Part shown: in pieces, positions 1-64,000 of the stretch | How the letters are laid out: each line of letters opens with the position of its first letter | Numbering within the stretch: position 1 is the first letter of the stretch | Assembly: GCA_036567785.1 (NCBI GenBank) | Contig: DATCTV010000062.1 | Span: 1 to 64,000 of the forward strand | Source of the DNA: Desulfomonilia bacterium | Lineage (GTDB): Bacteria; Desulfobacterota; Desulfomonilia; UBA1062 | Direction: 5' to 3' | DNA length: 64,000 nucleotides | The notes under the pieces: model-generated | The model's database searches: none | What the model was told of the DNA's origin: nothing | The model's input: only the letters and a program-made list of their open reading frames with translations | Position numbers and translations under genes: made by a program

Positions 1-64
1 CCCCGGCTTCTCTCTCCTTCAGTATCCGGATTATCTGCTCCTCTCCAAATCTCCCTCTCCTCAT
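1..64 (-). CDS. IS3-family transposase OrfA, 5' end only (cut by window edge)
   Basis: The first 21 codons of a reading frame run off the left edge of the window. An ATG at 64 (minus strand) is preceded by a strong AGGAGG ribosome binding site. The peptide begins MRRGRFGEEQIIRILKEREA, which matches the usual N-terminus of IS3/IS911-type OrfA proteins (a basic start followed by F-x-E-E-Q-I-I-x-x-L-K-E). OrfA is the DNA-binding half of the transposase, normally joined to OrfB by programmed frameshifting. OrfB would lie outside the window. The element abuts a broken Rhs gene, so it probably inserted into it. The IS group cannot be settled from 21 residues. Confidence 0.75.
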   Translation of the reverse strand, partial: MRRGRFGEEQIIRILKEREAG

Positions 65-95
65 GGTACGATCCTCCTCTTACCTTTTTACCAGA

Positions 96-740
96 TCATA
101 CTCGCTTCAAATATGGCTTATTTTTCGGGGGGAAGGTCATGCTGGCATCATCAACCTGCACCAGATATCCGGGTGAATTGTATTTATAATTGACGAAGAA
201 TCTTGTTGCACCTGTAATTACGGGATAGGTAACCTTGCTCACACGGCAGCCTTCGTCATAATCGGTTATCACCTCGAACGCACCGTCTGTTGTTGTTGTA
301 TTAACGATGTGCTCCCTCCCGAGATCGTCATAAGTGATGTCCTTTGTGAATCCATCAGGTCCTTGAATTGAAGCAAGAAGACCGAGTGCATACTTGCCGG
401 AAGTCGAACCCATCGGGGCGATATCATACGTCCAGACCGATACTTCTTTTACGGTTAACGAGGCATATCCCGAAAACAGGGAAGAAACAAAATTACCTAT
501 CGTAGCCAGAAGGCCAGTTCCCTGACCCATTAGTTTCTTTTTGGTTAACCTGCCGATTGCATCATATTCATAATCGATTACCTGTCCCTTGGCGTCGGTT
601 TGCCTGATCATCTCACCGAATGCATTGTATTTATATGTCCAAGTGTCCATATCAGGATCAACCGTTGAAATTTTTCGGCCAAGAATATCATAGTTCATTT
701 GTATAACATTATTGTCGGTATCCGTTTGGGGTTCACTTTA
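96..740 (-). pseudogene. Rhs/YD-repeat protein fragment
   Basis: The frame encodes YD-repeat protein: N-Y-D-I-L-G-R-K, then Y-K-Y-N-A-F-G-E-M-I-R-Q-T-D-A-K-G-Q, then Y-E-Y-D-A-I-G-R-L-T. Such repeats form the shell of Rhs/polymorphic-toxin or wall-associated proteins. Repeat-like sequence (T-D-T-D-N-N-V-I-Q) continues upstream of the only ATG, back to an in-frame TAA at 738-740. The ATG at 698 is therefore internal and the 5' part of the gene is missing. At the other end the frame stops at 96-98, close to the IS3-type orfA, so the 3' part is also lost. About 210 codons remain of a family whose members often exceed 1000 residues. Most likely a non-functional remnant. Confidence 0.75.
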
Positions 741-843
741 CATGTATAATTCAATATTCCTCTTATGGATATGAAGTTTTCTTTAAGAAAATATTTTGCC
801 GATATGATATATACGGCGAATAGAAAAATACCGGAGGGTGCGT

Positions 844-2895
844 GTGAAGGATTTTTTCAATCTGTTCTCGCATGGTTTCATAAGGGTTGCCGCATGCATC
901 CCTGAGGTGAAGGTTGCCGACCCGCTTTTCAATGCAGAGAAAACAATTGAGCTCATAGAGAAAGCCTCACAGGGAAATGCCCTGCTCGCCGTCTTTCCGG
1001 AACTGGGCATTTCCGGCTATACCAATGAAGACCTTTTCTTCCAGAAGGCGCTTCTTGAAGGTGTGCATCAGGGGCTTCAAAAAATACTCAGAGCAACGGA
1101 AAACCTTCCGATCGTTGTTGTTACAGGGGCGCCGCTGATTGTCGCGGATTCCCTTTACAACTGTGCAGTCATAATGCAGGACGGCAGGATTCTCGGCATA
1201 GCGGTCAAAAGCTATCTCCCCAATTACAGGGAATTTTACGAGATGCGCCATTTCAGGCCCGCAGCCGAACTCGCATGCGACACGGTGGATATTCTTGGCC
1301 AGAGGGTTCCGATCGGTGCCGACCTGATTTTCAATGCCGAGAACATCCCTGGTTTCAGACTTTTTACCGAGATATGCGAAGACGTCTGGACACCGGTCCC
1401 ACCGTCCGGGTTTGCTGCTTTGTCCGGGGCGACCGTCATTGCAAATCTTTCCGCCTCCAATGTGCTTACAGGCAAGGACGAATACCGTCACTCCCTTGTG
1501 TCAAACCAGTCTGCCAGATGCCTTGCCGCCTATATATATACAGCCGCCGGTCCGGGTGAATCGACTACGGACCTTGCCTGGGACGGCCACGCCATAATCT
1601 ACGAAAACGGGACGCTCCTGGCGGAATCGGAAAGATTCTCATGGGAATCCCAGGTGGTTTTCGCGGACATCGACCTCGAAAGGCTGACCCATGACAGGCT
1701 GAGAACGCAGTCATTTTCATATGGCGCAAAAAAACTCGTCGGGAATTACGGGAAATTCAGGGAAGTGCCGTTCAATATCAACCTGCCCAAGGGGAAGATC
1801 GACCTGAAAAGGGAAATATCAAGATTTCCATATGTGCCGGCTGACCAGGCGCTGAGAGATAAAAGGTGCTACGAGATCTATAATATCCAGGTGCAGGGAT
1901 TGACGAAACGGCTCAAATCTTCGGGAATTAAAAATCTGGTAATAGGAGTCTCCGGCGGGCTCGATTCAACGAACGCGCTTATCGTTTGCGCAAAAACAAT
2001 GGATATACTGGGGCTTCCGAGGACCAATATAAAAGCATATACGCTTCCCGGGTTCGCGACCACGGACAAAACCTATAAAAACTCACTCAGGCTCATGTCC
2101 GCACTTGGCGTTGATTCGCGTGAAATCGACATCAAAGAGGGCTCTTTGCAGATGATGAAGGATATCGGCCATCCGTTCGCAAATGGCGGCAATGTCTATG
2201 ACATCACCTTTGAGAACATACAGGCCGGGCAGAGAACATCTCTCCTGTTCAGGATTGCGAACTTTGAAAACGCACTTGTCGTGGGCACTGGTGATCTCAG
2301 CGAACTGGCGCTGGGGTGGTGCACGTACGGGGTGGGAGACCATATGTCTCACTACAACGTGAACGCCAGCGTGCCGAAGACCCTGATACAATACATTCTC
2401 AGATGGGTTGCAGTGAAGGGCATCTTCGGGGAGGCCGCCTCTTCATGTCTTGCCGATATTCTTGATACCGAGATAAGCCCCGAACTCATTCCCGGAACCG
2501 TAAACGGCCAGCCGGCTCAGCGCACAGAAGACACGGTGGGTCCTTATGAACTCCAGGACTTCAACCTGTATTATTTCACGAGGTTCGGATATCTCCCGAC
2601 AAAAATCGCATTCATGGCGTGGAACGCCTGGCATGACAAGAACTGCGGAACATGGCCTGATGTGCCTGAAGATAAAAGAAACGCCTACGGCATCTCCATG
2701 ATAAAGAAATGGATGGAAGTCTTCATAAAAAAATTCTTCAGGCAGAGCCAGTTCAAACGCACATGCGTTCCGAACAGCCCAAAGATAGGTTCAGGCGGAT
2801 CGCTTTCACCAAGAGGGGATTACAGGGCTCCGAGCGACAGCGAAGACGCACCGTGGCTTAAGGACCTGGAAAAGATACCAGACAGCGAACAATGA
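844..2895 (+). CDS. nadE: Glutamine-dependent NAD+ synthetase
   Basis: Catalyses the last step of NAD+ synthesis, amidation of deamido-NAD+ using ammonia from glutamine, in the cytoplasm. It has 683 residues in two domains. The N-terminal nitrilase-like glutaminase carries the Glu-Lys-Cys triad: E53 in F-P-E-L-G, K122 in V-K-S-Y-L-P-N-Y and C178 in T-E-I-C-E-D. The C-terminal synthetase has the PP-loop S-G-G-L-D-S at 370-375. GTG at 844 is chosen over GTG at 838 because GGAGG (833-837) lies 6 nt before it, and the triad numbering then falls within two residues of the long bacterial enzymes. The stop overlaps the next gene by 4 nt, implying coupled translation. nadD is also in this window, in a separate operon. 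Confidence 0.95.
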   Translation: MKDFFNLFSHGFIRVAACIPEVKVADPLFNAEKTIELIEKASQGNALLAVFPELGISGYTNEDLFFQKALLEGVHQGLQKILRATENLPIVVVTGAPLIVADSLYNCAVIMQDGRILGIAVKSYLPNYREFYEMRHFRPAAELACDTVDILGQRVPIGADLIFNAENIPGFRLFTEICEDVWTPVPPSGFAALSGATVIANLSASNVLTGKDEYRHSLVSNQSARCLAAYIYTAAGPGESTTDLAWDGHAIIYENGTLLAESERFSWESQVVFADIDLERLTHDRLRTQSFSYGAKKLVGNYGKFREVPFNINLPKGKIDLKREISRFPYVPADQALRDKRCYEIYNIQVQGLTKRLKSSGIKNLVIGVSGGLDSTNALIVCAKTMDILGLPRTNIKAYTLPGFATTDKTYKNSLRLMSALGVDSREIDIKEGSLQMMKDIGHPFANGGNVYDITFENIQAGQRTSLLFRIANFENALVVGTGDLSELALGWCTYGVGDHMSHYNVNASVPKTLIQYILRWVAVKGIFGEAASSCLADILDTEISPELIPGTVNGQPAQRTEDTVGPYELQDFNLYYFTRFGYLPTKIAFMAWNAWHDKNCGTWPDVPEDKRNAYGISMIKKWMEVFIKKFFRQSQFKRTCVPNSPKIGSGGSLSPRGDYRAPSDSEDAPWLKDLEKIPDSEQ

Positions 2896-3902
2896 GGCCT
2901 TCATTTATCGTAAGGCTTGTAAACGGGCCTTTATTCGATCCTATGGTTTATCTGAGGCTCATCAATGAAAACCGCTCGATAATGTTGGATTGCGGCAGGT
3001 TTTCCGGGATTTCAAACAAGGAACTTCTGCTGCTCGATGCCGTGTTCATAACTCATATGCACATGGATCATTTCGTGGGCTTCGATACGCTCCTGAGGGT
3101 TATTCTGCACAGGAAAAAACCTTTGAATGTATTTGGTCCTGAGGGCATTATTGAAAAGCTCATATCAAAACTTAATTCATACACATGGAACCTGACTTCG
3201 GAATATCCGCTCACAATAAACATTTCAGAGGTGCTTGAGGGTTCCCTGAAAACGGTATCATTGAACGCCTCTTCAGGCTTCGGTGAAAGAGGGATCAGCG
3301 AAAGGGGCAGATCCGGAAATGAAATATATGCCGACCCCAGATTCACAGTGGAATCGGTGATCCTGGACCATAATATCCCGTGCCTGGGTTTTGCCGTAAA
3401 AGAAAAGTTCCATGTGAATATAAGGCCGGACATGATTGAGAAAAGGGGGTTCATCCCCGGGCCGTGGATTGGCCTTCTTAAGGAAATGATTATTTCAGGT
3501 GCTGAAGGCGATATCGAGATTGAAACAAAAGAAGGAAAAGTAACGCACAGCTCCACTGAACTTTCAGAAGATATTTCCGTTATAACAAAAGGCCAGAAAA
3601 TAGCATATCTTGCCGATGTCAGGTTTTCGCAGGAGAACCTTGACGGTTTCAGAACCATAGCGGCAGATGCTGACGTATTGTTTATCGAGACTTTTTACCT
3701 TGAAGAAATGAAGGATGAGGCCTACATTAAAGGACATCTTACGGCAGCGCAGGCAGGAGAGGTCTTCAGCGGCATACGAGCCGGAAGAATTGTACCGATG
3801 CATGTTTCACCCAGATATCACAACAGGCTAGACGAAATATTCAAAGAAGCCGGATGTGTTTGTCCGGGCTTGAGTGGCGCAAGTGGAGAAGAAAACCCAT
3901 AA
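2892..3902 (+). CDS. RNase Z-like metallo-beta-lactamase-fold hydrolase
   Basis: A 336-residue MBL-fold protein. The zinc motif T-H-M-H-M-D-H-F lies near residue 54. D-H-N-I-P-C-L-G-F is typical of the RNase Z/ElaC branch, as is the C-terminal block G-H-L-T-A-A-Q-A-G followed by P-M-H-V-S-P-R-Y. RNase Z trims tRNA 3' ends, but the branch also holds enzymes of other or unknown activity, so tRNA processing is not assured. The ATG overlaps the nadE stop (ATGA), and the copA start lies inside its last codons, so the three genes look like one operon. No signal peptide; probably cytoplasmic. A second, unrelated MBL protein is at 35486. Confidence 0.8.
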
Positions 3903-6258
3903 CATAATAGAACTCGGTGTTGCAGGCATGGGATGCGTGAAATGCGCCAACACCATTGAAGCGGTGCTTTCGAAAACTCCGGGTGTGGTTTCCAGCCATG
4001 TAGCACTGGCTTCAAATTCTGTAAGTATCGAATATATGCCTGATAAAGTATCCGTAAATGAACTTGCTCAGGCTGTAAGAGGTGCCGGATATCAGGTGCT
4101 GGTTGAAAAGATTAGTGCGGGAATAGGAGGAATGCACTGCGCATCATGTGCGCTCAGAATAGAGGAATCGCTCAAAAAGATTCCAGGAATAGATCAAGCA
4201 ACCGTCAACCTGGCGGCTGAATCAGTTCAGATTTCTTATTATCCCGGTGCGGCCAGCCTCACTGAAATTAAAAAAGCGGTAAGGAATGCAGGGTTCGAGT
4301 GGAGGGGGGCTTCCGTTCAAACGGGTGATGCCGTGGCTGATGATATAAGGTGGAAAAAGATCAGGGCGATTGCCGGTATTGCTTCAGGCGCGATCCTGAT
4401 GGCGCTCATGTACCTGCCCTTGAGCCATTTGAAAATTACCGGTTATGCGATCTTTATCCTTTCGACGCCGATTTTTGTCTGGCTTACATATCCTATATTC
4501 ATTTCAGCCTGGAATGCGCTTAAAAATTTCAATCTCAGCATGGATGTGATGTATGGCATGGGTGTCGGTGTTTCATATGTATCGAGCGTACTTGCAACGT
4601 TCGGGGTTCTGCCGCATGAGTTCATGTATTACGAAACCGCGATACTCCTGCCTGCGTTTCTGATGATGGGCAGGTACCTGGAAGCCCGGGCAAAAGGGCG
4701 GACGTCGGAAGCTATTAGAAAGCTTATGGAACTCAAACCGGAGACCGCCACGGTCATTCGGAACAATCAGCATATGCTTATTCCCTCGGATGAACTGGTG
4801 ACGGGCGATATCATCCTTGCAAGGCCGGGAGACAGGTTTCCTGTTGACGGGGAGGTTGTCACCGGCGAGTCATGGGTCAATGAATCGATGCTTACAGGCG
4901 AACCTTTGCCCCGCTTCAAAAATCCGGGTTCAAAGGTGACGGGCGGTACCGTGAACACAGATGGTGTTCTGGAAGTAAGGGCGACACACGTTGGCAGCGA
5001 AACGACCCTTGCCCGGATTATAATGACAGTTCGGGATGCGATGGCCGGAAAACCTCCGGTACAGAACCTGGCCGACAGGGTGGTCAAATGGTTTATCCCC
5101 TCAGTTCTGGCAATTGCAGTCATAAGTTTTCTGTCATGGTATTTCATCTTTGGCTCGACTCTTCAATTCGCAGTCAACACACTGATTTCCGTTCTCGTCA
5201 TCGCATGCCCGTGCGCGCTGGGCCTTGCCATACCGACCGCCGTGACAGTAGGTATAGGACGGGCTGCGGAACTGGGCGTGCTCATCAGGAATGCCGATGC
5301 CCTTGAGTACGCAGAAAAAATAGACACCGTTGTTTTTGACAAGACAGGCACACTTACTGAAGGCAAGCCGGTTGTAACTGAAATTATAGAAATATCCATG
5401 AGCGAGGCTGAAATACTCTCCTATGCAGCAGGCCTCGAGCAATATTCCACACATCCGATTGCAGCGGCAATCCTTAAAAAGGCGGAAATTGCAAATATAA
5501 AACCGCTTCCAGCAGAAGGGGTTTCGGTTATAAGCGGCCGGGGCATTCAGGGAAAAATAAACTCACACGATGTCATGCTGGGCAGTCCTCATCTTTCTGA
5601 AAAAGAGATCAGCGAAGCGGCAATTCTCGAATCAGAAGGTAAGACTGCGGCAGTTCTTATAATTGACTCAAAGGCGGCCGGGATTATTGCCGTTAGTGAC
5701 GCAATTAAAAAAGGTGCAGCTGATGCAGTGACGGCCCTGAAGAGGTTTGGTCTCAAGCCGGTCATGCTCACAGGGGACAACGAAAATGCAGCCAGGAAAG
5801 TTGCATCTGAATGCGGCATAGACGAAGTCATTTATGGTGTGCTCCCAGGGGAGAAGGCATCCGTTGTTGATAAACTCAAGGAAAAGGGCAGGGTGGTCGC
5901 CTTTGCAGGAGACGGAATAAACGATGCCCCAGCGCTTGCCGGGGCTGACATAGGGATAGCCATGGGCAGCGGGACCGATATCGCAATTGAAGCAGGAGAT
6001 ATTGTACTTTCTTCAGGTAATCCCTCAGATGTGCCGAAGGCCGTTGTTTTAAGCAGAAAGGTCATGAGCCGCATAAGGCAGAATCTTTTCTGGGCTTTTG
6101 CCTACAATATCATACTCATACCGGTTGCTGCAGGCCTGTTGAAACCTGTTTCTGGAATCACGCTGAGGCCTGAGTTCGCAGGCCTGGCGATGGCCATGAG
6201 TTCAGTGACTGTTGTGACATTGTCCCTTATGCTGAAAAAATTCGTGCCTAAAGTTTAA
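3874..6258 (+). CDS. copA: Cu(I)-exporting P1B-type ATPase with two metal-binding domains
   Basis: An inner-membrane pump that uses ATP to export monovalent copper (794 residues). Two heavy-metal-associated domains come first, with G-M-G-C-V-K-C-A (C21, C24) and G-M-H-C-A-S-C-A (C89, C92). P-type hallmarks follow: T-G-E-P, the transport-site C-P-C at 445-447, the phosphorylated Asp of D-K-T-G-T at 489, the H-P motif in S-T-H-P-I-A and [10 protein letters not shown] in the penultimate helix and M-S-S in the last are the P1B-1 copper signature. The GTG at 3874 overlaps the preceding gene by 29 nt; GTG at 3883 is an alternative. No copper-responsive regulator was seen nearby. Confidence 0.93.
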
Positions 6259-6328
6259 CTATTTTTATCAAGGTGCCGATATGAAACAGGTAAATACCAA
6301 TAAATCAAAAATCCGAAGGGGGTACATT

Positions 6329-7021
6329 ATGAAGAGGTTTTTCTGCTTCGCCGTGATTTTCTTGGTCGCTTTATCTGTATCAGGATGCTGCGGAAAACTT
6401 AAAAAGGCAAATCTTGATCTTACGAATGAAGTGGCGCAGCTGCAGCAGGATAAGGATTCATGCAACAAGGCATTAACCGCTGCTACAAATGACCTGGCTG
6501 CAAAGGACAAGGCCCTGGCCGCAAAGGCAAAAGAGATTCAGACAAAGGAAGTTCAGGTTAAGCAGCAGAGTGCGGCATTTGCCCAGATGCAGGAAGCGAT
6601 GAAGGCTGAACTTGCTTCAAAGGAAGTCACCCTTAAAGAGCTCGAGGGAAAACTCACCCTTACCATGGTTGAGGCGATCCTGTTCGATTCCGGCAAGGCG
6701 GATGTAAAGAAGGAAGGGAAACAGGCGCTCAAAAAAGTTGCAGGTGTTCTCAAGGAGGTCAAGGATCAGGATATCATAATCGCCGGTTATACCGATAATG
6801 TTAAGATAAGCGCAGCACTGGCAAAGAAATATCCGACCAACTGGGAACTTTCTGCTGCACGGGCAATATCGGTTGTAAAACTGCTTCAGGCCGACGGCGT
6901 CAATCCGGAACTGCTATCGGCCGCAGGCTTCAGCGAATACAGGCCTGTTGCTGACAACAAAACCCCGGAGGGACGCGCAGAAAACCGCCGTATGGAAATC
7001 ATTCTGATGCCAAAGAGATAG
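6329..7021 (+). CDS. OmpA-family peptidoglycan-associated lipoprotein
   Basis: A 230-residue lipoprotein. The signal peptide ends in the lipobox L-S-V-S-G-C with the lipidated Cys at 20. A long Lys/Ala/Gln-rich coiled coil follows (roughly 22-110), then a C-terminal OmpA/MotB domain with F-D-S-G-K-A near the start, G-Y-T-D-N-V, W-E-L-S-A-A-R-A and N-R-R-M-E-I. The OmpA domain binds peptidoglycan, so the protein probably links the outer membrane to the wall. The start at 6329 is preferred over the in-frame ATG at 6281 because it follows GAAGGGGG and places the signal peptide at the N-terminus. It follows copA by about 70 nt and ends in its own terminator. Confidence 0.9.
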   Translation: MKRFFCFAVIFLVALSVSGCCGKLKKANLDLTNEVAQLQQDKDSCNKALTAATNDLAAKDKALAAKAKEIQTKEVQVKQQSAAFAQMQEAMKAELASKEVTLKELEGKLTLTMVEAILFDSGKADVKKEGKQALKKVAGVLKEVKDQDIIIAGYTDNVKISAALAKKYPTNWELSAARAISVVKLLQADGVNPELLSAAGFSEYRPVADNKTPEGRAENRRMEIILMPKR

Positions 7022-7036
7022 TAAATTTTAATAGCG

Positions 7037-7062
7037 AAAAAAGCTGCAGGCAAATCTGCAGC
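7037..7062 (-). terminator. Intrinsic terminator of the feo operon
   Basis: Read on the minus strand, a 7-bp perfect stem GCTGCAG/CTGCAGC with a 6-nt loop is followed directly by six T residues. It lies about 40 nt beyond the stop of the small Cys-rich gene, so it would end the feoA-feoB transcript. Confidence 0.8.
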
Positions 7063-7072
7063 CATATTACTT

Positions 7073-7105
7073 ACAGGGCAGGCAAGAGCCTGTCCTGTTT
7101 TTATT
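7073..7105 (+). terminator. Intrinsic terminator of the OmpA-like lipoprotein gene
   Basis: An 11-bp stem, ACAGGGCAGGC against GCCTGTCCTGT (one G-T pair), with a 4-nt loop, is followed by TTTTT. It lies 52 nt after the lipoprotein stop and its 3' end overlaps the stop codon of the convergent Cys-rich gene. Confidence 0.8.
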
Positions 7106-7262
7106 TCAAGTCCTTATTTTTCCCGCTGCAGATTTGCTGTTCGTCAAGAGGACAATTTTCGCACCTGCATGAGCAAGATGGTTTTCTGATGCGCCTGTAC
7201 AGGGTTGCAGCGAGATAAGCAGCCGCAATACCGACAATCAGGGAGATGATGAGAAGCTCCAT
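7101..7262 (-). CDS. FeoB-associated Cys-rich small membrane protein
   Basis: A 53-codon gene starting 12 nt after feoB. The product begins M-E-L-L-I-I-S-L-I-V-G-I-A-A-A-Y and has one N-terminal membrane helix (about 2-21). A short basic stretch R-R-I-R-K-P follows, then a Cys cluster C-S-C-R-C-E-N-C and a further Cys near the end. This matches the small proteins often encoded after feoB in anaerobes (FeoB-associated Cys-rich membrane protein family), which are thought to occupy the FeoC position; whether the Cys residues bind iron or a cluster is unknown. Start, stop and composition were checked codon by codon on the minus strand. The next feature downstream is the feo terminator. Confidence 0.85.
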   Translation of the reverse strand: MELLIISLIVGIAAAYLAATLYRRIRKPSCSCRCENCPLDEQQICSGKNKDLK

Positions 7263-7274
7263 ATTTTCTTCCTT

Positions 7275-9362
7275 TCAATACCCGAGGAGACGGCCTGTCT
7301 GAAAAACTGCCGCTGAAAGGGTAAAGGCGAAAAGCGTGTTGAAAAGAAACGAAAAGGCGCCCCATTTCCATGAACCCGACTCACGCACGATGCAGACGAT
7401 TGTCGCAAAGCATGGCGCATAAAAAATTATGAAAATCATCAGGCTCAAAGCAGTAAGCGGAGAGAAGCCTTCTGATGATGCAAGACGCCTGGATAACGGA
7501 ATTGATTCGCCGGGGTCAACAGAACCGAGAGAATACGCTGTGCCGAGTGTCGAGACGATAACCTCCTTGGCTGCAAAACCGCCTATAAGAGCGATATTTA
7601 TCCTCCAGTCGAAACCGGCAAGTGCGCTTATGCCTTCAATAGAGGTTCCGATTCTGCCGGCAAACGAATGCCTGAGCGCCGCCTCCGCCCTGGTTGAATC
7701 ATCTGAGTAGGTCTCGCTCTTATTTAGGGCCGGAAATGTCATGAGCGCCCATAGGACGATCGATATGGCCAGAATTATCGTACCTGCCTTTTTGAGGTAT
7801 TGCCAGGTCCTTTCCCATGTGTGGATTATGAGCCCCTTCATTGTGGGAAGCCTGTAGGGCGGCAGTTCCATTACAAAAGGAGTCGCCTCTCCGCGCACTA
7901 CCGTTGAACGCAGAAGCCATGCCACACAAAGGGCTCCCAGCCATGATATGATTGTTATCAGGATCATTACCAGGGCTTTGTTGTGAGAAAAGAATGCTGC
8001 AACCAGCACTGCAAACACGGGCAGTTTCGCCCCGCAGTTCATGAACGGAGCAGTCAGCATTGTGGCAAGCCTTTCCCTGGGGCTTTTTATCGTCCTGGTT
8101 GCCATTATGCCGGGGACTGCGCATCCGCCTGCAATACCGCCGGACACGATATATGACATGACCGAGCTTCCGTGAAGCCCGAATATCCTGAAAATCCGGT
8201 CGAGCATGTACGCAATCCTTGCAAGATAGCCCGAGTCTTCAAGCGCTGCAATTCCCAGGAACATGAACATGATGAGCGGCACAAATGTTATAACACCTCC
8301 CACACCGTCGATAATGCCCGAGATGATGAGTGATTTCATCAAACCTTCCGGCAGGTATCTGTCCGCCAGCGCTCCCAGCCAACCGAAAAGGCTGTCGAGC
8401 CATTCTACAGGTACTCTGCTTCCCGAGAAAGTGAACTTGTAGAGCAGGAATATCACGGCGATCATAACGACAGGGCCCGCCAGCCTGTGCGTAAATATCC
8501 TGTCTATCCTGTCGGTAAGGTAAAGCCTGTCAATGGTATCCCTGTGCTTGATTGCCTGTTTGACTATCGATTTGACATAGCCGAACCTGTAGTCTGAAAT
8601 GAGCGCTTCAGGGTATGTCTTGATGGTCGCCTCGAGGTGTCTGTTCAATTTTTCCCTGATAGCATCAAGCCTTGACGATAATTCCTTGTCCTGTTTCTCA
8701 CCCTCTGTGATAATGATTTCATCTTTCTCCAGGTATTTAAGCGCGATCCACCTTGGAGGGTATGTTCCTCCCAGAAAAGAGGAATCCTTGATCAGTATTT
8801 CCATTTCGTCGAGGGTTAAATCTATATCCTCTCCATAGCTGATCTTGTGATCTTTGGATTCATGAGAGCCGGCTGCAGCGACTGCTTTTTCTATAAGACT
8901 TTCGAGGCCTATGCCCTTGCGGCCTATTGTTTCAACTACAGGCACTGATAAGAGCGAGGACAGTTTATCCGTATCGATCTCGATTCCACGATTTCTTGCC
9001 ATGTCCATCATGTTGAGCGCCACGACCAGATTGATACCCATTTCCATGAGCTGCACATAGAGATAAAGGTTTCGTTCAAGATTGGATGCATCGACAATAT
9101 GAACTATCACGTCCGGTTTCTCTTTTGCTATGAAATCCCTGGCCGCCTGTTCTTCAAGAGAATAGGCGGACAGGGAATATGTTCCGGGAAGATCTACTAT
9201 GTTAATCCTTTCACCGTTATATGAGTAGACGCCTTCCTTCTTTTCTACTGTAACACCGGGATAATTGCCTACATGCTGGTGGGAGCCCGTGAGTTCGTTG
9301 AAAATTGTTGTCTTTCCCGAATTGGGGTTTCCCGCAAGTGCTATAACCAGCTGTTTATTCAT
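7275..9362 (-). CDS. feoB: Ferrous iron transporter FeoB
   Basis: An inner-membrane Fe(II) uptake protein of 695 residues. The cytosolic N-terminal GTPase domain has G1 G-N-P-N-S-G-K-T (11-18), G3 D-L-P-G-T-Y-S-L-S and G4 N-M-M-D. A helical linker and about ten membrane segments follow, including the two gate repeats (for example G-G-C-A-V-P-G-I-M-A-T-R). The in-frame ORF extends upstream to 9440, but ATG at 9362 gives the normal FeoB N-terminus (M-N-K-Q-L-V-I-A-L-A-G-N). It overlaps the last 8 nt of feoA, so the two are translationally coupled. Control probably comes from the divergent DtxR-type regulator. Confidence 0.95.
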   Translation of the reverse strand: MNKQLVIALAGNPNSGKTTIFNELTGSHQHVGNYPGVTVEKKEGVYSYNGERINIVDLPGTYSLSAYSLEEQAARDFIAKEKPDVIVHIVDASNLERNLYLYVQLMEMGINLVVALNMMDMARNRGIEIDTDKLSSLLSVPVVETIGRKGIGLESLIEKAVAAAGSHESKDHKISYGEDIDLTLDEMEILIKDSSFLGGTYPPRWIALKYLEKDEIIITEGEKQDKELSSRLDAIREKLNRHLEATIKTYPEALISDYRFGYVKSIVKQAIKHRDTIDRLYLTDRIDRIFTHRLAGPVVMIAVIFLLYKFTFSGSRVPVEWLDSLFGWLGALADRYLPEGLMKSLIISGIIDGVGGVITFVPLIMFMFLGIAALEDSGYLARIAYMLDRIFRIFGLHGSSVMSYIVSGGIAGGCAVPGIMATRTIKSPRERLATMLTAPFMNCGAKLPVFAVLVAAFFSHNKALVMILITIISWLGALCVAWLLRSTVVRGEATPFVMELPPYRLPTMKGLIIHTWERTWQYLKKAGTIILAISIVLWALMTFPALNKSETYSDDSTRAEAALRHSFAGRIGTSIEGISALAGFDWRINIALIGGFAAKEVIVSTLGTAYSLGSVDPGESIPLSRRLASSEGFSPLTALSLMIFIIFYAPCFATIVCIVRESGSWKWGAFSFLFNTLFAFTLSAAVFQTGRLLGY

Positions 9363-9663
9363 GCCTGCCGCCCCGGTGGCGATGTCTGTGCCTTTTGTGC
9401 ATAGAGCAGGAATCATTATCTCTAATGTCATCATTGACATCGACTTCGATAAAATCTGCCTCGCTGTTTCTGAGCGTAATTGTAAAGCATTGAAGTCTTA
9501 TCGCAACAGGGTCGAAAAGAGGGGCCCGGCCCTGTATCTTAATTTCGGTTCCCGGCACAAGGCCCATATCCCTTATCCTTCTGCCCAGCTCGCCGTCAGC
9601 CTTTATAGCGGCTATTGTCCCTGTCTGGTTATCTTTCATCTGCCGCAGTGATATTCTTTTCAT
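9355..9663 (-). CDS. feoA: Ferrous iron transport protein FeoA with His-rich tail
   Basis: A 102-residue SH3-like cytoplasmic protein that assists FeoB. The core M-K-R-I-S-L-R-Q-M ... G-E-L-G-R-R-I-R-D-M-G-L-V-P-G-T-E-I is typical FeoA, as is the D-P-V-A-I-R block. The final ~14 residues are unusual, H-K-R-H-R-H-R-H-R-G-G-R-H-E, with five His that could bind metal. The last 8 nt are shared with the start of feoB. It is the first gene of the operon, reading away from the DtxR-type gene; the intergenic region holds candidate operator half-sites. Confidence 0.92.
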   Translation of the reverse strand: MKRISLRQMKDNQTGTIAAIKADGELGRRIRDMGLVPGTEIKIQGRAPLFDPVAIRLQCFTITLRNSEADFIEVDVNDDIRDNDSCSMHKRHRHRHRGGRHE

Positions 9664-9683
9664 TTCAAGCCCTTTTTGTTAAA

Positions 9684-9753
9684 AGTTAGTCTAAGCAAAC
9701 AAAATTTAAATCAGCTAATTAAATTAATCAAGGGAAAATTAATTTGACTAACA
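9684..9753. promoter_or_regulatory. Candidate DtxR-type operators in the feo/regulator divergent region
   Basis: The AT-rich spacer between feoA and the divergent regulator contains GTTAGTCTAAGC at 9685-9696. It holds a 9-bp palindrome, TTAG-T-CTAA. The inverted half GACTAAC is at 9746-9752 (GTTAGTC on the other strand). TTAG/CTAA half-sites resemble those bound by DtxR/MntR-family repressors. The position between divergent iron genes supports a role in metal-dependent control of both. The assignment rests on motif resemblance only. Confidence 0.45.
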
Positions 9754-9792
9754 TAAGTTCGGGTGTTACTTTTCAAAGAAAGGACGTTTTGC

Positions 9793-10308
9793 ATGATTGA
9801 GAATAATTCCTTATCCGAATCTCTGGAAGATTACCTCGAGGCTATCCTTGAGCTTGAAGATGCCAGCAAGGTTGCGCGCGCAAAGGACATTGCCGATAAG
9901 ATAGGCGTACAGAGGGGGTCGGTTACCGGAGCCCTGAAAATTCTTGAGGAGAAGGCCCTCATAAACTATCAACCTTACAGTTTCATCACTCTTACTGATA
10001 AGGGCAGGGCGATTGCCGCACAGATTTCGAACCGCCATGCAGTGCTCAAGGATTTTCTGTTGAGGGTGCTTCAGTTTGATGAAGAGAGCGCCGAGCAGAC
10101 TGCATGCCGCATGGAACATGCAGTTGATGAAAAAGCGATGCAGAGATTTGTAAGGTTCATAGGGTTTATAGATTCATGCCCAAGGGCAGGCAAAGATCTG
10201 ATAGAAAGATTTACAGGAGAATGCTCGGATAATGCACCTGAAAGCAAGAGATGCAGAGACTGTTTACTTGCTCTTGCAGGTATGGCGGGAAAGACCGGCA
10301 GAAAATAG
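9793..10308 (+). CDS. DtxR/MntR-family metal-dependent transcriptional regulator
   Basis: A 171-residue regulator with an N-terminal winged helix (S-L-E-D-Y-L-E-A-I-L-E-L, then A-K-D-I-A-D-K-I-G-V-Q-R-G-S-V-T-G-A-L-K-I-L recognition helix). A dimerisation/metal-binding domain with R-H-A-V-L, C-R-M-E-H-A-V and D-E-K-A-M follows. The third SH3-like domain of classical DtxR is absent, as in MntR-like members. The C-terminal C-S-D ... C-R-D-C cluster is an extra. ATG at 9793 is chosen for its AAGGAC site 8 nt upstream; an upstream in-frame start at 9763 is possible. Divergent from feoAB, so probably the iron-responsive repressor of that operon; Fe versus Mn specificity cannot be read directly. 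Confidence 0.85.
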   Translation: MIENNSLSESLEDYLEAILELEDASKVARAKDIADKIGVQRGSVTGALKILEEKALINYQPYSFITLTDKGRAIAAQISNRHAVLKDFLLRVLQFDEESAEQTACRMEHAVDEKAMQRFVRFIGFIDSCPRAGKDLIERFTGECSDNAPESKRCRDCLLALAGMAGKTGRK

Positions 10309-10311
10309 CTG

Positions 10312-12075
10312 TTATTTACTGGCTTCCTCAACAAAGCTTTTTATTCTGTTATTCAAATCTTCAATCATATCTCCGGCTGAATCGGATTGAGTCTGCCCGG
10401 CTGAATCTGTTGACATATACGCGTTTCCCGTATCCAGTATCATCCGGTTATTAATGGCTGAACCGTTCGAAAATTTCTGCCAGCGCGGCAGCGAATTGCC
10501 TGTGTTGGGGTCGCCGTATCGTGCAAAACTCGACCAGTAGGCCATGACAATATCCGACATGTGTTCGCGTTCGATCTTATTCGAGTTGTTCCATTCGCAG
10601 CCGATCAGGCTTTTCCCGGGTGGAAGAAAATTTCCAAAAAGAAAAGGCACATCAAAGGCATGCGCTGATCCGAGAAGGAAATCAAAAGGTCTGGCACCTC
10701 CCGTGAATTCAAACCTGTAGGCATAGACATCATTCTGGTATCTGGACAGCAGGGAAGCCGTTTTGTCCACACCATATCCCTGGAACACGATCTGACCGGC
10801 AGAGGTGACGGTATTGTAAAGAGGTTTCAGTGCCGCGGGGAAAAAGTCGCTGAATTCGAGATTGGCGCTGTCAGGTTTATGCTGTTTGATGAGTCCGTGA
10901 AGTTTGTGTGTTTCAACTCCCAGCATAACAAGGAAGAGCTTCAGTTCTTCGGACATGCAGCCGAGCATTACAGGTACCTTGTGATAGCCACCCTGTTTCA
11001 GAGTATTGAAGACGTTCTGTGGAATTACCGTTCCGTCCTCATATATGCCGAATGAAGTCGTACCGCTTTCCTTTGTACTGCCTGACGCAGTCGATACGTC
11101 AGGATTGTATATCCTATATGCAGGCACGCTTCTCAGGTATGAGGCAAGCCATTCACCGCCTTTTTCCCTGATCAGGGCGGTTGCCGATTCCTCGTTGACT
11201 GCGAGCTTGTCCTGTATCATGAGCCTCGTGATTACCTTGTCAGCCCGCTTGTCGCCGGTTTCGACCTTTGTAGAGACAGGGAAGCCGCTGTGCATGATGG
11301 CCTTATGGTAAAGGTTTTCGGTAAGCGGGGAAGCAAGCAGCGAGTGGATATTGAAGGCGCCGGCGGATTGTCCGCATACGGTGACGTTTCCGGGGTCGCC
11401 TCCAAACGAAGCCGCATTTTTCTGAATCCATTCAAGGGCCTTGATCAAGTCGAGGGTGCCATAGTTACCGGAACTGTCAAGTGCGTCGCCGTCCCTCAAT
11501 GAGGGATGTGTAAACCAGCCCATAAGACCAAGACGATAGTTTGCAGTAACGACAACCATGTTGGTCTTTCTGCTGAGGTTGGCACCGTTGTATACGGGCA
11601 GGCTGGAGGCTCCAATCACGTTCGCCCCGCCGTGTATGTAGAAAAACACAGGCAGGTTTGTTTCATCAGTAGCCGGGCGCCATACGTTCAGATAGAGGCA
11701 GTCCTCACATCCTGTCGGTTTTCCGTAGAGCTTTTCGTCAAGTATGTAAAGGATTGTTCCATACTGTGTGCAGGCACTGCCAAAGCTTGTTGCGTCTCTT
11801 ACGCCGTCCCATGGATCGGGGTCTCTAGGCGCCTTCCACCTGAGGTCGCCTACGGGTGGCTTTGCGTAGGGGATACCGAGCCATGAAAGCGTACCGTTAT
11901 CGGTCTGGCCTTTTATAATGCCCGATTGTGTTTCTCTTATTAGCTGCTGCCCGGCTAACGTTTCTTCAGATGTGGTATTTTCATCCTGATTGCCGCCTGA
12001 AGATGCGCAGGAAAACAATAAAAGGCTAAAGACAAAAAAGAATGCCGGAAAATGAATCAATCTCAAATTAAACAT
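10312..12075 (-). CDS. Type B carboxylesterase, lipoprotein
   Basis: A 587-residue alpha/beta hydrolase of the carboxylesterase type B/cholinesterase family. It has G-I-P-Y-A-K-P-P near the start, C-E-D-C-L-Y-L-N-V-W-R-P, the oxyanion segment Y-I-H-G-G-A, and nucleophile elbow G-Q-S-A-G. A late His in S-A-H-A-F-D-V-P-F-L-F-G is probably the catalytic base. The N-terminus is a lipoprotein signal with lipobox L-L-F-S-C (C23), so the enzyme is probably anchored outside the cytoplasm. ATG at 12075 follows GGAGG by 9 nt; TTG at 12078 also fits. Substrate unknown. It converges on the DtxR gene with only 3 nt between the stops. Confidence 0.88.
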   Translation of the reverse strand: MFNLRLIHFPAFFFVFSLLLFSCASSGGNQDENTTSEETLAGQQLIRETQSGIIKGQTDNGTLSWLGIPYAKPPVGDLRWKAPRDPDPWDGVRDATSFGSACTQYGTILYILDEKLYGKPTGCEDCLYLNVWRPATDETNLPVFFYIHGGANVIGASSLPVYNGANLSRKTNMVVVTANYRLGLMGWFTHPSLRDGDALDSSGNYGTLDLIKALEWIQKNAASFGGDPGNVTVCGQSAGAFNIHSLLASPLTENLYHKAIMHSGFPVSTKVETGDKRADKVITRLMIQDKLAVNEESATALIREKGGEWLASYLRSVPAYRIYNPDVSTASGSTKESGTTSFGIYEDGTVIPQNVFNTLKQGGYHKVPVMLGCMSEELKLFLVMLGVETHKLHGLIKQHKPDSANLEFSDFFPAALKPLYNTVTSAGQIVFQGYGVDKTASLLSRYQNDVYAYRFEFTGGARPFDFLLGSAHAFDVPFLFGNFLPPGKSLIGCEWNNSNKIEREHMSDIVMAYWSSFARYGDPNTGNSLPRWQKFSNGSAINNRMILDTGNAYMSTDSAGQTQSDSAGDMIEDLNNRIKSFVEEASK

Positions 12076-12219
12076 CAATAAAGTCCTCCAGGAAAATATT
12101 TAAAAACAGCATTAAATAATTATGTCTATAAAATAATTATGGCTTTCAATAAGGCAAGGTTTTTTTCGGGAATCACTGATTAAAGGAATGAAGGATTTTT
12201 GCCTGATTATTGCTTGTTT

Positions 12220-12675
12220 TCAGAAAAGATAGGATTTTTCTTTAACCTTAAGGCAGATGCCGCCATTTTCGTTTTCCTCCATCATCAGGGCAAGCTGATA
12301 GTATGCGGCCCGGCTGAACTTGACGACAATGCCGTCGGCAAGTCTGGCATAAAGGATGTTGTCGCGGCCGAAAAACAGTGTTCCCGGATCAAGGGGTGCG
12401 GTTCTGTGGTTATTGAGCAGCAGTTCCAGCCCGTGTTCACAATCGCCTCGGATTGTCCTTACGATGAAGGGTGCATCCTCAACATCGATATGGCATAGCT
12501 CGTTTTCCACGATAATACGGTATCTGCCCTGATCATCAATCTCCAGCGCATCGCAGAATACCTTGAGCACCATCGGATGTATTATTTCGCTGTCTTCATA
12601 AAACCAGCGTCCTTCCCTGTCTATGCGAATTCTGGTAGTTGCACTTACGTCTCTCAGTTTGCAGTTCCCGGTCAC
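12220..12675 (-). CDS. DUF1285-like conserved protein
   Basis: A 151-residue soluble protein with no signal peptide. The opening T-R-I-R-I-D-R-E-G-R-W-F-Y-E-D-S-E-I-I-H-P, the later V-E-D-A-P-F-I-V and the C-terminal Y-A-R-L-A-D-G ... F-S-R-A-A-Y-Y-Q-L-A resemble the DUF1285 family, small two-domain proteins of unknown biochemical function in Proteobacteria. The match is from memory of the motif pattern and is not verified. It lies alone between the esterase and the PilZ gene, separated from both by about 150 nt. Confidence 0.65.
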   Translation of the reverse strand: MTGNCKLRDVSATTRIRIDREGRWFYEDSEIIHPMVLKVFCDALEIDDQGRYRIIVENELCHIDVEDAPFIVRTIRGDCEHGLELLLNNHRTAPLDPGTLFFGRDNILYARLADGIVVKFSRAAYYQLALMMEENENGGICLKVKEKSYLF

Positions 12676-12824
12676 TTTTCCTCCACTGGCTTTGGGGAAA
12701 TAACATACAGAAAATACTTGTGCAAGAAATTGAGGATATATATTGTTTACAAATACTTTAAGAAATTGTCTGCAACTTTATATATGGATATTGAATGTAA
12801 CTGAAAAGTTTCAGGGATAATTTA

Positions 12825-13184
12825 TCAGAAGCTATACCCTGAGCTACATGGTTGTTCTATTGTCTGTTTTTTCTTGATAGACATGTATTTTTCTCTTTCA
12901 ATGAGCCTGTCCAGTATGGAATTATCTACACTGGCAAATTCAACCGCAAGTCCTGAACCGGTGTTTCTGACAACATGTCCGTGCACTCCGATTATCTGAC
13001 CGATGTTCTCGGCGTCAATGTCAACAGAAATATTGGTCCCTGGTTTCATGAACTGAGAAGTTTCCATAAATAATCCGCCCATGCTTATATTAATTACTTT
13101 TGTACGAAAAATATATGAATCATCTTTGCGGAATAGAGCATTTAACCTGACATCAGTTCTTTCATGGGCCCTTTTATCATTCAT
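12825..13184 (-). CDS. PilZ-domain protein, putative c-di-GMP receptor
   Basis: A single PilZ domain of 119 residues. Both c-di-GMP-binding signatures are visible: R-x-x-x-R as R-A-H-E-R at 5-9, and the N-x-S-x-x-G motif as N-I-S-M-G-G at about 32-37. Single-domain PilZ proteins bind c-di-GMP and then act on motility, exopolysaccharide or transcription partners. No partner is encoded next to it. The C-terminal ~20 residues are Lys/Ser-rich and outside the domain. Confidence 0.85.
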   Translation of the reverse strand: MNDKRAHERTDVRLNALFRKDDSYIFRTKVINISMGGLFMETSQFMKPGTNISVDIDAENIGQIIGVHGHVVRNTGSGLAVEFASVDNSILDRLIEREKYMSIKKKQTIEQPCSSGYSF

Positions 13185-13699
13185 AGCATTCTCCTTTTTT
13201 TAAAAATATCCATTAATTTTGTTCATGTACGGCAAGCCCCTTTGGTGTAATTGAATATCTGAAATCTGTGGGTCCGTGAGGTGATGATCTTATCAATCAA
13301 AGTTGTATGCTAATATTTTAGATAATGAATGTAAAAAAAGCGATTATCGTTCTGTATATATTATTACAAGTTAGCTGAATTATTGAAAAAGCACGCTGAA
13401 ACCATGTTTTAAGAGCGAAATCATAATGAATAGGGTGGAATTTTCCCGAAAAGTTATGGGAGGGGCATAAAAATCAAATTCGGATTATCGTTTAGTATAC
13501 CATATTTTAATTGCATACAGGGGTGTAAAAACGTTGCACTGCCTGCTCTTCTTGTGAATTGAAAAATGCTAATACAGGTATGATTCAATAATAACTATTG
13601 ACAGTGCTGAATAATGTCTGAATATACTCAGCCATTAATTATTACTGTTTTAATTTGAATGCAATCATATGACTTAAGAGAGGGAGGGGCCATCCAGTG
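13185..13699. other. 515-nt AT-rich intergenic region with candidate promoter and direct repeats
   Basis: No gene is recognised here. A 10-bp direct repeat GATTATCGTT occurs at 13342-13351 and 13483-13492, each followed two bases later by GTATA, which may be regulator sites. TTGACA at 13598-13603 with TATACT at 13623-13628 (19-nt spacing) is a plausible but imperfect sigma-70 promoter for the LuxR-type gene. GGGAGGGG at 13682-13689 is its ribosome binding site. Confidence 0.4.
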
Positions 13700-15922
13700 A
13701 TGGCTGAAGAGCAAAAAAATATACTGGCAAATACGATCCTGAAGTTGAACAGCAAACTGATCAATGCCTATGACATTGAGAGCTTGCAGAAACTTATGGA
13801 GGCGCCACTTCGTGAGGTTGTTCCCTTTGACCGGTCCTGTTTTCTGGTAAATGGAAACTGTAACTCGTCTGTGGCTCTGATAACCGGTGATTCACTTTCC
13901 GCTTCTCAAGGCAAAGTCAAGACAATGATAATTGACGAAGATATAAATGTATCCTGTCATTTAAAAGAAATGAACTCTGAAATCATTCTCAGCCAGAATG
14001 AATCAGGTCTTGGACAAGAAGGGAATGAAAATATTCTGGAACTTGTAAAGTTCAAGACTGGTTCCCCCTTTTCAATTAACCTGGCTCTTGCAGAAGTACA
14101 GGGTTTATGTGTGTCTATCTATCTGTTCCGGCGTGAAAAACCATTTACTTCGAATGAAGCTGAGATATTAAAACAGTTTGAATTGATTTTGACGAATTGT
14201 GCACAAAGCCTTCTCATGGCAAGAATGTCAGTCTCAAAAGGGATGCTTCTGTCAGGATCGAAAGACAGTCATAATTACGTATATTTGTTGCTAGATAAAA
14301 ATCTTGAAATAGCCATTCTGCCGGAATCGACTCATAAATTTTTTATTGACCATTTTAATGGTCCTTTCATAGGATCGTTGCCCGAACCGCTGAGAAAATG
14401 GCTGGATAGCTGCTTGAAGAGGAATGCTTCATGCGAAGATAGAGGCGGCGAGAGAAGTACGGTATTTGTTTCAGATAATGGTAATATCAACTGTACGCTC
14501 TATGCGTTTGAGGATTCACTTGGTACTCCAAGATTTCTAACAACCTTTGAGCGTGAGAGGAAAAGAGATGACTTCACATCTCTGGACGGCATCGGGCTCA
14601 GCCCCAGAGAGACTCAAATTCTTGCCGGTCTGTTTGCCGGCAAATCAAATATACAGATAGGAAAAGATCTGAATATCAAAGAGATAACCGTAAGAAAGCA
14701 TTTGGAAAACATCGGAATGAAACTGAATGCTTCAGGCAGGACAGAGGTTCTTGCGAAGGCAATCGAGGCCAGGGATTATGTACCTGATCTTATATATGAT
14801 CCGTCTTCTACCCGGCATTCGCCATTATTTACCAGGATGCCTTTGTTATTATCCGAGCTGGATTCATGTCCTGAAGTGATAATCGAACTCAATCAAAGGC
14901 TCAATGAACTCAGGAATTTTGAAGAGGTTCCGGTAATCCTCAAAAGTGTTCTTGAAAAGCAAATGCCTTTTGATTGGGCCGCTGTCTACTGTATGACATC
15001 TGCAAATGAGATTGAAAATATTTATGTAACTCCGGGTCTTCCCTTTGACTGGGTAAAACTCTATCCTGTCATAAGAAATCTTATCAGCTGGATACCTGCT
15101 GTAAGAAAAGGGAAGGTAGGGGATATATTTCTTGCACAGGATCTCATCAATCCTGAGAACAGGGAGGACCTTTTCACAAAGACAATTATGGAAGCAGCTA
15201 CCGGTACATACTTTTCTCTTATTATGCCTGTTGCTGAAACAAGAGAACATAAAGTCTTTCTGGGGCTATATCGAAAAGATAACAAATCTCCCTATTCTGA
15301 GGATGATGTTGCAATCATGGAATTGTTGTCTCCGGTCATAATTTCATGGGCGCATTCGGTAATCAGATTTCACGAAAGTGCGCTTAATTATATGGGAAAC
15401 CATATTGTACTGGAAAAAAAGAATGTCCAAGCTGTGTTGTTTGACGAGTATCTGAAGGGAATCGTATGGACAAAGGGTGCACAGGAACTGATTGAATCAC
15501 AGATTGGTTCATCATGGAAAAATATTTTGATAACACAGTTAAGAAAACTGTCTAAATATAAAGGACCCGAGTTGAAGGAAAAAACTAATAATAGAAAGGT
15601 ATGGACTGAATACTTTATCCTGGATGGCTGTAATCTGGAATGTTTCGCTTATATGCTTGACGGGCACATTCTTGTAAAATTCAAACAGCAAATATCCGAA
15701 CCTTTTTCCATACTTAAGAAATATGATCTAACTGAAATGGAAACACAGATACTGTCATACCTGCATCTTGGGTATACTGACCGTCAAATAGCATCAGCCT
15801 TGAATGTCTGCGAGATGACGGTGAAAAAACATATGTCATATATAGGGGAAAGGTTTGGAGTATCCGGAAGGGTTGCTATTCTCCGCCATGCGGAAATGCT
15901 CAGACGTTCACCAAGCATGTGA
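13700..15922 (+). CDS. Regulator with two GAF-like/LuxR-HTH modules
   Basis: A 740-residue protein built as a tandem duplication. Each half opens with a similar helix (I-L-K-L-N-S-K-L-I-N, later V-P-F-D-R; and I-I-E-L-N-Q-R-L-N-E, later M-P-F-D-W) leading into a GAF-like region. Each half ends in a LuxR-type helix-turn-helix: L-S-P-R-E-T-Q-I ... I-T-V-R-K-H-L at about 300-362, and L-T-E-M-E-T-Q-I ... M-T-V-K-K-H-M at about 677-737. LuxR HTHs normally sit once, at the C-terminus. There is no receiver domain or membrane segment. ATG at 13700 is preferred over GTG at 13697. The ligand and targets are unknown. Confidence 0.8.
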   Translation: MAEEQKNILANTILKLNSKLINAYDIESLQKLMEAPLREVVPFDRSCFLVNGNCNSSVALITGDSLSASQGKVKTMIIDEDINVSCHLKEMNSEIILSQNESGLGQEGNENILELVKFKTGSPFSINLALAEVQGLCVSIYLFRREKPFTSNEAEILKQFELILTNCAQSLLMARMSVSKGMLLSGSKDSHNYVYLLLDKNLEIAILPESTHKFFIDHFNGPFIGSLPEPLRKWLDSCLKRNASCEDRGGERSTVFVSDNGNINCTLYAFEDSLGTPRFLTTFERERKRDDFTSLDGIGLSPRETQILAGLFAGKSNIQIGKDLNIKEITVRKHLENIGMKLNASGRTEVLAKAIEARDYVPDLIYDPSSTRHSPLFTRMPLLLSELDSCPEVIIELNQRLNELRNFEEVPVILKSVLEKQMPFDWAAVYCMTSANEIENIYVTPGLPFDWVKLYPVIRNLISWIPAVRKGKVGDIFLAQDLINPENREDLFTKTIMEAATGTYFSLIMPVAETREHKVFLGLYRKDNKSPYSEDDVAIMELLSPVIISWAHSVIRFHESALNYMGNHIVLEKKNVQAVLFDEYLKGIVWTKGAQELIESQIGSSWKNILITQLRKLSKYKGPELKEKTNNRKVWTEYFILDGCNLECFAYMLDGHILVKFKQQISEPFSILKKYDLTEMETQILSYLHLGYTDRQIASALNVCEMTVKKHMSYIGERFGVSGRVAILRHAEMLRRSPSM

Positions 15923-15979
15923 TGAACTGCAACTTCCATTTTAGATGATCTATTCTGTCGTTAGAGAAAATCTCTTTTA

Positions 15980-17344
15980 TCAGGGCTGGAACGCTCTTCG
16001 CCTTTCGAGTTCGGCAACGATCTCCTGATATTTCTTATGGCTTATCGGATAAAGGGCTATGAAAATCATCCCGAGACCCGTGAAAAGTACGGGCATTATG
16101 CAGAAGATCAGGCGTATACCCAGGAGTGTTTCAGATGACTGTTCCGCAAGTTTAGGCACATAATGAACCAGGGTCAGTACCTCTCCCGCCATAAGTCCTG
16201 CAAGTGCCCCGCTCAGTTTGGGGCCGAAGCTCTGCATTCCGTAGAAGACGCCCTCGTTGCGCTTGCCTGTCATGAATTCGTTGTATTCGATCGTATCCGG
16301 CATCATAGCCCATGGATTGACAAATTCGGTTGAGAGCCCCATGCCCGCCAGTGCGGCCAGCAGATAAAGAAGCAATAGATTTTCCGGCCTGATGAAGAAT
16401 ATGCAGATCATGGCGATCGAGAAAAGGCCTATGCCCATGAAGTATGACCACTTCTTGCCCAGGTGTTTGCTGATGAGAGCCCAGAACGGTATGCAGACAA
16501 GGGCCGTGCCGAACATTGTCAGGAATATTGTGCTGAGGAGCTCCTTTTTTTTCATGTAATATTCCATGTAATAGATAAGGGTAGAGCTTATAAGTACAAT
16601 CGCAAGCTCCACCATGATGTACGCCATCAGTACCATCACGAAAGGTCTGTTCTTGAACGAATTGAGATACAGTCTGAACATGGGCGTATCGTCGTGCTTT
16701 ACGGCATAATCATTTTTCTCCCTTACACCCCAGAACACGATGAGCGTCAGGATGATGAAAAGAATTCCGTATCCCGCGGCTGTAAGGCTGTATCCGATCC
16801 TCTCGTTCGGGAAAAGCTTTATCAGCTCGCTCGTCAGTCCTGCGGCAATGAACATTCCTATGATGGCCCCGGTCATCCTGTAGGCGGTGAGATTGGTGCG
16901 TTCGTCATAATCCTGTGTCATGTCGGGCGTGAGCGCGGAATAGGGTATGTTCACAAGAGAAAAACAGACATAAAATATCAGATAGCTGAATGTGGCATGG
17001 ACGAACAGAAGCCACTGATTGTGAATAGGCAGGTAGGTAAATAAAAGGAAAAAGAAAAGGCCGCAGCCGAACGAACCGAACAGCAGGTAAGGTCGGCGTC
17101 TGCCCCAGCGGGTCTTTGTCCGGTCTGAAAAATATCCTATCAGAGGGTCGGAGAATGCATCCACGCAGCGCACCATCATCAATGATATTCCTGCAAGAGA
17201 GGCCTTAAGAAAAGTTATGTCTGTAAGAAAATACAGATAGTACAATGCTACCGACTGACATACTATGTTTGCGCCCAGATCTCCCATGGCATATGAAACC
17301 TTCGTCTTTACTGGAAGTTTATTGACCGCCTGGATATCGTTCAT
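15980..17344 (-). CDS. MFS transporter of the GPH (sugar:cation symporter) family
   Basis: A 454-residue inner-membrane protein with about twelve hydrophobic segments. Y-A-M-G-D-L-G-A-N near the N-terminus is typical of the MelB/GPH branch, as are D-A-F-S-D-P-L-I-G-Y-F-S-D-R-T-K-T-R-W-G-R-R-R-P in the first cytoplasmic loop and N-I-P-Y-S-A-L-T-P-D-M. Members carry sugars, glycosides or other small solutes with H+ or Na+; the substrate cannot be inferred. It starts 26 nt after the rlmH stop with an AAGGAGAGAGG-type ribosome binding site, so it may be the last gene of the housekeeping operon. Confidence 0.85.
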   Translation of the reverse strand: MNDIQAVNKLPVKTKVSYAMGDLGANIVCQSVALYYLYFLTDITFLKASLAGISLMMVRCVDAFSDPLIGYFSDRTKTRWGRRRPYLLFGSFGCGLFFFLLFTYLPIHNQWLLFVHATFSYLIFYVCFSLVNIPYSALTPDMTQDYDERTNLTAYRMTGAIIGMFIAAGLTSELIKLFPNERIGYSLTAAGYGILFIILTLIVFWGVREKNDYAVKHDDTPMFRLYLNSFKNRPFVMVLMAYIMVELAIVLISSTLIYYMEYYMKKKELLSTIFLTMFGTALVCIPFWALISKHLGKKWSYFMGIGLFSIAMICIFFIRPENLLLLYLLAALAGMGLSTEFVNPWAMMPDTIEYNEFMTGKRNEGVFYGMQSFGPKLSGALAGLMAGEVLTLVHYVPKLAEQSSETLLGIRLIFCIMPVLFTGLGMIFIALYPISHKKYQEIVAELERRRAFQP

Positions 17345-17370
17345 AATCCTCTCTCCTTAATGGGGGGCTT

Positions 17371-17781
17371 TCACTTGTGGTATTTTTCGCCCCTTATAAT
17401 CGTAAATGCCCGGTAGACCTGCTCAAGAAGCATCACACGTATGAGTTGATGGTTGAAGGTCATGTTTGAAAAGCTGAGCAGCAGGCCGGCGTCTTTTTCA
17501 AAAGCCTTTTCATGACCTTCTGGTGCGCCGGTGTAAAAGAACAGATGCTTGGTCGAACTGTTAAGGTTGTTACTGATAAATTCTGCGAAGGTCTCTGATG
17601 ACATCATTTGTCCCGAAGGTGAGAGGACAATGTGGATTCCCTCGCGGGTCTGCTTCCTTATTGATTTCGCCTCGATGATTTCTGCAGGGACATATCTCTG
17701 AATTCTCTTCATATAATCATCTACAAGTTCACTGACAGGGCCTTTAAATGTCTTTCCTGCAAAATTAAAGACGATCTTCAA
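17371..17781 (-). CDS. rlmH: 23S rRNA pseudouridine-1915 N3-methyltransferase RlmH
   Basis: A SPOUT methyltransferase of 136 residues that methylates pseudouridine 1915 in helix 69 of 23S rRNA. The C-terminus H-Q-L-I-R-V-M-L-L-E-Q-V-Y-R-A-F-T-I ending in Y-H-K is the family signature. The usual G-G-A-x-G SAM loop is replaced by Y-T-G-A-P-E-G, a mild variation. The start abuts the rsfS stop with no gap, and rsfS-rlmH is a common pair in bacteria. Confidence 0.92.
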   Translation of the reverse strand: MKIVFNFAGKTFKGPVSELVDDYMKRIQRYVPAEIIEAKSIRKQTREGIHIVLSPSGQMMSSETFAEFISNNLNSSTKHLFFYTGAPEGHEKAFEKDAGLLLSFSNMTFNHQLIRVMLLEQVYRAFTIIRGEKYHK

Positions 17782-18102
17782 TCAGGAAAGCCTTTTGGCG
17801 TTGAGCCACATGCCTTCAATGTCGTAATACCTCCTCATATCATCCTGGAAGATGTGAACAATAACATCGAAGTAGTCCATGAGAATCCAGCGGCCTTCAT
17901 CAGCACCTTCCGTGCTGAACGGTCTGCCGGCGTTCTCCCTCAGATATTCACATATGGCCCTGACCTGCCTGTCGGAAGAACCGGTTGCAATTATTATAAA
18001 ATCGGTCATTGACGAGAGCTTCCTGACATCGAGCACAACGATATCTCTTGCCTTTGTCTCTTCAAGCTTTTCCTTGATCTGGGACCACAGAGCCCTATTC
18101 AC
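17782..18102 (-). CDS. rsfS: Ribosomal silencing factor RsfS
   Basis: A 106-residue protein of the RsfS/YbeB/Iojap family, which binds L14 on the large subunit and blocks subunit joining during starvation. The core is visible: A-R-D-I-V-V-L-D-V-R, then D-F-I-I-I-A-T-G-S-S-D-R-Q-V, then E-G-A-D-E-G-R-W-I-L-M-D-Y-F-D-V-I-V-H-I-F. The start overlaps the nadD stop by 4 nt (ATGA), so translation is probably coupled. Confidence 0.95.
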   Translation of the reverse strand: MNRALWSQIKEKLEETKARDIVVLDVRKLSSMTDFIIIATGSSDRQVRAICEYLRENAGRPFSTEGADEGRWILMDYFDVIVHIFQDDMRRYYDIEGMWLNAKRLS

Positions 18103-18728
18103 ATGTACATCCTTTCTTCACGGATATATTTTTCTACAGCCGGGGGGATAAATTCGGCCACAGGCTTTCCGGCCTTTATACGCTCTCTTATGATGCTTGA
18201 TGATATATCATTTGGTGGAACATCTATGAATATAATATCTTTTCCTGAAGAACTCTGATAGCCTTCAGGTGTTTTCCTGAATGTATTCGCGAATGCACCC
18301 ATGATTTCTGCAAGCTCGTGTTTCCTGGAACCCGGTCTTGACATCACTATAAAATGGGCCACGCTGAAAAGCCTTCTGGCGTCAAACCAGCTCATTATGT
18401 CATTGAATGCGTCCTGACCGAGAATGAAATACGGGACCGTTTTGTAAAGAGATGAGAAATGCTCGATTGTTTTAATCGAATATGATGTGCTTTTGGCATC
18501 GACCTCGAATGATGAGACATCCAGACGGGGATTTCCCGAGATTGCAAGCCTTACAGCCTCGAGCCGTTTTTCCGAAGGGGTTGCCTCAGCCAGTTCCTTG
18601 TGAGGCGGGATGTGTGACGGGACGAATATTACTTTTTCAAGAAAAGCCGCTTTTCTGACATTTTCCGCGGCCTTCAGATGGCCATAATGGATAGGATTGA
18701 AGGTGCCGCCGAAGATGCCTATTCTCAT
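18099..18728 (-). CDS. nadD: Nicotinate-mononucleotide adenylyltransferase
   Basis: Forms deamido-NAD+ from nicotinate mononucleotide and ATP, the step before NadE (209 residues). The nucleotidyltransferase motif G-G-T-F-N-P-I-H-Y-G-H at 7-17 and the C-terminal I-S-S-S-I-I-R motif are both present, as is F-V-P-S-H-I-P-P-H-K. It begins directly after the proA stop and overlaps rsfS, in the widespread proA-nadD-rsfS-rlmH order. Confidence 0.95.
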   Translation of the reverse strand: MRIGIFGGTFNPIHYGHLKAAENVRKAAFLEKVIFVPSHIPPHKELAEATPSEKRLEAVRLAISGNPRLDVSSFEVDAKSTSYSIKTIEHFSSLYKTVPYFILGQDAFNDIMSWFDARRLFSVAHFIVMSRPGSRKHELAEIMGAFANTFRKTPEGYQSSSGKDIIFIDVPPNDISSSIIRERIKAGKPVAEFIPPAVEKYIREERMYM

Positions 18729-19982
18729 CTACTGTCTTATATGTCCGTCGCCGAAACAGACGAACTTTTCAATGGTAAGCCCTTCGATACCCATAGGGCC
18801 ATAGGCATGAATCTTTGACGTGCTTATACCGACCTCTGCACCGAGCCCGAACTGCCCCCCGTCCGAAAAACGGGTGCTGGCATTGACCAGCACGGTTGAA
18901 GAATCCACTTCCTTTAAAAATCGCATGGCCTTTGTATAATTTTCCGTAATGATGGCCTCGGTATGGTTTGAACCGTATTTCTCTATGTGGTCTATAGCTT
19001 CATCGAGTGAATCCACAACCTTGACAGAGAGTATCAGATCCACATATTCCTCATACCAGTCCGCTTCTGTGGCATCTTTTCTGACTGACGGCACGAGGGC
19101 CTTTGTTTTCGGACAGCCGCGTATTTCGACACCAGCCTGTTCAAACATTGCGATCATTCCCGGAAGAAATTTTTCTGCAATGTCTTGATTGACAAGAAGG
19201 GTCTCCATCGCATTGCATACCCCGGGACGCTGTACCTTGGCGTTGAAACAGACCTTAAAGGCCTTGTCCATATCGGCTTCCTTGTCCACGTATATGTGGC
19301 ATACGCCCTTGTAATGCTTGAGAACCGGTATCCGCGAGTTTTCGGCAACAGCCCTTATCAGACCTTCACCGCCCCGCGGAATGACCAGGTCGATATATTC
19401 TTCAAGCTTGAGCATTTCATTTATCGCCGCCCTGTCTGTGAGAGGGATGAATCCGATTGCATCCGGGTTGATGGATGTACCTTCAAGGGTATCTTTCAGG
19501 ACCTTGACGATTGCCATGTTTGAGTTGAATGCCTCGGAGCCGCCCCTTAAAACACATGCATTACCTGACTTAAGGCAAAGGCCCGCGGCATCAGCCGTTA
19601 CATTTGGCCTGCTTTCGTATATCATGGCGACAACACCCAGAGGTATTCTCATCCTTCCTACCATCAGACCGTTAGGTCTTGTGACCATGTTTGTGATCGA
19701 ACCTATAGGGTCGGGCAGATCGGCGATTTCAGTAAGTGCTGCGGCCATACCTTCGAGCACTTTGTCCGTGAGCGTCAGTCTGTCTATCATTGCCGTGCTG
19801 AGCCCGTTTGCATCTGCTTTCCTGACATCAATTGCATTTTTCTCTTTCAACATGGCGGAATTTTTCATGATGGCATCGGCCATCTTCTTAAGAACATCCG
19901 CCTTCTCGCTGCTGCCCAGGGTTGCGAGATGTCTTGAGGCCTCTTTAGCCCTTTTTGCAATTCCTATTATATCCTCAACCAT
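18729..19982 (-). CDS. proA: Gamma-glutamyl phosphate reductase
   Basis: The second enzyme of proline synthesis, reducing gamma-glutamyl phosphate to glutamate semialdehyde with NADPH (417 residues, normal length). The aldehyde-dehydrogenase-like fold shows V-A-M-I-Y-E-S-R-P-N-V-T, L-R-G-G-S-E-A, and the catalytic Cys in Q-R-P-G-V-C-N-A-M-E-T-L. The ending G-P-M-G-I-E-G-L-T and F-G-D-G-H-I-R is typical. Its ATG shares one base with the proB stop (TAATG), indicating coupled translation. Confidence 0.96.
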   Translation of the reverse strand: MVEDIIGIAKRAKEASRHLATLGSSEKADVLKKMADAIMKNSAMLKEKNAIDVRKADANGLSTAMIDRLTLTDKVLEGMAAALTEIADLPDPIGSITNMVTRPNGLMVGRMRIPLGVVAMIYESRPNVTADAAGLCLKSGNACVLRGGSEAFNSNMAIVKVLKDTLEGTSINPDAIGFIPLTDRAAINEMLKLEEYIDLVIPRGGEGLIRAVAENSRIPVLKHYKGVCHIYVDKEADMDKAFKVCFNAKVQRPGVCNAMETLLVNQDIAEKFLPGMIAMFEQAGVEIRGCPKTKALVPSVRKDATEADWYEEYVDLILSVKVVDSLDEAIDHIEKYGSNHTEAIITENYTKAMRFLKEVDSSTVLVNASTRFSDGGQFGLGAEVGISTSKIHAYGPMGIEGLTIEKFVCFGDGHIRQ

Positions 19983-21121
19983 TATTGGATTGCCCCTTTC
20001 AGTTTAAGATTGTTTCGGTGCACGACCTCTTCGTTGCAGTCTTTTTCAAGGATAGACTGTATGTCGCGGCTGTTGGCCCCCTTGATTATTTCGATCTCAT
20101 GCGATGTAAAATTTGTGAGGCCTATTGCGATAATATTGCCTGTTTTATCCACTATTTCAACCGGGTCGCCGTTTTTGAAATTTCCTGTAACACCGGTTAT
20201 GCCGACGGGCAGAAGGCTCTTCCCGTGCTCCTTGAGCATTTTTACCGCACCCTTGTCGATGATTATTCTGCCCTTCGGCCTCGAGATAAAACTGAGCCAG
20301 TGTTCCTTGACTTTCATTTTCTTCGTGTTCGGTACTATAAGGGTGCCAGTATCATCACCTTTGAGAATTCTTTCAAGAACATGAGGTTCTGCAGCGCATG
20401 CGATAACAGCTGGTACGCCAAGAAGCGAGGCCTGGTGCGCAGCAGTCAGTTTTGACTGCATGCCGCCTCTTCCGAGTTTTCCGGGTTGCGTGCTGGTTGT
20501 TTTTATATCCTTGATGTTGATGTCTTTTATTTCTGGAATTCTTTTCGCATCAGGGCATGTGCGGGGGTCATCCGCATAGACGCCGTCGGTATCGGTCAGC
20601 ATTATCAGGAGATCAGCCTCTACCAGCGGTATGAGCATTGCGGAGAGCATGTCATTATCGGTAAACTGGATTTCTTCGACGCTTACAGTGTCGTTTTCGT
20701 TAATAATGGGAATCGCACCAAGTTCGAAGATTGCATGGAATGTATTCCTTATGTTGATATAGCGGTGCCTGTCGTCTATGTCGTCCCTGGTAATCAGAAT
20801 TTGAGCAGAAATGTGACCGTAGCGGACGAATGCATCATTATAAGCACCGATCAGGCTTCCCTGGCCGATTGCCGCAAGGGCCTGCTTTCTTGACAGCGCA
20901 CTCGAGGTTTCGAAATCTCTTGCTATTGCCCTTCCTGATGCTACGGCGCCTGACGACACCACTGCGAATTCATGACCGTTGTCTTTCAACATTGAGATCT
21001 CGTCGCACAACCTTTCGATCATGCGGTAGTTGAGTCCTGTTGGTGTGCTTATCGAGCTTGAGCCGATCTTGACGATAACTCGCCTTGATTTTTTAATCCT
21101 GCTCCTGTTCGTCTCTTTCAT
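19982..21121 (-). CDS. proB: Glutamate 5-kinase with PUA domain
   Basis: The first enzyme of proline synthesis, phosphorylating the gamma-carboxylate of glutamate (379 residues). The kinase domain has V-I-V-K-I-G-S-S, V-S-S-G-A-V-A-S-G, I-I-N-E-N-D-T-V, D-T-D-G-V-Y and G-R-G-G-M-Q-S-K-L. A PUA domain covers the last ~80 residues (L-L-P-V-G-I-T-G-V-T-G-N-F). The first ten codons overlap the end of obgE by 29 nt in a different frame. The kinase core begins near residue 14, so a later start is possible but no better one is seen. Usually feedback-inhibited by proline. Confidence 0.95.
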   Translation of the reverse strand: MKETNRSRIKKSRRVIVKIGSSSISTPTGLNYRMIERLCDEISMLKDNGHEFAVVSSGAVASGRAIARDFETSSALSRKQALAAIGQGSLIGAYNDAFVRYGHISAQILITRDDIDDRHRYINIRNTFHAIFELGAIPIINENDTVSVEEIQFTDNDMLSAMLIPLVEADLLIMLTDTDGVYADDPRTCPDAKRIPEIKDINIKDIKTTSTQPGKLGRGGMQSKLTAAHQASLLGVPAVIACAAEPHVLERILKGDDTGTLIVPNTKKMKVKEHWLSFISRPKGRIIIDKGAVKMLKEHGKSLLPVGITGVTGNFKNGDPVEIVDKTGNIIAIGLTNFTSHEIEIIKGANSRDIQSILEKDCNEEVVHRNNLKLKGAIQ

Positions 21122-22115
21122 TTATGTTGAGTCTCCTGATTATGGCGTCGAGAACCTTGTCCAGCCCCTGTTTGGTGGCTGTTGAAGCCATAAAGCATGC
21201 ATACCCCTTGTTCTTGATTGCTTCAAGGACTTCTTTCGCCCTTTTTTCAGCCTCGGGCAGGTCGCATTTGTTCAGAACGACAATCTTTCCTTTATCTGCG
21301 AGACTTTTTGAATACAGCACGAGTTCATTTTCAAGAGTTTTCAATTCATCGAGCGGCATTCTCCCTGTTTCAGGGGACATGTCCAGAATATAAACAATAA
21401 TGCGCGTCCTTTCCACATGTCTTAAGAACCGGTGCCCCAGCCCTGTTCCTTTGTGGGCCCCTTCGATTATTCCCGGGATATCTGCGAGAATGAAGTCTCT
21501 TTCCTTCCATTTAACGAGTCCCAGGTTGGGGACAAGGGTTGTAAAAGGATAATCCGCTATCTTTGGGCGCGCATTCGATACCTTGGAAATAAATGTAGAT
21601 TTGCCGGCATTCGGGAAACCGACCAGGCCAACGTCCGCCATAAGCTTGAGAATAAGTTGCAGAGTCTTCTCCTGACCCGGCCATCCGTCTTCACAGCGTC
21701 TTGGCGCCTGATTGGTCGATGTCGCAAACCTGGCGTTGCCCCTGCCTCCGTCGCCGCCTCTGGCAACAACTATAGTCTGCCCGTCTTCGGTAAGATCGGC
21801 AATGATGGTATCTTCGGCAATATCCTTGATTATGGTTCCGACAGGCACTTTGATAATGCAGTTGTTGCCGGCCCTGCCGGACATGTTCTTTCCTAGGCCG
21901 TGCCCGCCGCGCTGGGCTTTGTAATGAGGGTGATAGCGCTGGTCAAGAAGGGTATGAACGCTTTTATCGGCAATGATGATTACATCGCCGCCCCTGCCGC
22001 CGTCTCCGCCGTTGGGGCCTCCCTTTGGGATGAACTTTTCTCTTCGGAAGGAACAGCAGCCGTTGCCGCCGTCCCCTGATTTTACAAAGATATTGGACTC
22101 ATCGATAAAGTCCAT
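21093..22115 (-). CDS. obgE: Obg-family GTPase
   Basis: A ribosome-associated GTPase needed for large-subunit maturation (340 residues). The glycine-rich Obg fold occupies roughly 1-158 (F-V-K-S-G-D-G-G-N-G, G-G-P-N-G-G-D-G-G-R-G-G-D, and A-R-G-G-D-G-G-R-G-N). The G domain follows with G-F-P-N-A-G-K-S-T, D-I-P-G-I-I-E-G-A and N-K-C-D. It ends soon after the G domain, so the optional C-terminal extension is short. It follows rpmA by 10 nt. Confidence 0.96.
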   Translation of the reverse strand: MDFIDESNIFVKSGDGGNGCCSFRREKFIPKGGPNGGDGGRGGDVIIIADKSVHTLLDQRYHPHYKAQRGGHGLGKNMSGRAGNNCIIKVPVGTIIKDIAEDTIIADLTEDGQTIVVARGGDGGRGNARFATSTNQAPRRCEDGWPGQEKTLQLILKLMADVGLVGFPNAGKSTFISKVSNARPKIADYPFTTLVPNLGLVKWKERDFILADIPGIIEGAHKGTGLGHRFLRHVERTRIIVYILDMSPETGRMPLDELKTLENELVLYSKSLADKGKIVVLNKCDLPEAEKRAKEVLEAIKNKGYACFMASTATKQGLDKVLDAIIRRLNINERDEQEQD

Positions 22116-22125
22116 TTATCTGGAA

Positions 22126-22383
22126 TTAAGCAGCGGCAATGACCTGGACTACTTTTTTCTTTGAGGCTAGTGTATGGAACTTCACAACACCTTCGGTAAG
22201 AGCAAAAAGAGTGTAATCTCTTCCGCATCCGACATTGGGGCCCGGATGGATTTTTGTGCCGTGCTGGCGGACTATTATGCTGCCAGCCTTGCAGGGCTGT
22301 CCGTCAAAAACCTTGACGCCAAGCCTTTTGCCTGCCGTATCTCTGCCGTTTCTAGAGGTTCCTCCGGATTTCTTGTGTGCCAT
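22126..22383 (-). CDS. rpmA: 50S ribosomal protein L27
   Basis: An 85-residue L27 with the standard start [15 protein letters not shown]. Its N-terminal tail reaches the peptidyl-transferase centre. There is no Firmicutes-type cleavable N-terminal extension. [19 protein letters not shown] and H-T-L-A match the family core. It lies 3 nt after rplU. Confidence 0.97.
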
Positions 22384-22386
22384 GAC

Positions 22387-22701
22387 TTATGCCCCCTTTG
22401 TAATCCCGGTAATGCTGACCTCGGTGAGGTCCTGTCTGTGTCCCTGCTTCTTATGATAACCTTTGCGACGTTTCATTTTGAAGATAACCACTTTCGGTCC
22501 TCTCATCTGTCTTATGACCGTTGCCTTTACCGATGCGCCTTCGATTACAGGTTTGCCGAGGATGAATTCTTCACCGCCGATGAAAAGCACTTCGTCGAAT
22601 GTTATCTCATCGCCCTTGAGCCCTGCGAGTTTTTCGACCTTGAGTTTATCGCCTTCCTCAACCTTGTACTGTTTTCCGCCTGTTCTTATTACTGCGTACA
22701 T
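22387..22701 (-). CDS. rplU: 50S ribosomal protein L21
   Basis: A 104-residue L21 starting [18 protein letters not shown], with the C-terminal block [17 protein letters not shown]. It is the first gene of the rplU-rpmA-obgE-proB-proA-nadD-rsfS-rlmH run and has a promoter about 35 nt upstream. Confidence 0.97.
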
Positions 22702-22737
22702 ACTTCACCCCGTGTGTTCTTTTAAAAGGTTTTTGAG

Positions 22738-22766
22738 CTATTAGTTAAAGAAGCTTCACTTGTCAA
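22738..22766 (-). promoter_or_regulatory. Sigma-70 promoter of the rplU operon
   Basis: On the minus strand, a perfect TTGACA (22761-22766) is followed after 17 nt by TAATAG (22738-22743), a moderate -10. The predicted start is close to the rplU ribosome binding region. Confidence 0.55.
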
Positions 22767-22839
22767 GGGATATTGTGACGGCTTGCATCACAATATTACC
22801 GTTTAACCAGCTGCGGGAAACGGCCCCTTTTGTACCGTG

Positions 22840-23976
22840 CTAACCGGTCACCTTCTCTGATACGACGCTGAAAGCGGGAAGTAAAGGATGCAGTCCTGTA
22901 TCACCATAATTGTCGAGTTCATATGCAGGACCGAGGTCAAGCGAACCCGTATGGAATGTAACGCCCGCCGGTGCGGCTGAATTATCAGTGAAATTGAAGG
23001 TGTCTTTGACGTCTACATTGACTGTAATATTGTATTTACCGCCCGAGATTGTGAAGGGTTCAATCACGGCGTTGAGTCCGCCAGCTGTTGTACCGCTTTC
23101 AATGATAATCGGGTTTGAGCTGTCGTTATAATTATCGGAATTGCCCCAGAACCCTGGATCATTAAAGAGGTCTGTAATACTCTCCGGTCCTGTTCCGCCT
23201 GAAGGATGTGTATTTTCAGTTACGGAAATGAAGAAATTGCTGTGGCTTTCGTCAATCTCACGTCTGAGCCAGAACCATTCATCCTCATGACCTTGAATGT
23301 TAAGATTCGCTACGAAATCACGCTTCCAGTATTTGTCGTGTGCGTTGAAATACAGACGGAAATTGCAGTCCAATTCATCCGTAATTTCTTCTGGATTGAA
23401 AAATTCAGGATCGATTCCAAATAAATTTGCAAGGTCTGATTCCATACATATCGAAGGCAGATGGAAATAAACGGGAAACTGCATTTCGATATAAAGGAAC
23501 TGTATTTTATAGCCTGTATAGGTCCCTTCCGGGAGAGTTGCATTATTGAGAAGCTGTTCGGTGAGAGTTCCTGATGAAAAATCTACAATCAGAGGATTTT
23601 CTTCAGTATAAACCGAACTGTCCTTATCAGGGTTCATAAGATTTATCCCTGTATTGTCATCTTTGATCAGCCAGAAGTTTACAAGGGCTATCTTATATAC
23701 CAAAGGAGATATGCCGGACGTTGAAAAGCCCCCGTCTTCCGCTAGGCTACCGGAAATTGCCTCTTCTGATAAAGACTGGAGGTTTGATATTGTCATTATG
23801 AGATTTACTGTTCCCGGGCCGCCCTGTGTTCCGCCCCCGCCTGTGTCGATAATGCCGCCGCCACCTCCACCGCCTCCACATCCTGTTATCAGGATTATTG
23901 CACAGGCAAAGACGGCAGCAACCGTGAATGATTTAATGCAGCTATGGCGAATCGATGTTTTTGCCGGTTTTGTCAT
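22840..23976 (-). CDS. Gly-run lipoprotein of unknown function
   Basis: A 378-residue exported protein. The signal peptide ends in the lipobox L-I-T-G-C, immediately followed by a run of eight Gly and another Gly-rich stretch, a common flexible tether in deltaproteobacterial outer-membrane lipoproteins. The mature part has a beta-rich, DUF4382-like character (V-N-L-I-M-T-I-S-N-L, then P-L-V-Y-K-I-A-L-V-N-F-W-L-I, and L-P-E-G-T-Y-T-G-Y-K-I-Q). The C-terminal ~100 residues contain a second beta-rich block with I-S-G-G-K-Y-N-I-T-V. No catalytic motif was seen. It is a single gene between the rplU operon and comEC. Confidence 0.7.
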   Translation of the reverse strand: MTKPAKTSIRHSCIKSFTVAAVFACAIILITGCGGGGGGGGIIDTGGGGTQGGPGTVNLIMTISNLQSLSEEAISGSLAEDGGFSTSGISPLVYKIALVNFWLIKDDNTGINLMNPDKDSSVYTEENPLIVDFSSGTLTEQLLNNATLPEGTYTGYKIQFLYIEMQFPVYFHLPSICMESDLANLFGIDPEFFNPEEITDELDCNFRLYFNAHDKYWKRDFVANLNIQGHEDEWFWLRREIDESHSNFFISVTENTHPSGGTGPESITDLFNDPGFWGNSDNYNDSSNPIIIESGTTAGGLNAVIEPFTISGGKYNITVNVDVKDTFNFTDNSAAPAGVTFHTGSLDLGPAYELDNYGDTGLHPLLPAFSVVSEKVTG

Positions 23977-24146
23977 GATATCCCCCCTGTTCCCTGTATA
24001 TCAGTTTTATCGGCATTCTCTTGAAATACAAAAGTATCCGGCTGGACGGACATTCGGGTTAGGTGCATATCTTATGTAAAATTGGTGAGCTTGCTTTAAT
24101 CAAACAGTTATTTATTCTTAATCTTATGCTTTTGAGAGATTCGGGG

Positions 24147-26441
24147 ATGAAACATCCTCTTGTATGTATTTTTGCCGGAACTGCTTTTGGAATATGTGTT
24201 CTTATGCAGGATGTCCAGGCCGCATCTTTTTTGTTTTTGATTCTTTTCCTGCTTTTTTCAATGAAAAGACTGCCGCATATCCTGGCCGGAATTCTGATAG
24301 GGGCCCTGGCCTTTTTGTTTTCTGCAAACCCTTCCTGTTACGAGGGAGAACACATAATTTCAGGCAGAATAATTTCATCAGGATTTGAATACGGTACGCT
24401 CAGGATCGAATTAAAAAACGTTCGCATCGACGGAAAAGAAGTACGGGGCAGGGCAAGAATTGGAGTTTATGAAAATGCTGATCTGCCTTCAAGCGACTAC
24501 ATCTGTGCTCCGGCCAGGTTGTCATTACCGTCAGGCCCGGACAATTTCGGCCAGATTGACACAAGACATTCCCTTCTGGCCGAAGGCATTACCATAACCG
24601 GTTATGTCAATGATTTCAAAAATATCCGGTTTTCTGGCAAAAAGATTTCAAATTTTAAATTTGCAGAAATGCTGGATGCTGTCGGAAGCAATGAGGCAGC
24701 GGTACTTAAAGCAATACTGACCGGTGACAGGTCAGGTCTTACGCCTGAGGTTAATGATCTTTTCGCATCTCTGGGGCTATCTCATCTGATTGCAATTTCA
24801 GGACTCAATTTCGGACTGGTGATACTTTTCGGCTACCTGGTCTCGTTCAACATTGTAAGGGTTATCCCTCCTCTGGCTCAAAGAATCGATACTCCTCTGG
24901 TCTCCAAAGCATTCGGGCTTCTCTGTGCAATTTTCTATGGCATGATTGTCGAGCCTTCATTCCCGACCATAAGGGCCCTTGTCATGGCATGCATCGTAGT
25001 CGGGGCTTTCATGGCCGCACGACGGATAAATCTTATCGATGCGCTCGCTTTTTCAGGGATACTGATACTTGCGTTATGGCCTCACAGCCTTTATACAGCA
25101 GGCTTTCTGCTTTCTTTTGCCGCTGTTCTCGGAATAGTCGGCGTCACGCAGAGGCTTGCCAAAAAGGGTCCGGTTATACAGATAATCGCCCTGCCGTTCA
25201 TTGCTGCCGTCTTCACGATTCCCCTGTCAGTGTACTATTTCGGTTTTGTTTCTCCTCTGAGCGTGATCTTTAATCTTATTTTTGTTCCGTTGTTCAGCTT
25301 TATAATCATGCCGCTGTCCCTGATAGGAATGCTGGCATCATATGTGTGGACGGCTGGAGCTGGTTTCCTCTTCCGTCTGAGCATGGACGCTGTTTCCCTG
25401 ATACTGATCGCAGGAGAAAGATTCGGTAGCCTTGTTCCTGTGCCGAAGCCTGATGTCCGGTACCTTTATCTCTTGTACACATTCCTTTTTATCGCGCTTT
25501 ATGCAAAGCGTTCTCTGTTGAAAATCATCATTATGATTCCCGCCTGCATTACGCTCATAATAATTCCGTTTTACCTGCAGCATCAGAAAATGAACCAGCC
25601 TCTGACTTTTGACTTCATAAGCGTCGGGCATGGCGACTGCATACTCATTACAAAAGGCAGTCATTCGGTACTGATCGATGCAGGCGGATCATTTACCGGT
25701 TTTGATACAGGCAGATTCATTGTAGGTCCTAGACTTTTATCAAGAGGCATAACAAAACTTGATCTTGTCGTTGCCACGCATTCACATCCCGATCATATCG
25801 GCGGTCTGCCATTTATTCTTAAAAGATTCAAAACCGGACAGGTATGGATCAACCTTGAAGACGATCCGGATTTCACAGACGTTTTTCAGATTACAAATTT
25901 GAAACGGATACCTGTAAAGACAGTTAAGGCAGGTGACAGCCTGGTATTCTCTAATGGCATGAAAATAGAGGTATTTTATCCGATAATCCCTCTGGAAAAT
26001 TCCGGACGGAAACTGGACCTTAACTTGCATTCCATTATTCTGACGGCGGGAGACGACCGTCTGAGCGGAATATTCATGGCCGACTCGGATATGTTTGGAG
26101 AGGTAAACATGGCGCATATGGAAAAGACAATCAAGGCTGATATCCTGAAAGTGGCCCATCACGGATCTAAAAGGTCGTGCCTTGAGATGTTCCTCGATGC
26201 TGTCAAACCTCAAGCGGCTGTTATCACATGCGGACGCAAGAACCGTTTCGGTCTGCCCTCGGAAGATGCCCTGTCTCGTCTGAGATCAGCTAACATAAGC
26301 ATCTACAGGACCGATCTTCAGGGTGAAATCATAATATCAAAAAAATCCGGTGACATAATGATTAAGTCATTCAGGAATCGTGCCGAAAAGAATCCAATAA
26401 GGCTTAGAAACATTCTGCTCGGGGGGGCAGTTGACAGATGA
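24147..26441 (+). CDS. comEC: DNA uptake channel ComEC/Rec2
   Basis: An inner-membrane channel that carries single-stranded transforming DNA into the cytoplasm (764 residues). N-terminal helices (M-K-H-P-L-V-C-I-F-A-G-T) lead to an OB-like DUF4131 region. The competence domain follows with H-L-I-A-I-S-G-L-N-F-G and Y-G-M-I-V-E-P-S-F-P-T-I-R-A, then more helices. The C-terminal MBL domain has F-I-S-V-G-H-G-D-C, H-S-H-P-D-H-I-G-G and V-A-H-H-G-S. ATG at 24147 gives a normal ComEC N-terminus; in-frame starts at 24126 and 24063 exist. The stop overlaps the next gene, a minor pilin, by 4 nt, which links the channel to a type IV pilus operon. Confidence 0.9.
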   Translation: MKHPLVCIFAGTAFGICVLMQDVQAASFLFLILFLLFSMKRLPHILAGILIGALAFLFSANPSCYEGEHIISGRIISSGFEYGTLRIELKNVRIDGKEVRGRARIGVYENADLPSSDYICAPARLSLPSGPDNFGQIDTRHSLLAEGITITGYVNDFKNIRFSGKKISNFKFAEMLDAVGSNEAAVLKAILTGDRSGLTPEVNDLFASLGLSHLIAISGLNFGLVILFGYLVSFNIVRVIPPLAQRIDTPLVSKAFGLLCAIFYGMIVEPSFPTIRALVMACIVVGAFMAARRINLIDALAFSGILILALWPHSLYTAGFLLSFAAVLGIVGVTQRLAKKGPVIQIIALPFIAAVFTIPLSVYYFGFVSPLSVIFNLIFVPLFSFIIMPLSLIGMLASYVWTAGAGFLFRLSMDAVSLILIAGERFGSLVPVPKPDVRYLYLLYTFLFIALYAKRSLLKIIIMIPACITLIIIPFYLQHQKMNQPLTFDFISVGHGDCILITKGSHSVLIDAGGSFTGFDTGRFIVGPRLLSRGITKLDLVVATHSHPDHIGGLPFILKRFKTGQVWINLEDDPDFTDVFQITNLKRIPVKTVKAGDSLVFSNGMKIEVFYPIIPLENSGRKLDLNLHSIILTAGDDRLSGIFMADSDMFGEVNMAHMEKTIKADILKVAHHGSKRSCLEMFLDAVKPQAAVITCGRKNRFGLPSEDALSRLRSANISIYRTDLQGEIIISKKSGDIMIKSFRNRAEKNPIRLRNILLGGAVDR

Positions 26442-27118
26442 TTTCATTGATAAAAAAACGCAGAAATATTTGCATCAAGGCGTTTGCCTTCAATGATGAA
26501 GGTCCTGGCACCAATCCATATAAATCCGGGCTTACCCTTGTCGAACTCATGATTGTCATGATTCTTTCAATCGTGCTCGTCGGCTCCGCATTCATGGCAT
26601 ATCTCGCGCAGAACAAAACAAGTAAAGAGCAGCATGAGGTTGCATCGCTTCAGCAGAACATAAGGGCTGTCATGGACATGATAGACCGTGATGTCAGAAA
26701 CTCAGGATGCACGGACCCCAGGTTCGCTTCGGTGTCTGCTTTCCAGGCGGAAAATTCTGGAATCAACTCACTGGGGCTGCGCATGGATATGAACCTTGAC
26801 GGGGCGACAACGTCGGATGGCGAAAACGTCATATACCGCCTTAACGGTACAACCCTGGAAAGGACGAATCAAGGGGTAACAACTGCATTGCTGGAAAATG
26901 TAACCGATTTCGGGATTGTTTATTACGGAATGAATAATGTTCAAATAGTACCTTCAGGCACGCTCACGCAGTCTCAGGCAGGTAATGTCCTATCCGTACA
27001 GGTAACGCTTGGGACACAGAGCGAGAAAGTGGATACTGATACGGGAGAGAAGACAAAAAGACTGATAAGCCGGCGTATGCAAAGCCGCAATCAGGAAATA
27101 ATACTAAAAGGAATGTGA
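26438..27118 (+). CDS. pilW: Type IV minor pilin, PilW-like
   Basis: A 226-residue prepilin. The class III signal is K-S-G followed by L-T-L-V-E-L-M-I-V-M, with cleavage after Gly and Glu at +5. The leader is long (about 31 residues). Leu rather than Phe at +1 is a minor variation. The body shows N-I-R-A-V-M-D-M-I-D-R-D-V-R-N-S-G-C, typical of PilW-like minor pilins that prime pilus assembly with PilV, PilX and PilY1. The start is coupled to comEC by an ATGA overlap. Confidence 0.85.
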   Translation: MISLIKKRRNICIKAFAFNDEGPGTNPYKSGLTLVELMIVMILSIVLVGSAFMAYLAQNKTSKEQHEVASLQQNIRAVMDMIDRDVRNSGCTDPRFASVSAFQAENSGINSLGLRMDMNLDGATTSDGENVIYRLNGTTLERTNQGVTTALLENVTDFGIVYYGMNNVQIVPSGTLTQSQAGNVLSVQVTLGTQSEKVDTDTGEKTKRLISRRMQSRNQEIILKGM

Positions 27119-27144
27119 ATAACAGCACTTCCGGGAGGAATAAC

Positions 27145-27597
27145 ATGAAGGTGCATGGCGATCTGATTTCCGGAGAGAACAGGGAAAAGGGATTTACACT
27201 TGTTGAACTTTTAATTGCCCTTGTCATTTTTTCGGTCGGGATAGCCGGTGCAGCCAGGATGCATGTGGCGGCGATAAACGGAAATATGTACAGCATGCAG
27301 CTCACAAATGCAGTTAATGTCGCAGAGACTCAGGCTGAAAGGCTTCAGGATATTGATTTTACAACGGATCAGGTGACAGACGGCCTTCAGGGGTCAGACC
27401 TGCTTGAAACGACAAGCGGAAAAAATCAGTATACAGGCCAGGCTCAGACATTTCAGAATGTCAGCTATACGCCTTCATGGACAGTAAGCCGTGTGGAGAA
27501 CAATCCGAGGCTGCTCCTGGTAAGGATGACAGTGACATGGAACGAGAAGGAAACGCCAAGGACGTACAGCATGGATTTCTATACCGGGATCAATTAA
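27145..27597 (+). CDS. pilV: Type IV minor pilin, PilV-like
   Basis: A 150-residue prepilin with leader ending R-E-K-G before F-T-L-V-E-L-L-I-A-L-V-I-F-S-V-G-I-A-G, the classical N-methylphenylalanine signal. The A-E-T-Q-A-E-R-L-Q-D-I-D-F region after the helix is PilV-like. ATG at 27145 is chosen because GGAGG lies 6 nt upstream. A GTG at 27115 overlapping the pilW stop would add ten residues. Confidence 0.85.
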   Translation: MKVHGDLISGENREKGFTLVELLIALVIFSVGIAGAARMHVAAINGNMYSMQLTNAVNVAETQAERLQDIDFTTDQVTDGLQGSDLLETTSGKNQYTGQAQTFQNVSYTPSWTVSRVENNPRLLLVRMTVTWNEKETPRTYSMDFYTGIN

Positions 27598-27612
27598 AAA
27601 GGTGATCTGCTG

Positions 27613-28056
27613 ATGAAAGAAAAAATCAGACCTCTTGAGAATGAAGACGGCATGGTGCTTGTCATGGTGCTTCTTGTCCTTATGGTCACTGTTGTCGTGG
27701 GGATTCTTCTGGCAAGAACCAGTTTCATAGAAACGAGGATTGCCGGAAACGAGGCCCAGTATAAAAAAACCCTCTATAAGATCGAAAGTGCGGCTGAGTG
27801 GGCGATGCTGAAAAATTCCGCTGCATTTGCAGATCTGGGCACGACAATCAACGGTGTATATACTTATGACGCATCCAGTCTGCCGTCTGAGATCAACGAT
27901 GTTACGATCTCTGTGAGACTCACTGCGATAAGCAAACCGCCGCTTTCATCAGGTACTGATCCGGCCAGGTTCAAGGCAAGGTATTACAGAATAAGCGCTA
28001 GCAAAAATGGACAATCGGTGCTCATCGGTGCTTACAAGGCTTTTCCTAAGACATGA
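27613..28056 (+). CDS. pilX: Type IV minor pilin, PilX-like
   Basis: A 147-residue protein with the degenerate N-terminus typical of PilX: E-D-G followed by M-V-L-V-M-V-L-L-V-L-M-V-T-V-V-V-G-I-L-L. A-R-T-S-F-I-E-T-R-I-A-G-N and Y-K-K-T-L-Y-K-I-E-S-A-A-E follow, as expected for PilX_N proteins. It sits between pilV and pilY1, the standard order. Together these minor pilins are thought to form a tip complex carrying PilY1. Confidence 0.85.
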   Translation: MKEKIRPLENEDGMVLVMVLLVLMVTVVVGILLARTSFIETRIAGNEAQYKKTLYKIESAAEWAMLKNSAAFADLGTTINGVYTYDASSLPSEINDVTISVRLTAISKPPLSSGTDPARFKARYYRISASKNGQSVLIGAYKAFPKT

Positions 28057-28090
28057 AATATAAAAAACACATAAAGAAGGTGATGCTCTG

Positions 28091-31000
28091 ATGAAAAGGA
28101 TATGGGCCATAGCATTGGCGATCATGGCAATCATGATGAGTCCTTTTGCAGGATTTGCCGAGGATACCGACATGTATGGCGGCGATTCCACGTCATTGGC
28201 GCCGAATGTCCTTATCATATTCGATAATTCAGGGAGTATGGACGATTCTATTCTTGTTGGGGAGAACTACAATCCGTCCACAATATACACGTGCGCATCA
28301 TGCACGTATGACAGGACCGACGTTTATTATCAGTACAGCTCGGGATGGTACTATTTTGCAGATATTGGTTCCAACGGTATTGTAGATTCGTCTGAGATAA
28401 GCTGCAGCAGTGCCAGGGACAACCTGAATACAGACGGGGAATGGGGCGGCAACATCAAATGGAGCAATCCTCATGGATGCGGGGGTTCTTCGTATTACCT
28501 GCTGAGGACCGGTAATTATCTTAACTATATGAAGGCAGTGGCACCCGTCTACAGAAAGAAGATAGACATCGCGAAGGAAAAGATCATCAGCGTTATCAAG
28601 AACACGCCTCTCAATATACGCTGGGGTCTGATGGTGTTCAATTACGATGAAGGCGGATATGTGGTATCCGCAGTCAAGGACAGGGGGCTGAACCGCTATT
28701 ACAATTATCCGACATATCTTAGCATTCCGGAAGAGGACAGATCAGGTTTTACCGAAGCTGAATGGATCGCGACACAATCACTGTTCAAAACGGATCTGAT
28801 AGACAAGATAAACGCACAGACCGCCTCGACATGGACGCCCCTTGCAGAAACCCTTGCCGAAGCCGGAAGGTATTTTGCCGGTGCCGCCCCTTATTATGGT
28901 AAAATTACCGCTGCGGATTCCGCGGCTTTTACATCGAGCACAAAGACACAATACTATTCCCCGATAGATTACCGTTGCCGCTCGAACAATGTCATAATCA
29001 TTACAGACGGAATGCCGACCCAGGACAAAGGGGCGCTGCTTACCACCAGCACCTATTTAAACGGCAAAGCCATAGGTGACTATGACAAGGATGGCTGCGA
29101 CCCGAACGGCTGTGTCTCCGGTACATATACGGATAATGGAAGCGATTACCTGGACGATGTGGCGGGATTCCTATACAAGGAAGACCTCATTCTTAGGTCG
29201 TCGGGCAGGACTGATGCTGCCGGCGTCTCATACGGAACCTACGGCACAAGCCCTGATATGGCTACTTCCAACTGGCAGCATGTAAACACCTATGCCATAG
29301 GGTTCAACGTCGATACGGAGATATTGAGGGATGCCTGTGACAACGGCCAGGGCAAGGAGAGAGACTCCGGCAACGGCATGTATTTTACCACCAATGAGGA
29401 CATAGGCCTCGATTCTGCATTGAGGATAATTCTCAGCGATATAGTTGCTAAGAACTCATGCTATACGGCGCCTGTCGTACCGATAAGCAGGGCGAACAAG
29501 ACCTACGCGGGTAATTCACTTTACATCGGCATTTTCTCGCCGGTCGAGGCTATACCGGGGTTCTGGAGGGGCAATCTGAAAAAGTTCGGCTTCAAGAACA
29601 CGAGCGGGGAAACGAATGAGAGAGAGGTACTTCTTGACAGGTATGCGAATCCCGTTGTTATTGACGGCGACGGCCTTATTTCAAACTCCGTACTTACTGC
29701 GTGGTATCTGGAGAATCCACCTTCCGACGGCCTGCAGGTAAACTACGGCGGTGTTGGAAAGGTATTATATAATGGAAATTCTGGCCATGCCCGGACATTC
29801 AAGACCAGAAAGGCGGGCGGCGGTCTCATAGAATTCAGCAAGACAAACATATCTCCTGAAGATCTCAACTTCGCTTCAGGGGATACGGCAAAAAGAAACG
29901 ATCTCGTCGACTGGGTAAGGGCCGAAGGCATTTATGCGACAAATTCCGGGAACTCCAGGAGCAGGACATGGCTCCTTGGCGATGTCCTGCATTCGAGGCC
30001 TGCTATCCTTTTCGATGATGCACACAATTCGAATGTTTTGTTCGTAGGTTCTAACGACGGATTCCTGCATTGTTTCGTAGACAATGAAGGGAATGACGGC
30101 AGCTCTATAAATCTGCAGAACGACACGATCTACGAGGCCTGGTCATTCACGCCATGGGAACTTGTTTCAAAGCTTAAGAATATTCCACCTGAAAACACCC
30201 TGCTGGAAGTTGCCGGCGACGGAATCCACGATATATATGTCGACGGTTCACCCCTGGTCTACTCGACAAACAACAAGAAATTCGTCGCCTTCGGGCTCAG
30301 AAGGGGAGGAAAATCATACTATTCGCTCAATGTGACCGATTACACAAACCCTGCATGGGGCTGGGAGGTTCCGGACTCGATCCTGGGGACGGAGACGCTT
30401 GGCGAATCCTGGTCGACGCCTTTATTTGCGACCATAAAGAAGGCCGACGGCTCTACCCAGAATGTCATATTGCTGGCCGGAGGGTATGATACGAATGAGG
30501 ACCTGAGCAATCCTGGCTCGGGTTATGTAAGCGGATGCACGAACTGTGACAAAACCGGTAAGGCGATATTCGGTGTGGATGCGGAAAACGGCACTCTGGT
30601 GAATTCTGTCACATTTACCTACAGCAGCTATAATAAGCTTAACACAAGCATAATTGACCTGATTGCATATGACGACAATGACGACGGATATGATGATGTA
30701 ATATATGCCGTGGCCCTGGGTGGAGATGTCTTTGCATTCAATGATCTGGACGGCGACGGCACATGGAATGCAAGATGGCTGTTCCATGCAGCGCAGGACG
30801 GTTCAACCTCAAAGAAAAGGAAGCTGTTCTATTCGCCGGGGATAGCCCAGGAATCCTGGGGCGACTGGGTGTATGTCGGTTCGGGAGACCGCGAAGACCC
30901 TCTGGATGATTCCGGCAGCAATATAGTTTCTAACAGGCTCTATGCGGTTAAAAACAAGTGGAAGATCGCACCCTGGAACACAACCTGGGTTGACGGAATT

Positions 31001-31504
31001 ACAGACGATACATTGACCGATTCCGATACGGCGGATTTTGTCGACGTAACATCCGATATCCTCCAGAGCACGACTGCAACAGACTCGGAAAAGGCGGCCG
31101 TCCTGTCTGATCTCGAGGCAAAAACCGGCTGGTATATCACGCTGGAGAATTCGGGAGAAAAGGTCGTGTCGCCTATTATCGTATATGACAGGGTTGCATA
31201 TTTCACCACATATCAACCAACATCAGGAGCCAGTTCAGATCCGTGTACCTCCTCGGCGACAGGAGTTGGAAGGGTGTATGCCGTCAACTACAAAAACGGT
31301 AATGCGGTCTACGATTCAAACAATGATGGTTCCCAGACCAAATCAGACAGGGTGGTCGTGACGGGAAAGGGTATGGCCGCCGAACCTAAGATAGTTATCA
31401 CGCCTGATCAGACATATGTGGTCGTATCGATGGAAGGGATCATAAATGTAATCAAAGTGGCCGGAAACCGCGAAGTGCACCGGTATTACTGGCAGCAGCA
31501 GTAA
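28091..31504 (+). CDS. pilY1: PilY1-type pilus tip adhesin
   Basis: A large secreted protein of 1137 residues. The signal peptide (about 1-23) is followed by a von Willebrand A-like region with the MIDAS motif D-N-S-G-S at about 45. The C-terminal half is a PilY1 beta-propeller: G-S-N-D-G-F-L-H-C-F near 655, then G-G-Y-D-T-N-E-D, and D-L-D-G-D-G-T-W, a likely calcium loop. PilY1 caps the pilus, affects extension and retraction, and mediates adhesion or mechanosensing. Several Cys pairs (for example C-A-S-C and C-T-N-C) suggest disulfides. It is the largest gene of the minor pilin operon. Confidence 0.9.
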   Translation: MKRIWAIALAIMAIMMSPFAGFAEDTDMYGGDSTSLAPNVLIIFDNSGSMDDSILVGENYNPSTIYTCASCTYDRTDVYYQYSSGWYYFADIGSNGIVDSSEISCSSARDNLNTDGEWGGNIKWSNPHGCGGSSYYLLRTGNYLNYMKAVAPVYRKKIDIAKEKIISVIKNTPLNIRWGLMVFNYDEGGYVVSAVKDRGLNRYYNYPTYLSIPEEDRSGFTEAEWIATQSLFKTDLIDKINAQTASTWTPLAETLAEAGRYFAGAAPYYGKITAADSAAFTSSTKTQYYSPIDYRCRSNNVIIITDGMPTQDKGALLTTSTYLNGKAIGDYDKDGCDPNGCVSGTYTDNGSDYLDDVAGFLYKEDLILRSSGRTDAAGVSYGTYGTSPDMATSNWQHVNTYAIGFNVDTEILRDACDNGQGKERDSGNGMYFTTNEDIGLDSALRIILSDIVAKNSCYTAPVVPISRANKTYAGNSLYIGIFSPVEAIPGFWRGNLKKFGFKNTSGETNEREVLLDRYANPVVIDGDGLISNSVLTAWYLENPPSDGLQVNYGGVGKVLYNGNSGHARTFKTRKAGGGLIEFSKTNISPEDLNFASGDTAKRNDLVDWVRAEGIYATNSGNSRSRTWLLGDVLHSRPAILFDDAHNSNVLFVGSNDGFLHCFVDNEGNDGSSINLQNDTIYEAWSFTPWELVSKLKNIPPENTLLEVAGDGIHDIYVDGSPLVYSTNNKKFVAFGLRRGGKSYYSLNVTDYTNPAWGWEVPDSILGTETLGESWSTPLFATIKKADGSTQNVILLAGGYDTNEDLSNPGSGYVSGCTNCDKTGKAIFGVDAENGTLVNSVTFTYSSYNKLNTSIIDLIAYDDNDDGYDDVIYAVALGGDVFAFNDLDGDGTWNARWLFHAAQDGSTSKKRKLFYSPGIAQESWGDWVYVGSGDREDPLDDSGSNIVSNRLYAVKNKWKIAPWNTTWVDGITDDTLTDSDTADFVDVTSDILQSTTATDSEKAAVLSDLEAKTGWYITLENSGEKVVSPIIVYDRVAYFTTYQPTSGASSDPCTSSATGVGRVYAVNYKNGNAVYDSNNDGSQTKSDRVVVTGKGMAAEPKIVITPDQTYVVVSMEGIINVIKVAGNREVHRYYWQQQ

Positions 31505-31518
31505 GGGGGTGTTGACTG

Positions 31519-31941
31519 ATGAAAAACAAGAAGATATTTGCCGCCCTTATCATTTTAGGTGCCTTTTCGCTTCCTTCCATATGTATGGCAGGGGCTCTCG
31601 CAAATGTGCTGAGGGATTGGTCACCTTCGGGCATCTACGGGAATGTGGCTTATGTGAACAGGAATATGATAATGGTTAAGGAACATAACGTAATGCTAAT
31701 CGATGATGTAATAGGTCGCACCAGGTACAAGACATCTGTAATGGATATCAACGGCAACGAACTGAGCGCCACCAGTATAAAAGCCGGCGTATTCGTGGTC
31801 GTAAAAGGTTCAGGGGCTTATGATCCTGAATCCAAAAACAACGTTATCGTTGCAAAGGAAATCTATATTCTGCCGAGAGAGATGAACGAAAACGAAATAA
31901 GCAGATATCCGATACTTACAGAAATTGCCTCCCCCTGGTAG
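31519..31941 (+). CDS. Small exported protein at the end of the pilin operon
   Basis: A 140-residue protein with a clear signal peptide (about 1-24, cleavage near C-M-A-G-A). The mature part is beta-rich: G-I-Y-G-N-V-A-Y-V-N-R-N-M-I-M-V-K, later I-K-A-G-V-F-V-V-V-K-G-S-G, then I-V-A-K-E-I-Y-I-L-P. This is reminiscent of a DUF5666/OB-like fold. It lies 14 nt after pilY1 and before the operon terminator, so a pilus-related accessory role is plausible, but the family is not recognised. Confidence 0.7.
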   Translation: MKNKKIFAALIILGAFSLPSICMAGALANVLRDWSPSGIYGNVAYVNRNMIMVKEHNVMLIDDVIGRTRYKTSVMDINGNELSATSIKAGVFVVVKGSGAYDPESKNNVIVAKEIYILPREMNENEISRYPILTEIASPW

Positions 31942-31965
31942 TTCGGTTGGATTATTTCTTACAAG

Positions 31966-32001
31966 AAAGGCGTTTCGGGTTTGACCGGAACGCTTTTTTT
32001 T
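31966..32001 (+). terminator. Intrinsic terminator of the comEC-pilin operon
   Basis: A 9-bp stem GCGTTTCGG/CCGGAACGC (one G-T pair) with a 6-nt loop is followed by eight T residues. It starts about 25 nt after the last gene of the operon. Confidence 0.88.
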
Positions 32002-32038
32002 AATTATATGATGTCTTATCTCTTTGTTGACGGGAGGG

Positions 32039-32812
32039 ATGGTGTTTTATCTCAAAAAGATATTTGCTGTCGTTCTTGATCCGGTGTTCTTATCTGTTGT
32101 TGTTTTTTCTGCAGGTGTCATCATGCTTTACGCAGGCAAAAAAATGCAGCGGGCAGGCAAACTGTTCATGGTTTCAGGCCTTGTTATCCTTATGGTCTCT
32201 TCATGCGGGATAACATCGGATTGCCTTCTGTACAGTCTGGAAAAGGCCTGTCCGGTTTTCAAACCTGACAGGGAAAACACCGAGGGTGTAAAATGGATCG
32301 TAATCCTGGGTGGAGGCAAGATTGGCTGTGATGGCGTTTCGATGTCGGGCAGACTCAACCAGGACTCGATTCAAAGAATGGCCGAGGGTATATTTTTATC
32401 AAGGGCGGTTCCAAAAGCAAAGATCATAGTATCGGGAGGAATACCCGTAAACGGAATAACCAATGCAAGGGCTTATGAAATGACGGCAATCGGGCTCGGG
32501 GTGGAAAGATCAAGAATAGTACTGGAAGAAAGGCCAAGGGACACCTTTGAAGAAGCTGTCATGATCAGGAGGAAGGTTGGGAAAGACAGATTCATACTGG
32601 TTACGTCTGCATATCATATGAAGCGAGCTGCCGGCATATTCAGAAAGCAGGGAATGAAACCCATTCCTGCTCCGGCGGGCCATCTTGTTGAAAGCTGCAG
32701 TATTTTCAAGCCGGAAAACATGCTCTTCACGTCAAGAGGAATCAATAACACAACAAGGGCTGTACATGAGTATGCAGGACTGCTGTATTCGAAGATAACG
32801 GGACAGATATAA
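32039..32812 (+). CDS. ElyC/YdcF-like DUF218 membrane protein
   Basis: A protein of about 257 residues with two N-terminal membrane helices (V-F-L-S-V-V-V-F-S-A-G-V-I-M-L and L-F-M-V-S-G-L-V-I-L-M-V). A DUF218 domain follows, with V-I-L-G-G-G-K at its start, I-I-V-S-G-G, T-F-E-E-A near its middle and L-V-T-S-A-Y-H-M-K-R-A. This layout matches ElyC/SanA-type proteins, which are linked to envelope integrity and lipid-carrier metabolism; the reaction is not established. The start is uncertain: ATG at 32039 directly follows GGGAGGG, and GTG at 32042 or TTG at 32024 are alternatives. Confidence 0.78.
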   Translation: MVFYLKKIFAVVLDPVFLSVVVFSAGVIMLYAGKKMQRAGKLFMVSGLVILMVSSCGITSDCLLYSLEKACPVFKPDRENTEGVKWIVILGGGKIGCDGVSMSGRLNQDSIQRMAEGIFLSRAVPKAKIIVSGGIPVNGITNARAYEMTAIGLGVERSRIVLEERPRDTFEEAVMIRRKVGKDRFILVTSAYHMKRAAGIFRKQGMKPIPAPAGHLVESCSIFKPENMLFTSRGINNTTRAVHEYAGLLYSKITGQI

Positions 32813-32863
32813 GCTCTTGTACCTGTTCGTATTTTTCTATATTTGTGAATCAAGGAGGAACAA

Positions 32864-34990
32864 ATGTCAAATAATCCACTACATAAAATAATGTCTCCTG
32901 AATCCATCGCCATTACAGGGGCAAGCAATAATCTCTCGAAAATGGGAACGATCCAATGTCTGAATCTGTTGAACAGCGGTTTTTCCGGAGAGGTGATGCC
33001 TATACATCCCAAAGAGAAAATTGTCCTTGGACGCAGGGCATACCAGAAGATAAGCGAACTCCCGTATGTTCCTGAACTTGCAATACTCGTGGTGCCGACT
33101 AATCTTGTAGCGGAAATGCTGGAAGAGTTCGGTAAAAAAGGGGTGAAGCAAGCCGTCATCATCTCGGCAGGCTTCAGGGAAACAGGATCTATGGGCAGGC
33201 AGCTCGAAGAAAGGATAAAGGCGATAGCGGCCAGGTATTCGATGCGTTTTCTGGGGCCCAACTGTCTTGGGATAATAAATACATGGCTTCCTCTTAATAT
33301 TACTGTCGTGCCTTCCGGCAACAGAAGAGGCAGTTTCAGCCTTGCATCCCAGAGCGGCACCTATGTCGCTCAGACTTTACCGTATTTAAGGAAAAGGGGT
33401 ATTGCCATAAACAAGTCGATAAGCGTCGGGAACGAGGCCAATATCGACCTTGTCGACTGCCTTGAATATCTGGGTGAAGACAAGACGACAAAGGCCATAG
33501 GCATGTATATCGAGGGAATCAGAAGGCCGGAAGCCTTTATCGAAACAGCCCGCAGGGTTGCGAGGAAAAAGCCTATAGTTGCACAGTATGTAGGTGGAAC
33601 CGAAGCGGGTGCCAGGTCAGGGTCGAGCCATACAGGGGCTATGGCCGGGCCCGACTATATCTACGATGCAATTTTCGAGCAGTCTGGAATCATAAGGGTG
33701 GATACGATCGAAGAAGTCTTTAAAACGGGATGGGCACTGGCTGCACAGCCCGGGTTGAAGGGAAGGAGGATAGCTATACTTACAAACTCGGGAGGTCCGG
33801 GAACCTCCATTGCAAACACCTGCAACAGCAACAAACTCGATGTGCCTGTGTTTTCAAAGGAACTTCAGCATGAAGTCGCGAAATTCATTCCCGGCCATGC
33901 AAGTCCCAGGAACCCGGTTGACTTGACATTCCATATTGATATGAGAGCGCTTACAAAGGATATACCGGAAGCGCTTTTTTCCTCGGATGAAATTGACGCG
34001 CTCATACTGCACGGCATTATGGATACAGGCTTCATGAAGGAAATTTATCCAATTTTAAAGCCGATGGTAGATATTTCAATGGATGATTTTGTAAAATCTT
34101 CAGAAATCGATCTGAGTGAGCTTGTTTCAATGCCGTTCAGGCACGGAAAGCCTCTTCTGATCTCGTCGTTTTTTGATCAGGACGACCATGCGATAAGTGT
34201 ATTCAACCAGCACAGAATCCCGGTGTTCGACTCGCCTGAAAAGGCTGCAAAAGCCATGGGAGCCCTTGCAAAGTACTGGCTTGAGATAAGAAACAGGGCT
34301 CTTCCCAGATACACAGAAAAACAGATACCGGACGGTGCGAAAAAGATTATGGCATCAAAGGATGCCTTTGATGAACATACGTCAAAGCTTCTGCTCAATG
34401 CCTATGGAATACCGGTGAGCAGGGAGGGGGTTGCGAAGGATATTGATGAGGCGCTTATCCTGGCTGAGAGCATCGGTTATCCTGTTGCGCTTAAGGCATG
34501 TTCGGCTGACATTCAGCACAAGACGGAAAGGGGGCTTGTATATCTTGGTATTAATGACAAGGCTTCACTCAAGGAAGCTTTCATGTCGATAAACAAAAAG
34601 GAAAAGGGTGTTCCGGTACTTGTAGCCGAGATGCTGAAAGGCGGTCGGGAATTCATGGCAGGCATCATAAAGCATCCGGGATTTCCCCCCTGCGTTGTTT
34701 TCGGTCTTGGCGGCATATATACGGAGGCGTTAAGGGATATCTCCGTAAGGCTCGCCCCTTTGAGCCGTGATTGTGCAATATCCATGATTGAGGGTATTTC
34801 CGCGGCGGCACTGCTGGGTGAATACAGGGGCGCCAAAGAGGCGGATAAGAATAAAATCGCGGATATACTTGTCAATCTCGGCAGGATTGCAGCAGATTTC
34901 CCGGACATAAAAGAGCTTGATATCAATCCTTTGATAATCGATGACAAAGGCATTCCGAAAGCCGCGGATGCGCTTATAATAAAAGAATAG
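32864..34990 (+). CDS. ADP-forming acyl-CoA synthetase (acetate-CoA ligase type)
   Basis: A 708-residue fusion of both subunits of the NDP-forming acyl-CoA synthetase family. The alpha-like N-terminal half has a CoA-binding Rossmann domain (I-A-I-T-G-A-S-N-N) and ligase domains with the phosphorylated His in S-S-H-T-G-A-M-A-G (H256). The C-terminal beta-like half is an ATP-grasp domain (L-L-N-A-Y-G-I-P-V, V-A-L-K-A, E-L-D-I-N-P-L). These enzymes interconvert acyl-CoA + ADP + Pi with acid + ATP + CoA, often making ATP in anaerobes. The actual acyl group is unknown. It has a good AAGGAGG site, and the next gene follows by 8 nt. Confidence 0.9.
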   Translation: MSNNPLHKIMSPESIAITGASNNLSKMGTIQCLNLLNSGFSGEVMPIHPKEKIVLGRRAYQKISELPYVPELAILVVPTNLVAEMLEEFGKKGVKQAVIISAGFRETGSMGRQLEERIKAIAARYSMRFLGPNCLGIINTWLPLNITVVPSGNRRGSFSLASQSGTYVAQTLPYLRKRGIAINKSISVGNEANIDLVDCLEYLGEDKTTKAIGMYIEGIRRPEAFIETARRVARKKPIVAQYVGGTEAGARSGSSHTGAMAGPDYIYDAIFEQSGIIRVDTIEEVFKTGWALAAQPGLKGRRIAILTNSGGPGTSIANTCNSNKLDVPVFSKELQHEVAKFIPGHASPRNPVDLTFHIDMRALTKDIPEALFSSDEIDALILHGIMDTGFMKEIYPILKPMVDISMDDFVKSSEIDLSELVSMPFRHGKPLLISSFFDQDDHAISVFNQHRIPVFDSPEKAAKAMGALAKYWLEIRNRALPRYTEKQIPDGAKKIMASKDAFDEHTSKLLLNAYGIPVSREGVAKDIDEALILAESIGYPVALKACSADIQHKTERGLVYLGINDKASLKEAFMSINKKEKGVPVLVAEMLKGGREFMAGIIKHPGFPPCVVFGLGGIYTEALRDISVRLAPLSRDCAISMIEGISAAALLGEYRGAKEADKNKIADILVNLGRIAADFPDIKELDINPLIIDDKGIPKAADALIIKE

Positions 34991-34998
34991 GAGGACAT

Positions 34999-35394
34999 AT
35001 GTGCGAATTCACGATTGAAGAACTTATTGAAAGATATCCTGAAAAAAACAGGCTTCCATGTGCAGTTGCCCATATGATAGCTGTTCTTGCCGAGAGATCT
35101 TCTTCAGAGGTAGGAAAGGTCGCGGATGACATGAATGTCGAACTGACATACTGCCAGCTGGGCCTTTTCGGTTACGGAAGAAAAAGAAAATCATATTACA
35201 AGAACCTTGGAAGGCCTGTGGAAATCGAGAAAAAAATTCTTGATGAGATAAAAGCGGAAAGCTCTGATGGGGTGATAAAATGTCCTCAATTATGGCGGAT
35301 TGCCGATGCCTCTGGAATAAACAGGGCGGAAGCGGGAAATGCGGCGGATGCGCTGGGATTGAAGATTCTGGGATGCCAGCTTGGGGTTTTCTGA
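34999..35394 (+). CDS. Small protein with internal repeat ending in C-Q-L-G-x-F
   Basis: A 131-residue soluble protein not confidently recognised. It contains two copies of a ~35-residue helical unit, each ending in the same motif: Y-C-Q-L-G-L-F-G-Y-G in the first half and G-C-Q-L-G-V-F at the C-terminus. Each unit has an E-V-G/E-A-G-x-x-A-D core like a small winged-helix or HTH. A DNA-binding or Cys-based sensor role is possible. It follows the acyl-CoA synthetase by 8 nt with a GGAGG site, so the two are probably co-transcribed. Confidence 0.65.
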   Translation: MCEFTIEELIERYPEKNRLPCAVAHMIAVLAERSSSEVGKVADDMNVELTYCQLGLFGYGRKRKSYYKNLGRPVEIEKKILDEIKAESSDGVIKCPQLWRIADASGINRAEAGNAADALGLKILGCQLGVF

Positions 35395-35485
35395 ATTATC
35401 ATCAAAGCTTCACAAACCTGCCATGAAATGCTAATGTTTTATTTGTTATCACTGCTCTTTCAGCGGGTCAGTAAAGGAGGATGTG

Positions 35486-36106
35486 ATGCCATTAACAATA
35501 ACATGGTTAGGCCATGCAAGCGTGTCTGTTTCGAATGCGAATCTTAATATATACATAGATCCCTGGAGATTAAGCACAGGTCTTCCGTCTGCGGACATGG
35601 TTCTTGTTACCCACGAACATCATGATCATTACAGTGAACAAGATATCAAAATGATTTCGAGACCGGATACCAGGGTTGTCGCCCCTATGAAAACGCCGCT
35701 TATAACCGATGTCGTGAAACCGGGAGAGAAGGTTTTGATTGACGGCATTGAAATTTCAGCTGTCCCTGCTTACAACATTGGCAAAGGTTTTCATCCAAGA
35801 AGCAATGACTGGGCAGGATTCATAGTGAATATCGACGGCAGAAAAATATACCATTCGGGTGACAGCGACAGAATACCTGAAATGAAAGGCATCAAGGCCG
35901 ATATAGCGATCATGTCTTCCGGGGGCACGTACACGATGACGGCGGCGGAAGCGGCATCAGCCGTTCTTGATGTAGGGGCAAAAATTGCCATACCAATACA
36001 CTGGGGTGATATCGTTGGTTCTCTGGATGATGCACTTGAGTTCAAAAGACTTGCAGGATGCGATGTCCGTCTGCTCAAGAAAAATGAATCTTTGAGCCTA
36101 GATTAG
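35486..36106 (+). CDS. UlaG/UPF0173-like metal-dependent hydrolase
   Basis: A compact 206-residue MBL-fold protein. It has W-L-G-H-A-S near the start, I-D-P-W, the zinc motif T-H-E-H-H-D-H-Y, then Y-H-S-G-D-S-D and P-I-H-W-G. This is the UlaG-like (L-ascorbate-6-phosphate lactonase superfamily) pattern, in which most members have unknown substrates. ATG at 35486 follows AAAGGAGG by 5 nt. The histidine kinase gene starts 3 nt after its stop, suggesting co-expression with that sensor. Confidence 0.85.
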   Translation: MPLTITWLGHASVSVSNANLNIYIDPWRLSTGLPSADMVLVTHEHHDHYSEQDIKMISRPDTRVVAPMKTPLITDVVKPGEKVLIDGIEISAVPAYNIGKGFHPRSNDWAGFIVNIDGRKIYHSGDSDRIPEMKGIKADIAIMSSGGTYTMTAAEAASAVLDVGAKIAIPIHWGDIVGSLDDALEFKRLAGCDVRLLKKNESLSLD

Positions 36107-36109
36107 TAA

Positions 36110-38056
36110 ATGGACGATACAATTATCAGCCTGAGCAGGGTCTTTGATTATGCCCCGTTCGGCGTATGCGCCTTTGATTCCGATGGAAGGATCGTATTTG
36201 CAAATTCAAAGTTCAATTCGGATGTATCAAAAGCCGGTGAAGACCTTGTAGGTACGATTATTTTTGACAGGCTGCCCAGACTCAGGCTTGATTACGAACT
36301 TTTTCGTAAAGTCAGAGATCTTATTGATAAAAAAATACCTTTCACGACAGTAATCGAAACATTCAGTTCCCCGTTGTTCAGCGAAACGGGCTTATTCCAT
36401 ATTACCGGATATTCGATCGAGCCTTATCATATAATGACGAATCAGCTTGCGGGGAGCGACCTGGGGCAGGACAAAAGGTTCAGAAATCTTATACTGGATG
36501 CTCCGGATGTCATTCTGCTGCTCAACAAAGGTATAATCAGTTTCTGCAACAAGGCATTCACCGATGTGCTGGGTATTCCCATGGCTGAAGCAATAGGAAA
36601 AGATTTTTCAGTGTTTTTGAATCTTGGCGAGGGGAATACTCTGTCTGAGATTAATCACAACAAAGCGCCTGCTTTTTCTGTGCAGTTCTCAATTGATACT
36701 CCCTCAGGCAGAAAAACACTGGACGGACGATTCCATTCTGTTGACGATAGCCAGGGTTTGTCTCTGGCAGTTCTGAGGGACGTGACTGAGAAGGTTGCGC
36801 TTGAGCAGAGGATTATAAGACAGAATGAAGATTTGTCGGCAATCAACTCGATATCCGAGACCCTGAGTTCATCCATAAACATGCATGATGTGATCAGCAG
36901 GGTTCTTGAAAAAGTGCTGGAAATCATGAACATCGAAACAGGCCTGATTTTTCTTCTCGATGAAAGGACAAACACCCTGAGATGCGTTCACTCCTATGGG
37001 CTTCCGGACTATATCGTAGAGTCTCTTAAAGAATTAAAATTCGGCGAAGGCATTGCGGGTAGGGTCGCGGCAACCGGGGAACCGATTATCATCAGCAACG
37101 CTTCGGAGGATATAAGAATAACATCAGTTGCATTCAGGCGATACGGGATTAAAACGTTTGCCTCTATTCCGATAAGATCGAGAACCAGACTTCTGGGGGT
37201 GATGAATATCGGCGCATACGGCAAACGCGATATCACGGCTGATGACAGGCAGCTTCTCCTGAGTGTGGGTTTGCATATGGGTGCGGTGCTTGAGAATATT
37301 ATCCTCTTCAACGAGGTTGAAAAAGCGACGGAAGACCTGAAAAACGCCATGATGACTATCGAACACAGGAATGAGGACCTGAAAAGGATTGTTTACACGG
37401 TTTCCCATGATCTCAAGAATCCGATAATCGCCATAAACGGATTTGCCGCCAGACTTATGAAAACCATGTCCGATAAGTTAAGTGAGAAAGAAAGGATATA
37501 TCTTAATGCGATAAAAGAAAGCGGCCAGCACATGGAATGTTTTGTAAATGACCTGCTGAACTATTCAGTTGCCGAGAATTACAGACTTGAAGAAGAACGG
37601 CTTGATGTCGGAGACGTTATCGAGCGCATAATTATCGAGCTTGAACCACAGATTGAAGCAAAATCAGGGAAAGTGGTAATTGATAATGACATGCCTGTAA
37701 TAACAACCGACCGGGCAAGACTCATACAGGTATTTTCAAACCTTATTTCAAACGCGATCAAATATTCCCATCCGGACCGTCAGCCTTTGATAAATATCGG
37801 ATACAGGCCTAAAGCCGAGATGCATATATTTTATGTCAAGGATAACGGCATAGGCATACCGTCGGAGTACCTGGAAAATGTGTTCGACATGTTCTTCAGG
37901 ACTTATGAAGATCTGGCAACAGGAACAGGACTCGGACTGTCAATTGTCAAGAAGGCGGTGAACGATATGAAAGGTGATATATGGATTGAATCGGAGAAAA
38001 ATAAGGGGTCTGTATTTTATTTTTCCCTTCCTGAAAAAAACATCCCATCAAGCTGA
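36110..38056 (+). CDS. Cytoplasmic PAS-PAS-GAF sensor histidine kinase
   Basis: A 648-residue kinase without membrane segments. Two PAS-like domains (about 10-110 and 125-230; F-D-Y-A-P-F-G-V-C-A and L-D-A-P-D-V-I-L-L-L) are followed by a GAF domain (about 250-400; G-E-G-I-A-G-R-V-A-A-T-G-E-P). Next come HisKA with phospho-acceptor H433 in V-S-H-D-L-K-N-P and a HATPase domain with N-L-I-S-N-A-I-K, D-N-G-I-G-I-P and G-T-G-L-G-L-S. No response regulator is adjacent, so it is an orphan kinase. It sits directly behind the UlaG-like hydrolase and 42 nt before a transpeptidase gene. Confidence 0.9.
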   Translation: MDDTIISLSRVFDYAPFGVCAFDSDGRIVFANSKFNSDVSKAGEDLVGTIIFDRLPRLRLDYELFRKVRDLIDKKIPFTTVIETFSSPLFSETGLFHITGYSIEPYHIMTNQLAGSDLGQDKRFRNLILDAPDVILLLNKGIISFCNKAFTDVLGIPMAEAIGKDFSVFLNLGEGNTLSEINHNKAPAFSVQFSIDTPSGRKTLDGRFHSVDDSQGLSLAVLRDVTEKVALEQRIIRQNEDLSAINSISETLSSSINMHDVISRVLEKVLEIMNIETGLIFLLDERTNTLRCVHSYGLPDYIVESLKELKFGEGIAGRVAATGEPIIISNASEDIRITSVAFRRYGIKTFASIPIRSRTRLLGVMNIGAYGKRDITADDRQLLLSVGLHMGAVLENIILFNEVEKATEDLKNAMMTIEHRNEDLKRIVYTVSHDLKNPIIAINGFAARLMKTMSDKLSEKERIYLNAIKESGQHMECFVNDLLNYSVAENYRLEEERLDVGDVIERIIIELEPQIEAKSGKVVIDNDMPVITTDRARLIQVFSNLISNAIKYSHPDRQPLINIGYRPKAEMHIFYVKDNGIGIPSEYLENVFDMFFRTYEDLATGTGLGLSIVKKAVNDMKGDIWIESEKNKGSVFYFSLPEKNIPSS

Positions 38057-38097
38057 ATTTATTATTAATTTATGAATTTATTATAAGCCGGGGCAGG

Positions 38098-39333
38098 TTG
38101 ACAAAAAGGGGTGTTTATGAGATATGCCGCTTAGTGATTCCAAACAAATATACATTCACTTCATTAAGGAAAAAAAAGCGCAGAAGATACCTGACGTATC
38201 TCTTTTTAATGATTGTCACTCTGTTTATTTTTACTATCGTATTTGCCGGGAAAAAAGAGGAGGCGGATGTTGCAGTCAAAGATATTGAACATAAGCTTCT
38301 GGGAAAAGATATCTTCAAGCACATAACCGAAACAGATATAAAAAAATATGACCTGACAATTGACTGGGATCTTCAGAGCTATGTTTCCGAGACAGCAAAA
38401 AAATATAAAATCGGTTTCGGTGCAGTCGTGGTAATGGATGCGGATGACGGCGATATTATTTCGATGTGGGGCAAGGACAGGTCCGGTGAAGACTGCAGCA
38501 TACCTTTGAACTCATACCTTGCTGCAAGCATATTCAAGATAGTGACCGCGTCCGCTGCAATTGAACAGGGCATGACACCCGAGAGTACCGTATCATACAG
38601 CGGGAATCCGTGGACTATCTACAAAGGGCAGCTTAAGGACAGTACCGACAAGTGGACCCAGTACATTACATTCGCCCATGCGTTTGCGCAGTCGAACAAC
38701 GTGGTATTTGCAAAGCTGGGCATGTCTCTGGGAGAAGAGCCATTGTTCCTCAATGCCATGAGGTACGGCTTCTGGAAACCTCCCATGAGGGAATGCTGGT
38801 CCGCACCCAGTACGGTTATGATTCCCGAAACCGAGTATGATCTGGGCGAGCTGGCATGCGGGCTCAACCATACAACCCGGATGTCTCCAGTCCACGCGGC
38901 GCAGATAGTGACCCCCGCACTCAATAAGGGCCTCATGGTCTCACCGAGAATAGTCAGGTCGATGCCTGTTGAAAAAGCGCCTGCAATTGATGAGCAGATT
39001 GCCGATGATATCTATTCCATGATGGGTGGTACGATCAAATCCGGGACATTTTCCAGAAGGTTCAGAATGTGCACTACCGATAGAATCCTGAAAGAGGTTA
39101 CAATAGGCGCAAAGAGCGGGAGCATAGACAGCAAAAACCCTGATGGCAGGCTTACATGGTTTGTAGGTTATGCCGATCATCCGACTAAAGGCAAGATTAC
39201 AATAGTAAGCCTTCTTTTAAGAGATCCGTATTACTGGATAAAGGCCGATGAATTCGCCAGAATGATAATCAGACAATATTATGACCGTCCGTCTCAGATC
39301 GCATCAGCGCCTGCGGTCCGGTCGGTGAATTAA
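38098..39333 (+). CDS. Membrane-anchored penicillin-binding transpeptidase
   Basis: A 411-residue protein. An Arg/Lys-rich stretch precedes one membrane helix (about 32-50, L-T-Y-L-F-L-M-I-V-T-L-F-I-F). The periplasmic part carries the serine-transpeptidase motifs in order: S-I-F-K with S144, S-N-N at 199-201, and K-S-G-S at 339-342. It lacks the large PBP dimerisation domain of FtsI/PBP2, so it is a minimal D,D-transpeptidase or PBP-like wall enzyme. Class D beta-lactamase is less likely because there is no Y-x-N motif. The start is unsure: TTG at 38098 is the furthest upstream, and GTG at 38134 would also keep the helix. Confidence 0.8.
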   Translation: MTKRGVYEICRLVIPNKYTFTSLRKKKRRRYLTYLFLMIVTLFIFTIVFAGKKEEADVAVKDIEHKLLGKDIFKHITETDIKKYDLTIDWDLQSYVSETAKKYKIGFGAVVVMDADDGDIISMWGKDRSGEDCSIPLNSYLAASIFKIVTASAAIEQGMTPESTVSYSGNPWTIYKGQLKDSTDKWTQYITFAHAFAQSNNVVFAKLGMSLGEEPLFLNAMRYGFWKPPMRECWSAPSTVMIPETEYDLGELACGLNHTTRMSPVHAAQIVTPALNKGLMVSPRIVRSMPVEKAPAIDEQIADDIYSMMGGTIKSGTFSRRFRMCTTDRILKEVTIGAKSGSIDSKNPDGRLTWFVGYADHPTKGKITIVSLLLRDPYYWIKADEFARMIIRQYYDRPSQIASAPAVRSVN

Positions 39334-39409
39334 CCGGGTCTTTCTGCCGTATGATTTACCTTGCAATGCTTGACACCCCATGATTCACATGTTAGCAGAT
39401 TTTACGGTT

Positions 39410-39486
39410 CGGGACGTGGCGCAGTCCGGTAGCGCACCTGAATGGGGTTCAGGGGGTCGAAGGTTCAAATCCTTTCGTCCCGACCA
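39410..39486 (+). tRNA. tRNA-Pro (anticodon GGG)
   Basis: A complete 77-nt cloverleaf. The acceptor stem is CGGGACG/CGTCCCG with discriminator A and an encoded CCA end. The anticodon stem CCTGA/TCAGG encloses the loop ATGGGGT, which places GGG at 34-36. The T-arm has GGTTCAAAT. It reads CCC/CCU proline codons. It stands alone between the transpeptidase gene and the convergent tamA-like gene. Confidence 0.95.
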
Positions 39487-39574
39487 GAATATTCTCTTAA
39501 CAACTGATCCGGGGTTGTAACTTGTGATCCGATATCAATCATTCTGATTTCCTGGCTTTTCCCGCTTTCATGAT

Positions 39575-42400
39575 TCAGAACGTGTATCCGATCGAGAAAT
39601 GGAAGCACCCGGGGGATTCATCTTCTCTAGGGTGTATCTTGAGCCCGTATAACAGACTTATAGGGCCGATAGGTGTGATATAGCTCAATCCAAACCCCAC
39701 GGAAGAGCGGAAACTGTCAGTGCCTGCCTCTGTAACGGGTTTCTGAATTGAACCCGTATCATAGAAGAGGGTGGCCTCCAGGCTGTTTATTAATTCTATG
39801 CGTGCCTCAAGGCTGGCATTGACGGAAAGCCGGCCGCCAACCGCATTATCCTGGGAATCATAGCGGAGCATATTTTCGGCATAGCCGCGTACAGAGAAGG
39901 TCCCGCCTAGATAAAACAGCTGGTCGACCGGGATCGAGCTTGAAGTGTCATAGGGATCGATAAAGCCTACACCTCCCATTCCGGCGAAGGTTAGCCGCGG
40001 CAATGGCCGCCAGTATCCACGCAGCAGGAATTTGTATTTCAGGAAATTATCAAGCGAGTTTTCCAGACCTCTCGAAACATCAATGTACAGAGAAGAATAG
40101 ATACCCTTTGAAGGCCTGACAAATGAGTCCCGCGTATCATAAGCCAAACCGGGTGTTGTTACCAGGATACCGCGTGGAAGGTAGGTATCATCGGTTACGA
40201 TGGAGGAGTCCTGAGGAAACTGCTCGCGGCGTTCGTACCTTAAACCCAGGCTTGCCGTAAGATGCTCAGGCGTGAATTTGCGCTGGAAATTAATCGAGCC
40301 TGTAAGGTCCTTGATTCCGAAGGTCTGGTTGAAATCCTCCTTGCGTTCGTATGATATTGAATAGGTAGTCGAGATATTGGTCCCGAATAAATTGCGCTGA
40401 TTGAGTGCGACCTCGCCTTTGTACCCGACCTGACTTATTTCACCGCTGGCCCAGCTGTCATAGTTCATTCCGAACAGATTTCTGTCTCCTGCACGGGCAT
40501 TGCCGTAGAATCCGTTGTCGCTCCTGTATCCCACACCGCCCTGGATATAATACGGCGGTGTTTCCTCCACATCGACAAGAAGGGGTATATTCTCTTCTTT
40601 ATCCTTAAGCCCCGGGGTCTTGAACTGGACGGACTTGAAAATTCCCATATCACGGATGTTCTTCTGACCTTCCAGAATTGCGGCAAGTGAGAAATCATCG
40701 CCGGTCCTGATCTTGATCTCGCGGTCAAGCACCTTTCTCCGAGTTTTCAGATTGCCCTTATAATAAATGTTCCCGATACGCACAAGCGGTCCTTCGTTGA
40801 CTGAAAAGCTTACATCGACCTCTGATTTGTCCGGTGTGAACCCGGCACTGCTTTTTACTGTTACATATGGATGTCCAGAAGCGGAAATCAGGTTGGCAAG
40901 CGAGACCTCGTCCTTTTTTACCAGCGCATTGCTGAATGGCTGCCCGGCCTTAAGCCTCAGGGATTCAAGGGCTTTTTCCCGGGACATGGCTGTGAGTCCC
41001 GTAAACGTAAGCGACTTTACTATTGATTTAACGCCTTCATCAATCTTCATGGTGATTTCCACTGCGGTTCTATCCTTATTCCAGACGATGTCGGGGGTTA
41101 TTTTCACATCCTGATAACCTGATTGCAGGTAGCGGTTCTTAATAGCTGAAATATCCATTTCCAGCTGGTCAGGTATGTAGTCGTCCTCCCTCGAAAGTGA
41201 TCCGGTTCCTGTCTTCATGGTCTTCTTAAGGGACTCCTCATCAAAGGCTGAATTTCCGGTGAACTTCATGGACTTGACCGAAGTATGCGGGCCTTCAGTT
41301 ATGGTAAGTTCAATCCGACGTGTTGTCAGGTTATTGGCTGTTATTTTTTCATCCTTAATTTTTACTTCAGTGAAAGAGTAGCCTGCCATACGGTAGCGCT
41401 GCTTGATGTTTTCGATGCTTTTGCGCAGACCACGATCCCTTCGGTTGCCTTCCTTGAAAATGACAAGGTCCTTCTTTAGGGTTGATGACCAGAAACGGTG
41501 GTTGCCTGAGAAAGAGACTTCGTAGCGAGGGCCTTCCTTGATGCTCAGACCTACTGAAACAAGCGCCTTCCCGGGGTCTTTGCTGACGGTGGAACGGATC
41601 TCGCATTCAGGGTATCGTCTTTTCCAGTATAGCTTTGTGAGGTTTTTGACATCCCGGTCGAATTCAGGTTCCTTGAAGCGCCTCGATTCGAGAATCAGGA
41701 AGGATGTCCGCCAGATATTCATGTGCATTCTGATCTCTGAGGCGGACATGCCCCGGTTGCCGTCGATTGTGAATTGATCAAGGACATAATAGTCTCCGGG
41801 CTGTATCTGCACATTGACAAGTGAGGTTCCTGCTGAGCTGTCCCGGACTTCCTCTATTTTCACTCTCGGCTCGATATAGCCCTCAAGGGAGTATAAATCG
41901 CCAAGACGGGCCTCATGCGCAGTAAGAGCTCCTGGCAGCAGCGTGTCTCCGGGGTAGATGCTCATGGCCTTCAGGACCTCACTCTTGAACAGCGGATACT
42001 CTCCGCTGACCTTGATGTCACTGATCACACGGGCAGGCTTCAGGACAAAAATGACCTCGATGCCTTCATCAAGCGTCTTGATCGATGGCAGTATTTCTTC
42101 GAAGCTACCGCTAAGGGTGAGGGACTCGATAGATTCATCATATTTACCGGCTGTGAATCGTTCATTCTGATGAAGGGCGATGAGATCACGCGCCATCTGT
42201 TCAATTGCAGGGGTGCACCAGGGGCATCCCGTGATGATAACTTCCACACGTTTCATGACAGACCCTTCAAAGGAAGCTGGTTTGAAGGCATTCTCGGTGG
42301 AAACAGACGTGTTCTCACCTGAAGCGCCGGCGGCGGAGAAGAGAATCGCCAGCATGGCAAGTCCTATCAGCCTTAAAAAAAAGAATTTATCTGAATTCAT
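39575..42400 (-). CDS. tamA: Omp85-family outer-membrane assembly protein (TamA/BamA-like)
   Basis: A 941-residue outer-membrane protein. The signal peptide (about 1-28) is followed by several POTRA-like repeats over roughly 50-580 (for example I-S-D-I-K-V-S-G-E-Y-P, V-K-S-M-K-F-T-G-N-S-A-F, V-R-I-G-N-I-Y-Y-K-G-N). The C-terminal Omp85 barrel has G-R-L-S-V-N-A-S-L and ends in F-S-I-G-Y-T-F, with a terminal Phe. An unusual C-P-W-C motif (C59, C62) lies in the N-terminal region. It overlaps the tamB-like gene by 14 nt; that pairing favours a TamA-type role in inserting proteins or moving lipids over BamA, although the POTRA number exceeds the usual three of TamA. Confidence 0.88.
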   Translation of the reverse strand: MNSDKFFFLRLIGLAMLAILFSAAGASGENTSVSTENAFKPASFEGSVMKRVEVIITGCPWCTPAIEQMARDLIALHQNERFTAGKYDESIESLTLSGSFEEILPSIKTLDEGIEVIFVLKPARVISDIKVSGEYPLFKSEVLKAMSIYPGDTLLPGALTAHEARLGDLYSLEGYIEPRVKIEEVRDSSAGTSLVNVQIQPGDYYVLDQFTIDGNRGMSASEIRMHMNIWRTSFLILESRRFKEPEFDRDVKNLTKLYWKRRYPECEIRSTVSKDPGKALVSVGLSIKEGPRYEVSFSGNHRFWSSTLKKDLVIFKEGNRRDRGLRKSIENIKQRYRMAGYSFTEVKIKDEKITANNLTTRRIELTITEGPHTSVKSMKFTGNSAFDEESLKKTMKTGTGSLSREDDYIPDQLEMDISAIKNRYLQSGYQDVKITPDIVWNKDRTAVEITMKIDEGVKSIVKSLTFTGLTAMSREKALESLRLKAGQPFSNALVKKDEVSLANLISASGHPYVTVKSSAGFTPDKSEVDVSFSVNEGPLVRIGNIYYKGNLKTRRKVLDREIKIRTGDDFSLAAILEGQKNIRDMGIFKSVQFKTPGLKDKEENIPLLVDVEETPPYYIQGGVGYRSDNGFYGNARAGDRNLFGMNYDSWASGEISQVGYKGEVALNQRNLFGTNISTTYSISYERKEDFNQTFGIKDLTGSINFQRKFTPEHLTASLGLRYERREQFPQDSSIVTDDTYLPRGILVTTPGLAYDTRDSFVRPSKGIYSSLYIDVSRGLENSLDNFLKYKFLLRGYWRPLPRLTFAGMGGVGFIDPYDTSSSIPVDQLFYLGGTFSVRGYAENMLRYDSQDNAVGGRLSVNASLEARIELINSLEATLFYDTGSIQKPVTEAGTDSFRSSVGFGLSYITPIGPISLLYGLKIHPREDESPGCFHFSIGYTF

Positions 42401-45400
42401 GTTTGAACTGGATTTCAGCCCCGTAATTGCCGCTTGTACCGGGGTAGCCGTTTACCATAAGGTTGTCGAACAGCTTGTAGGAGACTATCCCCCATTGGGA
42501 TGTCACATTGTTCCTGGTTTCCATTTCATAGGAGATGCTGAACCGGTTCGATATATCCTTGCCGACTGTGAACTTCATATCGTTGCCGGTTTTCGATCCG
42601 GTCGGGCTCGAGTATTCAAGTTTGAGGATGTCAATATTAGCTGCTTTCTTGATCTCCGAACCGTAGGTGCTTGTCAGGAGTTCGGCAGCCATGAGGGAAG
42701 GCGATGCCTTTGCCGTTGAATTCTTCTGGGTGAGTTCACTGAAGGTTTTCCCCGTGACGAGCAGAGAAATTATATCCGACTGGACTTCCACAGGTTGAGA
42801 GCTCAGATTCAGTTTCAGATTTTCGAGAGGGCCTTCGAGCGAGAGGTAAATGGTCCAGTCCCTGACTTTGGTCTGGCTTATAATATCCAGGTTTGCTTCG
42901 GTCCTGTTGGGATTCAGGAAATCGATGACGCCGTGAGTGACGGTGAAGGTGTTGTTCTGGAAAATAACTGTCCCGTTTATGACGCTTATCCTGCCGTTTA
43001 TCACCGGGTCGCCCACGGTGCCTGTAATCTCCAGGTCCGGGTTGAGTTCGATCGCGGCAGCGTTGTTGTCAATTTTCACTTCGCCGCGGCGCTTTAACGT
43101 GACATCAAGGGCCATGTCTTTAATGAAAGGGGGAAGAGGCTCTTTATGTCTTATATCAGGCTTGCGTTTCGGGAAGATTCCTTCGACCACGCCGGTAAGG
43201 AGATTGAGGTTAACATCCCTGTAATAAGTACCGTCAACAATAACCGCGTCCGCTTTGAACCGTGGTTTATTGGATATGGTTTTCAGTGAGGCGTTTCCGT
43301 CAAGAGAAAGGTCCATGATATCGGGAAAAACTATTGGGACTGCATTTGCCTTTGCACGTACATCGATCATTGTGAGACGCTTGTAATCTTGAAGTGCTGT
43401 CGTACCGTCTATGGTGAAACTTCCTGTATCCAGATCGCCGGTCAGCCCTGAGAGAAAAACTGTACCGTCATCCATGCGGATAGTCCCGTTAAGTGCGTGA
43501 ATACGCTGACCGTTAAAAGGGATCTGCCAGGCGCAGTTCTCGAGAGTGAAAAGGGCTTTGATCCCGGTGCCGGTATTTCCGGACCGTATCTGAGATGAGA
43601 ATCGCACGGTGCCTCCGGCCTCATCGATATCTTCTAAGAATGCCCCGATGACTTCAACAGGAACCGATCCATCGGCATCGAATACAAGGCCGTTCCTTAT
43701 GGTGCCGCTTCCGCTAAGGTTGAGACTGCCTCTTTCCGCAAGTATGAGGTGAGTGACCGGCAGAACAAGAGTGCCGTCAGTGTATGAGCCTGCAATGGTG
43801 TCGGCCTTTATAAGGGGTTTGTTCCCCTGGAATATTGAAAGGCCTGAGATGTCCGCATCTACGGCAATATCCTGAATACTCCCGATTCTGCCGGCAGCCT
43901 TGAAGGTTCCGGAAGCTTCCCCTTTCAGTGATGGTTTGTCTGCAAAGGCAAAAAGAGGTGCCAGATCGGTGCGGTTGAAGGTAACCTTCGCGGTATAATT
44001 CCGCGAACGGGTATCCAGGCTGCCTCTAAAGTCCAGGCCGAGGGCTCCGGCAGCATTCAGGATATGATCATTAAGATCGAAATTCAGGCTGCCGTCAGGC
44101 AGGACCATGTCCATATATTTCATTTCAGACAGAGATAATTTACCTGATACGCCCGGGTTTTTCAGTGTACCGTTTCCTGATATGTCTATTCCGACCTTAC
44201 CTGTCAGTTCAGGGCGGTCTTCGAGATAGCCAATGGATGCAAGGGATATTCCCTTAGAAGAGACTTCAAAGGCGTACTCTCCTCCGAGCGACAGCCATCC
44301 GCCACCACGGATAACCTGATCGGGAGCTATGACCGCAATAACGGGTTCGACAAGAATGCGATCGTTTTCAAACCTTGCATCGAGATTTATCTTCTCAACC
44401 TTCTGGTTTCCGTAACTCAAATTTTTTCCCACCAGTGCCCCGCTTCCGTCAAGATGATTGAGCGTTCCGCTCAATTTCCCGCTCAGTTCGATATTTCCTG
44501 ATGCCTCGTTGAGGAAGTCCTCAAGAAAAACCCTGCCTTCTGTAATCTTCATGTCAATATCCGGGTCTGTTATCATGGATAAGGAGTTGTCCTTGAGAAC
44601 CCGGACTGCGCCGGAAGCGTTTATCAAAGAGCTTCCCTTTGAAATGCCTATGCTTTCCACATCAAGCAGGCCTTTACTTAGACTGGCATCCAGTATGATA
44701 TTGCCAAAGGGCATACCGGCATAATTGAAGTCATGACCATTAATAAGGATATTGCCCGAGATTTGCGACCTGCTGCCTGAAGCTGTGACATGACCGTTAA
44801 CGGCCCCGGACAGCTTTGATTGGAATGAGAAATCAAGCGGATTCACCCTGTTGAGATCGGCTGCTAGATTGAAAGGCAGCGTGCGGTTCAGGTGAGGAAA
44901 TTCGGAGAAAATTCCTAGCGTGCCATAACCAGTAATCCTTGAAGCATGATTTAGTATCGTTCCTTTATGTATTGTCAGCGATCCGGATGGTTCAAGTGAT
45001 GCGTCGAGAAGAACTTCATCCAGTGAAATATCCTTCCAGGAGCAGGAATCGCAATTCAGTGAGAGTCTTGCTGAAGGACGGTCAAGCGTGCCTGTTAGAG
45101 CGGCTTTACCACGCAGGGTCCCTCTTGCATCGATTGAGAACAATGCCATGAGCCGTTCGATTCCGGGGGACTCAAGGTCGAGTGTCCCTTCAATAACACG
45201 AGAGCGGGTGTTAACGGTTCCCTGTGCTGTAAGCATGGACCCTTCCGCTGAGACGGTCACCGGGGTAAGCAGAATCGTTTTATCTCGGTATTTTCCGTAT
45301 CCTGAAAAATTAAGGTCAGTTTTTTTAAGTTTGCCGGTGTGAAAACCAGCTACACATGTCTTGCCGGATATGTCCGCTGAGATGGCTTCAGGCTTAATCC

Positions 45401-46601
45401 CATGGCCCTTGATCTTGAGATCTGCCCCCAGAGTGCCGCGCACGGCGCTGGAAATATCCGAGAGGCGGATATCCTGTGATGTAACTGCCAGGTCATAGGT
45501 GATTGCATCCCAGTTTCTGACTGCTCCAAAATATGAGCGGGGAAAGACAGGGCTGAGGTCGATGTCGCCACTTATCAGAACCAGACCTGGTGCAAAATCG
45601 AACTTGGCAGAGGTACAGTTCAGCCTTCTGTCGGCCAATGTTCCGGAGAATGAAATCTTCCCTGTCCCCGGCCAACCGGAATTTACTGGAATATCAGCGG
45701 ATAAGGCGGGTATTTTCCCGATGTAACTGATATCACCGGCGACGGTAGGGTTATCGTACTTTCCGGCTGCCTTGAGTGAAGCGGAAAGCCTGCCGTCAAA
45801 CGATGCAGGCAGTCCGAGCCCTTTATTTAAATCAGCCATGTCTGCATCGATATTAAGAAAAGCATTGATGCTAGGCTGACCGGAAAGATCCGATACCATC
45901 CCTGACGCGTTCACGATGGATGAGTTTTTCTCTATCGATATCCTTATATCATTGATTCGATCGTTAATAATGGAACCGGAAAAGGAGCCGGCGTCGAAGA
46001 ATGCCTCACGGCCGGACAGATTGAACAAGGTCCGGGCAGAAGGTATGTCAATATTAAGAAGCACATCCCCGGCAAAGGCTGCTGACAGGTTCAATCTGGC
46101 CTCCTGCATGCGCACAATCTCACTTTTATCCTTGAGGTGAAAGGCCAGGATACCGTCTGAAGCATACAGGTTATTGATAAATACCCGGAGGTTGCTCTTC
46201 GGTGAGTTTTTGTCCTTGAAGGCATTGACTATATTGAGCTGACCGTCTGTCCCGATTGCCAGAGTTATCTCCGGGCGCTCGAGACGTATGACCCTGAATA
46301 CAAGACTGCTTTTTAAAAGCTCCGGGAGATTTAATGAAATTGTGGCCCGCTCTGCTTTGAGAATTGTCTTGCCCTCAGGGTCGGAAAGAACGGCGTCTCG
46401 TATGTCTGCAGTCTGTTTGAAAAGTGATATCGATATAATCCGGCCGCTGATTTTCCCAGGGATGAGACCATTGATGACAACCATCAAATGCTGTGCCCCG
46501 GGTTCGGTGGCAAGGTACAGGTGCATGCCGACAGGTATCGTGAAAAGCAGAACAATAAAAATGCTGAGGCCTATGGCAGCCCGCTTGATATATCTGCGCA
46601 T
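42387..46601 (-). CDS. tamB: TamB/AsmA-like translocation and assembly protein
   Basis: A 1404-residue protein with one N-terminal membrane helix (about 9-30, A-A-I-G-L-S-I-F-I-V-L-L-F). A very long beta-rich periplasmic region with repeated G-x-L/I-x-I-x-G motifs follows, ending in a C-terminal TamB (DUF490) domain with V-E-I-Q-S-D-I-I-S-L-L-V-T-G-K near its start. It ends F-K-H-E-F-R. TamB-like proteins form a hydrophobic groove spanning the periplasm, implicated in phospholipid transport and outer-membrane assembly. It precedes and overlaps the Omp85 gene, the classical tamA-tamB partnership in reverse order. Confidence 0.88.
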   Translation of the reverse strand: MRRYIKRAAIGLSIFIVLLFTIPVGMHLYLATEPGAQHLMVVINGLIPGKISGRIISISLFKQTADIRDAVLSDPEGKTILKAERATISLNLPELLKSSLVFRVIRLERPEITLAIGTDGQLNIVNAFKDKNSPKSNLRVFINNLYASDGILAFHLKDKSEIVRMQEARLNLSAAFAGDVLLNIDIPSARTLFNLSGREAFFDAGSFSGSIINDRINDIRISIEKNSSIVNASGMVSDLSGQPSINAFLNIDADMADLNKGLGLPASFDGRLSASLKAAGKYDNPTVAGDISYIGKIPALSADIPVNSGWPGTGKISFSGTLADRRLNCTSAKFDFAPGLVLISGDIDLSPVFPRSYFGAVRNWDAITYDLAVTSQDIRLSDISSAVRGTLGADLKIKGHGIKPEAISADISGKTCVAGFHTGKLKKTDLNFSGYGKYRDKTILLTPVTVSAEGSMLTAQGTVNTRSRVIEGTLDLESPGIERLMALFSIDARGTLRGKAALTGTLDRPSARLSLNCDSCSWKDISLDEVLLDASLEPSGSLTIHKGTILNHASRITGYGTLGIFSEFPHLNRTLPFNLAADLNRVNPLDFSFQSKLSGAVNGHVTASGSRSQISGNILINGHDFNYAGMPFGNIILDASLSKGLLDVESIGISKGSSLINASGAVRVLKDNSLSMITDPDIDMKITEGRVFLEDFLNEASGNIELSGKLSGTLNHLDGSGALVGKNLSYGNQKVEKINLDARFENDRILVEPVIAVIAPDQVIRGGGWLSLGGEYAFEVSSKGISLASIGYLEDRPELTGKVGIDISGNGTLKNPGVSGKLSLSEMKYMDMVLPDGSLNFDLNDHILNAAGALGLDFRGSLDTRSRNYTAKVTFNRTDLAPLFAFADKPSLKGEASGTFKAAGRIGSIQDIAVDADISGLSIFQGNKPLIKADTIAGSYTDGTLVLPVTHLILAERGSLNLSGSGTIRNGLVFDADGSVPVEVIGAFLEDIDEAGGTVRFSSQIRSGNTGTGIKALFTLENCAWQIPFNGQRIHALNGTIRMDDGTVFLSGLTGDLDTGSFTIDGTTALQDYKRLTMIDVRAKANAVPIVFPDIMDLSLDGNASLKTISNKPRFKADAVIVDGTYYRDVNLNLLTGVVEGIFPKRKPDIRHKEPLPPFIKDMALDVTLKRRGEVKIDNNAAAIELNPDLEITGTVGDPVINGRISVINGTVIFQNNTFTVTHGVIDFLNPNRTEANLDIISQTKVRDWTIYLSLEGPLENLKLNLSSQPVEVQSDIISLLVTGKTFSELTQKNSTAKASPSLMAAELLTSTYGSEIKKAANIDILKLEYSSPTGSKTGNDMKFTVGKDISNRFSISYEMETRNNVTSQWGIVSYKLFDNLMVNGYPGTSGNYGAEIQFKHEFR

Positions 46602-46747
46602 CAGCCGCTTGGCTCCTCTTGCATGTTTGTATGATGCCTAAAAAACATGCCCATTAACTAACACAAAACAGAGGTTGACCCATACAGAAAAGCTGATTTC
46701 AAAGCCCACCCGTCAACCGATGTGAAATTACTGAGTGAAGGAAAGTC

Positions 46748-48361
46748 TTACGGCTTTTTCTTTTTAGGTCTTTCTCTGTTTGTCCGCTGATCGGGTTTTG
46801 CCATGCTTATCATGGGCTTGCCTTTTTTCTGCCTGAACCTGCTTTGAATGATATCGGCTTCGTTGTGAGGCACGTTTACGAAAGAGAAGTTGTCGAACAT
46901 CTGAATGTCCTGGAAAAGCTTATCCCTTATGCCTGTTTTGTCGGATATCATTCTGACAAGTTTCTGCGGATTAAGCCCGTGCAAACGGCCCTGGGCCACA
47001 AACAGCCGGACGTTTTTTCTGCCGGCCTGTACGGCGGGTTTGAATTCCGTGATCTCCTTATACCTGTCAGGGTCAAGGACATCGGAAAAGGCGTATTTCA
47101 GGCATGACGCAAGGATTTTGACGGGATCGTGATCTTTCATGAGGTCTTCTGCAAATCTGATATAATTGGCAGAAATTCCTTTGCCGGACATTTCATTTTC
47201 AATAACCTGTCTGATTCCGGATGCCCTTACTGCGATAACCTCGTCAACAGTGGGAATATGCCCTTTTTTTATACTGCCGCCGCCCGCATGGCGGATTATT
47301 TCAAGAGCCCTGCGTTCCCTGGGCTCGATAAAGGTTATGGCGATGCCCTCTTTTCCGGCCCTGCCGGTACGGCCGATTCTATGGACGTATGAGTCGGCGT
47401 CCTGCGGGATGTGGTAGTTTATGACATGGGTCAGATCCCTTACATCGATGCCCCGCGCAGCCACATCGGTCGCCACCAGTATTGTGATTTCCCTGTTTCT
47501 GAAGCGGTGCATGATCTTTTCGCGCATGTTCTGGTCGATGTCGCCATGAATGCCGGCCGTCCTGTAGCCTCTGGCTTCAAGGCCATCGGCAAGTCCCGAG
47601 GTTTCGATCCTCGTACGGCAGAAAACAAGGCCGTAGAAGTCGGGGTTTACATCGATTATGCGGCAGAGGAGTTCCAGCTTGTCGTCTTCCCTGACATCAT
47701 AATAAATCTGTTTTGTGAGCGAGGGTGTTTTTACTGTTTCACCGATTGCGATGGACCTCGGGTTCGACATGAATTTTTTTGCGATAGATACCACCGGTTT
47801 CGGCATTGTCGCCGAGAAAAGAAGTGTACGTCTTTCTGCCGGGCATTGAGATATGATGGATTCTATGTCTTCAATAAACCCCATATCCAGCATCTCATCG
47901 GCCTCATCGAGTATGAGGTATTCGATGCTGTCAAGCTTCAGTGATCCTCTTCTCAGGTGATCGAGTATCCGTCCGGGAGTGCCGACAACGATATCGGCTC
48001 CATCTTTCAGTCCATTGAGCTGCGGTACGAATGACTGTCCTCCGTATACGGCAAGGGTTTTGGCCTTTCTGCCCCTGCACAGGGATTTCATTTCTCCTGC
48101 GACCTGTATGGCGAGTTCCCTTGTAGGGGCCATGACGAGGACTTTTGTCCGACCGTCAAACGAGTCAATTGATTCGATTACCGGTATGCCGAATGCTGCC
48201 GTCTTGCCTGTCCCTGTCTGGGCCTGAACGGTAAGGTCATAATTTTCAGAAAGAAGAACAGGTATGATTTCAGACTGAACAGGCGTCGGTTCAGTAAAGT
48301 TTTTACGTTTAAGGGCCGCCAGCATTGTTTCAGACAGACCCATGTTAATGAACTTTTCCAA
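46748..48361 (-). CDS. deaD: DEAD-box RNA helicase with DbpA-type C-terminal domain
   Basis: A 537-residue helicase: Q-motif F-T-E-P-T-P-V-Q, Walker A A-Q-T-G-T-G-K-T, P-T-R-E-L-A, D-E-A-D, S-A-T, V-A-T-D-V-A-A-R-G-I-D, and H-R-I-G-R-T-G-R-A-G. A C-terminal DbpA-like RNA-binding domain (R-L-F-V-A-Q-G-R-L-H-G-L-N-P, about 450-520) and a short basic tail follow. Such CsdA/DeaD proteins unwind structured RNA in ribosome assembly and cold adaptation. It is followed by tamB after about 145 nt with no obvious terminator. Confidence 0.93.
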   Translation of the reverse strand: MEKFINMGLSETMLAALKRKNFTEPTPVQSEIIPVLLSENYDLTVQAQTGTGKTAAFGIPVIESIDSFDGRTKVLVMAPTRELAIQVAGEMKSLCRGRKAKTLAVYGGQSFVPQLNGLKDGADIVVGTPGRILDHLRRGSLKLDSIEYLILDEADEMLDMGFIEDIESIISQCPAERRTLLFSATMPKPVVSIAKKFMSNPRSIAIGETVKTPSLTKQIYYDVREDDKLELLCRIIDVNPDFYGLVFCRTRIETSGLADGLEARGYRTAGIHGDIDQNMREKIMHRFRNREITILVATDVAARGIDVRDLTHVINYHIPQDADSYVHRIGRTGRAGKEGIAITFIEPRERRALEIIRHAGGGSIKKGHIPTVDEVIAVRASGIRQVIENEMSGKGISANYIRFAEDLMKDHDPVKILASCLKYAFSDVLDPDRYKEITEFKPAVQAGRKNVRLFVAQGRLHGLNPQKLVRMISDKTGIRDKLFQDIQMFDNFSFVNVPHNEADIIQSRFRQKKGKPMISMAKPDQRTNRERPKKKKP

Positions 48362-48596
48362 GTGATTACCCCTTTGTCGAACAGTGTTTTTTATGTCTCG
48401 ATGGCACGAAAAGGTCTTTTAAATGGTACCTTTAATAATGTCGTCAAGAATTACCTGGGGCGCTTATATCCTATTTCGTAAAAATTACCAGATAAATAAT
48501 AAAGCATATAAAATGTGGCTGTTTAATATAAAATAAACCTGTTATAAAATATTTAAAATTTTTAAGCAGCTAAGCTGTTGATTCTAAGGAGCGGAA

Positions 48597-48767
48597 ATGA
48601 GGGAAATTGGCGCAATCGCCGGATACCTTGTCTTCTGGTTTTTCAGCAAAATGGTGCTCGGCATTCAGAGCGGGGCTGTAACGCTTATTTTATCCCTTTT
48701 GTTTGCATTTTCAGTGTATGCATTGATCGCTTATGCCGAACACGAGGATAAAGATAAAACAGAATGA
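48597..48767 (+). CDS. 56-residue small membrane protein
   Basis: A short gene with a good site (AAGGAG, 7 nt before ATG at 48597) upstream of the sensor kinase. The product starts M-R-E-I-G-A-I-A-G-Y-L-V-F-W-F-F. It has two hydrophobic segments (about 5-22 and 27-48) and a charged tail E-H-E-D-K-D-K-T-E. No family is recognised. The 39-nt distance to the kinase start suggests co-transcription; it could be a sensor accessory or simply a neighbour. Confidence 0.6.
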   Translation: MREIGAIAGYLVFWFFSKMVLGIQSGAVTLILSLLFAFSVYALIAYAEHEDKDKTE

Positions 48768-48806
48768 GAATAAAACTTTATCTCTTCGACATTTAAAACG
48801 AGCATA

Positions 48807-51386
48807 ATGGATAAGAAACATTCTCTTTTATATAAGCGCTACACCATATGGCTGTCTGCAATGATTGTGATTCTGCTGATCACACTTCTTGCCTATGCAG
48901 TTTACCGCTCAAGGGAAAAATCGATAATAAACCTTTTCAGCTCGCAGCAGGAAGTCATATCAGACCATGTCGCATCGATGATCGAGGGGACGCTGGAAAG
49001 GTGTGAAATAAACCTCGGCTACCTGACCGGGTCGCTTGCCGGTTCGGAAAGATACAATGAGCAAATGGGCGAAGCCATCAGGAAGTTCTACATCAAGGAA
49101 CAGAATGTTGTCCTGGCCGTCATGAATATCGATGATAATGATGTCATCAGGTATGCATATCCCGATGATAAGGCGAAGAATCTTGCAGGCAGAAAAATTG
49201 CCGATCCCGGAATAATGCATGCACTGAAGATGTATGAAAACGGCAGATATGCAGGAGGTCTTAATAGATTTTTTGATTCGAAAAAAGCCGGAGATGAATG
49301 GCTCGACAGGACTATCTGCATAGGCCTGCCTGTTCATGGCAGAGATGGAAAATATGACGGCGCCGTCCTTGCACTGATAAGCCCCCGGCTTCTCATGACC
49401 CGCGCGATATTTAACAGGGAATCTCCGATCAACGGGGAACTCTGGCTTGTCGATGATCAGGACAGGATAGCCTACCGGCCATACGGGGTTATTGATAACA
49501 GGAAGTTTCATGACCTGTTACCTGACAGCAAAAAGAGTTTTGACATATCACACGGTGTCAGGAAATATTTCATAGAAAACATAAGTTCCTCTCCGGGTAA
49601 ATCTTCAGCCTGCATAATATCCTATGCCCCTGTCCATATAGGCACATCCATCTGGTTTGCGGTAATGGTCGCACCGTATCATGCCGTTCAGAATCTTATC
49701 TCAAGCACATCGAAGAATATTATCCTGGGTGCTTTCGGTCTCATAGTTGTTGTAATTGTAACCGCCATATCCATAGCGCAGTCAGATGTTAAGAGGCTGC
49801 GCCTTAAAGAGGAACTTAAAAGGCTACAGGAAAGAGAGGAATGGCAGAGCAAGTTATTAAGGGAGAAGATGACCATAGATGGAATCATTGAGGGCTCCCC
49901 TGTGCCCACTTTCGTGATTGACAAGGACCACAAGGTTATCCTCTGGAACCGCGCCTGTACAGACCTTACCGGCTACAGTTCAAAGGTGATGGTCGGTACA
50001 AGCAATTTCTTTCGCCCGTTTTATGATACCAAGCGGCCTCTCATGGCGGATTTTATCATTGATCAGAATATAGAGGATTTCAGCCTTTATTATGGAGATA
50101 TAAAGGTAAAGAAGTCCGAGTTTATTCAGGGTGCGTACGAATCAGTAAAATATTTCAGCAACCTTAACGGCAAAGGCCGTCACCTTCATTTCATGGCTGC
50201 CCCGATCTATAATGAAAAGGGAGAAATTACCTCGGCAATAGAAACATTCCTGGATGTCACAAAAGAGGTGGAGCTTACGAAAAGCCTTCAGGAGTATGCC
50301 GAGTCGCTGCAGAATGAACTTGGTGAAAACATCAGGCTCAACAAGGAGACGGAGTACCTTTACAATTATCTGGGAAATATTGTCGAATCGCTTCCGGATA
50401 AGATATTCGACCTCAGCAAGGACGGGATAATAAATTACGTCAGCAAACAAACGATAATGGGCAGAGATGTCGAGACCGAAATCAAAGGCAAGCACTTTAC
50501 CGAGTTTGTTGAGCCGCAGCACAGGGAATACATGATCTCCAAGTGGGAGAATGCCCAGAAAGGGATTTTTACTCCATATGAACTTGAGGTCGTAACCAGG
50601 AAAGGGGAGAAGAGAAATCTTCTCATAACGCCAAGGCCGGTCAAGGGAACCGACAGATATATCCTCGTGCAGAGGGATATAACCGAATACAAGGAGCTGG
50701 AAAAGAAATTTTATGAAAGCCAGAAACTTGCCGCGATCGGACAGCTGTCGGCAGGCATTGCACATGAAATCAGAAATCCCCTTTCTTCAATAAAGATGAG
50801 CCTGCAGATACTTGAAAAAAGGCTTCAACCTTCAGGGAACGATCTTCAGAGGTTTAAAATAGCACAGAGAGAGGTTGAGCATCTTGAAAAGCTGGTTAGT
50901 GACGTTCTCATATATGCAAAGCCTCTTGTCCCGAATAAGGAACCTTCCGATTTGAACACTATTGTTGAAAATGCACTGGCAATGGTTGAGAAATCCCTCA
51001 AGGACAAGGAAATTGAAGTGAGAAAAGATTTTGCAGAAAATCTTAAGGAGATAAATGTCGATGCATCGATGATAACCCAGTGCCTGATAAATGTATTCCA
51101 GAATGCCGTAGAGGCAATGGAAGACAAGGGCATAATGGTTATTACACTCAAAGAAGAAAACGGAAATATGGTAATTGAGGTTAAGGACAACGGATGCGGA
51201 ATTGATGAGAATGATATGCCGCATCTTTTCAATCCTTTCTTTACGCTGAAAAATTACGGTACGGGCCTGGGGCTCTCACAGGTAAAAAAGATAATCGACC
51301 AGCATGAGGGCGAAATAAAGATAATAAGTATCAAAGGGGAGGGTACAAGATTTATAATTAAGCTTCCTGAAAACGATAATACATAA
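48807..51386 (+). CDS. Membrane sensor histidine kinase, NtrB-like
   Basis: An 859-residue kinase. Two membrane helices (about 11-32 and 305-325) bracket a periplasmic domain of ~270 residues, probably Cache-like. In the cytoplasm come a PAS domain (I-I-E-G-S-P-V-P-T-F-V-I-D, from about 350), a coiled stretch and a second PAS (about 540-640). HisKA follows with H653 in I-A-H-E-I-R-N-P-L-S-S-I-K, then a HATPase domain with N-A-V-E-A-M-E, D-N-G-C-G-I and G-T-G-L-G-L-S. The HisKA sequence is of the NtrB type that partners sigma-54 activators, and such a regulator follows after 37 nt. The signal is unknown. Confidence 0.9.
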   Translation: MDKKHSLLYKRYTIWLSAMIVILLITLLAYAVYRSREKSIINLFSSQQEVISDHVASMIEGTLERCEINLGYLTGSLAGSERYNEQMGEAIRKFYIKEQNVVLAVMNIDDNDVIRYAYPDDKAKNLAGRKIADPGIMHALKMYENGRYAGGLNRFFDSKKAGDEWLDRTICIGLPVHGRDGKYDGAVLALISPRLLMTRAIFNRESPINGELWLVDDQDRIAYRPYGVIDNRKFHDLLPDSKKSFDISHGVRKYFIENISSSPGKSSACIISYAPVHIGTSIWFAVMVAPYHAVQNLISSTSKNIILGAFGLIVVVIVTAISIAQSDVKRLRLKEELKRLQEREEWQSKLLREKMTIDGIIEGSPVPTFVIDKDHKVILWNRACTDLTGYSSKVMVGTSNFFRPFYDTKRPLMADFIIDQNIEDFSLYYGDIKVKKSEFIQGAYESVKYFSNLNGKGRHLHFMAAPIYNEKGEITSAIETFLDVTKEVELTKSLQEYAESLQNELGENIRLNKETEYLYNYLGNIVESLPDKIFDLSKDGIINYVSKQTIMGRDVETEIKGKHFTEFVEPQHREYMISKWENAQKGIFTPYELEVVTRKGEKRNLLITPRPVKGTDRYILVQRDITEYKELEKKFYESQKLAAIGQLSAGIAHEIRNPLSSIKMSLQILEKRLQPSGNDLQRFKIAQREVEHLEKLVSDVLIYAKPLVPNKEPSDLNTIVENALAMVEKSLKDKEIEVRKDFAENLKEINVDASMITQCLINVFQNAVEAMEDKGIMVITLKEENGNMVIEVKDNGCGIDENDMPHLFNPFFTLKNYGTGLGLSQVKKIIDQHEGEIKIISIKGEGTRFIIKLPENDNT

Positions 51387-51423
51387 TGGCGGAATACATA
51401 TATATTTTGTTAGGATGTCAAAT

Positions 51424-52800
51424 ATGGCGAAGATACTTGTAATAGACGACGACAGGTCAATACGTGAGACACTCGACATGTATCTCAGTGAAGAGGGCTA
51501 TGACGTAGTTACAGCGCCTACCGGAACCGACGGACTTGCGAAATATGTCGAAACATCTCCGGATGTTGTCATACTTGATATCAGGCTTCCCGATGTGGAT
51601 GGCTTCAGGATACTTGAAGACCTCAAGGAAGAGGACGAAAATCTCAAGGTCATAATGATAACGGCCTTCCATGACATGGAGTCAACAATAAGCGCAATGA
51701 AAAAGGGGGCATTTGATTATATCCACAAGCCTGTTGATGTTAATGAACTGGATATTTCAATCAGGAAGGCGCTGCATGCGCTTGACATGGAAAGAAAGCT
51801 CAAGGGATTCGTGGAATCAACCCGTGAATACAAGGTGGGTGACATTATCGGACTGGGCCCCCGGATGAGAGAGATATTCAAGACAATAGGCGTTGTTTCT
51901 CAAAGTAAGACGCCGGTGCTCATAGAAGGCGAAAGCGGTACGGGGAAAGAGCTTATTGCGAAGGTCATCCACAACAATACGAATCCCAATGAGCCATTCA
52001 TAGCAATAAACTGTTCTGCGATTGTCGAGACGCTTCTCGAGTCCGAACTGTTCGGGCATGAGAAAGGCTCATTTACCGGTGCGATAAACAGAAAGCCCGG
52101 CAAATTCGAACTTGCAAGGAACGGCACTGTTTTCCTGGATGAAATCAGCGAAATGTCCTGGAACCTTCAGGCCAAGCTCTTAAGGGTGCTTCAGGAAAGG
52201 GAGTTTGAAAGGGTTGGCGGCAAGGATACAATAGGCGTAAATGCAAGAATCATTGCTGCAACAAACAAAGACCTGCGTTTAATGATAAAGGACAGGATGT
52301 TCAGGGATGATCTGTATTACAGGCTGAATATCGTGAGCATCAAGATTCCCCCCTTAAGGGAAAGGATAGAGGATCTGGAACCTCTTGTTTCATATCTGCT
52401 GGCAAAGATAAGCAACGAGCTTCATAAACGTATTGTAAAGGTGTCGGACGAGATGATGGAAATATTCAGGGGATACAGCTGGCCCGGAAATATAAGGGAG
52501 CTTGAAAACCTGCTGGTAAGGGCGGCTGTTGTTGCCAAGGGACAGGTGCTGATAAAATCGGATTTTCCGAACCTGAACGATGAAGAAGGTGTCGAGACGG
52601 CCTCTGAACAAGACCGGGAATGCGCCAGGGACGCATCAGGCAGATACTTGACCCTTGATGAAATTGAGGAACGTCATATCAGAAGGATAATAAACGAAAC
52701 CAAGAAAAACAAAGGCGAGATATGTGATATGCTTGGGATATCCCGCCCGACCTTTGAGCGCAAGCTTGAAAAGTATGGCATCACGTACGAACGGGAATGA
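51424..52800 (+). CDS. NtrC-family sigma-54-dependent response regulator
   Basis: A 458-residue regulator. The receiver domain (1-120) has D-D-D at 8-10, phospho-acceptor D52 in V-I-L-D-I-R and K in H-K-P. The AAA+ domain has G-E-S-G-T-G-K-E, the sigma-54 loop as G-S-F-T-G-A (consensus G-A-F-T-G-A) and G-T-V-F-L-D-E-I. A Fis-type HTH is at the C-terminus (I-C-D-M-L-G-I-S-R-P-T-F-E-R-K-L). ATG at 51424 follows TTAGGA by 8 nt; ATG at 51415 is also in frame. It should be phosphorylated by the upstream kinase and probably activates the sigma-54 promoter 175 nt downstream of its stop. Confidence 0.93.
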   Translation: MAKILVIDDDRSIRETLDMYLSEEGYDVVTAPTGTDGLAKYVETSPDVVILDIRLPDVDGFRILEDLKEEDENLKVIMITAFHDMESTISAMKKGAFDYIHKPVDVNELDISIRKALHALDMERKLKGFVESTREYKVGDIIGLGPRMREIFKTIGVVSQSKTPVLIEGESGTGKELIAKVIHNNTNPNEPFIAINCSAIVETLLESELFGHEKGSFTGAINRKPGKFELARNGTVFLDEISEMSWNLQAKLLRVLQEREFERVGGKDTIGVNARIIAATNKDLRLMIKDRMFRDDLYYRLNIVSIKIPPLRERIEDLEPLVSYLLAKISNELHKRIVKVSDEMMEIFRGYSWPGNIRELENLLVRAAVVAKGQVLIKSDFPNLNDEEGVETASEQDRECARDASGRYLTLDEIEERHIRRIINETKKNKGEICDMLGISRPTFERKLEKYGITYERE

Positions 52801-52974
52801 CTGGAAATATTATTCCGGTTAAAATCAGTATTAAACGTTTCATTTAATGTTCTGAACATTTATTTAAAGAAACAAAGACTTCTGAATCCCCCAAGAAAAT
52901 CAAATTTTCATTATTAGTTAATTATTACCTAAAGATATCAACTAGTTATAATAATATTTATCAAGTGACGAAAG

Positions 52975-52990
52975 TTGGCACGTTTCTTCC
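52975..52990 (+). promoter_or_regulatory. Candidate sigma-54 promoter
   Basis: TTGGCACG at 52975-52982, a perfect -24 element, is followed by TTCC at 52987-52990. The usual GG-to-GC distance of 12 nt is kept, though the -12 element has CC instead of GC. It lies about 45 nt upstream of the small membrane protein gene at 53036 and directly downstream of an NtrC-family gene, which supports it strongly. Confidence 0.7.
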
Positions 52991-53035
52991 TATGGAAATT
53001 GGTAATTAAACAAAAAAATCGGGAGGGTTAAGACA

Positions 53036-53311
53036 ATGAAAAAAACAATCCAGACCTTGATCGTATCGTTCTTCGTAGTTCTTATTACCGCATCTTTTGC
53101 ATTTGCAGCGAATGCCGTAACAGGCGGCGATAACTTTCCGTATTTTAACCTTGGATGTCTTGTCATGGGCGGGCTGACGATAGTATCACTCAAACACAGA
53201 TATCCCAGGATGTATCTGAGCGAGGCGATCGGATCATTCGCGCTGTATGCCGTACTGGTTGCACTGTTTACGGCTCCGGTCATCGAATCTGTAAAGATCA
53301 TCGTAAGCTGA
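53036..53311 (+). CDS. 91-residue exported membrane protein, sigma-54-controlled
   Basis: A small protein starting M-K-K-T-I-Q-T-L-I-V-S-F-F-V-V-L with a signal peptide cleavable near F-A-F-A-A-N-A. Two further hydrophobic stretches follow (Y-F-N-L-G-C-L-V-M-G-G-L-T-I-V-S-L and I-G-S-F-A-L-Y-A-V-L-V-A-L-F), with a basic loop K-H-R-Y-P-R-M between them. The family is not recognised. GGGAGGG lies about 9 nt upstream. It is the first gene after the candidate sigma-54 promoter, so it is a likely main output of the adjacent two-component system. Confidence 0.75.
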   Translation: MKKTIQTLIVSFFVVLITASFAFAANAVTGGDNFPYFNLGCLVMGGLTIVSLKHRYPRMYLSEAIGSFALYAVLVALFTAPVIESVKIIVS

Positions 53312-53345
53312 GAAGCAACCCTTAAAGCATGGGCTGGAATAATAT

Positions 53346-53364
53346 CCCGTCCATGCCGGACGGG
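53346..53364 (+). repeat. Perfect intercistronic hairpin
   Basis: CCCGTCC and GGACGGG form a perfect 7-bp stem with a 5-nt loop (ATGCC) between the two small membrane protein genes, 10 nt before the next Shine-Dalgarno. There is no T run, so it is not a simple terminator. It could protect or process the mRNA, or tune translation of the second gene. Confidence 0.6.
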
Positions 53365-53389
53365 TAAATGGATAAAGGAGGTAATGATT

Positions 53390-53656
53390 ATGAAAGGCTT
53401 ATCGAGAGAAAGAAAAGACAAAACGACACTTAACAGTATAGTGATGATAAGTGCATGGGGTCTCATAATGGTTATCTCTTCTTTTATCTTCATGTATGCA
53501 GGCAGGTGGATAGATGTGAGTTTCAACACCGAGCCGGCTTTCATGATAGGTATGCTGTTCCTGGGGATATGCCTCTGCATATTCAGGCTATACAGAGAAG
53601 GGATTGAAAAGACCCGGAGAATGTACAGGCTGGACAGAACTGCCCGGGAATATTAA
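53390..53656 (+). CDS. AtpZ/AtpI-like small membrane protein
   Basis: An 88-residue protein with a basic N-terminus (M-K-G-L-S-R-E-R-K-D-K) and two membrane helices joined by a short loop containing Y-A-G-R-W-I-D-V-S-F-N-T-E-P. It ends in a charged tail after C-I-F-R-L-Y-R-E-G. The G-R-x-L/I-D ... P ... G ... R-L-Y-R pattern matches the AtpZ family (ATPase_gene1), small proteins usually beside F1Fo ATP synthase operons. No ATP synthase genes are near. ATG at 53390 lies 8 nt after AAAGGAGG; an in-frame ATG at 53384 is too close. Probably co-transcribed with the preceding gene. Confidence 0.65.
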   Translation: MKGLSRERKDKTTLNSIVMISAWGLIMVISSFIFMYAGRWIDVSFNTEPAFMIGMLFLGICLCIFRLYREGIEKTRRMYRLDRTAREY

Positions 53657-53769
53657 GAGAACATGATTCCAAAGACAATCAGAGCCGGGTTGGATGCATC
53701 AGATTCACGATACGTCTCTGAGAACATAAACGACAAAACGAGTTTTAACCTTTCCATCTCTTTTCCCTG

Positions 53770-53830
53770 TTCCGGGGGTTGCCGGTTTTAGTCTTTGCTG
53801 AAAGCGGCAATTTCCCGGAATAGTTTTTTT
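53770..53830 (+). terminator. Strong intrinsic terminator with long nested stem
   Basis: Nested perfect arms TTCCGGG (53770-53776)/CCCGGAA (53814-53820) and TTGCCG (53779-53784)/CGGCAA (53805-53810) enclose a 20-nt loop and are followed by seven T residues (53824-53830). It ends the small membrane protein operon about 115 nt after its last stop codon. Confidence 0.85.
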
Positions 53831-54319
53831 CTATTCTCATCGATTCCAATAATCGACATGCCAGCTGATTAACTGCAGTTATTCTGATTCTGGTCCGGAT
53901 GCCGATTCCAATTAAAAAGTTAACACCGTGATTGAAAACATTTGTTTGAGTTTGAAGCAAGGATGCGCCTTAAATATTTTCAGGGTGTAACATCAATTCT
54001 GGATATTGAAGATAATTTCAGAAAAAGGAAGGAAATCATTGAAAATAAAAGTTGTGCGATAACAGTAAAAATTATCAGAATCACAGGCCTTGGTAAATAC
54101 TCGATGTCAAGGTTTTTAATAAAAAACTGTAAGTCCAAGAACTGCAAGGAAGATTATCATAACTGAATGAAATAACAGAACAATAGAAATTCATTTTTAT
54201 GTTTTGTCAATCGTTCGCAATCAGGTTTGACGTTTAATTTATCCTGGTTCAGTATCGGTTTTACATCAAGTCGTTCCATCTTGCCTTTGCTGATTTTATT
54301 TTTGGGGGAGTAAATTTTC
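53831..54319. other. 490-nt AT-rich region without a recognised gene
   Basis: This spacer between the terminator and the DnaA-like gene is AT-rich. A 74-codon open frame at 53942-54166 starts at TTG, lacks a ribosome binding site and has no recognisable domain, so it is not called. No cluster of TTATCCACA-type DnaA boxes was seen, so an origin is not indicated. GGGGGAG near 54303 is the likely ribosome binding site for the next gene. Confidence 0.4.
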
Positions 54320-55618
54320 ATGTCCGGTTCCGCGAACACAAGGGGTGTTCTTTTCGACGGTATCGCTCCGTCCGAACAGGCGCTGCTGAATCAGATAGAA
54401 ATCGAAGAAAGGGAGGGTTCTGTATTTGTAAAGTGTCCGAACCTCTTTATTCAGCAGCATGTTAAACGAAATTATACCGACAGGATCAGGGATGCCTTGG
54501 GAAGAGATGTCGAGTTCATCATTTCAGAGAAGTCTCCTGAGCCTCCTAAACAGGTAAAGAAGCCGGTTCAGATGATGCTTCCTGAGGCGTCACCTATGGC
54601 AACCGGGGTAAATCCCAAATATACTTTTGATAATTTTGTTGTAGGGAAATGCAATGCATTCGCATTTCAAGCTGCAAAGGCTGTCGTGGAAGAAGGTACC
54701 AGGTATTCACCGCTGTATTATTATTCCGATACCGGACTGGGAAAGAGCCACATCGCACATGCAATCGGCAACGGAATAATAGGAAGGAGAAAGGGTGTAA
54801 AGGCTAAGTACACGACAGCCCAGGACTTTTCACAGGAGTATGTGTATGCAGTCAGGAATGACTGCCTTGACAAGTTCAAGAGAACCTACAGGTGCGGCCT
54901 GGACCTGCTGTTCATAGACGATGTCCATGTTTTTTCAAGCAAGGAAAAAACCCAGATGGAGGTCTCCTCCCTGCTCGATGACATCATGGCTATGGGCACA
55001 CAGGTCGTGTTCGCGGGATACAGGCCGCCGGGTACCATACAGCAGCTTGACAAGGGGCTCAAATCAAGGATGTCTTCGGGGCTGTTGATACATATCAAAT
55101 CGCCTGACATGCTCACAAGATCGGCGATTGTCAGGGCAAAGGCCGGTGCCGAGAATATAATCATGCCTGACGAGGTCGTGGAATTTATAAGCGGTACTGT
55201 CGTAAGCAATATAAGAGACCTTGAAAGTGCGGTCATGACTGTAATAGCAATGGCCTCACTCATGAAGCGTGAGATAAATATGGATATCGTGCATGAGGCG
55301 CTTGAAGGTACTATTACAAGAAGGACTCGCATAGATATTCCATTTATCCTTGAGGTTGTTTCGAGGAATTTCGGCATTGATAAAGATGCCCTAGTGTCTC
55401 CTTCACGGAAAAAGGAAATTGCCTATCCCCGGCAGATTGCGATTTACCTCTGCCGTCAGTACACAAGGGATTCGTTGCAGACAATAGGCGAGGCATTCGG
55501 AAGAAAGCATTCATCAGTCATCCATACTCTTGAAGTCATGGATGCCCAGTACAGGGACAATCTCAAGACGAAAAAGGAAGTGGATTTTATTATGGAGAAG
55601 ATAGAGGCAGGCGTCTGA
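54320..55618 (+). CDS. dnaA: Divergent DnaA-like AAA+ initiator protein
   Basis: A 432-residue DnaA homologue. Domain I is shortened, starting at the second half (F-V-K-C-P-N-L-F-I-Q-Q-H-V). Domain III starts with Y-T-F-D-N-F-V-V-G-K. Walker A reads S-D-T-G-L-G-K-S-H (136-144), where the first Gly of the usual G-G-V-G-L-G-K-T-H is Ser. Walker B is L-L-F-I-D-D-V-H, and the region L-K-S-R-M keeps the Arg finger. Domain IV has P-R-Q-I-A-I-Y-L-C-R and F-G-R-K-H-S-S-V-I-H, where the canonical G-R-D-H has Lys. dnaN and recF are not adjacent. It may be the genome's only DnaA or a paralog; the changes favour a paralog. Confidence 0.8.
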   Translation: MSGSANTRGVLFDGIAPSEQALLNQIEIEEREGSVFVKCPNLFIQQHVKRNYTDRIRDALGRDVEFIISEKSPEPPKQVKKPVQMMLPEASPMATGVNPKYTFDNFVVGKCNAFAFQAAKAVVEEGTRYSPLYYYSDTGLGKSHIAHAIGNGIIGRRKGVKAKYTTAQDFSQEYVYAVRNDCLDKFKRTYRCGLDLLFIDDVHVFSSKEKTQMEVSSLLDDIMAMGTQVVFAGYRPPGTIQQLDKGLKSRMSSGLLIHIKSPDMLTRSAIVRAKAGAENIIMPDEVVEFISGTVVSNIRDLESAVMTVIAMASLMKREINMDIVHEALEGTITRRTRIDIPFILEVVSRNFGIDKDALVSPSRKKEIAYPRQIAIYLCRQYTRDSLQTIGEAFGRKHSSVIHTLEVMDAQYRDNLKTKKEVDFIMEKIEAGV

Positions 55619-55815
55619 CCCTGACCGGGCAGGGCATGATAACTTCGCATCCCCTCTGGAAATTGTTTCAAACCGGCTTCCTTTAAACTCTTATCAAGGG
55701 TCAGGACCTTTTCGTGAAATCTTTTGCTGAATTCGGAAGCTAAAGTAATGCCGGTTCTTTCCGATAAAAACAGTAACCAGTATTTTTCTGAAAAAAACCA
55801 GGCAAGGAGAACAAA

Positions 55816-58464
55816 ATGGAAAGAATGCAACGTTGTTCAGTAAAAGAATTCATAAAATACATTTCAATTATACTTATTTCTTTTATTGCATTTATGCCGG
55901 CGTGTGGAGGTGGCGGTGGTGGTAGCGACGGCGGAGCAGGTGATGATCTGGCCATTGTTTCCACAACTCCTGCAGACGGGGCGACTGATGTTGATATTAC
56001 TACAACAGTGCAGCTTGTTTTCAATACCCCGGTTGACCCTGCTACGCTGGAAAGCGAAGGTGCAGGATCCTTCGTTGACAGCGAAGGTGATGACGTTGAT
56101 CTGGATTTGAGTATAAGCGGCGACGGAAAGACAGTAACGTTGACGCCTAAAGAGCCGCTTGACTACGGCGAGACATATACGCTTACACTCTATGCGGGCG
56201 TAGTAAAAAACACTTCCGGCAAAGGTCTCGTATCGGATGCCAGCTTCAGCTTCACGACCGAGGCTCAGCCCGAGTCGTTTGGCGTTTCATCCAGGTCTCC
56301 GGCCTCTGATGCGACAAATGTTTCCATAAATACTGCAATAGATATAGTCTTTAATATGCCTCTCAATCAGTCAACCGTTTCAGCAACCACTTTCAATGTC
56401 ACGCACGGCGGTACGCCCGTTAACGGTAGTATAACGTTTCCGACGGCTTATACCGCAAGGTTGACACCAACGGCGGCGCTTAGCTACGGAACCTTATATA
56501 CTGTTACGCTTACATCAGGCATTCATAACCATCTCGGCCAGGCGCTTGCCGGGCAGTCCTATAATTTTACAACGGCAGTGGACCCTGATGCGCTCACGGT
56601 TGATTCGACCACTCCCGCTTCAGCCGCAGAAAATGTCAGTGTTTCGACATCCATTATCGTGGTTTTCAATCAGAGTATAAATTGGAATACAGTTAACAAC
56701 ACGACATTCATTGTTAAAATTCATGGAACTTCAAACCCGATAAGCGGAAATTACCACACGGACAACAGAACAGTAGTATTTACACCTAATACGCCAGGCT
56801 TCAGTTACGGAACTCAATATGATGTAACGATAACAACGGGCCTGCAGAGCAGTGAGGGGCATGCCCTGGCTGCAGACTATAACTTCAGTTTTACAACGAT
56901 TAGCCAGCCGGATACATTCTATGTTGCTAGCAATGTTCCGAACGATGACGCGACCGATGTGTCGGTGAATGCCCCGATTGTTATAACATTCAATATGGCT
57001 GTAGATATTGGAACAGTGGCATATGGCAGTTCTTTCAGCGTTATTGCAGAAGGAGTAGCATCCCCTGTTGAAGGCGCAATCACATTTTCGCAACAGAATA
57101 CTGTCATGACCTTCACCCCGATTGAAGCGCTATCGACAGATACTGTTTACTGGGTCAATCTGACCCATGATATTAAAAGTGCTGTCGGGTCGCTTCCTCT
57201 ATTTGCTAAAGAATACACATTCACAACTTCAGCCGCCACGCACAACAGCGGCGACCCTGATATGGGATTCGGCACAGGCGGAATCGTAAAGGCTTTAATC
57301 GGAAGCTGGTCCAGTTCGGGCGCCTTGTTATTGATGCCTGACGGCACCATTGTTGCAGGCGGAGGAAGCTTTCACGGCTCATCGGACTACAGATTTGCAG
57401 TTGCCGCATTCGATTTTATCGACGGTTCTTATATTGGATCAGTTACGACGCCTATTGAAGGTAGCACGGGATCGAGGATCGAAAGACTTGCCCTTCAAGG
57501 AGATAAGCTGATCGCTGCCGGAAACTGGACGGAGAGTGAAAGTGACGAAAGCATCCCCGTTCTTGTCAGATACGCCAGCGGAGCGCTTGACCCAACCTTC
57601 GGTTCAAACGGAGTGGTCAAGGAGCCTTTCAGCGATACTGGCATGAGAGAATTGAGTGATATGATGGTGCTCGACAGCAACAAGATACTCGGTACTGGCG
57701 TTTATTACAGCACCAGTTCCCCCAACTATAACGGTTTCCTGGTGCGGTATAATGAAAACGGCACGCGTGATGCATCATTCGGCACGAACGGTCTGGTTAC
57801 GATAACATATGGAAGCCATAATTATGCTTCGAGGTGCTTCGATATCCGCAGCAACGGGAAGATAGTCATCGGAGGAATTTATACTGATGATATGACTACA
57901 TTCCATTATGTGCTCACGCAGTATAACGCTGACGGTACGCTCGATACCGGTTTCGGAACTAACGGATTTGCCGTTTCCGATTTAACCTTTACCGATCCTG
58001 ACAATATGAGCGGTGATATAATTCTCCAGGATGACGGAAAGATAGTAATGACAGGAAAATATTCCGACGGATCGAAACTGGTATTCCTTGTAGCAAGATT
58101 CAACAGCAACGGATCGGTTGATACTTCATTCGGCACGAACGGAAAAACCACCACATCGATCGGCACCGGTGACGCCCAGGCCTGCACCATTGTTTTTGAC
58201 AACACAGGTAATATAATCGTTGCCGGATTGTCCAAGAACGGTACAACCAACATGCTCGCGCTTGCAAGGTACACTGCAGGCGGTGTACTTGACACCACCT
58301 TCGGTAATGGTGGGACAGTTACAATGGATACGGGTATGGGAACTTCGATCTCAAGGAGCATGAATGTCCTTGTACAGCCTTCTGATGGAAAGATAGTCGT
58401 AACATGCAGAGGCGGTGACGACATGGGCAACGGCGTATTTGCAGTAGCAAGGTTCTGGTCGTAA
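55816..58464 (+). CDS. Lipoprotein with four Ig-like (Big_5) domains and delta-60 repeats
   Basis: An 882-residue surface protein. The lipobox F-M-P-A-C (about C30) is followed by a Gly-run tether. Four Big_5/SbsA-type Ig-like domains of about 100 residues each follow, opening with S-T-T-P-A-D-G-A-T-D-V, S-R-S-P-A-S-D-A-T-N-V, S-T-T-P-A-S-A-A-E-N-V and S-N-V-P-N-D-D-A-T-D-V, and each ending near F-T-T. The C-terminal half holds six delta-60 repeats, marked by D-P-T-F-G-S-N-G, D-A-S-F-G-T-N-G, D-T-G-F-G-T-N-G, D-T-S-F-G-T-N-G and similar, which predict a beta-propeller. Probably surface adhesion or binding. It ends in a bidirectional terminator. Confidence 0.85.
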   Translation: MERMQRCSVKEFIKYISIILISFIAFMPACGGGGGGSDGGAGDDLAIVSTTPADGATDVDITTTVQLVFNTPVDPATLESEGAGSFVDSEGDDVDLDLSISGDGKTVTLTPKEPLDYGETYTLTLYAGVVKNTSGKGLVSDASFSFTTEAQPESFGVSSRSPASDATNVSINTAIDIVFNMPLNQSTVSATTFNVTHGGTPVNGSITFPTAYTARLTPTAALSYGTLYTVTLTSGIHNHLGQALAGQSYNFTTAVDPDALTVDSTTPASAAENVSVSTSIIVVFNQSINWNTVNNTTFIVKIHGTSNPISGNYHTDNRTVVFTPNTPGFSYGTQYDVTITTGLQSSEGHALAADYNFSFTTISQPDTFYVASNVPNDDATDVSVNAPIVITFNMAVDIGTVAYGSSFSVIAEGVASPVEGAITFSQQNTVMTFTPIEALSTDTVYWVNLTHDIKSAVGSLPLFAKEYTFTTSAATHNSGDPDMGFGTGGIVKALIGSWSSSGALLLMPDGTIVAGGGSFHGSSDYRFAVAAFDFIDGSYIGSVTTPIEGSTGSRIERLALQGDKLIAAGNWTESESDESIPVLVRYASGALDPTFGSNGVVKEPFSDTGMRELSDMMVLDSNKILGTGVYYSTSSPNYNGFLVRYNENGTRDASFGTNGLVTITYGSHNYASRCFDIRSNGKIVIGGIYTDDMTTFHYVLTQYNADGTLDTGFGTNGFAVSDLTFTDPDNMSGDIILQDDGKIVMTGKYSDGSKLVFLVARFNSNGSVDTSFGTNGKTTTSIGTGDAQACTIVFDNTGNIIVAGLSKNGTTNMLALARYTAGGVLDTTFGNGGTVTMDTGMGTSISRSMNVLVQPSDGKIVVTCRGGDDMGNGVFAVARFWS

Positions 58465-58483
58465 GGCAGGAACTGGTCTTAAA

Positions 58484-58532
58484 AAATGAAAAAGTCCCCG
58501 GAAGCCCTCAAGGTTTCCGGGGATTTTTTTAT
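58484..58532. terminator. Bidirectional terminator between convergent genes
   Basis: A 9-bp stem TCCCCGGAA/TTCCGGGGA (58495-58503 and 58515-58523) with an 11-nt loop is followed by seven T on the plus strand. It is preceded by an A-rich run that serves as the T run on the minus strand. It serves both the lipoprotein gene and the convergent TetR gene. Confidence 0.85.
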
Positions 58533-58541
58533 AAGGTCATC

Positions 58542-59132
58542 TCAGAGAAGCTTGAGAATCTGTTGCTGAAAACCTGTCAATACACCCTCAATGTTCAATT
58601 TTCTGGTGTCAATAATCGTTGAAAACAATGCCATTCCCTCCCAGAATGCAACCATGGCCGTACTCAGTATTTCCATGTTGATATTATCGGACGATGTGCC
58701 TTCGATCATGGATGTTATGGTCCCGATCCATTGTGAATAGGTCTGCTGGAGTTTTTTTCTGACTGACGGGTTGTACAGGGCTATCTCCCATATCTCCACG
58801 AACAGCCTGGAAAGGTCTTTGTTTAAAGTGATCTTGCTGTTTGCAAATTCAAATATTTCTTGGATAAAGTCCTGGCGCGAACATCCGGATGTATCCTTTG
58901 CCCCAAGCCATTCCTTGAACTGGGAACCGTAATATTCCATAACATGATCTATATAATGCAGAAGGATGCTTTCCTTGCTTTCGAAGTAGTAGTGCAGGAC
59001 TCCATGATTCACTCCGGCAACCTTTGCTATATCCTTGATGGAGGTTTTTTCGAAGGATTTTTCCTTAAGACAAACACTGAGAGCTTCAAAAATCTGCAGC
59101 CTCCGCTCTTCCTTGACATTTTTTCTCGGCAT
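58542..59132 (-). CDS. TetR-family transcriptional regulator
   Basis: A 196-residue repressor. The N-terminal HTH reads R-L-Q-I-F-E-A-L-S-V-C-L ... F-E-K-T-S-I-K-D-I-A-K-V-A-G-V-N-H-G-V-L-H-Y-Y-F-E-S-K-E, the standard TetR pattern. An all-helical ligand-binding domain of ~140 residues follows. ATG at 59132 starts just before the HTH and follows GAAGGGG; the open frame continues to a TTG at 59255 but without TetR-like sequence. It is divergent from the aminotransferase pair, whose promoter carries a perfect palindrome, so it probably represses that operon. The inducer is unknown. Confidence 0.9.
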   Translation of the reverse strand: MPRKNVKEERRLQIFEALSVCLKEKSFEKTSIKDIAKVAGVNHGVLHYYFESKESILLHYIDHVMEYYGSQFKEWLGAKDTSGCSRQDFIQEIFEFANSKITLNKDLSRLFVEIWEIALYNPSVRKKLQQTYSQWIGTITSMIEGTSSDNINMEILSTAMVAFWEGMALFSTIIDTRKLNIEGVLTGFQQQILKLL

Positions 59133-59262
59133 GTCCGAATCCCCTTCGCTTAAGAGTTTAATCAGAATGACAAGCTTGTTTACGGCCATACTACGGATTG
59201 ACAGACATAACGTCAAGCAGCCTCTAGCCGTTTGCTGATTTTCACAATGATTCAACAGTCCG

Positions 59263-59307
59263 TTGACAAGGCTGTATTATATGATTATTAGTTAGTCAGC
59301 TGACTAA
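59263..59307 (+). promoter_or_regulatory. Promoter with TetR-type operator of the aminotransferase operon
   Basis: TTGACA (59263-59268), a 17-nt spacer and TATTAG (59286-59291) form a sigma-70 promoter. Immediately after the -10 lies TTAGTCAGCTGACTAA (59292-59307), a perfect 16-bp palindrome covering the expected transcription start. That is a typical place for a TetR-family repressor to bind, and a tetR-type gene is divergent. Confidence 0.7.
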
Positions 59308-59351
59308 AAAAAGTTTTTTAAAAAAATATTCGGGTAACAAAAGGAGGAAAC

Positions 59352-60758
59352 ATGAAGGAAGGCTCTTATGCAAGGATGGACAGGCAGGAAAGGGATTACA
59401 TTCATTATCTTTTTGGAAAGCATATCTCTCACGGACAGGTGCGTTACCTCAGATGCGCACATCTCGATACGTATGAAAGGAAGAGAAAACATGTAGGTTT
59501 TACTGATGCGGAATCAGGAAGATACTTTTATGATGCCTTCAGTTCTGCAGGCTGTTTCAATGTCGGCAGGATGAACCCCGAGATCATAAAGGTGCTTGAG
59601 GATGCGCTGGATTCTTATGACATGGGTTCGGCGGGTTTTCTTTCCAAACCCAAAATCGAATTTGCAGAGAAACTTGCACGCGTATCGCCGGGAGATATGA
59701 ACCGTGTAGTATTATGTGCTACGGGTGCCGATGCATGTGCCTGTGCAATGAAACTTGCAAAAGGGGCTACCGGCCGCAACGAAATTATTACCATGGTCAA
59801 GGCGTATCACGGGCATGAAGGGTTCAGTCTTTCGGGTAACGGAAAAGACTATTACAAGGAACTGTTCCTTCCTCTGATGCCGGGATTCAAACTGGCACCA
59901 TTTAACGATCTCGAAGCAGTCAAGAAGCTTGCATCAAAAAACACGGCCGCCATTGTCCTGGAGCCTGTTCAGGGTGAAGGCGGAATTCACGTGGCGAAAA
60001 AGGAATATATGCTCGGTCTGCGAAAACTCTGCGACGAACTTGGGATAATGCTTGTCTTCGACGAGGTCCAGACAGGCATAGGAAGGACCGGAAAACTATG
60101 GTGCTCTGAGCATTACGGCGTCGTACCGGATATAATGTTTCTGGCTAAATCCATAAGCGGAGGTTTATATCCCAACGGCGCTGTTGTTTATCGTGATATA
60201 AAACTTTTGAGTGACTATGTTGATAAAAATCCCACATTCCATGCAGCGTTAAGCGGTGGAACCGATCTGGCCTGTATTGTCTCAAGCAGGGTGCTGGACT
60301 TCATTATCGATAATAAGATCAGTGATAATGCAGCTGTGGCGGGAAAACGCTTCAAGGAAGGACTGGAGGCGTTATGGCGTGAAAATCCCAAACTGATCAA
60401 AGAGGTAAGGGGCCTTGGACTCATGATAGGCATGGAGTATAATTATGAATTTGTAGGCGCGCTGATGGCCGAATGTCTGGCTGCAAACGGTATATGGGCG
60501 GCATATTCCGGGAATGCGCCTCAGGTTATGCGCTTCCAGATACCTATTACTGTAACCATGGAGGAGGTCGAGGATATGCTCGTAAGGATAAGGCAGTCTG
60601 TCAAGGACATGAGAAAATACCTTATTCCTCTTTTGCCTCTGGCAAGGTTTTCCATGTTCCGCAAGCTGCTCGACAACCTTCATATTCAGATAGTGGCGTT
60701 CAATCTTATGAGGGATATCGAAGAATTCATTATGATTAAGATATTGAGAAGATCTTAA
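59352..60758 (+). CDS. Class III PLP-dependent aminotransferase, likely catalytic subunit
   Basis: A 468-residue fold-type I PLP enzyme. It has A-T-G-A-D-A (phosphate loop) at 123-128, ring-stacking Y152-H153-G154, D237 of F-D-E-V-Q-T-G and the Schiff-base lysine K266 in L-A-K-S-I-S-G-G. In class III enzymes a T-F/Y-G-G motif near residue 300 donates Thr to the other subunit's PLP phosphate. Here it reads A-L-S-G-G, with Leu300 at the Thr position. A ~50-residue C-terminal extension (L-A-R-F-S-M-F-R-K-L-L-D onward) is amphipathic. GGAGG precedes the ATG. A paralogue follows 14 nt later. The substrate is unknown. Confidence 0.85.
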   Translation: MKEGSYARMDRQERDYIHYLFGKHISHGQVRYLRCAHLDTYERKRKHVGFTDAESGRYFYDAFSSAGCFNVGRMNPEIIKVLEDALDSYDMGSAGFLSKPKIEFAEKLARVSPGDMNRVVLCATGADACACAMKLAKGATGRNEIITMVKAYHGHEGFSLSGNGKDYYKELFLPLMPGFKLAPFNDLEAVKKLASKNTAAIVLEPVQGEGGIHVAKKEYMLGLRKLCDELGIMLVFDEVQTGIGRTGKLWCSEHYGVVPDIMFLAKSISGGLYPNGAVVYRDIKLLSDYVDKNPTFHAALSGGTDLACIVSSRVLDFIIDNKISDNAAVAGKRFKEGLEALWRENPKLIKEVRGLGLMIGMEYNYEFVGALMAECLAANGIWAAYSGNAPQVMRFQIPITVTMEEVEDMLVRIRQSVKDMRKYLIPLLPLARFSMFRKLLDNLHIQIVAFNLMRDIEEFIMIKILRRS

Positions 60759-60772
60759 AAAGGAGGGTCAGG

Positions 60773-62020
60773 ATGAATAAACCAGAAAAATACAACAATA
60801 CGGACAAGGATATGTTTTTCGAAAAAGCGGCCAAGGTCTTTTCATCGGGCATGGTTGATATGATCAAGTCACAAGGATTCTGTTTTCTCGAGAATAAACG
60901 CGAAGGTGCTTACGTTTCCGATACGGATGGAATATCCTATATAGACTGTTATACTTCCGAAGCGACATACAACCTGGGCAGAAGAAATCCGAAACTTGCC
61001 GCATGTCTGAAGAAGGCCATACATGAAACAGATCAGGGCAACTTCGTAATGCTTTCGGAGGAAAAGGCTCTTCTTGCAAGAAAAATAAGCGAATTCATTC
61101 CGGGACCCCTTGAATGCGTATTATATGGTGTCACCAGGGGTGAATCCATGGAAGCTGCATGCAAGCTGGCCAGGGGGTTCACGGAACGTCCTGAACTTGT
61201 GACGGTTGACGGCGGTTCATACGGAGACGGCGGATTCGCCATTTCGCTTTCAGCGAGAAACGACAAGAAGGATTTCGGCGAACTCATTCCTGCAGTTAAA
61301 ATTGTCCCCTTTGGGGATATCAACGCCGCAAAAGCCTCAATCGGAAGCAAGACGGCAGCCTTCATCCTGGAGCCTGTTCAGGCTGAAAACGGATGTCGTG
61401 AGGCGAATTCTGAATATCTGAGGCAACTCAGGTCCTTATGTGATAAATCCGGCGCAAAGCTTATTTTTGATGAGAGCCAGACAGGGTTCGGACGCACAGG
61501 AAAGAAGTTCGCATTCGAGAATGCAGGCATATATCCTGATATTCTTGTAATCGGTGAGGCCATTACAGGCGGAATGTTTCCTATGACAGCCATGGTATTT
61601 ACAAAAGAACTGAAGAATCTCTTTGATGTACATCCCCTCATACATCTCTGCACGTTCGGAGGGCATGATATCGGGTGCCGGGTTGCAATGACGGCGCTTG
61701 ATGAATATGAATATGTTAAACCCTGGGAAAACGCAGATGTCATGGGGAGGCGTCTGATAAACGATCTGAAAGGTATAGTTTCCGAGTACAAGGACGGAAA
61801 AATTTCCGTTAGCGGCAAGGGGCTTCTTATTTCAATGTCGTTTGCTTCGGAAAACAGTGCAAGGGAATTTTGCAACCAGGCTGTAAAAAACGGCGTACTT
61901 TTAAAACAGGGAAAGGTGGACGGCAGGTCCGTCGTAATGAGGCCTGTTTTGACAATATCGGAAACCGAAATAGATATGTTGCTTAATGGTGTGAAAAAGG
62001 CACTGAAAGGTATGGAATAA
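60773..62020 (+). CDS. Class III aminotransferase homologue lacking the PLP lysine
   Basis: A 415-residue paralogue of the preceding enzyme with intact fold motifs but a degraded active site. The lysine block aligns without gaps (P-D-I-L-V-I-G-E-A-I-T-G-G against P-D-I-M-F-L-A-K-S-I-S-G-G), with Glu262 (codon GAG) in place of Lys. The phosphate loop is T-R-G-E and Y-H-G is lost (G-G-S-Y-G-D). D233 is kept, and so is the cross-subunit motif C-T-F-G-G with Thr294. It cannot act alone as a normal aminotransferase; a partner role in a heterodimer is inferred. It lies 14 nt after the first gene with AAGGAGGG, so the two are co-expressed. Confidence 0.82.
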   Translation: MNKPEKYNNTDKDMFFEKAAKVFSSGMVDMIKSQGFCFLENKREGAYVSDTDGISYIDCYTSEATYNLGRRNPKLAACLKKAIHETDQGNFVMLSEEKALLARKISEFIPGPLECVLYGVTRGESMEAACKLARGFTERPELVTVDGGSYGDGGFAISLSARNDKKDFGELIPAVKIVPFGDINAAKASIGSKTAAFILEPVQAENGCREANSEYLRQLRSLCDKSGAKLIFDESQTGFGRTGKKFAFENAGIYPDILVIGEAITGGMFPMTAMVFTKELKNLFDVHPLIHLCTFGGHDIGCRVAMTALDEYEYVKPWENADVMGRRLINDLKGIVSEYKDGKISVSGKGLLISMSFASENSAREFCNQAVKNGVLLKQGKVDGRSVVMRPVLTISETEIDMLLNGVKKALKGME

Positions 62021-62030
62021 CAGACGGACA

Positions 62031-62074
62031 GCCTGTCCCGCTTGAATCCTGATGCGGGGCAGGCATGATTCAAG
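62031..62074 (+). other. Intergenic RNA element with two competing hairpins
   Basis: GCCTGTCCCGC (62031-62041) pairs with GCGGGGCAGGC (62054-62064), an 11-bp stem with one G-T pair. The loop bases with the last stem base, CTTGAATC (62041-62048), pair perfectly with GATTCAAG (62067-62074). The two helices exclude each other, and no T run follows. It lies between the second aminotransferase gene and the amidohydrolase gene. Confidence 0.5.
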
Positions 62075-62147
62075 ATCGACATGTGTACCGGATTGCAGAA
62101 GGGCATTAAACCATATTGTGTATTTCCAATGGTAAAAGCGAGGGGTT

Positions 62148-63071
62148 ATGAATGAAGAAATAATTGATATGCATACACACCTGGGTAATATTCTTTATCC
62201 TGGAGGCGGAGGTCTGATCGAAAAAACAGGCCAAAAAAAGGCAATCAGATTTGATATAATCACAATTTCAGAAAAGATGCTGCACTTTGATCTGGGCGAC
62301 AAGAAAATGGAAAAAATATTGTTCGGAAAGTATATAACAATTGCCGAAAGGGCAAGAAACCTGACTGCGACGCGAGAAAATATGCGCCGATCAATGGATG
62401 AAAACGGTATTGTGGCAAGTGCCGTTATGCCGGTACCACCTAATGTGCGTTTTTCAGACCTGTTTCGAGCCGCCGGAAAGGATAAAGGAATTCTCCCGTT
62501 TACAGGTATCGATTTTTCACAGTCTTCCGATGCCATTGACTCGCAGCTTGCAGCAGACGTCAATGCGGGTGCCAGGGGATTGAAGCTTCACCCTGTTATT
62601 CAGAAGGAAAAATTGACAAGCGCAAAGACATTTTCAGCAATGGAATCTTTTATGCGCTACAATCTCCCGGTACTATGCCATAGCGGCACATCTTCATATT
62701 ATCCGAAAAGCGAGCATTTCATGGAAGAACCTTCATACGGCGAGATTTTCTATATCAGAAACCTTGCACGGGCGTTTCCCGGAGTATGTTTCATTGTTGG
62801 ACATTCGGGGCTTTATGAGGTGGAGGATGCAATAAATATGCTGCATCCCTATCAGAATATATATATGGAGATATCGTTTCAGAACCCTTGGACGATTCGC
62901 AGGCTGATAAGGACATTCGGACCTGACAGAATTCTTTATGGTACGGACTGGCCGTGGGGTGACAGGCGTACCGCCGTAAAGTGTGTACAGCTCGCATGCG
63001 GGAAAGACAGGCAACTTGCGCGCCGTATATTATATGAGAATGCAGCTGAATTATTGTGTATCAACTTATGA
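62148..63071 (+). CDS. Amidohydrolase-2 family metal-dependent hydrolase
   Basis: A 307-residue TIM-barrel hydrolase. The metal-binding H-x-H appears as M-H-T-H-L at 8-12. Later family positions are L-K-L-H-P-V, L-C-H-S-G-T, G-H-S-G-L-Y and the C-terminal Asp in Y-G-T-D-W-P-W-G-D. Members hydrolyse or decarboxylate small carboxylic acids and lactones, so the substrate is open. GAGGGG lies 5 nt before the ATG. The 127-nt gap from the aminotransferase pair holds the hairpin element, so it may be part of the same operon or separately controlled. Confidence 0.85.
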   Translation: MNEEIIDMHTHLGNILYPGGGGLIEKTGQKKAIRFDIITISEKMLHFDLGDKKMEKILFGKYITIAERARNLTATRENMRRSMDENGIVASAVMPVPPNVRFSDLFRAAGKDKGILPFTGIDFSQSSDAIDSQLAADVNAGARGLKLHPVIQKEKLTSAKTFSAMESFMRYNLPVLCHSGTSSYYPKSEHFMEEPSYGEIFYIRNLARAFPGVCFIVGHSGLYEVEDAINMLHPYQNIYMEISFQNPWTIRRLIRTFGPDRILYGTDWPWGDRRTAVKCVQLACGKDRQLARRILYENAAELLCINL

Positions 63072-63150
63072 GCACATCAAAGAATTCATTGGCCGGCTCA
63101 AAAAAACAAGGCTGGAATATTAAATAAATCAGAGTATATCCTTCGTACCG

Positions 63151-63204
63151 TTGACAAGGTCTTTGACAGGGAGTAGAAGAGAATGAACGTTCGTTCTCTT
63201 TTTT
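63151..63204 (+). promoter_or_regulatory. Sigma-70 promoter with near-perfect palindrome before the reductase-like gene
   Basis: TTGACA (63151-63156), 17 nt, TAGAAG (63174-63179). A 22-bp palindrome overlaps the -10 and the expected start: AGAGAATGAAC (63178-63188) then GTTCGTTCTCT (63189-63199), 10 of 11 pairs matching. It could be a TetR-type operator. Six T follow, so the same bases could also fold as a terminator for the amidohydrolase gene. Confidence 0.5.
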
Positions 63205-63255
63205 CAACGGCAAATACTTTCCTCGGGAAAGAAAACATTTTACGGAGGTTTATTT

Positions 63256-64000
63256 ATGAAAATACTGGTTCTTGGCGGCGCAGGCGATATGGCGATGGAT
63301 GTCCTTGATGAGCTGGGCAAGGAAAAAAAGGTCAAGCTGATAACCATTGCTGACCTCAATCTGGAAAGGGCAAATAAAGAGGCATCAAACAGAGGCAAGC
63401 CTTTTACTGCATGCAGGCTGGATGTCAATGAAAGCGCAAATGTAATCGAGCTTATGAAGCAGCATGACATAACGCTGGGATTTGCCGGGCCGTTTTACTT
63501 TTTCGAAAAGAAAATTGCTGAAATGGCTATTGAAGCTGGCAAACCCTATGTATCAATTGCGGATGACTATGAATCATATCTGGATGTCATAACCCTTGAA
63601 GAAAAGGCAAAGGAGAAGGGCATTCATATACTCACCGGCTGGGGTAATTCTCCGGGCATGACACAGGCCCTGGCAAAGAAAGGCTACATTTCGATGGAAG
63701 AGCCCAAGCGCATAAACGTTCACTGGGCGGCAGGGTCAAACGAAGCCGCCGGACCGGCGAACCTGACGCACCTTTTCAATATCTTCCAGGGAACGTGCAG
63801 GCAGACCATAAGGGGCAAAGAGGTTGAAGTCCCGTCAGGCAGCGGACGGAAGGTCGTGAAATTCCCGTTCCCCATGGGCGAACTGCCGGTATATTACACC
63901 GGTCATGGAGAGAGTGTATCGATGCCGCGCAATATGCCCGGCCTTGAGGAAGCGACCCTTCACGGAGGCGTACAGCCTGCCTATATCCCGCTTCTGGTCA
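63256..64000 (+). CDS. Saccharopine dehydrogenase-like oxidoreductase (3' end outside window)
   Basis: At least 248 residues; no stop is reached by the window end. The N-terminal Rossmann motif M-K-I-L-V-L-G-G-A-G-D-M-A is followed by I-A-D-L-N and C-R-L-D-V-N. Then come A-G-P-F-Y and W-G-N-S-P-G-M-T, the pattern of the saccharopine dehydrogenase/reductase NAD(P)-binding family (lysine degradation, carboxynorspermidine and related reactions). Which imino acid it reduces is not evident. GGAGG lies 8 nt before the ATG. It has its own promoter region and sits downstream of the aminotransferase-like genes, so a joint amino-acid or amine pathway is plausible. Confidence 0.8.
   Translation, partial: MKILVLGGAGDMAMDVLDELGKEKKVKLITIADLNLERANKEASNRGKPFTACRLDVNESANVIELMKQHDITLGFAGPFYFFEKKIAEMAIEAGKPYVSIADDYESYLDVITLEEKAKEKGIHILTGWGNSPGMTQALAKKGYISMEEPKRINVHWAAGSNEAAGPANLTHLFNIFQGTCRQTIRGKEVEVPSGSGRKVVKFPFPMGELPVYYTGHGESVSMPRNMPGLEEATLHGGVQPAYIPLLV

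Follow-up and report, generated by a model that had tools for sequence, protein, structure and literature searches.

Reciprocal active-site losses in a conserved pair of class III aminotransferase genes point to a likely heterodimeric enzyme with a single active site

Introduction

Can two neighbouring aminotransferase genes, each deprived of a different part of the active site, encode the two halves of one enzyme? The question is raised by a gene pair within a 64,000-nucleotide stretch of DNA from a Desulfomonilia bacterium (contig DATCTV010000062.1; 'the window' below denotes this whole stretch). Class III aminotransferases are described as homodimers, and the putrescine aminotransferase YgjG of E. 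coli (PatA; 4UOX/4UOY) illustrates how their sites are built at the subunit interface. In YgjG, Lys300 carries PLP and Asp271 contacts the pyridine nitrogen, while the phosphate is bound by Gly150, Thr151 and by Thr332 reaching in from the other subunit; the PLP ring is sandwiched by Phe180 and Val273, and Glu243, Gln274 and Arg426 are conserved (PMC4244111). The PLP lysine and the donated threonine of the T-F/Y-G-G motif are thus each expected in every class III subunit. An initial annotation of the window noted that the second gene of the pair lacks the former and the first gene lacks the latter, and proposed that only a mixed dimer would contain one complete site. Here, we examined this proposal by sequence comparison, co-occurrence, gene order, phylogeny and structure prediction; no biochemistry underlies what follows.

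Results

Genes A and B follow one another in the same direction on the plus strand, with 14 nt between them, and each is preceded by a strong ribosome-binding site (for gene A the Shine-Dalgarno sequence aaaggagg). Gene A (59352..60758) encodes 468 aa and gene B (60773..62020) 415 aa. The sole Pfam family matched by either is PF00202 (Aminotran_3), with 283.5 bits for A and 238 bits for B against a cut-off of 30.5. Both stay below the thresholds of all listed NCBIfam aminotransferase families that we checked; for the putrescine aminotransferase equivalogs, A and B scored 289.5 and 234.3 bits with PRK11522 (cut-off 612) and 241.6 and 200.8 bits with TIGR03372 (cut-off 658.65). In a PDB search, YgjG (4UOX) was the closest solved structure for both, and we used it as the reference for residue mapping.

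Mapped onto YgjG, the two proteins show different losses. Lys266 of A (codon 60147..60149, plus strand) and Glu262 of B (codon GAG, 61556..61558, plus strand; within V-I-G-E-A-I) align with Lys300, and Leu300 of A (codon TTA, 60249..60251, plus strand; within H-A-A-L-S-G-G) and Thr294 of B (codon ACG, 61652..61654, plus strand; within T294-F-G-G) align with Thr332. Besides the lysine, A retains G125 (G150), Y152 of its Y152-H153-G154 motif (F180), E209 (E243), D237 (D271), V239 (V273), Q240 (Q274) and R394 (R426), and its changes are A126 for T151, L300 for T332 and S301 for F333. B retains E205, D233, Q236 and the T294-F-G-G loop; its own pocket is altered by R122 for G150 (codon 61136..61138, plus strand), G123 for T151, S149 for F180, S235 for V273, E262 for K300 and V388 for R426. 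We infer from this mapping that B has kept what a partner's site would receive and lost its own pocket, and that A has done the reverse. All residue assignments of the initial annotation, namely K266, Y-H-G, D237 and Leu300 in A, and Glu262, a changed phosphate loop and T294-F-G-G in B, held in this comparison, as did the placement of the Leu/Thr position at the interface, given that Thr332 of YgjG is contributed by the other subunit (PMC4244111).

Is this pattern a peculiarity of one genome? A scan with a B alignment, taking one genome per species, returned 25 loci at 46-63% identity, with the next matches at 34% or below, and an A gene stood directly upstream of B at all 25. Three phyla are represented: Thermodesulfobacteriota (Syntrophaceae-like and Desulfobacteraceae), Spirochaetota and Hydrogenedentota. 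Some of the organism labels rest on how records are titled (e.g. 'Deltaproteobacteria bacterium') and can be trusted no further than those titles. Two additional A/B pairs were found among genomes of the phylum. Residues were counted in the 25 aligned A, the 25 aligned B and 30 ordinary relatives. At the PLP-lysine position we found lysine in 25/25 A and in 30/30 ordinary relatives, and glutamate in 25/25 B. The phosphate-loop glycine is kept in every A and every ordinary relative and is arginine in every B. At the donor position, all 25 B carry threonine, as do 29 of the ordinary relatives (the remaining one has serine), and no A does (H16, I3, Y2, S1, C1, L1, F1). B proteins hardly vary in the donor loop, HPLIHL(C/S)T(F/Y)GG. 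In A proteins the threonine position is occupied by seven different residues, and such a contrast would be expected if only the loop of B serves a live site. Elsewhere in B, the ring-stacking position (Phe180 of YgjG) varies among C, W, Y, L, R and S, the Arg426 position is Leu, Val or Ile, D233 and E234 are kept, and Q236 is present in 22/25. With 25 out of 25 pairs from three phyla following it, the residue pattern is far beyond chance. Among 36 conserved columns, five were changed only in A, seven only in B and none in both; this absence of overlap is about what independence predicts, and we do not count it as evidence of complementarity.

We also rejected the possibility that another lysine of B has taken over the role of the PLP lysine. 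Three lysines are invariant among B proteins (K81, K98 and K131). None of them stands in for the missing one, and A has equally invariant lysines (K101 and K134) that match K98 and K131.

The AlphaFold (AF2) model of B reached a pLDDT of 91.3 and a pTM of 0.91, and its top Foldseek match was YgjG 4UOX with a TM of 0.93, so that the prediction of a class III subunit fold for B is a confident one. We also modelled an A-B fusion, built by reading through the natural stop of one locus (L064) where both genes share a frame. This model, from an alignment of only nine rows, was weak (pLDDT 69.9, pTM 0.60); it speaks neither for nor against a dimer and is not used as evidence. A specific feature of A is a C-terminal tail of about 46 residues (60618..60755, plus strand) with the pattern LDN..QI..FN..RD.EE, conserved throughout the A alignment; single relatives lack it and match the A profile only up to about position 420 of 468. 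In the weak fusion model the tail was predicted to be helical, and its role is unknown.

The two genes are inherited together. Within the window's family (24 genomes), both genes were present in the identical 17, and among 395 genomes of the phylum, A (above 700 bits) and B (above 570 bits) occurred in the identical 12; in none of the genomes searched, whether of the family or of the phylum, was A found without B or B without A. These counts are of genomes, many of which are related to each other. At every locus A directly preceded B in the same orientation, and wherever the starts were clear the spacing was -4 to +26 nt. The initial annotation had suggested looking for conserved adjacency and for co-variation of K/E and L/T, and had named solitary B homologues as an observation that would count against it: adjacency was found always, the K/E exchange is fixed in 25/25 and the threonine is found in B and never in A, and no solitary B was found, A and B sharing exactly the same genomes. 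One genome (G018) carries two A/B pairs. In another, a 6.7-kb contig (G016:C157; L056/L082) has a partial B gene at either end, the two being 56% and 63% identical to the window's B, which reflects either a second pair or an assembly break.

In a maximum-likelihood tree, the A proteins and the B proteins each formed a separate branch (100/100 for both). These two branches lie inside a clade of 51 (100/100) that includes complete single enzymes with Lys and Thr. We infer that the pair descends from class III aminotransferases holding both residues. Which of A and B lies nearer to any particular group of singles is left unresolved by the tree (92/62). Pairwise distances among A and among B were strongly correlated (r = 0.96, reached by 0/2000 permutations). 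Such agreement is expected of partners and equally of any linked, co-inherited genes. B evolves somewhat faster, with a mean pairwise distance of 0.455 versus 0.383 for A. Two further pairs of neighbouring class III aminotransferase genes were seen (G054:C32, L058:8551-9831 and 10433-11719; G098:C14, L142:5162-6505 and 6672-8033). Both members of each have the lysine, and one has N-S-F-G-G, with Ser for Thr; it is possible that they represent an independent early stage of subunit specialisation.

The complete singles of the clade (G000:C27:110083-111342; G071:C15, L144:6270-7541) are the nearest intact relatives, about 43-46% identical to A and 37-41% to B. Unlike A and B, they hold both Lys and STFGG in one gene, and they usually stand beside an APC-like permease gene, in place of a second aminotransferase gene. 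Two operons of the same genus give the strongest indication that A and B together do the job of one ordinary enzyme: one (G375, L139:1870-8158) reads TetR, Ald, amidohydrolase, A, B, and the other (G071:C15, L144:4115-11293) reads TetR, Ald, single complete aminotransferase, permease, amidohydrolase, with the same palindrome (see below). This replacement rests on one genus only. A close orthologue of the complete single enzyme occurs in five genomes of the family, four of them without the pair (Fisher p = 0.014 for the anticorrelation, uncorrected for relatedness), and the window's own genome holds both.

A TetR/BetI-type regulator gene, identified by BetI/TetR matches, is transcribed divergently from the pair (58542..59159, minus strand), and its orthologue (cluster 2) is present at 17/26 related loci, with 43-49% identity across loci. 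Between this gene and A, about 45 bp ahead of the latter, lies the palindrome TTAGTCAGCTGACTAA (59292..59307, unstranded), the only match to TTAGTY-N4-RACTAA in the 3.96-Mb genome of the window. In 570 kb of related loci the motif has 20 matches, all near operon starts, against an expectation of 0.1 from mononucleotide shuffling, and most pair loci carry it near the operon start. The palindrome is probably the TetR operator; binding of the TetR protein to it is inferred. The pair is commonly preceded by genes for an alanine dehydrogenase and an Amidohydro_3 hydrolase. Downstream of the pair in the window (62148-63071, and from 63256 onward into L039) are Amidohydro_2, saccharopine-dehydrogenase-like, Amidohydro_3, SDR, TetR and HpaB-like genes; the pair has other neighbours in relatives, where Ald and Amidohydro_3 usually lie ahead of it. 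Farther upstream in the window, a 432-aa open reading frame with DnaA-like sequence (54320-55618) adjoins a gene for a large repeat-rich protein (55816-58464).

Discussion

Based on the sequence pattern, co-occurrence, adjacency, co-divergence and the predicted fold of B, we consider it likely that A and B together make up a class III (fold type I) aminotransferase that exists as an obligate heterodimer and has one working active site. The comparison thus supports the proposal that only the mixed dimer contains one complete site; physical pairing and activity remain inferred. In the arrangement we propose, A would supply the Schiff-base lysine K266, D237 to the pyridine nitrogen, the ring-stacking Tyr152, the phosphate loop and the substrate arginine Arg394, and B would supply in trans the Thr294-Phe-Gly-Gly loop clamping the PLP phosphate, plus Leu289 at the entrance. 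The mirror site, composed of the pocket of B and the loop of A, would be dead, owing to the Lys-to-Glu and phosphate-loop Gly-to-Arg changes and the loss of the Arg426 equivalent in B, and to the loss of the threonine in A. The chemistry is likely ordinary transamination, although activity is inferred and the substrate a guess: A keeps the Glu-Arg switch (E209, R394) common to YgjG and ornithine aminotransferase, and the reaction would probably be of the same kind as that of the clade's complete singles, namely the transamination of amines or omega-amino acids. It may be coupled in many genomes to alanine dehydrogenase, whose nearby gene suggests pyruvate/alanine as the amino carrier.

The main objection is that losing one phosphate-contact threonine need not abolish activity, and one A even has Ser at this position, so that active A homodimers could exist; they cannot be excluded by sequence. 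One rival reading takes A for an ordinary active homodimer that tolerates the loss and B for a separate non-catalytic pseudoenzyme regulating or scaffolding something else. In its favour, A keeps nearly all cis catalytic residues, the His found in place of Thr in 16/25 A could in principle touch the phosphate, and Lys-to-Glu pseudoenzymes are easily imagined. We nevertheless regard it as unlikely, because the position in A is H, I, Y, S, C, L or F without a conserved substitute, A is never found without B, and the donor loop of B is near invariant although B's own pocket is lost.

Two further readings start from B. Lysine-less fold type I enzymes exist, and ColD and E1 use His. B could itself be an active enzyme with other chemistry, e.g. 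PMP-dependent in the manner of ColD-type dehydratases, with Glu262 as acid/base; D233, E234 and mostly Q236 (22/25) are kept and Glu262 is invariant. Against this stand the arginine at the phosphate-loop glycine in 25/25, the variable ring-stacking position and the replacement of Arg426 by Leu, Val or Ile, and a completing threonine would have to come from A, which does not have it, or from a B homodimer. We judge this reading very improbable. That B is a decaying duplicate without function, as its lost catalytic lysine and its faster evolution (0.455 versus 0.383) might suggest, is practically ruled out, since the frame is open, the predicted fold is confident, the changes are fixed in 25/25 and B is retained beside A across three phyla, which already contradicts decay.

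Returning to the heterodimer, a bolder version of it is that the pocket of B was not merely lost but rebuilt, with an Arg122-Glu262 salt bridge filling the PLP site or binding an effector. This is suggested by the invariance of both residues in B across three phyla. Without distance data we offer it only as a speculation that we lean slightly against. If it were true, the one-site aminotransferase would have in B both a structural partner and a regulator.

The principle has a precedent, to which the initial annotation already pointed. In serine palmitoyltransferase, SPT2 carries the lysine and SPT1 does not, both are required, and a single interface site is presumed (PMC6148460). Like A and B, LCB1/LCB2 (SPT1/SPT2) are fold type I paralogues with and without the PLP lysine, so that the working principle of the analogy holds. 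Family membership does not: serine palmitoyltransferase belongs to the alpha-oxoamine synthases, whereas A and B match PF00202 only. It is also composed of eukaryotic membrane proteins, in contrast to the bacterial operon pair described here, and the losses in the latter are reciprocal, the lysine-bearing A also lacking the donor threonine; LCB2 was not compared for an equivalent loss. The glycine decarboxylase subunits GcvPA/GcvPB are likewise a fold type I paralogue pair with the lysine in one subunit. They differ from A and B, matched only by PF00202, in family and reaction. YgjG shares the interfacial PLP site proposed for A/B, but is a homodimer with two complete sites, Lys300 and Thr332 being present in each subunit (PMC4244111). 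Our searches for heterodimeric or heteromeric class III aminotransferases turned up no such case; they covered open-access literature, which misses most subscription journals. Within that literature, the proposed subunit arrangement would be new for class III aminotransferases, and its principle is known from serine palmitoyltransferase.

Annotation pipelines would label A and B each as an independent aminotransferase. The two bacterial proteins should express easily, unlike the membrane-bound eukaryotic serine palmitoyltransferase. If our reading is correct, a one-residue swap in each subunit should abolish the only active site or shift it. The pair would then be a clean example from nature of how duplicates of a homodimeric enzyme turn mutually dependent, with losses that are reciprocal, fixed and co-inherited in three phyla.
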